Positions 1 through 21,013 of a stretch of DNA of 21,013 bases are shown here, piece after piece (position 1 is the stretch's first letter; every line of letters starts with the position of its first letter). The DNA is taken from positions 1 to 21,013 of IMG/VR virus record IMGVR_UViG_3300042260_000847. The stretch is one strand, 5' to 3'. The stretch is from a virus. Under the pieces are notes generated by a model that saw only the letters and a list, made by a program, of their open reading frames with translations, made no database searches and had not been told where the DNA came from. The translations under genes and the position numbers were made by a program.

Positions 1-127
1 AATACATCAACGGCTTCTACAACCCCCGCCGAAAGCACTCAGCCCTCGGCTGGAAATCTCCCGTGGCCTTCGAACAAAGGGCCGCATAACATGAACACCT
101 GACCGGAACAGAACCGGTGCAGGTCCA
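1..127 (+). mobile_element. Right end of an IS3-family insertion sequence
   Basis: The last 29 codons of a transposase are followed after 38 bases by a terminal sequence ending in GCAGGTCCA at about 127. Its reverse complement, TGGACCTGC, is the kind of tip seen on IS3-family elements. The rest of the element lies left of the window. The exact end and the target duplication cannot be fixed without the other end. Confidence 0.6.
3..89 (+). CDS. IS3-family transposase, C-terminal fragment (cut by window edge)
   Basis: Only the C-terminus is visible. It contains YINGFYNPRRKHSALGWKSP followed by VAFEQRAA and a TAA stop at 87-89. The YNxxRxHSALGxxSPxxFE pattern is the conserved end of the DDE integrase core (OrfB) of IS3-family transposases, just after the catalytic glutamate. 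In a complete element this protein, made with OrfA by ribosomal frameshifting, cuts and joins the element ends. The fragment is open at the left edge only because of the window, so nothing can be said about whether the gene is intact. Family assignment is firm; the IS3 subgroup is not resolved. Confidence 0.8.
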   Translation, partial: YINGFYNPRRKHSALGWKSPVAFEQRAA

Positions 128-375
128 AACTCATCCGCAAACGATTGTTGGTGCTTGGTTATTCAATTATGGGTCCCCTCGGGCCAAATGACCTCGGACC
201 CTGGACCCCGGCCCACCCCGCGGGGGGGCTAAAACGGCCCTGCCTTCCAAAAGAACGGCCACGTAACTTGGTTTAGAAAAGGCTAACGAAAGCAATTCTG
301 TTTGGTTGGAATAACCCAACCCGGCGGTTCGCAACTCATTCCCTCCGCCAGATTACAGTTGCTAAACTGAAAATA

Positions 376-402
376 GGTCCCTCACGGGGCCTTTTTTCTT
401 TT
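376..402 (+). terminator. Rho-independent terminator, orphan
   Basis: GGTCCC (376-381) pairs with GGGGCC (386-391) across a TCAC loop, with one G-T pair, and is followed by TTTTTTCTTTTT. This is a textbook intrinsic terminator reading rightward. No rightward gene is seen between the IS end at 127 and this site, so what it terminates is unknown. Confidence 0.75.
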
Positions 403-426
403 TATTCCAAAGGGGTTTAGCTGTCC

Positions 427-521
427 AATGCGAACTTCGGAGACCGGCCAAATCACAAAAATCGGTCTCTGAACGCCTCGCGTCTCTTTCCGACCGAACT
501 TGCCCTCTGGAAGTTCGCATT
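427..521. repeat. Nested inverted-repeat element of about 95 bp
   Basis: AATGCGAACTTC (427-438) is repeated exactly in inverted orientation as GAAGTTCGCATT (510-521). Inside it, GAGACCG (440-446) is matched by CGGTCTC (463-469). The arrangement could form a cruciform or a folded RNA, or mark a small non-autonomous repeat. Nothing in it looks coding. Confidence 0.6.
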
Positions 522-702
522 TAATAGTTTATTAGTTATCAGTAGGTTGCATATTTTGTGAATCCGAACTGTTCGAGAGTGAGTGTGATGTTCGAGACTC
601 GCTGGCTTCGGACGCTATGCTACTTAGGCTGACAGTAGCAGGCCTTTCCAGCCATTAAACCTACTTTTGACGGGCCTAAGTGCGACACAGTAAACCTGCC
701 GT

Positions 703-1137
703 TCAGATGCCGCAGGTCGAGCGAGCTATGGCAAAGTTCACAATGACTACGCCAGTCTCATCCTTGTAGAGATATTCGAACTCCGCGCCGGAGCGCATGC
801 TCTTCCTCATCTGCTCATGGGCACAGACATCTCGGATGACCTGTGCTTCCAAATTCTCGGCGACGGTGGTGCTGAAATCGGATTTTCGGCCGTCGATCAT
901 GTAAAAGTAGACGAGTCGCGTGCCGCGTGCCGCGGCACCGGTCATCGTCGTTACGTCATCAAGCCTCTGGGGGCCCTGGGCGTTGATCTGCTCGGCAGCC
1001 ATCTTCGTTGCTCGAAGCAGCGATGAGTGTTCATCAGGTGCCATCATTGCCCCGACAAAGCCTTTTGCTAGGGCGACACCAATCAGTGCCGCCACGATCA
1101 CGAGTGCGTTGCTCATGAATTTCTTGGCTTTTTCCAT
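703..1137 (-). CDS. Small membrane-anchored or exported protein of unknown function
   Basis: I do not recognise the family. The 144-residue product has a short basic N-terminus (MEKAKKF) and one hydrophobic segment at about residues 9-31 (ALVIVAALIGVALAKGFVGA), so it is probably an inner-membrane protein with its bulk outside the cytoplasm, or an uncleaved signal anchor. The soluble part includes a TRLVYFYMIDG segment and two cysteines, near residues 105 and 142, that could form a disulfide. No strong Shine-Dalgarno sequence precedes the chosen ATG, and a second ATG at 1116 would shorten the N-terminus by seven residues. It stands alone on the minus strand downstream of the two-gene membrane unit, separated from it by 364 bases. 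Confidence 0.55.
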   Translation of the reverse strand: MEKAKKFMSNALVIVAALIGVALAKGFVGAMMAPDEHSSLLRATKMAAEQINAQGPQRLDDVTTMTGAAARGTRLVYFYMIDGRKSDFSTTVAENLEAQVIRDVCAHEQMRKSMRSGAEFEYLYKDETGVVIVNFAIARSTCGI

Positions 1138-1501
1138 CGCAATGAACCTAATTTCCCAGAATGGTTACAATCGGGGCTAGGCTACATGCCCGTTTTGTTG
1201 CAAGCAAGTCGGGCTCAATTCATAACTGTCTCCAATCTTTGCTGCTGTGACCCACAATAACCGGCCCGTGCCAAGGCTTCGGTAGTGGATACGCAGAAAG
1301 TTTCTACACAGCCTCGGCCCATTGCCGGGGTTCATATTACGGGGATGCTGCGGAGTCGCATTCCCCGACGCCGCCCTATGAAGAGGGATGCCGCATAATT
1401 TGGGAGCGGCTTGGTAGCGCGACGGGATGACGCAGTCGGCGCGTCCAAATGCTCTCCGGTACTTACCCCTTAAGGCAGCACGCAGACTACCCGTTCTCAG
1501 A
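1138..1501. other. Intergenic stretch with no gene seen
   Basis: No coding sequence is convincing here; the open frames lack ribosome sites and overlap the end of the neighbouring gene. A hairpin is possible between GGGGATGC (1341-1348) and GCATTCCCC (1358-1366), with one bulge and no T-run on either side. It might end leftward transcription from the gene stopping at 1502, but the support is weak. Confidence 0.4.
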
Positions 1502-3142
1502 CTATTGCGTGCAAAACTCCGGCAGCTTACGACCGGGCAATATCGCCCCACCCGGGATCAACAGGACCTCAACCCTTGGCGCCGGCCCATCTTCATTCTC
1601 CGAGGCCATAGTCAGCGAGATCGCCACCTTCGGAGCAATGCCCGAGCCTTCGGCGAAATTTTCAGAGACATCAAGCCAGGCACTGCCCTCAAAGCCTCGG
1701 TTCCATGAGGTCCAGCCCCGATCCTGAACCAGGCCTAGTTCAAGTCGCTGCTTTCCTTGAAGAACGAGTTTCTCCCCAACGCTCGCTCTCAGGCTGTATT
1801 TTCCGGCCGAGTCGCTTTCTGTTTTGACGAATTCGATATCTGTTCCCGCGAGACGAAGTTCACCCCATATCTTGCGCCCTTCATTCAACTCCTCCGGAAA
1901 ATCGACATTCAAAATGACTGGACCGGTGATCCAGGGGCGAAGATCCTGATCGGTGATCGCGGCCTTCAAAGTGTCAATCCAGGGAGCCAGAAGATGGCCG
2001 TTTTCCTGCGCCCTCAGATCGGCCTGGAAGAACGCGATATTAGCCGGCGAGCGCGCTTGCAGATTACCACGAATATCATCGTAGCGACCAAGAATGCTGG
2101 CCGCCGCCTCGCAGGCCATCAATCGATCCGCATCCTTCAACTCAGACAGAGAAATTTTGCTGACGACGCCCTTGCGCTCAGTTTCAACAGCAAGGATCTT
2201 GCTGGCGAGCATTTGCTCAATAGCTTGCTGGGTTTCTTTTTTGTGATCGTCGATGAGTTTGCGCAAATCACGCTCAAATTCGTCGCGCGCAACATATTCA
2301 TCCAGCTTGATAATTGCCACGTCTGTGGCAACCCATGTGATAGCAGCTCCGGCCACGGCACATGCAGCGGCCCCCGGCCCGGTCCAGGAACAGGCAGCAG
2401 CAGAAGCCGCGCCACCAGTGGTAGCGGCAGCCCATTTCATTCCGGTCTTTGTTCCCACCTTTGCTGCGAGCTTTATTGCAAGTTTCTTGGCGAAAGCCGT
2501 GGTGAATACCTTCAAAGTAGCACCACCCACCAGGACGCCGCCGACAGTTCCGGTCGTTTCCTTCATCCGATTTCGGGAATCTTGCAACGCTCTGGTCACC
2601 ACAGGCCCGATTGCCTCGACCCCGCCCGGCTCAGCGGCCATTGCCTTATCCAGCGCCGTGCGAAATCTTTGGTCAAATTCTATCGCGAGTTGTTCTGAAA
2701 CATCGCCTAAACGCGTATCAAAACCGTCGAAGAGGTGTTCCTCCAGGCCGCCTCCTAGCTTCCCCATCGCAGCTGAGCCCAATTCCAGCCACTCACCTGT
2801 CAGAGAATAGTGAAAATCCATATACTTCGGGATACCCGCATAGACTGGGGCATAGGCCTTATCCAAACGGCCACGGATCTGCTCTCTGACCTTTTCTGCT
2901 TCCTCACCCGCCGTATTGAACCACCGTTCCACCTGCGTAGCTTTCGTCTCTGTCTGATCGACAGAGCTGCTACTGTCATTTTCAACTCCTTGCCGACCCG
3001 CTTGCCAGGTTGCAAGAAGCTCAAAGCTGACCGTGATCACAAGCAAGAGCATAATGGTTCCCCAGAACCAGCGTGACAGATTTGGCCTCTTGCGGCTTTC
3101 AGTTCTGCTATTGTCTTCTGGGGTTTCGTCAGGTCGGGGCAT
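1502..3142 (-). CDS. Large membrane-anchored protein of unknown function, second gene of a membrane pair
   Basis: Family not recognised. I place the start at 3142 (MPRPDETPED), which overlaps the stop of the upstream gene by 14 bases; an in-frame ATG at 3205 would add 21 residues lying inside that gene. The 546-residue product has a charged N-terminus, one transmembrane helix at about 26-45, and a mostly helical region to about 190. A Gly/Ala-rich hydrophobic segment at about 198-278 includes GGVLVGGATL and AAACAVAGAAITWVATDVAI. A charged helix follows (280-330, DEYVARDEFERDLRKL), then a probable beta-rich C-terminal domain at about 405-530. The hydrophobic middle could insert in a membrane as a hairpin. 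Overlap and shared strand suggest it works with the upstream polytopic protein. Confidence 0.65.
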   Translation of the reverse strand: MPRPDETPEDNSRTESRKRPNLSRWFWGTIMLLLVITVSFELLATWQAGRQGVENDSSSSVDQTETKATQVERWFNTAGEEAEKVREQIRGRLDKAYAPVYAGIPKYMDFHYSLTGEWLELGSAAMGKLGGGLEEHLFDGFDTRLGDVSEQLAIEFDQRFRTALDKAMAAEPGGVEAIGPVVTRALQDSRNRMKETTGTVGGVLVGGATLKVFTTAFAKKLAIKLAAKVGTKTGMKWAAATTGGAASAAACSWTGPGAAACAVAGAAITWVATDVAIIKLDEYVARDEFERDLRKLIDDHKKETQQAIEQMLASKILAVETERKGVVSKISLSELKDADRLMACEAAASILGRYDDIRGNLQARSPANIAFFQADLRAQENGHLLAPWIDTLKAAITDQDLRPWITGPVILNVDFPEELNEGRKIWGELRLAGTDIEFVKTESDSAGKYSLRASVGEKLVLQGKQRLELGLVQDRGWTSWNRGFEGSAWLDVSENFAEGSGIAPKVAISLTMASENEDGPAPRVEVLLIPGGAILPGRKLPEFCTQ

Positions 3143-3905
3143 TCGGCGTTCCGTGGTAATGTGTTTCAACAAAATGGGTGATGACCACGCTCGCCCTCGC
3201 AGCAAGAAAGCCGAACAACGCCATGTCCAAATTGAACAAGATCGCGATCAGGGGATAGTCCCTCATCTGCACCACCAGCCATATTTTAGATGCTTCAAAA
3301 GCGTGGCCAAAGGCAAGGATCTCAGCAATCCAGCCGCCTCTTTCCGGAAGTTCGCTCAACCCGGACCGCAGCGCGGCGGAAAAATCCGTATTGAACATTT
3401 CTGCAGGAATGCTCTGAGCATACCATGTGACGAAAAAGAGGATGACCGAGAAAGGCAATCCAACCATCCATACGCTCGGTCCCGTTGAGAAAATTTTGTC
3501 GAAGGGAGGCATGAAATGCTTGGCCAGAAAACTCTGCATCCATAAGAAAAGCCAGGCCGACGCGAAAACCAGGGCAAGAGACACAACAATCTCAGCTCCT
3601 GACATCGTCAACGCATTCCAGGTCAACACCGGCAAGAACACCAAAATCAACAACGTTGAGGAGAGAAATGCTCCTATCCGTCCGGTGAGCCACCCTGCGA
3701 GCCACGACCCAGACTTCAGAATTATTCCGCGCTCTGCCTTCCAGCGATCAATGGTGATCGACCAATTCCCCAGAAATATCATGGCCGCCACACAGAGCAG
3801 CCAGATAGCTGCCCAGTCGGAAAAACCATAAGTCAACTTCCAGAGCCAAAGGAGCATCGCTGGCAGAAGTGTGACCACCAAAGCGATTGAGAGCCTGCGC
3901 TGCAT
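3129..3905 (-). CDS. Polytopic inner-membrane protein of unknown function
   Basis: Family not recognised. The 258-residue protein has about five hydrophobic segments, near residues 7-24, 30-47, 75-95, 104-122 and 145-163, and a less hydrophobic C-terminal stretch at about 205-245 that may include one more. The ATG at 3905 is preceded by a good ribosome site, GGAGGGG about eight bases upstream. It is the first gene of a two-gene leftward unit and its end overlaps the start of the next gene, which points to translational coupling and a joint membrane complex. No catalytic motif is visible. Upstream lies the decayed IS481 transposase, so this pair probably sits just outside the integrated element. 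Confidence 0.65.
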   Translation of the reverse strand: MQRRLSIALVVTLLPAMLLWLWKLTYGFSDWAAIWLLCVAAMIFLGNWSITIDRWKAERGIILKSGSWLAGWLTGRIGAFLSSTLLILVFLPVLTWNALTMSGAEIVVSLALVFASAWLFLWMQSFLAKHFMPPFDKIFSTGPSVWMVGLPFSVILFFVTWYAQSIPAEMFNTDFSAALRSGLSELPERGGWIAEILAFGHAFEASKIWLVVQMRDYPLIAILFNLDMALFGFLAARASVVITHFVETHYHGTPNAPT

Positions 3906-3968
3906 GAAGATCCCCTCCGCTGCCCATTGTTTAACCGCTATTCAATGAGGCTTCGCCGCGCAAGTCAG

Positions 3969-4169
3969 GACCGTCATGGAGGCGCCACGATCATGCACGC
4001 TGTCCGAGCCGCAATACAGCTTTCGCGGGCATTGCCCGCGCGGCTGCACCGTGAATTGGGCATTAACCCCAAGACAGTTACGGAGTGGCGCGAGCGAGCA
4101 ACGATCGTGGCATTCAGGCTCCATACACTCCTGCCATCAGATGACGGCCTTTAAGCTCTGCAGCCCTTG
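3969..4169 (+). pseudogene. IS481-family transposase N-terminal remnant
   Basis: The frame reads RHGGATIMHAVRAAIQ, then HRELGINPKTVTEWRERATI, which is the N-terminal helix-turn-helix of IS481-type transposases. It runs directly into VAFRLHTLLPSDDGL, a stop at 4152-4154, and ALQPL. From memory, intact members have about 20 more residues between the HTH and VAFRxHTLLPLDD, and read on through CLYALQP; here the Tyr codon has become TAA. So the copy carries an internal deletion and a nonsense change, and similarity fades after about 4170. It cannot make a working transposase. It lies between the chromosomal-type membrane genes and the recombinase operon, close to where the element boundary should be. 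Confidence 0.7.
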
Positions 4170-4277
4170 ATGCACGTGGCGCGAATGGACGCTTCATTGT
4201 TTATGCGATCATCAGGCTGCATTGCCGCATGACTGCATTCCGCCCAATGCTGCCGGCCGCGCATGGCTCAACCAAAT

Positions 4278-4679
4278 TCAACTTTCTTGCGCATCGCTCC
4301 CAAACGCCACGGCCGCCTGTTCGCTCCAACGCAATGCCGCGCAATCGGCAAGCTCCAGCAGAGTCACCGCCGGTACCTCGCGCTTGTATATGATGCGCTT
4401 GAGTACCTCGGGCGCGAGGTAAGCCAGCCGAATCTGACGCCCGATGTAGCGGTCCGTCACCCCGACAGCGTTGGCGAGGTCCATCATGGTGCCAAACTCG
4501 CCAGATTCCATCCGCCGCCGCCAGGACCAGGCGCGGCCTATGGCGCGCAGGATATGCGGATCTTGGGTGTTATCTTCGCTCGGCCGATAATCGGCGGGCG
4601 GCATTATTTTCGGCCGCCCGTTCTTTTTGCGCAAATTCAGGGGAACGAAAATCTGGATCGTGTCAGGCTCGGCGCTCAT
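4278..4679 (-). CDS. Stand-alone helix-turn-helix protein of the recombinase operon
   Basis: The 133-residue product has a basic N-terminal segment (RKKNGRPKIMPP, about 18-28) and a helical DNA-binding-like region at about 44-110. That region reads LRAIGRAWSWRRRMESGEFG, then TMMDLANAVGVTDRYIGRQI and RLAYLAPEVLKRI. In many alphaproteobacterial recombinases a similar segment, as I recall it, is fused to the C-terminus of the recombinase; here it is a separate gene. Its ATG overlaps the recombinase stop as ATGA, so the two are translationally coupled. I infer that it helps the recombinase bind DNA or selects sites. It may alternatively be an independent repressor. It is the last gene of the operon and no clear terminator follows. 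Confidence 0.7.
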   Translation of the reverse strand: MSAEPDTIQIFVPLNLRKKNGRPKIMPPADYRPSEDNTQDPHILRAIGRAWSWRRRMESGEFGTMMDLANAVGVTDRYIGRQIRLAYLAPEVLKRIIYKREVPAVTLLELADCAALRWSEQAAVAFGSDAQES

Positions 4680-6004
4680 TCTGTGGCCACCAAGCCGGGT
4701 TTGGTCATCAAGTCCCGTATGACGCCCGTGATCCCCTCGGTGCGCAGATCTATCACCAGCCCGTCCTGGGTGACGGTGACACGGCGCACAATTAGCTGGA
4801 TGATGCGTGCCTGCTCTGCGGGGAAAAGCTGCGCCCAAAGGTCCTGGAATCCCTGCGTCGCCGCAATGGCCTCGTCCTCGGGGATGTCTGTGCTTCCCTC
4901 ACGCGCAAGTGTCGCCAACACCTGCGCGGTGGTTTCTGGCGTGCGCAGAAAGCGGCGGATTTCCGTGATAACGGCGGCCTCGACGGTGTCTGCCGCGAGC
5001 CGCTGGGTGAACCCATCGCCATCCCCACCACGGTTCTTCAACACATCCATGGAAACGTAATAGCGATAGCGCCGCGTCCCCTTCTTGGTGCTGGAGGGCG
5101 TCATGGCGGTGCCGGTGGCGGTGAATATCAGGCCCTTGAGCAGGGCAGGGGTCTGGGTGCGGCTGTTGTTGGCACGCAGGCGTGGGCTATTTCCCAAAAT
5201 GGCCTGCACCTGCTCCCAAAGCCTGGCGTCGATGATGGCTTCATGCTCGCCCGGATAGGCCTTGCCCTTATGAACGGCCTCGCCGCGATAGATGCGGTTT
5301 CTCAGGAGGCGGTAGATATAGCCCTTGTCGGCGGCGGCACCCTGCTTGGTGCAGAACCGCTCGGCGCGCAATTCCCGCGCCAAGATGGTAGCAGAACCCA
5401 CCTCGACAAAGCGCTCGAAAATCCGGCGCACCGAAGCCGCCTCGGCCGCGTTCACCAACAGCTTGCGCTCGTGTAAATCGTAACCCAAGGGCACATAGCC
5501 GCCCATCCAAAGCCCGCGCTGGCGCGAGGCTTTAAACTTGTCGCGAATGCGTTCGGCGGTGACCTCGCGCTCGAATTGCGCGAAGCTGAGCAGAATATTC
5601 AGCGTCAGCCGTCCCATGGATGTCGTGGTGTTGAAGGACTGGGTCACCGAGACGAAGGTGACGCCGTTTCGGTCAAAGACCTCGACCAGCTTCGAGAAAT
5701 CCATCAGCGAGCGGCTGAGGCGGTCGATTTTGTAAACGACGACCACATCGATCAGCCCGTCTTCGATATCGACGAGCAGTTGTTTCAGCCCCGGGCGATC
5801 CAGGGTGCCTCCCGACACCCCCCCATCGTCATATTGATCCCGCACCAGCGCCCAGCCTTCTGAACGCTGGCTGGCGATATAGGCCTCACAGGCCTCACGC
5901 TGCGCATGCAGGCTGTTGAACTCCTGCTCGAGCCCTTCTTCGCTCGATTTGCGGGTGTAGATGGCGCAGCGTAGGCGCCGCGTCGGTTTGGAAGCCGCAT
6001 CCAT
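4676..6004 (-). CDS. Large serine recombinase (site-specific integrase)
   Basis: The N-terminal resolvase domain covers about residues 10-160. The nucleophile is probably Ser20 in YTRKSSEEG, with DRLSR (94-98) supplying catalytic arginines and the long E-helix at about 135-160. A recombinase domain (about 170-270, starting GYVPLGYD) follows. Where most large serine recombinases have a Cys4 zinc ribbon there is GLIFTATGTAMTPSSTKKGT, with no cysteines. At 442 residues it is on the short side for the class. The ATG at 6004 overlaps the DUF2924 stop as TGATG; an upstream in-frame ATG at 6118 lies inside that gene and is rejected. It likely integrates and excises the element by strand exchange through a 5' phosphoserine link. 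Confidence 0.92.
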   Translation of the reverse strand: MDAASKPTRRLRCAIYTRKSSEEGLEQEFNSLHAQREACEAYIASQRSEGWALVRDQYDDGGVSGGTLDRPGLKQLLVDIEDGLIDVVVVYKIDRLSRSLMDFSKLVEVFDRNGVTFVSVTQSFNTTTSMGRLTLNILLSFAQFEREVTAERIRDKFKASRQRGLWMGGYVPLGYDLHERKLLVNAAEAASVRRIFERFVEVGSATILARELRAERFCTKQGAAADKGYIYRLLRNRIYRGEAVHKGKAYPGEHEAIIDARLWEQVQAILGNSPRLRANNSRTQTPALLKGLIFTATGTAMTPSSTKKGTRRYRYYVSMDVLKNRGGDGDGFTQRLAADTVEAAVITEIRRFLRTPETTAQVLATLAREGSTDIPEDEAIAATQGFQDLWAQLFPAEQARIIQLIVRRVTVTQDGLVIDLRTEGITGVIRDLMTKPGLVATE

Positions 6005-6459
6005 CACTTGCCTCCTCGGTTCTGTTCGCGCAGGCCGAAAAACCTGTATCCATTCCAGCGCGTGCCCGTGATGGCCCGCGCGACGGCTGAGAGTGACTTG
6101 TAGCGCCGCCCAGCCCATTCAAAGCCGTCTTTCATCACCGTGACGGAATGCGCGACGCCGTCCCACTCGCGGATTAACTGGGTGCCTGTCACGGGATTGC
6201 GGGGATCGACGATTTGCGCCTTGCGCGTGAGTGTGCCCTCCACCTCGTCGGCGAGCAGATCCAGCATGCGCCGGGTCGCGCGGTCGGGGCCGCCGTGGGT
6301 CAGTTCTTGAATTCGGTAAGCAATGCGGCCTTCGAGAAAAGCGCGGCTGTTGTTCGGGGCAGTGCTGCCAAAAAGCATCTGCCACTGCTCTTTAAGCTCG
6401 GGCACCGACATCGCCTTCAGGGCGGCAAGGCGGGTCAGGATTGGTTCGTGCGTCGTCAT
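6004..6459 (-). CDS. DUF2924 family protein, recombinase partner
   Basis: The 151-residue product matches the DUF2924 pattern that is regularly found directly upstream of serine recombinases in alphaproteobacteria. It has an N-terminal helical part with LKEQWQMLFGS (22-32) and NSRAFLEGRIAYRIQEL (37-53). A C-terminal beta-rich part contains GTQLIREWDG, VTVMKDGFEWAGRRYKSLSA and ITGTRWNGYRFFGL. The role of the family is not established; the operon position suggests a DNA-binding or accessory factor for the recombinase. The start at 6459 is preceded by a GGAGAC ribosome site and overlaps the upstream stop as ATGA. Longer frames reaching 6891 run through the upstream gene and are not credible. Confidence 0.85.
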   Translation of the reverse strand: MTTHEPILTRLAALKAMSVPELKEQWQMLFGSTAPNNSRAFLEGRIAYRIQELTHGGPDRATRRMLDLLADEVEGTLTRKAQIVDPRNPVTGTQLIREWDGVAHSVTVMKDGFEWAGRRYKSLSAVARAITGTRWNGYRFFGLREQNRGGK

Positions 6460-6683
6460 GCGGGTCTCCTCTGAGTTGGAGCCGCAGTACCGCTCTGATC
6501 GGAGCGGAAGTGTAGCGAACCGTCTCCACCGCGCGCCGATAGTTCCGCCCGTTTGGCATTCATGAGACGGATCAGGCCGGCCGCCAGAATGCGGCCGAGC
6601 TCCGCGCGGCGCTCGGCCGGGGACATACGATCTGGGCTGAGCATATTCGGTCCCGCAAGCGGGGCGGCAGAGCGGTTGGACAT
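6456..6683 (-). CDS. Small conserved protein, first gene of the recombinase operon
   Basis: The 75-residue protein has a helical core, RMSPAERRAELGRILAAGLI at about 19-38, and a conserved-looking tail, SLHFRSDQSGTAAPTQRRPA. I remember this type of small protein as a companion of DUF2924-recombinase operons, but it has no function I can name. The ATG at 6683 has only a GAGG about nine bases upstream; an internal ATG at 6644 would start just before the conserved core and is a possible alternative. Its stop overlaps the DUF2924 start by four bases. Size and charge would fit a recombination directionality or regulatory factor, which is inference only. Confidence 0.65.
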   Translation of the reverse strand: MSNRSAAPLAGPNMLSPDRMSPAERRAELGRILAAGLIRLMNAKRAELSARGGDGSLHFRSDQSGTAAPTQRRPA

Positions 6684-6793
6684 AGGGAGCGCCTCGTCTT
6701 TTAGTGTGAGGCGAGATTGCCCGCGCCGTTTGAGTGAGCAAGCACGCTAAACATCGAGCCGGGCTTCTTGGGGCTAGGTCGGACCAAATCGGA

Positions 6794-6822
6794 CTTGGCT
6801 TAGCCACAGGCTGCGAGCCAAG
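6794..6822. other. Stem-loop between repressor and recombinase operon
   Basis: CTTGGCT (6794-6800) pairs with AGCCAAG (6816-6822) across a 15-base loop. It lies in the 204-base gap between the repressor stop and the recombinase operon. There is no T-run, so it is not a clear terminator; it may be a protein site or chance. Confidence 0.3.
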
Positions 6823-6887
6823 CCCGCCAGAACATCGCGCCAAGCATCTGTGCCTGAGTTCGGGCTCGCTATGGTTTGTCTTGAGCT

Positions 6888-7562
6888 TCACATTTCGCGG
6901 GCAAACCAGCGCACGCGGCCGACAATATTCACCATATCCAAGAGTTGCTCATAGGGAGAGTAATGCGGGTTGTCCGACAAAATGCGGATCCGTTGAGGGT
7001 CGGTGTTGGGCACGGCCTCAATGCGTTTGGCAACGAGGCCCATGCCGTCGTTTAGAACAAAGATCCCCGGCGGGTTTGGGATCTGCCGCGTCATGTCGAC
7101 AAGCACCATGTCCCCCGACATCAACGTTGGCTCCATGCTGTCCCCTTCTACATGCAGCAAACGTAGTTTGGCAGGGGACACACGCAGGCGGCCTTCAATC
7201 CAAGCCTTGCGGAAGAGATAGGTCTTGTCAGTGTCTTCCTCGTGGTCATCCACGGCGGCCCCGGCCCCCATGGAAGCCACCGGCGCTGCCAAGCGGATGG
7301 GCAGGAATTCGTCGACAACTTCCAATGGGGCAGGCGTCTCGCCCTCAACCTGGCCTGCGCCCGTTAACAGCCAGTCGACATCCACCTTTAGGACCGCAGC
7401 GACCTGGGCAAGCGTATCGCGATTGGGGCGCTTCGATTTTCCGCGCAAGATGTCATAGACAAAGCTTCTGGGCACACCCGCTTGCTCAGCGAGTTCGGCC
7501 ACTTTCAGCCCAAGCTGGTAGGTCCTTGCATCAAGACGCTCGGGCAGTTGGGCAAGGGTCAT
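6888..7562 (-). CDS. S24/LexA-type phage repressor with XRE helix-turn-helix
   Basis: The 224-residue protein has an N-terminal XRE helix-turn-helix (about 18-66: VAELAEQAGVPRSFVYDILRG, then NRDTLAQVAAVLKVDVDWLL) and a C-terminal S24 peptidase domain (about 120-222). The Ser-Lys dyad is visible as Ser142 in EGDSMEPTLMSGD and Lys179 in LVAKRIE. An Ala-Gly pair at about 100-101 (SMGAGAAV) is a plausible self-cleavage point. By family knowledge such proteins hold lytic genes off and cleave themselves when RecA is activated by DNA damage. The ATG at 7562 has GGAG eight bases upstream. It is divergent from the gene at 7641 and sits downstream of a near-consensus promoter, so it is the likely lysogeny switch. 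Confidence 0.9.
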   Translation of the reverse strand: MTLAQLPERLDARTYQLGLKVAELAEQAGVPRSFVYDILRGKSKRPNRDTLAQVAAVLKVDVDWLLTGAGQVEGETPAPLEVVDEFLPIRLAAPVASMGAGAAVDDHEEDTDKTYLFRKAWIEGRLRVSPAKLRLLHVEGDSMEPTLMSGDMVLVDMTRQIPNPPGIFVLNDGMGLVAKRIEAVPNTDPQRIRILSDNPHYSPYEQLLDMVNIVGRVRWFAREM

Positions 7563-7592
7563 GTGGATACTCCGAGGACAATCTGTGGATAA
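7562..7592 (-). promoter_or_regulatory. Pair of DnaA-box-like direct repeats
   Basis: TGTGGATAC (7562-7570) and TGTGGATAA (7584-7592) lie 22 bp apart, two helical turns. The second is the exact reverse complement of the DnaA-box consensus TTATCCACA; the first differs at one base. They overlap the -10 box and the start of the repressor gene. They may bind DnaA or be repressor half-sites. Confidence 0.4.
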
Positions 7593-7617
7593 AACAAGAT
7601 TGATTGGATGGTGTCAA
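7589..7617 (-). promoter_or_regulatory. Promoter of the repressor gene
   Basis: On the minus strand TTGACA (7617-7612) is followed after exactly 17 bases by TTTTAT (7594-7589), which is close to the sigma-70 consensus. It lies 27 bases upstream of the repressor ATG. The ATTGA/TCAAT pair at 7599-7603 and 7614-7618 overlaps the -35 box and could be part of an operator. Confidence 0.65.
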
Positions 7618-7628
7618 TTCGATAGAAC
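7600..7628 (+). promoter_or_regulatory. Candidate rightward promoter of the gene at 7641/7659
   Basis: TTGATT (7600-7605) is followed after 17 bases by TAGAAC (7623-7628). It faces rightward and overlaps the repressor promoter, so the two would compete. Transcripts would begin near 7635, inside the ribosome site of the first ATG, which favours use of the second ATG at 7659. Confidence 0.35.
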
Positions 7629-7640
7629 ATAAGGGGAACA

Positions 7641-8318
7641 ATGCGGGGTGAGTCTGGGATGCGGATTGAGCGAGAATATCATGATTTGGCCTGGATCACG
7701 CAGACATGGGGCGTAACCTACTCTGACCTGCAATATCTTGCGGAAACGGCCCAGTTGCAGGTGTCCATCCGCGTCTTTGATGAACCGCTCCGCCCCTTTG
7801 TTGGTGGCCGAATCAGCTCCAGCCCGCGCGATATTCAATCCTATACGGGGCTTCTTGCGTTGCGCAGAGGCGATGTATTTGCCGTGTTGCGCGATGGTGA
7901 TGCCATGCTGGATGTTTTCGTGGGGGCGGACGGCCACGATGTCCGCTTGGAAGAGCCTCAATGTGTCTTGATCGGGGATCTGGTGGTTGGCGCTGAAGAG
8001 CGCCAGCGCTTTGAAGATGGCTGTGGCTTTAGCCGCCGACGGGGGCGGGAGCCTTTGAACTTCCGGGCGTTCCGCTGGGAAGGCCAATCCTTTGCCTTCA
8101 CCATCATGCAGGCAAAATTTCTGCAGCATTTGCACACGGCCCATTCAGCGGGGCAGCCTTGGGTCAACGGCAAGAAGGCGCTTGAGGAGATTGGCTCTGC
8201 CTTGATGAAGCCGGGCGATCTGTTCAAGCGCCGCATTACCTGGCGCAACATTGTCGATCACGACCAGAAGGGCAACTATCGGCTGCAACCAAGTTTCTGG
8301 GTCTACCCGCCCAAATAG
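7641..8318 (+). CDS. Unknown protein divergent from the repressor, possible regulator
   Basis: Family not recognised. The frame gives 225 residues from the ATG at 7641 (AAGGGG five bases upstream) or 219 from the ATG at 7659 (MRIEREYHDLAW), which also has a G-rich ribosome site. The N-terminal part (AWITQTWGVTYSDLQYLAET) could be helix-turn-helix-like. The middle is beta-rich and contains LLALRRGDVFAVLRDG. The C-terminal third, about 145-225, reads FTIMQAKFLQHLHTAH, QPWVNGKKALEEIG and FKRRITWRNIVDHD, and looks like a winged-helix domain. Position opposite a CI-like repressor makes a regulatory role likely, as for Cro-like or anti-repressor genes, but no motif proves it. It is single-gene, closed by a terminator 22 bases after its stop. 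Confidence 0.65.
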   Translation: MRGESGMRIEREYHDLAWITQTWGVTYSDLQYLAETAQLQVSIRVFDEPLRPFVGGRISSSPRDIQSYTGLLALRRGDVFAVLRDGDAMLDVFVGADGHDVRLEEPQCVLIGDLVVGAEERQRFEDGCGFSRRRGREPLNFRAFRWEGQSFAFTIMQAKFLQHLHTAHSAGQPWVNGKKALEEIGSALMKPGDLFKRRITWRNIVDHDQKGNYRLQPSFWVYPPK

Positions 8319-8340
8319 GCGCGGCCCAATGCCCAAGCGT

Positions 8341-8364
8341 ATCCGCCGACTCGGCGGATTTTTT
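8341..8364 (+). terminator. Rho-independent terminator
   Basis: ATCCGCCG (8341-8348) and CGGCGGAT (8352-8359) form a perfect eight-pair stem with an ACT loop, followed by a T-run to 8364. It closes the rightward gene stopping at 8318 and insulates the early operon from the switch region. Confidence 0.9.
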
Positions 8365-8405
8365 GTCCAACCGCGTTCCCTGAGCTCTCCGCACTTGGGA
8401 GGGCA

Positions 8406-8558
8406 GGGGGGAACAAAAGGGGCGAACAGGGGAGAACAAGGGGGAACAGGGAGGAACAAAATCCGTAGAGGGGGTGGTTAAGGTATTGAATTCGCTTGCC
8501 GTGAATTTGGTGATTTTGTTCCCCCCGCGTTCCCCCTGTGTCCGACGACGTTCCCCCC
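8406..8558 (+). repeat. Array of 10 bp GGGGNGAACA repeats with inverted copies
   Basis: Five direct units lie at about 8406-8415, 8419-8428, 8429-8438, 8439-8448 and 8449-8458; the last four are exactly 10 bp apart. Three inverted units, GTTCCCCC(C), lie at 8518-8526, 8529-8536 and 8550-8558. The 60 bp between the two sets is comparatively AT-rich. A single GGGGAACA also sits at 7633-7640 in the switch promoter. The array lies just upstream of the early operon and probably binds a regulator. Confidence 0.7.
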
Positions 8559-8602
8559 GTTAGCTCGGCAAGGTGTTCCTGTCACAGCCGATGGAGACAG
8601 GA

Positions 8603-8809
8603 ATGACACAGAGTTTCTTGAGTGCGCTCGAGCTTGCCGAGCGTTGGCGGGTCAGCCCCCGCACCTTGGAAGAATGGCGGGGGCGCAATCGTCCGCCGCA
8701 TCCGATCAAGATGGGCCGCCGGGTACTTTACCGCATGAGTGACATCGAGGCGTTGGAGCAGGCGGAGTTGAACCGCGTGCTGAACACCTCAGCTCAGAGC
8801 GGTGAATGA
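8603..8809 (+). CDS. Excisionase-like helix-turn-helix protein
   Basis: The 68-residue protein carries a MerR/excisionase-type winged helix over almost its whole length. ALELAERWRVSPRTLEEWRG is the helix-turn-helix, and PHPIKMGRRVLYRMSDIEAL is the wing and following helix. I start it at 8603, where GGAG lies six bases upstream; ATGs at 8573 and 8591 are in frame but have poorer sites. It opens the early operon and overlaps the next gene as ATGA. Proteins of this type bind att DNA as recombination directionality factors or act as small transcription factors. Pairing with the serine recombinase 2 kb to the left makes an excisionase role possible, not proven. Confidence 0.75.
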   Translation: MTQSFLSALELAERWRVSPRTLEEWRGRNRPPHPIKMGRRVLYRMSDIEALEQAELNRVLNTSAQSGE

Positions 8810-9279
8810 CCATGCCGCAAACTACGCATAATCCCGGTCTGGCCCCAGTGAGCTACATCAGCAAGATGTTGGTTTTGCGTGAGAAAATTATTTCCTGCAA
8901 ACCAGAAAAACGCCGAGACGCGCTTATTCCGATCCCCAGCTTCAGGACCCTTTTGATGACACCTCCGGCCATTCGCCCGCAAGTGCTGCTCAATGACATC
9001 GCCTTTCTGGCTTGGGTCTCTCAGGCGGAACCCGGCGATCAGTTGGAATATCATCGTGGCTTTCTGGCGCGAGACACCTTCCCGACCTTCGAGTTCATGG
9101 AGCGCCTCGACAAGGAGCAGCTTCGCGGCCTCGCCCGCCAAGCGATGATCGCCAGCGAACAGGGCCTCGTGCACCTCGTCCAGAAGCGGCTGGAGCTCGA
9201 TCACTTTTCTTACGTGGCCATCGCGCGGCCGAAGACCGCAGCAACGCAATCCACGCTTTCGCAACTCGTCGCAGCCTGA
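8806..9279 (+). CDS. Conserved prophage protein of unknown function (YHRGFL motif)
   Basis: The 157-residue protein starts at the ATG overlapping the upstream stop. Its core, about residues 63-140, includes DIAFLAWVSQAEPGDQLEYH followed by RGFLARD, then a helical segment ending LVQKRLELDHFSYVAIAR. I recall this core as recurring in alphaproteobacterial prophages but know no function. The core begins only at about residue 63, so the first 60 residues are either a lineage-specific extension or a wrong start. No good ribosome site marks a later start, so I keep the overlap start. Co-transcription with replication genes suggests an early-gene role. No catalytic or binding motif is evident. Confidence 0.65.
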   Translation: MTMPQTTHNPGLAPVSYISKMLVLREKIISCKPEKRRDALIPIPSFRTLLMTPPAIRPQVLLNDIAFLAWVSQAEPGDQLEYHRGFLARDTFPTFEFMERLDKEQLRGLARQAMIASEQGLVHLVQKRLELDHFSYVAIARPKTAATQSTLSQLVAA

Positions 9280-9305
9280 CCCCCAAATCCCAAGAGGACC
9301 CCAAA

Positions 9306-9791
9306 ATGGCTTACCCCGTAAATGCCCCGAGCGTGGATGACATGCTCAACATGCCGACCGGCGAATTGGCGCTGATGCCGGTGGAACTGCTCGCATGTCT
9401 GCAGGCGGAACTGACCCATGCGGCACAGCAGTTGAAACTTGCCTCAGCCCGCTTCGCCACTGCCCTCGAGGTCCGCTATGCGACCCGTGCTGCCGAGGCG
9501 CGCCGGGCCTGCGGCAAGGACACCGGCACAGTGCGGCTTGTCGATGGAGCCTACGCTGTCGTGGCGGATCTGCCGAAGCGCGTCGATTGGGACCAAATCA
9601 AGCTGGCCCAGATTGCCCAGAACATCGCCGAGGCTGGCGAAGATCCGACGGAATTTATCGACACCAAATTGTCGGTTTCTGAACGCAAGTACGGCGCCCT
9701 GCCGGAAGCCTGGCGCAAAGGCTTTGAGCCGGCGCGGACGGTCGGTTTCGGCAAGGCCAGCTTCAAGTTGGAGCCTGCCGAGGCTCACTGA
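9306..9791 (+). CDS. Conserved phage early protein of unknown function
   Basis: The 161-residue protein starts at the ATG at 9306, preceded by an AGAGGA ribosome site about nine bases upstream. It begins with a helical region (about 20-72, ending RAAEARRACGKDTGTVRL). A segment rich in conserved-looking residues follows, LPKRVDWDQIKLAQIAQNI and SERKYGALPEAWRKGFEPAR, and the protein ends VGFGKASFKLEP. The LPKxVxWDQ...ERKY...FEPARTV pattern is familiar from phage early regions that also hold a RecA-fold ATPase and an ssDNA-binding protein. A function is not known to me; a role near recombination or nuclease control is a guess from context. The 105-base gap to the next gene holds a long-looped GC-rich inverted repeat (9797-9805 with 9855-9863). 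Confidence 0.7.
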   Translation: MAYPVNAPSVDDMLNMPTGELALMPVELLACLQAELTHAAQQLKLASARFATALEVRYATRAAEARRACGKDTGTVRLVDGAYAVVADLPKRVDWDQIKLAQIAQNIAEAGEDPTEFIDTKLSVSERKYGALPEAWRKGFEPARTVGFGKASFKLEPAEAH

Positions 9792-9896
9792 CTACGGCGG
9801 CGGGGACGCTCTGACCGCGAGGCAGGGCAGGCTCCCCTTCGGCGCCTGGTCACCCCCCGCCGCTGTTTCCCATCCCACCAATGAAAGGAGCGCGCC

Positions 9897-10760
9897 ATGG
9901 CATTGCGCATTATCACCGCTGACGAACGTTTGTCGGCATCAGAAAATAAGACCTCGCTTGCTGTCTTTGGCCCGCCGGGCGTGGGTAAGACAACGCTTCT
10001 CAAATCGCTGCCAGAGGATAGGGCGGTGTGCTTCGATCTCGAGGCTGGCATGAAATCCGTGCAGGATTGGCGGGGCCCGAGCATCCCGATCCGCAAATTT
10101 GAGGATTTTCGCGATCTGGTCGTCCTGATCGGCGGGCCTGATCCGGCACAACACCCCAACAGCTTTTATGGGTCTGCCTACCATGCACATGTGCAGCAGC
10201 AATACGCGGAAAGCGGGATCGAGGCGTTTCTTCAAGACCGCTCGATCATCTTCGTCGACAGCATCACCGATCTGACGCGGCAGGTCATGGCCTATGCCAA
10301 GCAGCAGGCGGAGGCATTCTCGGAACGCACCGGCAAGCCGGATGTGCGCGGCGCCTATGGGCTTCTTGGCCGCGAAGTCATTCAGGCACTGAAGCATCTG
10401 CAACATGCCCGGGGCAAGACCGTCATCTTTGTCGGTGTGCTGGAAAAGGTGACCGATGAATTTGGTGCCTCTTCTTGGGTGCCGCAGATGGAAGGGTCGA
10501 AAGCGGGGCGGGAACTTCCGGGCATCGTGGATCAGGTCATCACGATGCAGCTCTTCAGTCAGGACACAGAAGGCGCTTGGAAGCTTGATGAGAAATCCGC
10601 CGAGCGCCGTCTCGTTTGTACTGCCGGAAATCCTTGGGGGCTGCCGGCAAAGGACCGTTCCGGCCGCCTTGAGGTCACTGAGCCGCCAGATCTCGCAGCA
10701 CTTCTCGCCAAGATCGATGGCCGCGCCTCAGCGGCCCTCACAACCTCTCCCACCCTCTGA
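9897..10760 (+). CDS. RecA-fold ATP-binding protein (AAA_24-like phage ATPase)
   Basis: The 287-residue protein has a clear Walker A motif, FGPPGVGKTTLL (Gly25-Thr32 core), and a Walker B-like SIIFVDSITD (116-125). Later segments FVGVLEKVT and PQMEGSKAGRELPGIVDQVI suit a RecA-type core. This architecture fits the phage nucleotide-binding family often called AAA_24, found next to ssDNA-binding and recombination proteins. It probably uses ATP to load or handle single-stranded DNA during replication or recombination. AAAGGAG lies seven bases upstream of the ATG. The next gene, 17 bases downstream, encodes its likely ssDNA-binding partner. The C-terminal 20 residues are low-complexity. Confidence 0.82.
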   Translation: MALRIITADERLSASENKTSLAVFGPPGVGKTTLLKSLPEDRAVCFDLEAGMKSVQDWRGPSIPIRKFEDFRDLVVLIGGPDPAQHPNSFYGSAYHAHVQQQYAESGIEAFLQDRSIIFVDSITDLTRQVMAYAKQQAEAFSERTGKPDVRGAYGLLGREVIQALKHLQHARGKTVIFVGVLEKVTDEFGASSWVPQMEGSKAGRELPGIVDQVITMQLFSQDTEGAWKLDEKSAERRLVCTAGNPWGLPAKDRSGRLEVTEPPDLAALLAKIDGRASAALTTSPTL

Positions 10761-10777
10761 TCTGAAAGGACACCGAG

Positions 10778-11509
10778 ATGCATTTCGATTTGAATGACGC
10801 CGCCCCGCAAATGGCCCCGATGGGGGAGCTGATCCCTGATGGCACTTTTGCCAAGGTGATGATGAAACTTCGCCCCGGTGGCGCAAATGGGGCGAGCGAG
10901 ATGGATGCGGGGCTTCTGAAGGCCTCTGCGCATAGCGATTCCAAGATGCTCGACGCGGAGTTCACCGTGGTCGAAGGCCCCTATGCACGGCGCAAGTTCT
11001 GGCAAAACTACACGGTCGCGGGTGGCAAGCTTGATGAAAAGGGCCAGTCGAAGGGCTGGAACATCTCGAAAAGCGCTTTCCGGGCGATGATCGACAGCGC
11101 ACTTGGGCTGCGGCCCGACGATCTAGGCGAGGCCGCGCGCGCACGTCGTGTGATCGGGGGCTTGAAGCAGCTCGACGGCATCATCTTTGCCGCGCGGATC
11201 ATGGTCGAGGCCTCGGACAATGGGAACTACCGCGACGCCAACAAGATTGCGAATGTCGTTTTGCCAAATGAACCGGCCTATGCGGCCATCATGCGCGGAG
11301 AGACGGTTGCTCCCGAGCCCGTCAACGCGCCACCGCGCAAAGCTGCCGCGCAGGTGCCCGCTGCCTGGGCCGCGCAAGCCCCCGCACAGGGAGGCTGGTC
11401 AGGGGCGACACAAGCACCGGTCACACGAGCGCCGGTCATACAAGCGCAACCTGCCACGGCGGCGCCGGCATTCCCGCAAAGCGGTACGCCAGCCTGGTTG
11501 AACAGCTAA
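10778..11509 (+). CDS. Putative single-stranded DNA-binding protein (DUF669-like)
   Basis: The 243-residue protein has an N-terminal domain (about 1-170) with LIPDGTFAKVMMKLRPGG, DAEFTVVEGPYARRKFWQNY and GIIFAARIMVEASDNGNYRD. It then has a disordered Pro/Ala/Gln-rich tail (about 178-238) ending PAWLNS. The domain order and its position after a RecA-fold ATPase match DUF669-type phage proteins that act as ssDNA-binding proteins. The tail lacks the acidic end of bacterial SSB. An AAAGGA ribosome site is about eight bases upstream of the ATG. I infer that it coats single strands for the primase, helicase and nuclease encoded further along. The assignment rests on pattern and context, not on a diagnostic residue. 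Confidence 0.65.
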   Translation: MHFDLNDAAPQMAPMGELIPDGTFAKVMMKLRPGGANGASEMDAGLLKASAHSDSKMLDAEFTVVEGPYARRKFWQNYTVAGGKLDEKGQSKGWNISKSAFRAMIDSALGLRPDDLGEAARARRVIGGLKQLDGIIFAARIMVEASDNGNYRDANKIANVVLPNEPAYAAIMRGETVAPEPVNAPPRKAAAQVPAAWAAQAPAQGGWSGATQAPVTRAPVIQAQPATAAPAFPQSGTPAWLNS

Positions 11510-11513
11510 ACCC

Positions 11514-11741
11514 ATGACGCCGGATGAGTGGCAGGCGCATGTAACGCGTGAAGCGGCAATGGAGATTGGCAAATGGCTCGAGGCGCGTGGAAGGCTGGAT
11601 CGTCCTATCGCAAGCCTTCGGCTTACGGAACTCGACGCCTTGGCGTCGGTGGCGATCAGCCGCTTCGTGGTTCTGGCCTCGCAAAAGATCAAGGAGGCCC
11701 CTGGGAGGCAGCAGCAGCTCGAAAACTTGCTGATGGGGTGA
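11514..11741 (+). CDS. Small helical conserved prophage protein
   Basis: The 75-residue protein is almost wholly helical, with EWQAHVTREAAMEIGKWLEA at the start and a conserved-looking core, RPIASLRLTELDALASVAIS followed by RFVVLASQKI. I recall the RPIASL...ELxAMAxxAISRFIVLAS pattern from other Rhodobacteraceae prophages but have no function for it. It starts four bases after the upstream stop, and its TGA overlaps the GTG start of the next gene. It may be a structural partner of the replication proteins. Nothing suggests an enzyme. Confidence 0.65.
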   Translation: MTPDEWQAHVTREAAMEIGKWLEARGRLDRPIASLRLTELDALASVAISRFVVLASQKIKEAPGRQQQLENLLMG

Positions 11742-12124
11742 GCTCTGCGGCCGATGGCATCTGCGTCATCTGCGCCCGCGAAGCCCGGGGATTTGGTTTC
11801 TGCCTGAGGCTGCGCCGGTCTCAGCATCCTTTCTACCAGTTCTGTTCGCGCCGGTGCCAAGACATCGGCGCGGACCTCGCCCAGAGGAACTTCGGCATGA
11901 TTGATAAAACTGCCCGCGAGGCACAGGCGATCCGCGATGCCCGTAAGGATTTTGCGGAAGCGCTGAGCGCACTCGGCCTCATGGCCCCGTTTTTCGACCG
12001 AACGGCCGCCGAGATTGACCAGCTCATTGAGGCGGCTGTTACCGGCTACATCGACAGCCTGCAGACACAAGGTGCCAGGCCTGAGCGCGATGGCCGCCTC
12101 CCTGCAGATCCTATCCCCTTTTGA
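11738..12124 (+). CDS. DUF6511-like zinc-ribbon protein
   Basis: I start this 128-residue protein at the GTG at 11738, which overlaps the previous stop as GTGA. An in-frame ATG at 11573 lies deep inside the upstream gene and is rejected. The N-terminal part has Cys9, Cys12, Cys36 and Cys40 (CVICAREARGFGFC ... FCSRRCQD), a CxxC-CxxxC zinc-ribbon pattern. A helical tail follows, with GMIDKTAREAQAIRDARKDF and EIDQLIEAAVTGYIDSLQ. These match the DUF6511 family as I remember it, which is common in alphaproteobacterial phages and of unknown role. A zinc ribbon in a replication operon suggests nucleic-acid or protein binding. The next gene begins nine bases after the stop. Confidence 0.75.
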   Translation: MSSAADGICVICAREARGFGFCLRLRRSQHPFYQFCSRRCQDIGADLAQRNFGMIDKTAREAQAIRDARKDFAEALSALGLMAPFFDRTAAEIDQLIEAAVTGYIDSLQTQGARPERDGRLPADPIPF

Positions 12125-12132
12125 GGTGCATC

Positions 12133-12930
12133 ATGATTGACCTGAACCACGGGTCTGGCGCGCAGTATGGTGCAGACCAGATCCTCACAGACATTACGAC
12201 CGTCCTTGGGGCCGCCATCGATCGTGGGTTGCGGGCCCGCAATGGTGCTGAACGCCCGCGCAGCTATGTCAGCTCTTCAGGCCTTGGCCGGTCCTGCCTG
12301 CGCCAGATCCAGTATGATTTTCTGGCAATGCCCAAGGATGAGGGGCAAGAGTTCGCACCGAAAACCCTGCGCATTTTTGAGGCGGGGCATCGTGGTGAAG
12401 ACATGGTGGCCAGTTGGCTCCGGCTTGCAGGGTTTGATCTGCGCACGGAACGCGATGATGGGCGACAGTTCGGTTTTGCCTCTCTCGGTGGCCGGTTCAA
12501 AGGGCATATTGATGGCTGCCTCGTGAGCGGCCCGGTCGAAATGGCCTATCCGGCGCTTTGGGAAACGAAAGCGCTTGGGGCGTCGAGCTGGAAAGACACG
12601 GTAAAGCGCGGGGTTGCTATCGCGAAACCGGTCTATGCGGCGCAGATCGCGCTTTATCAGGCCTATCTTGAACTGCCCAATCCGGCGCTCTTCACTGCGC
12701 TGAACCGCGATACGATGGAAATTTACGCCGAATTGGTCCCCTTTGATGCGCCGCTCGCGCAGCAGATGAGCGACCGTGCCGTGGCAGTTGTGCGCGCGTC
12801 TGACGCCGAGGAGTTGCTGCCGCGCGAGGCGTCTGCACCCACCTCAGTGGTTTGCAAGGGGGGTATGGCGGCGGGGCATTGGCATCCGCCCTGTTCTTGG
12901 GTGCAGCGCTGCTGGAGGGCTCACCAATGA
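12133..12930 (+). CDS. PD-(D/E)XK nuclease, RecB/Cas4-like
   Basis: The 265-residue protein begins at the ATG at 12133 with GAGG six bases upstream. The nuclease core shows GHRGED (85-90), Asp127 in KGHIDGCL, Glu144-x-Lys146 in WETKALG, and the Q171xxxY175 motif in AAQIALYQAYL. This order is that of RecB-type exonucleases. Cys55 (SGLGRSCLRQ) near the N-terminus plus Cys241, Cys254 and Cys260 near the end resemble the four ligands of the iron-sulfur nucleases AddB and Cas4, except that the first C-terminal spacing is 12 rather than 2 residues. It probably resects phage DNA ends for recombination, alongside the ATPase and ssDNA-binding protein. Its stop overlaps the next start as ATGA. Confidence 0.8.
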   Translation: MIDLNHGSGAQYGADQILTDITTVLGAAIDRGLRARNGAERPRSYVSSSGLGRSCLRQIQYDFLAMPKDEGQEFAPKTLRIFEAGHRGEDMVASWLRLAGFDLRTERDDGRQFGFASLGGRFKGHIDGCLVSGPVEMAYPALWETKALGASSWKDTVKRGVAIAKPVYAAQIALYQAYLELPNPALFTALNRDTMEIYAELVPFDAPLAQQMSDRAVAVVRASDAEELLPREASAPTSVVCKGGMAAGHWHPPCSWVQRCWRAHQ

Positions 12931-13673
12931 TCCCGCACGCCTATGAGTTCAAAAAGGTGGCAACGCAAATTTGCCGAAAATCCAGTTTTGGTTTCTTACT
13001 CGAAGGTATTGAGACTGCGCCGATCTATTATTTTGCTGACCAGGCGGCTTTCGATAGCGACGAAGTTGAAGCTCTGTGCCCCCTGATATTCGCAGGGCCT
13101 CTCAAGTTGCCGCATCCAGCGGTCATTTTTGAAGTGAACGACAGGAGCCCAGACAGTGCGGCGCTCCTCGTCTATGCGCGCCAGTTTGAAGACCGTGTCG
13201 AAGCTTCATTGTTCTCACGAACAAGACGGAGGCTGAGTTGGAGCGATTGTCTGGCACACGCTGTCTTTGATGGCCTCGGTCGAGCGGAAGTCACTGCTCA
13301 TCCTGACATTTTACCAGACAGCGCAAGTCAGTTCTACCCAGTTGTCACGGGCATTGTTTGGCGCGCGTTGAGCATTCTGGCTTTTGCTGGAAACGACAAG
13401 CCACGCAAAGTGATGTCCTCCCTGCGCACCAAATATGCCAAGGCCGGCGTTCGCGGGTGGACCTGGCACCAGATATCTATCGATGTCGAGCGTGCGCGAA
13501 GCAAAGCGCCACCGCAGGGCGGGACGCATGCAAGCCCGCGCTGGCACATCCGGCGTGGCCATTGGCGTGGGCTTTCCGATGGGCGGCGGGTGTTTGTCCG
13601 TGAATGTCAGGTCGGGGATCCCGTTCGTGGTGGGGTGATAAAGGATTATGCTGTCGAAGGGTTTGCCGCATGA
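12927..13673 (+). CDS. Phage protein with AcrVA2-like C-terminal motif
   Basis: The 248-residue protein starts at an ATG overlapping the nuclease stop, with a strong GGAGGG ribosome site seven bases upstream. The N-terminal two thirds are not recognisable; they include LPHPAVIFEVND (61-72) and ASLFSRTRRRLSW. The C-terminus, about 196-242, reads PQGGTHASPRWHIRRGHWRG followed by LSDGRRVFVRECQVGDP. A PHxRRGHxRxLxxGxxxxVxxxxVG ending is shared, as I recall, by phage proteins annotated as the AcrVA2 family, named for a Cas12a inhibitor from Moraxella bovoculi. The gene also seems less GC-rich than its neighbours, as if inserted into the operon. Anti-CRISPR activity is inference only; most members of this broad family are untested. 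Confidence 0.5.
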   Translation: MIPHAYEFKKVATQICRKSSFGFLLEGIETAPIYYFADQAAFDSDEVEALCPLIFAGPLKLPHPAVIFEVNDRSPDSAALLVYARQFEDRVEASLFSRTRRRLSWSDCLAHAVFDGLGRAEVTAHPDILPDSASQFYPVVTGIVWRALSILAFAGNDKPRKVMSSLRTKYAKAGVRGWTWHQISIDVERARSKAPPQGGTHASPRWHIRRGHWRGLSDGRRVFVRECQVGDPVRGGVIKDYAVEGFAA

Positions 13674-14989
13674 CCAACTTCACCCCCTCTGGCGCCCAGG
13701 CTGCGGCAATCCGTGAGATCAAGGCTTGGTTCGAAACCCGTACGCGGGAGCAGCAGGTGTTCCGGCTGTTCGGCTACGCGGGCAGCGGCAAATCCACCGT
13801 GTTGAAGTTTGCACTCGAGGAACTTGGGTTGTCTTCACATCGCAGTGTAAGGGATGGCACCTGTGTTCCAGGCGTTGTCACCGCAACCTTTACCGGTAAG
13901 GCGGCCTTGGTACTGACCCGAAAGGGGACACCTGCGCGCACCATTCATAGCCTGATCTATTCTGTGACTGAGTCCACCGAGGATGAAGTCGAGAAAGCTG
14001 CTCAGAAGGTGCGTGAGGCCGAGGTGAGCGTGCGCAGCCTGACCGGGTTTGATCGCACCGCGGCGGAAGCTGGGATCGAGGCGATGCGGCAGACACTTTC
14101 GCAGATGAAAAAGCCGCGTTTTGCGCTGAACCCACACAGTGACGCCGCAGATGCGAGGCTGATCGTGCTCGATGAGGTCTCGATGGTGGGCGAGGAGATG
14201 GCGCGTAACTTAATGAGCTTCAAAAAGCCCATTCTGGTCTTGGGCGACCCGGGCCAGTTGCCGCCTATCAAAGGGGAGGGGGCTTTCACCAATGTCGTAC
14301 CGGATGTGATGCTGATGGAGATCCATCGGCAGGCCGCGGAGAGTGCGATCATTCGCCTCGCGACCATGGCGCGGGAGGGACGGCCGATCGGCTTTGGCAC
14401 CTACGATGCGCATGTCGCCAAGATGTACAAAGCGGATATTTCGCCTGAGCAGGCGTTGCGCGGTGGGCAGCTGATCTGCGGGATGAACGCGACGCGGCTT
14501 CAGGTGAATAACGCGATGCGTGCCGCTGCGGGTTTGGCGGGCAGCCCCCTGCCATCGGGGGCTTCGGAGAAAATCATCTGCCTGAAAAACCAAAACGACA
14601 TCGGGCTGATCAACGGCATGTTTGTGACGCTTGAGGATATCGTGGACGAGGGCAGCCTCTACTTTTCTGCTGTGGTCACGGATGAAGAGGGGCGTCACGT
14701 TGGCCCGGCGGATTTCAAGGGGGCGCCGGGCCGCCTGCGGCTCTACAAGGGGCATTTTGAGGACCACATCGCCTTCGATCGACATCGTCATGATCGGGAT
14801 TGGAAGGAGAAAAAGCACCTGACGGAAGCCACCTTTGGTTGGGCGATCACCGCGCATAAGGCGCAGGGCTCGCAATGGGAGAATGTGATCGTTTGGGACG
14901 ATGGCTTGGGGCGCAGTGACCTCGACCGCCGCCGCTGGCTCTACACCGCGATTACCCGTGCCGAGCGCGGACTTGTGCTCTTGGCCTGA
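13670..14989 (+). CDS. RecD/Dda-like superfamily 1 DNA helicase
   Basis: The 439-residue protein starts at 13670 (MTNFTPSGAQ), overlapping the upstream stop as ATGA; an in-frame ATG at 13604 lies inside the previous gene and is rejected. Superfamily 1 motifs are in order: a Q-like motif at the start (SGAQAAAI), Walker A GYAGSGKST (35-43), Walker B LIVLDEVSMV (164-173), motif III LGDPGQLPPI (191-200), EIHRQA near 217-222, AITAHKAQGSQWENVIV (392-408), and YTAITRAERG (425-434). These match RecD2/Dda-type 5'-to-3' helicases, which unwind duplex at forks or strip bound proteins. It sits between the AcrVA2-like gene and the primase, and likely serves phage replication. No N-terminal accessory domain is present. 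Confidence 0.88.
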   Translation: MTNFTPSGAQAAAIREIKAWFETRTREQQVFRLFGYAGSGKSTVLKFALEELGLSSHRSVRDGTCVPGVVTATFTGKAALVLTRKGTPARTIHSLIYSVTESTEDEVEKAAQKVREAEVSVRSLTGFDRTAAEAGIEAMRQTLSQMKKPRFALNPHSDAADARLIVLDEVSMVGEEMARNLMSFKKPILVLGDPGQLPPIKGEGAFTNVVPDVMLMEIHRQAAESAIIRLATMAREGRPIGFGTYDAHVAKMYKADISPEQALRGGQLICGMNATRLQVNNAMRAAAGLAGSPLPSGASEKIICLKNQNDIGLINGMFVTLEDIVDEGSLYFSAVVTDEEGRHVGPADFKGAPGRLRLYKGHFEDHIAFDRHRHDRDWKEKKHLTEATFGWAITAHKAQGSQWENVIVWDDGLGRSDLDRRRWLYTAITRAERGLVLLA

Positions 14990-14997
14990 GGTTAACC

Positions 14998-17568
14998 ATG
15001 ATCGATTTGAACGATGTCTTTGTTGCGCCGCCCCGCCATGATCTGGGCGCGATCAAGGCGCGCCTAGCTGATACGGCCCGAGATTGGCTGCCATCGCTTT
15101 TTCCCGAGGCGCGGCTCACCTATGACAAGCGCGCCTTGCGTTGCGCCGATCTGTCCGGGCGCCGCGCCCGTGGGGAGGGCTCGTGCATCATTCACCTTGA
15201 TGGCCCTTATGCCGGGTGGGGGTTTGATTTTGCGACAGGCGAGCGGGCCGGCCCGATCGACATGATTTACCATGCCACAGGCCTGACGGAGGGTCGGCTT
15301 TTCGATGAAGCGGCGCGGTTGGCGCATCTGGAGCGGGATCTGACCAACAGGCCGCGGCCCATGACGCAGCCGCGCCCTGATCACAGTCTGGAAATTCGCC
15401 GCATTCTGGAAGATTGCGAACCGCTGGCGGGCAGCGTCGCGGAAACCTATCTGCGCGCGCGTGGGCTGCCTGCTCCAACCTCACCGGATTTGCTGTTTCA
15501 TCCGGATCTGACCGATTACGACAGCCGCCGGGGCTGGCCTGGAATAGTGGCGATCCCGCGTTTGGCAAATGGGGAAGCTGTCGGCGGCATTCACCGCACC
15601 TTTTTGCGCGATGATGGTCGCGGCAAGGCGCCAGCGGGCAAAAAGATGCTGGGCACGATCGCAGAAGGAGCGGCTCGGTTGTTTCCGATGCCTGAGGATG
15701 GTCATCTTGGCGTGGCGGAGGGGATCGAGACCGCGTTGGCGGCACAGGCCATATTTGGTACGCCAGTTTGGGCGGCGCTCTCGGCCGATGGGCTGGCAAG
15801 GTTCAAATGGCCGGAGGGTACGCGTCGGGTCACAATTTACGCCGATGCTGGGGATGTCGGGCGGCAGGCTGCTGCGACACTCTCGGATCGTCTGAACATC
15901 GCCGACATTCCGAATGAAATTCTGCACCCGCTGCATGGCGATGATTTCAACGACGATCTGCAGAAGGGGGTAACGCAGGCGGATTACGCCGCTGTGGCCA
16001 CGTGCGCTGACGCATTGCCTGCCATTGATGCCCGCGGTGAAGACGCCACAGTCGGTAAGCCTGACAAACCTGCGGAGGCTCTCTCCAGCGCCACCGAGGC
16101 GCTGTCAAACCCACCGGATTTAACAGCCCTTGGCACGCTGATGGGGCGCATTGTCAAAGCGCGGCTCGAGCCGATGGAAGAACGTCATGTGCTGTCCTTG
16201 GTCAAGGCGCGCAGTGGCATTGCCATGTCGATCCTCGAAAAGCAGCTTGGGGTATTGCGGCGGCGGCTCAGCAGCACGGGTGATCTTACGAAACCGACTG
16301 TGCGCCCGGCTTGGGCGAACCGACTGAGGCTCGATCTGTCTGGCACGCCGGAGCGCAACGAGGCCAATGTCATCATAGCCCTCACCTCAGACGCGGCCTT
16401 CGCGGGTACCATCGCGTTCGATGAATTCCGTCAGGAAGTGGTCTTGATGCGCGCCGCCCCCTGGGATGAGGCCGAGTGTGTCTATCCGCGCCCGTGGGAG
16501 GACAGCGACGATATTCGGCTCGCCGAATGGCTGCAGCACCGCGAGGTGAATGTGGCCCCGCTCGTCGTGGGGCGCTCTGTGGGTGCCGTTGCGCGCGAAA
16601 CCCGTATCCATCCGGTGCGCGCCTATCTCGATATGCTCACATGGGACGGCACGTCGCGCGTTGAGGCCTGGACCAGCCGTTATCTCGGCGCCGAGCCCAC
16701 CGATCTGACCCATGCCATGGGCAGCCTGTGGCTGATCTCGGCGGTGGCACGTGTTTATCGCCCGGGCGTGAAGGCTGACCACATGCTGATCCTCGAAGGC
16801 GAACAGGGCGCGCGCAAATCCACCGCGCTGAAAATTCTCTCAGGCGAGGATTGGTTTACGGATGAGTTGCCCGACCTTGGCTCCAAGGACGCGGCCATTC
16901 ACATGCAGGGTGTCTGGATTGTCGAAATCGCGGAACTCGACGCCATCGGTCGGGCGGAGGTCTCGCGCATCAAGGCTTTTCTAACTCGCACGACAGATCG
17001 GTTTCGGCCGCCCTATGGTCGCCATACCGTCGAGATCAAGCGGCAATGCGTCTTCGCGGGCACCGTCAACCCCGACACCTACCTGCGCGATGAAACCGGC
17101 AACCGCCGTTTCTGGCCGATCAGGTGCGGCACCATCGATATCGAAGCGCTGCGCCGGGACCGCGATCAGCTTTGGGCAGAGGCCACGGCGCGGTTTAAGG
17201 AAGGGGCAATTTGGTGGATTGAGGACAAGGATCTGCTGAAATCTGCGCGTGAAGAGCAGGATAAACGCTACCAGTCCGATGCTTGGGATGGGCTCATTGA
17301 ACACTGGTTGACGCATGAGGTTTGTGTGGTGGGAGGCAGCTATTCATCCTTCGATCCCCCACGGCGTGAAAGCGTTCCGCGTCGGGTACCGAAACGCGAT
17401 GTGTCTGTAGGTGAGATATTGGAAGAAGCCATCGGCGCCGAACCGGCAAGATGGACCCGTACGGATCAGATGCGGGTGTCTGGGTATCTCAAGAAGAAGG
17501 GCTGGGAGCGCTATCAGCGACGTGAAGGTGACGAGCGAGAATGGCGATATCGTTGGCCGACCGAATAG
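14998..17568 (+). CDS. TOPRIM primase fused to VapE-type helicase
   Basis: The 856-residue protein starts eight bases after the helicase stop. An N-terminal segment (about 20-115) carries GPYAGWGFDFATGERAGPID, as in primase DNA-binding parts. The TOPRIM-like domain is at about 235-320, with VAEGIETALAAQ (Glu241) and IYADAGDVGRQAA (Asp283, Asp286). A linker leads to a C-terminal VapE domain. That part has LTWDGTSRVE (547-556), a Walker A variant EGEQGARKST (600-609), IVEIAELDAI as Walker B (641-650), AFLTRTTDRFRPPYGR, and the sensor-like FAGTVNPDTYLRDETGNRRF. VapE proteins are superfamily 3-like helicases. Fusion to a TOPRIM domain makes this a one-protein primase-helicase for starting replication, next to the iteron array at 17630. 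A terminator follows 30 bases after the stop. Confidence 0.88.
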   Translation: MIDLNDVFVAPPRHDLGAIKARLADTARDWLPSLFPEARLTYDKRALRCADLSGRRARGEGSCIIHLDGPYAGWGFDFATGERAGPIDMIYHATGLTEGRLFDEAARLAHLERDLTNRPRPMTQPRPDHSLEIRRILEDCEPLAGSVAETYLRARGLPAPTSPDLLFHPDLTDYDSRRGWPGIVAIPRLANGEAVGGIHRTFLRDDGRGKAPAGKKMLGTIAEGAARLFPMPEDGHLGVAEGIETALAAQAIFGTPVWAALSADGLARFKWPEGTRRVTIYADAGDVGRQAAATLSDRLNIADIPNEILHPLHGDDFNDDLQKGVTQADYAAVATCADALPAIDARGEDATVGKPDKPAEALSSATEALSNPPDLTALGTLMGRIVKARLEPMEERHVLSLVKARSGIAMSILEKQLGVLRRRLSSTGDLTKPTVRPAWANRLRLDLSGTPERNEANVIIALTSDAAFAGTIAFDEFRQEVVLMRAAPWDEAECVYPRPWEDSDDIRLAEWLQHREVNVAPLVVGRSVGAVARETRIHPVRAYLDMLTWDGTSRVEAWTSRYLGAEPTDLTHAMGSLWLISAVARVYRPGVKADHMLILEGEQGARKSTALKILSGEDWFTDELPDLGSKDAAIHMQGVWIVEIAELDAIGRAEVSRIKAFLTRTTDRFRPPYGRHTVEIKRQCVFAGTVNPDTYLRDETGNRRFWPIRCGTIDIEALRRDRDQLWAEATARFKEGAIWWIEDKDLLKSAREEQDKRYQSDAWDGLIEHWLTHEVCVVGGSYSSFDPPRRESVPRRVPKRDVSVGEILEEAIGAEPARWTRTDQMRVSGYLKKKGWERYQRREGDEREWRYRWPTE

Positions 17569-17598
17569 CGCCAACGGCATAATTCAGAACACCATCAT

Positions 17599-17629
17599 GG
17601 GGCGTCCAAGCTGGGCGCCCCTTCGTTTT
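17599..17629 (+). terminator. Rho-independent terminator of the early operon
   Basis: GGGGCGTCCA (17599-17608) pairs with TGGGCGCCCC (17612-17621) across an AGC loop, ten pairs including one G-T, followed by TTCGTTTT. It lies 30 bases after the primase-helicase stop and ends the long rightward operon. Confidence 0.9.
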
Positions 17630-17893
17630 GTCACCAACCCGTAACTGTCACCGACCTCGGTGAAGGATGGTGACCGGAAAAATGATTTAAAAACAACGCT
17701 GTCACCAACGTCACCAACCTAACGTCGATCTTCTACTCTTATCCATATATGTGTGTGTTTTCTCTCCTGTACCGCTCTCTTCATACATACAAAGTATTTG
17801 GTTGGTGACGTTAGTGACGTTGGTGACAACATTGTTTTTGCAGGGTAATTTTTGTCACCAACCCCCCTATGAGGTTGGTGACAGGTTGGTGAC
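17630..17893. repeat. Iteron-like array of 9 bp repeats, candidate replication origin
   Basis: GTCACCAAC lies at 17630-17638, 17701-17709, 17710-17718 and 17854-17862. Its complement GTTGGTGAC lies at 17801-17809, 17819-17827, 17874-17882 and 17885-17893. One-mismatch copies are at 17647-17655, 17666-17674 and 17810-17818. The tandem pair at 17701 and the triple at 17801 are inverted, forming a 19 bp near-perfect inverted repeat around an AT-rich core. That core holds TTATCCATA (17739-17747), one base off the DnaA box. 17854-17882 can form a 10 bp hairpin. No credible gene overlaps. Confidence 0.75.
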
Positions 17894-17926
17894 AGGCAGC
17901 GACAACCACACGACCGGGGAATTTCC

Positions 17927-17955
17927 TTGTTCCTACGAGTCCAGCACGGTAAATT
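17927..17955 (+). promoter_or_regulatory. Candidate promoter for the RuvC-like gene
   Basis: TTGTTC (17927-17932) is followed after 17 bases by TAAATT (17950-17955). It faces rightward, just after the last iteron-like repeat and 47 bases before the resolvase ATG. A new promoter is expected here because the previous operon ends at a terminator. Confidence 0.35.
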
Positions 17956-18002
17956 TGCGATGACCAAAGCCGAAGGCCCACTCTCATCCGTGAGCCTTCA
18001 CC

Positions 18003-18521
18003 ATGAACACAGAAAACCTGATCCCCGCTCAGCCGCTGCCCAATGCTTTTGGCGGCGCGAAAGCTATTCTCGCGCTTGATCTCGGCACGACCACTGGTTG
18101 GGCGTTGCGGGGCTTGGACGGCCTGATCACCAGCGGTACGGCAAGCTTCAAGCCCGGCCGCTACGACGGCGGTGGTATGCGCTACCTGCGGTTCACGAAT
18201 TGGCTGACGGAAGTCGACCGCCTGTCCGGTCCGATCGCCTCCATCTGGTTCGAAGAAGTGCGTCGGCACGCGGGCACTGACGCGGCCCACGTCTACGGCG
18301 GTTTGATGGCAACACTGACCGCCTGGGCCGAGTTGCGCGGCATTCCCTATCAGGGTGTGCCCGTTGGCACGATCAAGCGCCACGCCACCGGCAAGGGTAA
18401 CGCGCCGAAGCAAGCGATGATCGCCGCCGCACATCAGCGCGGGTTCAGCCCGGCCGACGACAATGAGGCGGACGCCATTGCCATCTTGCTCTGGGCCATC
18501 GAGACTGGAGGGCTGGCGTGA
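18003..18521 (+). CDS. RuvC-like Holliday junction resolvase
   Basis: The 172-residue protein has an RNase H-fold core: Asp26 in ILALDLGTTTGWAL, Glu84 in IWFEEVRRHAG, and a C-terminal acidic cluster ADDNEADAIAILLWA with Asp152/Asp153 and Asp157. These are the expected metal ligands of RuvC-type nucleases. VYGGLMATLTAWAE and VPVGTIKRHATGKGNAPKQ match the region of phage RuvC-like enzymes. It probably cuts four-way junctions, or branched replication intermediates before packaging. The ATG at 18003 has only a weak GAG ribosome site. It is the first gene after the repeat array and begins a second rightward group; its stop overlaps the following start. Confidence 0.85.
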   Translation: MNTENLIPAQPLPNAFGGAKAILALDLGTTTGWALRGLDGLITSGTASFKPGRYDGGGMRYLRFTNWLTEVDRLSGPIASIWFEEVRRHAGTDAAHVYGGLMATLTAWAELRGIPYQGVPVGTIKRHATGKGNAPKQAMIAAAHQRGFSPADDNEADAIAILLWAIETGGLA

Positions 18522-18724
18522 TGGGAATGCGATTTACTCCCAAAGGCTATGGCGGCCAACGCCGCTCGCCAGATGAAGTCAAACGCGATGGCTGGCACGA
18601 ACAAGGCCTCCTGGCCGTCAGTGTCGATGACCACCGGTTGACCTGGCCTGAGCGCGAACTTGTCGAGCAATTGGGCGCAAAGCTCTACGGCCAGCGGCCT
18701 GTGGGGGAGAGGCATCATGGCTGA
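18521..18724 (+). CDS. Small conserved phage protein of unknown function
   Basis: The 67-residue protein begins at the ATG at 18521, with GGAGGG eight bases upstream, overlapping the resolvase stop by one base; a GTG at 18518 is an alternative start. It reads MGMRFTPKGYGGQRRSPDEV and WHEQGLLAVSVDDHRLTWPE, then a short helix. No motif is recognised. The WPEREL...LGxKLYG end suggests a small folded domain. It is translationally linked on both sides, to the resolvase before it and the DUF6362 gene after it, which it overlaps by eight bases. Confidence 0.65.
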   Translation: MGMRFTPKGYGGQRRSPDEVKRDGWHEQGLLAVSVDDHRLTWPERELVEQLGAKLYGQRPVGERHHG

Positions 18725-19145
18725 AATAAGCTGGACCCGCGCGATGGCGGCTGACCGATTGGAACTGGCAGCAGAGGTGATGAGATCCCTGCCGCCGGTG
18801 CGGCCGCAGGGGTATGGCAGTACTTGGCCGGAATTCTTGCAGAGCTTTGCCGATCAGGTTGAGCAAACACCCCGAATGCGCCGACCACTGCCTTCGCCAA
18901 GGATGATCTCTGAAGCCGATGAGGCCATGCTTTGGCTGCGCTGGGTTGAGAAAGACATCGGGCAGATCCTTTGGTCGCGGGCAAATCGAACCCCTTGGAA
19001 AGCAATCTGTTGGGGGCAGGGGCTCAGCCGGGCAGCTGCCAACCGAAAGCATGACTATGGGCTCGCGGTGATCGTCTGGAGGCTCAATGGCAAAACCGTG
19101 CCACTAAAGCGGTCTATTGCGTATGTAATCGGCCAGACGATTTGA
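18717..19145 (+). CDS. DUF6362-like helix-turn-helix protein
   Basis: The 142-residue protein starts at 18717 (MAEISWTRAM), with GGAGAGG about seven bases upstream; an in-frame ATG at 18660 lies inside the previous gene. The N-terminal part carries WPEFLQSFADQVEQ. The C-terminal part is a helix-turn-helix-like segment: RMISEADEAMLWLRWVEKDI, LWSRANRTPWKAICWGQGLS, then RAAANRKHDYGLAVIVWRLN. This is the pattern of DUF6362 proteins, which I recall as resembling small DNA-binding regulators in prophage regions. No function is established. A perfect seven-pair hairpin lies eight bases after the stop. Confidence 0.7.
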   Translation: MAEISWTRAMAADRLELAAEVMRSLPPVRPQGYGSTWPEFLQSFADQVEQTPRMRRPLPSPRMISEADEAMLWLRWVEKDIGQILWSRANRTPWKAICWGQGLSRAAANRKHDYGLAVIVWRLNGKTVPLKRSIAYVIGQTI

Positions 19146-19153
19146 GGAGGCCT

Positions 19154-19173
19154 GCCACGCGTCACAGCGTGGC
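19154..19173 (+). terminator. Hairpin at the end of the resolvase group
   Basis: GCCACGC (19154-19160) pairs perfectly with GCGTGGC (19167-19173) across a GTCACA loop. It follows the DUF6362 gene by eight bases. No T-run follows directly, so it may be a weak terminator or an RNA-stabilising stem. Confidence 0.4.
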
Positions 19174-19184
19174 GACCTCAGTGC

Positions 19185-19220
19185 TTGTCGGTTTTCGCGA
19201 TTTCGTGTATACATATGTAT
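19185..19220 (+). promoter_or_regulatory. Promoter and palindromic operator of the toxin-antitoxin pair
   Basis: TTGTCG (19185-19190) is followed after 17 bases by TATACA (19208-19213), a good -10. ATACATATGTAT (19209-19220) is a perfect 12 bp palindrome lying over the -10 box, within a wider imperfect GTG...CAC frame. Autorepression through such a site is usual for AbrB/MazE-type antitoxins. Confidence 0.6.
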
Positions 19221-19238
19221 CACCTTTGAGAGCTCGTC

Positions 19239-19463
19239 ATGTTTGCAACCCGTATCCGGAAAGTTGGCAATTCCGCCGTTGTCACGCTTTCGAGCGAAAT
19301 GCTTGCGGCACTCGACGCGCGTGAGGGGGACATGGTCTATCTGGTGCGTGGGGATGATGGCAGCTTGAAGATCACGCCGCATGACCCAGAGTTGGCTGCG
19401 GCACTCGCGGCCGCGCAGATTGTCATGGATGAGAATCGCGACATGCTGCAGGCGCTTGCGTGA
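19239..19463 (+). CDS. AbrB/MazE-type antitoxin
   Basis: The 74-residue protein has the swapped-hairpin AbrB/MazE DNA-binding fold over residues 1-48: TRIRKVGNSAVVTLSSEMLA, then LDAREGDMVYLV and SLKITPHDP. A helical tail (50-74, ELAAALAAAQIVMDENRDML) is the likely toxin-binding part. The spacing and the RKVGNS motif are diagnostic. The product probably neutralises the downstream Doc toxin and represses the shared promoter through the palindrome at 19209-19220. Its ribosome site is weak (GAGAG before the ATG). Its stop overlaps the GTG start of the toxin, the usual coupling in type II modules. Confidence 0.88.
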   Translation: MFATRIRKVGNSAVVTLSSEMLAALDAREGDMVYLVRGDDGSLKITPHDPELAAALAAAQIVMDENRDMLQALA

Positions 19464-19852
19464 GATCTTTCCTGTGGGTGCCGCTGCAGGCGGTTATTGT
19501 TATTCATGATCGCCAAATTGCGCGGCACGGCGGTGCGCCAGGTATTCGTGACCTTGGCTTGCTCGAAGGCGCTATACAGCGCCCCCGGAACAAGGCGTCT
19601 GACCCGGCGACAAGTCTTGATGAACTGGCTGCGGCCTACGCTTTCGAGATTGTGACGATGCATCCCTTTGTCGACGGCAACAAGCGCACGGCCTTCGCGG
19701 CCACTGCAGCCTTCCTGCGGCTCAATGGCTATGGGTTTCGCCCTGATCCCTTTGAGGGAGTGCGCGCGATGGAAGACCTCGCCAGCGGGGCACTTGGCGA
19801 GGGTGAATTTGCAACGTGGTTGTCAGGCTTGATGACACGACTGGACAGGTAA
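19460..19852 (+). CDS. doc: Doc-type toxin (Fic/Doc family, death on curing)
   Basis: The 130-residue protein starts at a GTG overlapping the antitoxin stop as GTGA. It has the Doc architecture: an N-terminal strand and helix with IHDRQIARHGGAPGIRDLGL and LEGAI, then the catalytic loop HPFVDGNKRTAFAATAAFLR (His68 onward). The HxFxDxNKR form is typical of Doc rather than of AMP-transferring Fic proteins, which end NGR. Doc of phage P1 phosphorylates elongation factor Tu and stops translation; the same activity is likely here. P1 Doc is paired with Phd, whereas this one is paired with an AbrB/MazE-type antitoxin. It should stabilise the element after integration. Confidence 0.88.
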   Translation: MRSFLWVPLQAVIVIHDRQIARHGGAPGIRDLGLLEGAIQRPRNKASDPATSLDELAAAYAFEIVTMHPFVDGNKRTAFAATAAFLRLNGYGFRPDPFEGVRAMEDLASGALGEGEFATWLSGLMTRLDR

Positions 19853-20292
19853 TCTCCCGACTGCTTGTCAAGATATTTTTGGACCGTGAGACATTTTTTG
19901 GTGAGACATCGTAGTGCGAGACAAATCTCTTTGAAGGGGCTATTAGAACGATATGTTGCCCGTGGTGTGAATGGACGCGGACGCGGACGCGGGCGAGGGT
20001 TCGGGGTGGTTTTCAAGAGGGCAACTGGTGACCGGCTTCTCCAAAAAAACTGTCTCCGATCAAAATGTTGATACTCGCAAGCCATTGAAATTGAACGGGT
20101 CCCTCCTGTTTGTAGCCGTATTCGGGGGGGCGAGGCCCGAGGGTTTCCCAGTGACACCCTGAAAAATACCCGTTTCGTTTCGCTTTGACACGAACCCCAA
20201 CAAAACAAAGGCCTGAGGGCCTGACAAACCACGCCTGAACCGAAACGGGGATCCGACCCCATTTCGCTTTCATGCACCTCAAGGACATCACC
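19853..20292. other. Structured non-coding leader and repeat stretch
   Basis: No gene is convincing over these 440 bases. A 63-codon rightward frame at 19971-20162 has no ribosome site and an odd start (MDADADAGEG) made from GGACGC repeats. The stretch holds GTGAGACAT at 19886-19894 and 19901-19909, a related GTGCGAGACA at 19915-19924, and three tandem GGACGC units around 19975-19992. It also has a small hairpin at 20209-20222 and a larger one at 20241-20266. Confidence 0.45.
20241..20266 (+). promoter_or_regulatory. Hairpin just upstream of the methyltransferase gene
   Basis: CGAAACGGGG (20241-20250) pairs with CCCCATTTCG (20257-20266) over a six-base loop, nine pairs with one C-A mismatch. 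It ends 27 bases before the chosen start at 20293, so it lies in the leader RNA. It could affect translation or end some transcripts. Confidence 0.4.
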
Positions 20293-21013
20293 ATGGACGT
20301 CGTTGACCTGCCGCTCGAGCAGATCATTCCCTATGCGCGCAACCCGCGGCGCAATGCCGAGGCCATTGCAACGGTTGCGGCCTCGATCCAGGAATTCGGG
20401 TGGCGGCAGCCCATCGTCGTGGACGAGGCGATGGTTGTGCTGGCTGGGCACACGCGGCTGGAAGCGGCGCGCAAGCTCGGCTTCAAGACCGCGCCGGTGC
20501 ATGTCGCCAAGGGGCTGACGGTCAGCCAGGCGCGGGCCTTCCGGATAATGGATAACCGCTCCAGCGAAAACGCCGAGTGGGACAAGGACCTCTTGAACCT
20601 CGAACTGGCCGACCTGCTCGAGGCGGATTTCGACCTCGGCCTGACCGGCTTCACCGAGGATGAGCTGAACGCGCTGATGTCGAGCCTCGAGGACGGCACC
20701 GGTCCGCAGGAGGGCGAGGACGATATCCCTGAAACCCCTGAAGATCCGATCAGCCGTCCCGGCGATCTCTGGATCCTCGGCAACCACCGGCTGCTCTGCG
20801 GTGACAGCACCGTGGTGACCGATTGCGAAAAGGTACTCGGAGGTGTGAAGGCGGATCTCTGCTTTTGCGATCCACCCTATAACGTTGATTATGCCGGTGG
20901 CGTTGGGGCTGAAAAAGCGGGCAAGGGCCGTCGTATCAAGAATGATGCACTGGGCGATGCATTCGGGCAGTTTCTGAACGACGCCTGCGTGCTGATCAAC
21001 ATGCACACCGATG
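20293..21013 (+). CDS. ParB-domain DNA methyltransferase (cut by window edge)
   Basis: The visible 240 residues start at the ATG at 20293, with AAGGA seven bases upstream; an in-frame ATG at 20272 has no ribosome site. A ParB/Srx-like N-terminal domain covers about 1-95, with PYARNPRRN (13-21), FGWRQPIVVD (35-44), AGHTRLEAARKLG (51-63) and FRIMDNRSSE. An acidic linker (about 132-152) follows, then RPGDLWILGNHRLLCGDST and DLCFCDPPYNVDYAGG. The DPPY motif (193-196) is the catalytic motif of an amino-methyltransferase modifying adenine N6 or cytosine N4, in the order where DPPY precedes the SAM-binding FxG motif, as in the beta group. Such fusions in phages modify DNA, probably against host restriction. 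The C-terminal half lies outside the window. Confidence 0.88.
   Translation, partial: MDVVDLPLEQIIPYARNPRRNAEAIATVAASIQEFGWRQPIVVDEAMVVLAGHTRLEAARKLGFKTAPVHVAKGLTVSQARAFRIMDNRSSENAEWDKDLLNLELADLLEADFDLGLTGFTEDELNALMSSLEDGTGPQEGEDDIPETPEDPISRPGDLWILGNHRLLCGDSTVVTDCEKVLGGVKADLCFCDPPYNVDYAGGVGAEKAGKGRRIKNDALGDAFGQFLNDACVLINMHTD

Follow-up and report, generated by a model that had tools for sequence, protein, structure and literature searches.

A helically phased repeat array upstream of a phage early operon as the probable operator of a neighbouring winged-helix protein

In the window (the whole 21,013-bp stretch of viral DNA analysed here, an IMG/VR virus record), the region upstream of the early operon carries two blocks of short tandem repeats. 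Across related phages the position and period of this array are kept while its letters change, and they change together with the C-terminal winged-helix domain encoded by the gene that starts at 7641 (gene 7641). The array is probably (at roughly 75%, judged from sequence comparison) the operator of the 7641 product, which would bind it in tandem at the early promoter in the manner of OmpR/PhoB regulators, most likely as an activator.

Early region and array structure

The early region runs from a serine recombinase and a gene that we take to be DUF2924-like, through a repressor and the divergent gene 7641, to a hairpin, the array and a gene for an AlpA/excisionase-like product (AlpA) with MerR-like and excisionase matches. 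From AlpA the order continues with g8806, a Sak4-like recombinase, an unknown gene, a Cas4-type exonuclease, a Dda-like helicase and a Toprim/VapE primase-helicase. The features are as follows.

4676-6118, minus strand: serine recombinase, the integrase of the window, recognised from its own sequence
6888-7562, minus strand: S24-type CI-like repressor, divergent from gene 7641
7641-8318, plus strand: gene 7641, with an N-terminal part and a C-terminal winged-helix domain (about residues 139-217); likely array binder
8341-8365, plus strand: terminator-like hairpin (8341-8359) and T-run, between gene 7641 and the array
8406-8415, plus strand: direct unit 1, GGGGGGAACA
8419-8428, plus strand: direct unit 2, GGGGCGAACA
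8429-8438, plus strand: direct unit 3, GGGGAGAACA
8439-8448, plus strand: direct unit 4, AGGGGGAACA
8449-8458, plus strand: direct unit 5, GGGAGGAACA
8459-8516: core between both blocks, 58 bp
8518-8528, minus strand: inverted unit 1, read toward AlpA, GTTCCCCCCGC
8529-8539, minus strand: inverted unit 2, read toward AlpA, GTTCCCCCTGT
8540-8549, minus strand: inverted unit 3, degenerate, read toward AlpA, GTCCGACGAC
8550-8558, minus strand: inverted unit 4, read toward AlpA, GTTCCCCCC
8545-8549, plus strand: ACGAC, perhaps a -35 element
8573-8809, plus strand: AlpA/excisionase-like gene that opens the early operon; its start is probably the ATG at 8603

The upstream block (8406-8458, plus strand) consists of five direct GGGGNGAACA-like units starting at 8406, 8419, 8429, 8439 and 8449, at spacings of 13, 10, 10 and 10 bp. 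These coordinates bear out a previous, sequence-only reading in which five direct units, four of them spaced 10 bp, had been described; its claim that every unit occupies the same face of the helix fails, because unit 1 is offset by 13 bp and lies off the face of the other four. The downstream block (8518-8558, minus strand) holds GTTCCCC units at 8518, 8529, 8540 and 8550. Three inverted units had been recognised there and are present (8518, 8529 and 8550), but the degenerate fourth at 8540 had been overlooked. Their spacings are 11, 11 and 10 bp, and the 11-bp layout is also seen in relatives.

Ten copies of GGGNGAAC were counted in the 21,013-bp window (both strands), seven of which fall within 8401-8560. 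The top 6-mer has six copies in the 284-bp intergenic region, a number reached in 0 of 200 dinucleotide shuffles, and the same region gives 25 self-matches at lags of 10-12 bp against a shuffle mean of 1.7 (25 was again reached in 0 of 200). The phased regulatory array proposed upstream of the early operon is real and lies well outside what chance gives in this region.

A search of 7500-8700 turned up no canonical sigma-70 promoter, so the early promoter is inferred. ACGAC or ACGTC stands 49-71 bp upstream of the AlpA domain in 17 of the 32 lineage representatives.

A further copy, GGGGAACA at 7633-7640 (plus strand), had been placed in the same system. The sequence does exist, but it abuts the start codon of gene 7641 (AAGGGGAACA-ATG), a position that fits a ribosome-binding site; it is therefore best read as the Shine-Dalgarno sequence of that gene and not as a regulatory unit.

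Collection of relatives

Viral scans with 7641, AlpA or g8806 singly returned, save for one unrelated AlpA phage, only two contigs that are 98.9% identical to the window and so have no independent comparative weight. A scan of genome contigs with the 7641 alignment gave a sole, distant locus (L105), and one match to 7641 was found in 50,697 named phage records. Sak4 was matched in 19 of 385 genomes of the class of the L105 genome (apparently Alphaproteobacteria), from which twelve stretches were read. Nothing new was added by the orders of three matching genomes (2-15 genomes each), and a fourth order (43 genomes) supplied two more genomes with matches. Alignments of Sak4 and AlpA were also compared with viral contigs, where the best 80 of 577 loci and the best 80 of 565 loci were taken, respectively; contigs shared by both sets were removed as duplicates through clustering.

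A profile search identified 120 AlpA loci. Upstream sequence reached 250 bp or more in 114 of them; L217, L319 and L335 were left out for having less than 900 bp of it with no domain seen, so that 111 remained. The 111 loci were grouped into 45 sequence clusters of AlpA-upstream regions, and one representative was scored per cluster. Gene 7641 and AlpA occur together at 28 loci, of which 26 are viral loci other than the window and the remaining one is L188. Among the 26, L202 is near-identical in sequence to the window.

Distant 7641 relatives were also seen in L105:4980-6702 (a Pseudomonadota MAG), where two stand in tandem, and in L006:4228-4962 (a gut phage scaffold), in both cases with no obvious phage early operon.

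Conservation of position and period

The gap between gene 7641 and AlpA is repeat-rich at lags of 10-12 bp in 26 of the 28 loci (p < 0.05), the misses being L188 (p = 0.055) and L240, which has a 62-bp gap. Where the domain lies within 900 bp, the mean number of self-matches is 7.4 at lag 11 and 4.9 at lag 22, most other lags giving about 0.5. Tandem direct-repeat sites 10-11 bp apart, as expected for OmpR/PhoB regulators, are present at the level of sequence.

The words themselves differ across lineages (GGGGAAC, GGGGAT, GGTTGGTG, GTCTGCAT, CCTACC). GGGGAT is found in L204, L214, L221-L223, L227, L228, L230, L231, L233, L239, L256, L277 and others; ATCCCC in L188, L242, L260, L275 and L276; CATCCCAC in L246; and GGTTGGTG/GGTCGGTG in L205, L210, L211 and L213. 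The AlpA scan added GTCTGCAT (L326), CCTACC (L316) and ATCCGCC (L284). Loss of the array at this position in relatives had been named beforehand as a sign against it; this sign is misleading, given that position and period are conserved and letters are not. TCCC-type words occur in 15 representatives, and there (motif chosen per locus) all copies less than 100 bp from AlpA point toward AlpA, and the farther block takes either orientation.

The array could also be a G-quadruplex, an RNA hairpin or a host LexA box, since the direct block has G-runs of 3-6, a 13-bp perfect inverted repeat is present and one GTTC-N7-GTTC occurs at 8518-8532. Relatives, however, keep the period with words that lack G-runs or GTTC (TCACAC, GTCTGC, CCTACC, CCAACC), and this reading is scarcely credible. 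The LexA-box reading (compared with the alphaproteobacterial LexA box) and the excision-factor reading (compared with Xis filaments) were both rejected.

Co-occurrence of the array with the 7641 domain

Under a definition adopted after inspection of exceptions that carry the domain 1.4-2.5 kb upstream (L192, L194, L324/L336 and L329), a 10-12-bp array is present in 29/32 regions that have a relative of the 7641 C-terminal domain no more than 4 kb away and in 4/13 that do not (Fisher p = 0.0001; 45 sequence-distinct AlpA-upstream regions, periodic at p < 0.05). With the second group restricted to regions extending 3 kb or more upstream, the comparison was 29/32 against 1/6 (p = 0.0006). An initial, stricter test, which asked for the domain within 900 bp and for p < 0.02, had given 19/28 against 6/17 (Fisher p = 0.06; rank test p = 0.0007).

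Periodic regions with no detected domain are L309, L312, L323 and L349, and the domain occurs with no significant array in L240, L327 and L355. Three regions (L241, L249 and L346) combine the repressor and AlpA with no detected 7641 relative, and their array score is 0; AlpA stands without an array in these three and in L317. A search of relatives had been suggested to see whether the motif co-occurs with gene 7641 or with the repressor; the array tracks the 7641 domain and not the repressor, and the words differ from one relative to another.

Covariation of words with the 7641 domain

Across 32 representatives, the repeated 6-mers are more similar where the winged-helix domains share higher identity (rho 0.54, p = 0.0005, from a permutation test whose p values ignore the tree); AlpA identity shows no such correlation (rho 0.04). 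The partial correlation of the domain was 0.54 with AlpA controlled (n = 32), 0.67 with the repressor (n = 15), 0.65 with g8806 (n = 23), 0.63 with Sak4 (n = 29) and 0.62 with g10778 (n = 28), all five at p about 0.001. The other partner's partial was 0.06 for AlpA, 0.21 for the repressor (p = 0.119), 0.30 for g8806 (p = 0.006), -0.02 for Sak4 and -0.03 for g10778. When the ATCCC-type lineages were removed, the correlation between domain and word persisted (n = 15, rho 0.33, p = 0.002). Letters in the third helix of the 7641 domain differ with the word as follows.

Third helix MKPGDLFK: word GGGGAAC
Third helix (S/T)(L/T)RMADVFK: word GGGGAT
Third helix ALKLSYLFSS: word GGTTGGTG/GGTCGGTG
Third helix SQRLSSLFS: word GTCTGCAT
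Third helix VN(T/S)L(A/T)KAFSG: word CCTTCC/CCTACC

Co-occurrence and covariation together argue for the 7641 product, one of two candidate binders named in the sequence-only reading. The other, the S24 repressor, fares poorly. Were the array the operator region of this CI-like protein, the nearby position of its gene and the correlation of 0.72 between repressor identity and words before control (n = 15) would be accounted for. The partial correlation is nevertheless non-significant once the 7641 domain is controlled, and the array is absent from the three regions that have repressor and AlpA without 7641, so that it neither occurs wherever the repressor does nor varies with the repressor in its own right. 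CI-type operators are, moreover, usually dyads. We consider the repressor very unlikely as the binder.

AlpA itself may coat the phased repeats in Xis/BldC fashion, for autoregulation or excision. Its gene is adjacent to the array and it has the MerR-like/excisionase matches described above; in PMC11963761, MerR-like BldC binds 9-bp direct repeats and forms filaments, and the wHTH excision factor RdfS forms head-to-tail filaments. This explanation is improbable here: the sites do not covary with AlpA (partial 0.06-0.08, n.s.), the AlpA helix SPRTLERWRW is near-invariant over differing words, AlpA occurs without an array in four regions, and the integrase of the window, as read from its sequence, is a serine recombinase.

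The 17630 array and similar motifs

Directly behind the VapE-type primase-helicase gene, at 17630-17893, GTCACCAAC/GTTGGTGAC repeats flank an AT-rich stretch. They had been thought to mirror the early array, but as a functional mirror they fail, since the two vary independently: GTCACCAAC arrays recur in L210, L247, L251 and L255 regardless of the early array, alongside a GGTCGGTG-type early array in L210 and with no 7641-like gene or AlpA found in L251. The 17630 array is a separate element and probably the origin of replication.

The early array, with its direct block, AT-rich core and inverted block, might likewise be a replication origin with iterons, and GGGNGAACA arrays in other viral contigs, some of them in or near apparent replication genes by eye, could be cited for this. 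Against it, 17630-17893 is a better origin candidate that recurs whatever the early array, and the early words vary with a regulator-like domain and not with Sak4 or g10778; an origin in the early array is extremely unlikely. A P4-type ori iteron reading was rejected, the comparison systems being P4 iterons and the lambda ori, which lies inside O.

The GGGNGAACA arrays, at about 10-14-bp spacing, were seen in unrelated phages (L031, L067, L079, L084, L089, L069, L085, L028, L022 and L080); some lie inside or beside apparent replication-initiator genes, and the word appears to be a recurring iteron-like one. A scan of viral contigs with a window-like motif pattern gave 98 stretches, compared with 56 for the reversed control pattern, and at least five units within 120 bp were found at 10/96 motif loci and 0/56 control loci (window's own kin excluded). 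No 7641 relative was found in these loci by tblastn, and they were not counted as relatives.

Nature of the 7641 product

The AlphaFold model of the 7641 product (20 sequences) has a pLDDT of 83, and residues 143-215 are predicted to form a strand-strand-helix-helix-helix arrangement followed by a C-terminal strand pair.

143-146 and 149-152: strands
155-169, 177-183 and 191-194: helices
205-207 and 212-215: strands

A structural comparison of residues 136-218 places DNA-binding domains of the OmpR family at the head of the neighbour list (ArlR at Z 6.7, NsrR 6.6, GlnR 6.5, BaeR 6.4, KdpE 5.8), although Z below 8 is a common level according to the tool and may mean a common arrangement only, and other winged-helix proteins score nearly as high. 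Foldseek gave no match for the whole model at E 0.001 or better. In Pfam scans, no DNA-binding family and no N-terminal receiver domain were matched in 7641, and Trans_reg_C was absent from 7641 and nine other proteins scanned; in another scan the sole scorer was a regulator-region protein of a related prophage (L186:3-944), at 1.1e-4 and below the cut-off. L187 and L284 encode fusions of this domain with a receiver domain (Pfam Response_reg 4e-11 and 4e-14), and a kinase-type ATPase gene (5e-21 and 1e-19) adjoins these relatives. The 7641 product may accordingly work like the OmpR/PhoB family and is perhaps descended from it; family membership is not claimed.

Other proteins were observed at this place. 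The 7641 slot holds a prophage-borne pair of a HEAT/HATPase kinase-like and a receiver-winged-helix protein in L187:4118-6024 and L284:1850-3720. In L248:4488-6494 and L309:1935-3788 the regulator position holds proteins 617-668 aa long that contain a QueC-like part (Pfam 3.5e-6 and 1.6e-8) and whose C-terminus resembles a winged helix by eye.

Proposed mechanism and direction of control

Gene 7641 would be the first lytic-side gene, divergent from the CI-like repressor. Once the repressor permits its synthesis, the C-terminal winged helix would bind words of 5-7 bp, set 10-11 bp apart and head to tail, and several copies would stack cooperatively until the array is filled. One block would lie about 145-200 bp upstream of AlpA and the other would overlap the presumed promoter with its fixed-place ACGAC. 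Filling of the array would then, most likely, activate the early genes (AlpA, Sak4, exonuclease, helicase, primase). Word and helix would match within a lineage and differ between lineages, like a key and lock particular to each.

Somewhat unlikely, in our estimate, is that the 7641 product binds the array but represses; the downstream block would then mask the promoter, and the early operon would be shut or lysogeny held. The overlap of the downstream units with the presumed promoter element fits repression. We infer activation because gene 7641 sits divergent from the repressor, in a lytic-first position, and because sigma-70-like positive regulators occupy the same place in related phages; both points are suggestive only. 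Sigma70_r2 scored 1.5e-4 in L186 and 5e-5 in L269 at the 7641 place, both just below the Pfam cut-off, and Wolbachia phage WO has a sigma-70-like factor (gwv_1123) in the same slot. The sigma-type regions show an 11-bp peak ahead of the sigma gene, with a mean of 5.1 at lag 11 and 6/12 clusters at p < 0.05.

Genes for sigma-70-like factors precede the same Sak4 operon in L186:4077-4652, L269:6505-7098 and L364:6425-6916, Wolbachia phage WO included.

Significance

A broader claim, possible but offered tentatively, is that such a switch is widespread among phages: at one constant position in the early-control region, a new family of winged-helix proteins and its phased operator array would evolve as pairs that fit like key and lock and can be exchanged for one another. 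No description of such a module was found in the open-access literature on phage early promoters and regulators, in which older single-phage work could be missing. If the claim is true, the word would define compatibility groups, that is, which resident prophage triggers, or is triggered by, an incoming relative. Kinase and receiver genes in the prophage would wire the switch in some lineages, and a lysogen could go lytic on a signal and not on DNA damage.

An odd repeat becomes a testable rule, by which the early-operator place and the period are kept and the letters change with one regulator domain. The phage family was drawn here from genomes of the class of the L105 genome and from metagenomic viral contigs. 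A likely lytic-side regulator is named for phages whose 7641 gene is nearly absent from named phage records, phage-borne kinase/receiver pairs are revealed in its slot, and the many natural domain-word pairs are material for reading the winged-helix recognition code.

Comparison with known systems

The array resembles the sites of OmpR/PhoB-type regulators (PhoP, PhoB, KdpE) in that they lie head to tail one helical turn apart. In PMC4832192, PhoP motifs of 7 bp with a 4-bp spacer give an 11-bp period, and affinity is higher for rows of three and four motifs. The likeness extends to the protein, which has a winged-helix C-terminal domain with neighbours headed by the OmpR family and receiver-fused relatives beside a kinase-type ATPase. 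Unlike those regulators, the 7641 product is phage-borne and has neither a receiver domain nor a Pfam Trans_reg_C match, and its presumed sites are grouped in two blocks, each with at most five, whose words vary among lineages.

Immunity-specific repressor/operator pairs of temperate phages share the fixed architecture with a lineage-specific regulator and operator words. They differ in that the covarying partner here is a lytic-side gene and not the CI-like repressor, and in that the repeats are tandem and not dyads.

Xis-type cooperative binders are, like MerR-like BldC, small wHTH proteins on phased direct repeats. For BldC this is described in PMC11963761. The present array departs from both in that its repeat words do not track the AlpA-like protein.

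Follow-up and report, generated by a model that had tools for sequence, protein, structure and literature searches.

Introduction

The closest described systems are the origins of the staphylococcal islands (SaPIs), which are served by the self-loading helicases Rep and PriRep. The C-terminal domain of SaPI Rep recognises iterons directly downstream of its own gene (PMC7581432), and at SaPI origins repeats in opposite orientations load two head-to-head helicase hexamers (PMC9894130). In SCCmec, direct repeats that immediately follow the cch2 gene are bound in vitro by the C-terminal domain of its product Cch2, also a helicase of the self-loading type (PMC7581432). At the SV40 origin, large T antigen likewise places two opposed hexamers on origin DNA (PMC9894130), as in the model proposed below, although its binding domain is unrelated and N-terminal (PMC7581432).

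The window analysed here, 21,013 bases of a virus record, has iterons downstream of the gene for a candidate initiator helicase of the VapE type, as in SaPIs and just downstream of cch2. It differs from the SaPI origins in belonging to phages of alphaproteobacteria and not to staphylococcal islands, in the fusion of the helicase to a DnaG-type TOPRIM domain, in a fixed grid of 11-12 slots that persists while the repeat unit changes, and in a residue-to-base code that is visible across the VapE clade. It differs from SCCmec in that only three 5 nt iterons have been described for Cch2, which is a helicase of the D5/Primase_Cterm family. The alpha protein of phage P4 is a primase, helicase and origin-binding protein that works with short repeats; two distinct sites, ori and crr, are required in P4, whereas the window shows one two-armed site. 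The SV40 origin holds a few pentamers, against the 11-12 units found here. To our knowledge, the origins of most VapE-type phages are unmapped, and a full-text search of the open literature, with subscription papers outside its scope, found no paper on VapE and iterons together. As the testable features of SaPI-like origins were found and no such paper was, the array belongs to a known kind, and its code is unusually clear; what is new is the clade, the grid and the natural code of specificity.

Results and Discussion

The repeat array and its gene neighbourhood

The early region carries, in order, genes for an integrase and a CI-like repressor, Sak4-like and Cas4-like genes, a Dda-like helicase gene and the TOPRIM-VapE gene (vapE, positions 14998-17568, plus strand). 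The 856 aa VapE product, a TOPRIM primase-VapE helicase and the proposed initiator, was assigned to the Pfam families VapE-like_dom (4.5e-84), Toprim_3 (7.8e-26) and DUF7146, and to the PHROG category DNA helicase/primase. Its only relative in PDB by sequence was PriRep1 (7pds, E 4.3e-47), which matched the helicase part, so that homology to the SaPI helicase was found. The vapE operon ends in an intrinsic terminator (17599-17621, plus strand) with a 10-pair stem followed by a T-rich tail; 0.7 such terminators were expected by chance in the scanned region. The array begins directly behind it, as stated in an earlier note on this DNA, with the first unit starting at 17630, and a RuvC-like gene (18003-18521) lies beyond.

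That note had described eleven copies of a 9 bp unit, GTCACCAAC/GTTGGTGAC, at 17630-17893, eight exact and three with one mismatch, and both the count and the coordinates were confirmed. The left arm comprises the outer iterons 1 and 2 (17630-17638 and 17647-17655, plus strand), an inverted copy, iteron 3 (17666-17674, minus strand), and the inner iterons 4 and 5 (17701-17709 and 17710-17718, plus strand). After a core at 17719-17800, the right arm continues with the inner iterons 6, 7 and 8 (17801-17809, 17810-17818 and 17819-17827, minus strand), an inverted copy, iteron 9 (17854-17862, plus strand), and the outer iterons 10 and 11 (17874-17882 and 17885-17893, minus strand). Iterons 2 (GTCACCGAC), 3 and 7 each carry one mismatch, and the remainder, from iteron 1 (GTCACCAAC) on, are exact. 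Iteron 2 is exact in the relatives L010, L014 and L009, the last from Thalassovita litoralis DSM 29506; the slots of iterons 1 and 3 are kept in relatives, and since relatives occupy the slots of the imperfect copies at 17647, 17666 and 17810 too, these are regarded as real sites. The inverted repeat of 19 bp formed by the facing units, with its single mismatch, was read directly from the sequence, again as described.

Matches with at most one mismatch numbered 15 in the whole window against 3.7 expected, 11 of the 15 being inside the 264 bases, and none of 100 shuffles reached 15. No second array of the same unit was found elsewhere in the window. Nor is the unit a repeat that is common in hosts: the host genomes of relatives hold scattered single copies, and the clusters found adjoin vapE. 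A blastn comparison of the array region with plasmids gave no match; an RNA element was also considered and set aside, as the region had no Rfam match.

Conservation of the arrangement in related phages

About 110 VapE relatives, drawn from genome contigs and viral contigs, were compared. A literal search for the 9-mer found it in only some of them, and a motif-blind search disclosed 7-12 copies of some short unit at nearly all loci with enough DNA, in clusters that span 200-290 bases downstream of vapE. The units vary between phages (TCACCAAC, TCACCAC, TCCCAC, TCCAAC and others) and are uniform inside each array; because of this change between phages, a search with fixed GTCACCAAC would miss most relatives.

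The positions of the copies are near-constant across phages with different units. Counted from the first copy, the left arm has plus-strand copies at 0 and 17, a minus-strand copy at 36-38 and plus-strand copies at 69-71 and 78-80; beyond a core that is AT-rich and spans about 85 bases, the right arm has minus-strand copies at 170-173, 179-182 and 188-191, a plus-strand copy at 223-224 and minus-strand copies at 242-247 and 256-262. None of the eleven slots is empty in the window array. A twelfth is present in some phages, which gives two arms of six, and the full 6+6 pattern is seen in L096. A mirrored left-arm partner was found for 0.38 of the right-arm sites, against 0.13 for random placement (0/5000). 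The arrangement of the array is conserved in relatives and its spacers vary, the outcome by which the earlier note had proposed to judge the origin reading. A chance or low-complexity repeat without function, which has nothing but the shortness of the unit in its favour, can practically be dismissed in view of the shuffles (0/100) and of a grid that is kept across about 100 phages despite changed units.

An array was missing from the fetched 4 kb in 22 relatives; 19 of these have matching units elsewhere in the record, mostly just beyond, and the other three are short fragments. Matching units likewise lie outside the fetched stretch in L027, L031, L033 and L065, and in some phages the array is up to 4 kb from vapE.

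A further cluster, built from another repeat (GGTTTCCA or GGTTACC) that is present 7-9 times within about 160 bases, lies 2.5-3.2 kb downstream of vapE in Rhodospirillales loci; measured from the vapE end, it is at about +2836 in L071, +2797 in L072, +2489 in L169, +3220 in L170, +2838 in L171 and +2899 in L174. This other repeat forms the strongest cluster in some of these loci, of which L169 and L174 carry the canonical array as well.

The AT-rich core and GC skew

The core (17719-17800), the proposed melting site, is 62% AT against 41% for the window, in keeping with the earlier description of it as AT-rich. An AT excess of the core over the locus was found in 48/48 relatives (mean +18.5 points), so that opposed repeat sets surround an AT-rich region in the window and in relatives alike. 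The site one base off the DnaA box that had been pointed out in the core, TTATCCATA, is present in the window, but a DnaA box is not conserved: the cores of the 48 relatives gave no exact box and two within one mismatch, with 0.75 expected by chance. The conserved DnaA box expected of a DnaA-dependent iteron plasmid origin of the RepA/RepE type was not found, and the candidate initiator encoded beside the array belongs to the VapE helicases.

Within the core, TTATNCATATA followed by TGTGTNTTT forms a motif at about 17740-17760, which recurs at the same place in L009, L010, L013 and L014. It is common to close relatives and not to all unit classes, and is possibly the melting site.

The 21 kb window itself shows no switch in GC skew at the array, probably because only 3 kb lie to the right of it, but the switch proposed for this position was found in longer records. 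In all 14 prophage records examined (42-58 kb), the skew is lower in the 10 kb left of the array than in the 10 kb right of it. The rise across the array occurs with either orientation of vapE and ranks at percentile 0.81-0.98 of positions; in 5/14 records the cumulative skew minimum lies no more than about 1 kb from the array.

These data bear on the possibility that VapE binds the array for control (autorepression, copy number control like that by P4 crr, or handcuffing) while the origin is elsewhere. Iteron arrays can serve as control sites, and this one follows an operon terminator and stands as far as 4 kb from vapE in some phages. Mirrored arms around an AT-rich core, a skew switch at the array and the lack of a second same-unit array in the window speak for the origin, and a pure control site is judged improbable.

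Residues of VapE that predict the repeat unit

With the unit written as X-CCA-Y, three residues of VapE were found to follow its variable bases. In a first set of 72 nonredundant pairs, from which three loci that fit no unit class (L071 among them) were left out, all 22 proteins whose unit has X=A carry Q at residue 840 and all 50 others carry R or K there, while residues 821/828 are K/G in 33/33 proteins with Y=C and another combination in 39/39 with Y=A. The rule was recorded first and then applied to loci fetched afterwards: a readable array accompanied 38 of the 44 new nonredundant proteins, and each of the 38 followed the rule. In the combined set residue 840 predicts X in 110/110 and residues 821/828 predict Y in 104/104 nonredundant pairs, these perfect counts covering arrays whose unit could be read as CCA-centred (or CCT-centred), with exceptions set aside after inspection. 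The units of L218 and L182 were parsed by hand. In the window the three residues are Arg821 (codon 17458-17460), Ser828 (17479-17481) and Gln840 (17515-17517), all encoded on the plus strand. In protein-DNA contacts, Gln commonly pairs with adenine, and Arg or Lys with guanine.

The exceptions are as follows. Six new proteins were set aside: for L207, L195 and L191 no array with at least five copies was detected, and for L170 the canonical array was not found. In L171 the unit (TGGACCCAT) obeys the rule at X and violates it at Y, which is T in both L071 and L171. L203, whose VapE shares 63% identity with the closest first-set protein, has the unit TGTCACACG, without CCA, at +1079 to +1365 from the vapE end and may represent a further specificity class. 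Y is degenerate in L201 and L204, and these two and L304 have no defined Y.

Independence of the observations was assessed on a tree built from VapE residues 14-760 only, that is, without the C-terminus. This tree requires at least 12 changes of X and at least 26 of Y, and the phylogenetically independent pairs agreed with the rule in 10/10 cases for X and 21/21 for Y. Among 540 variable VapE columns scanned, 840 was the sole perfect column for X and 821/828 were the best for Y; the best-scoring columns lie mainly in the C-terminal domain.

Since vapE and the array are mostly adjacent, recombination moves both together, and co-variation with the unit was examined for vapE alone among the genes. 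The array might accordingly be the operator of another phage DNA-binding protein, its tie to VapE being mere linkage of neighbouring DNA. Linkage would tie all C-terminal residues alike, whereas the association is clearest for three of them, which lie in the predicted recognition helix and wing; moreover, the same residue-base rule is followed by arrays located 1.8-4 kb from vapE and by Pseudomonas phage U5, whose VapE is 38% identical. We consider such an operator very unlikely. Still less credence is given to a packaging, recombination or partition site. Repeat clusters mark such sites too, and the array is followed by the RuvC-like gene; neither a terminase nor a ParB gene was identified next to the array, the co-variation points to a helicase as the binder, and two arms, an AT-rich core and a skew switch fit replication.

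The C-terminal domain of VapE

Residues 770-856 (17305-17565, plus strand) form the proposed iteron-binding domain. In the AlphaFold2 model (pLDDT 83.9) these 87 residues are arranged as strands and helices in winged-helix order, with residue 821 opening the recognition helix, 828 two turns on and 840 in the first wing strand. Fold comparison matched the PriRep1-dsDNA complex to the C-terminus, with a middling fit of 2.8 A over 65 residues (Z 4.6). A Foldseek search with the domain gave no significant match (best E 0.54) and only middling winged-helix matches. In the full-length VapE model, pLDDT is below 50 over most of 620-703, which is part of the helicase.

Up to about residue 720 the VapE proteins of L040 and L050 share 97-100% identity, which falls to about 40% over part of the C-terminal domain; their arrays carry different units (TCCCAC and TCCCCAAC). 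Similar swaps were seen in L103/L131 and L017/L122. L157 and L159 show little difference, yet have Q and R, respectively, at 840 and units TCACCAC and TCCCAC. Because C-terminal swaps accompany unit swaps, the VapE C-terminus and the origin appear to travel together, and judged by the co-variation the C-terminus very probably binds the repeats.

The phages supply a natural series of initiator-origin pairs that includes near-identical proteins with switched specificity, which makes the joint change of an initiator and eleven scattered sites directly testable.

A further proposal, which we put forward tentatively and hold at somewhat under even chances, is that the C-terminal winged helix and the origin are an exchangeable specificity cassette, swapped or re-tuned by selection for private origins, while the 12-site grid stays constant because it fits two hexamers. 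Private origins, if they exist, would avoid cross-talk with co-resident prophages or satellites. On the same reading, the three-residue code (821, 828, 840) would let the origins of many VapE phages be predicted from their protein sequences.

Proposed initiation of replication

The conserved array, the non-host nature of the repeat, the direction of the skew (14/14) and the co-variation with the VapE C-terminus uphold the origin reading of the earlier note. On these grounds, which are those of sequence analysis, the array is with high probability the replication origin of a temperate phage, bound by the VapE C-terminus according to a two-hexamer model. The reading that suits it best is that of a SaPI-like origin, with VapE probably bound as two hexamers in opposition. 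One VapE subunit would contact each 9-12 bp unit through its C-terminal winged helix, and one hexamer would gather on each arm, the two facing each other; one hexamer per arm is the simplest model, as two mirror-image arms of five or six sites flank the core. The facing hexamers would then melt the AT-rich core and move apart as a bidirectional fork pair, which the fused TOPRIM domain may prime.

More distant VapE-type phages

A predicted origin is gained in this way for a large group of alphaproteobacterial phages, and a sample of 17 VapE-type phages of other hosts (staphylococcal phage records were left out) was inspected as well. In nine of the 17, arrays of other units lie at most 800 bases downstream of vapE and score above all 100 shuffles, namely in Marinobacter PS3, Pseudomonas U5, Corynebacterium CL31 and Dina, APSE-1, Dulem virus 37, RcAqua, Paenibacillus Rae2Bee1 and Lactobacillus phiJB. 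Shewanella phage SFCi1 (L324) has up to nine copies of a 7-mer elsewhere in the locus and not downstream of the VapE-like gene. Pseudomonas phage U5 has K, G and R at the three code positions, as read by eye, and its unit, CTGTCCCAC, is the one that the rule predicts.
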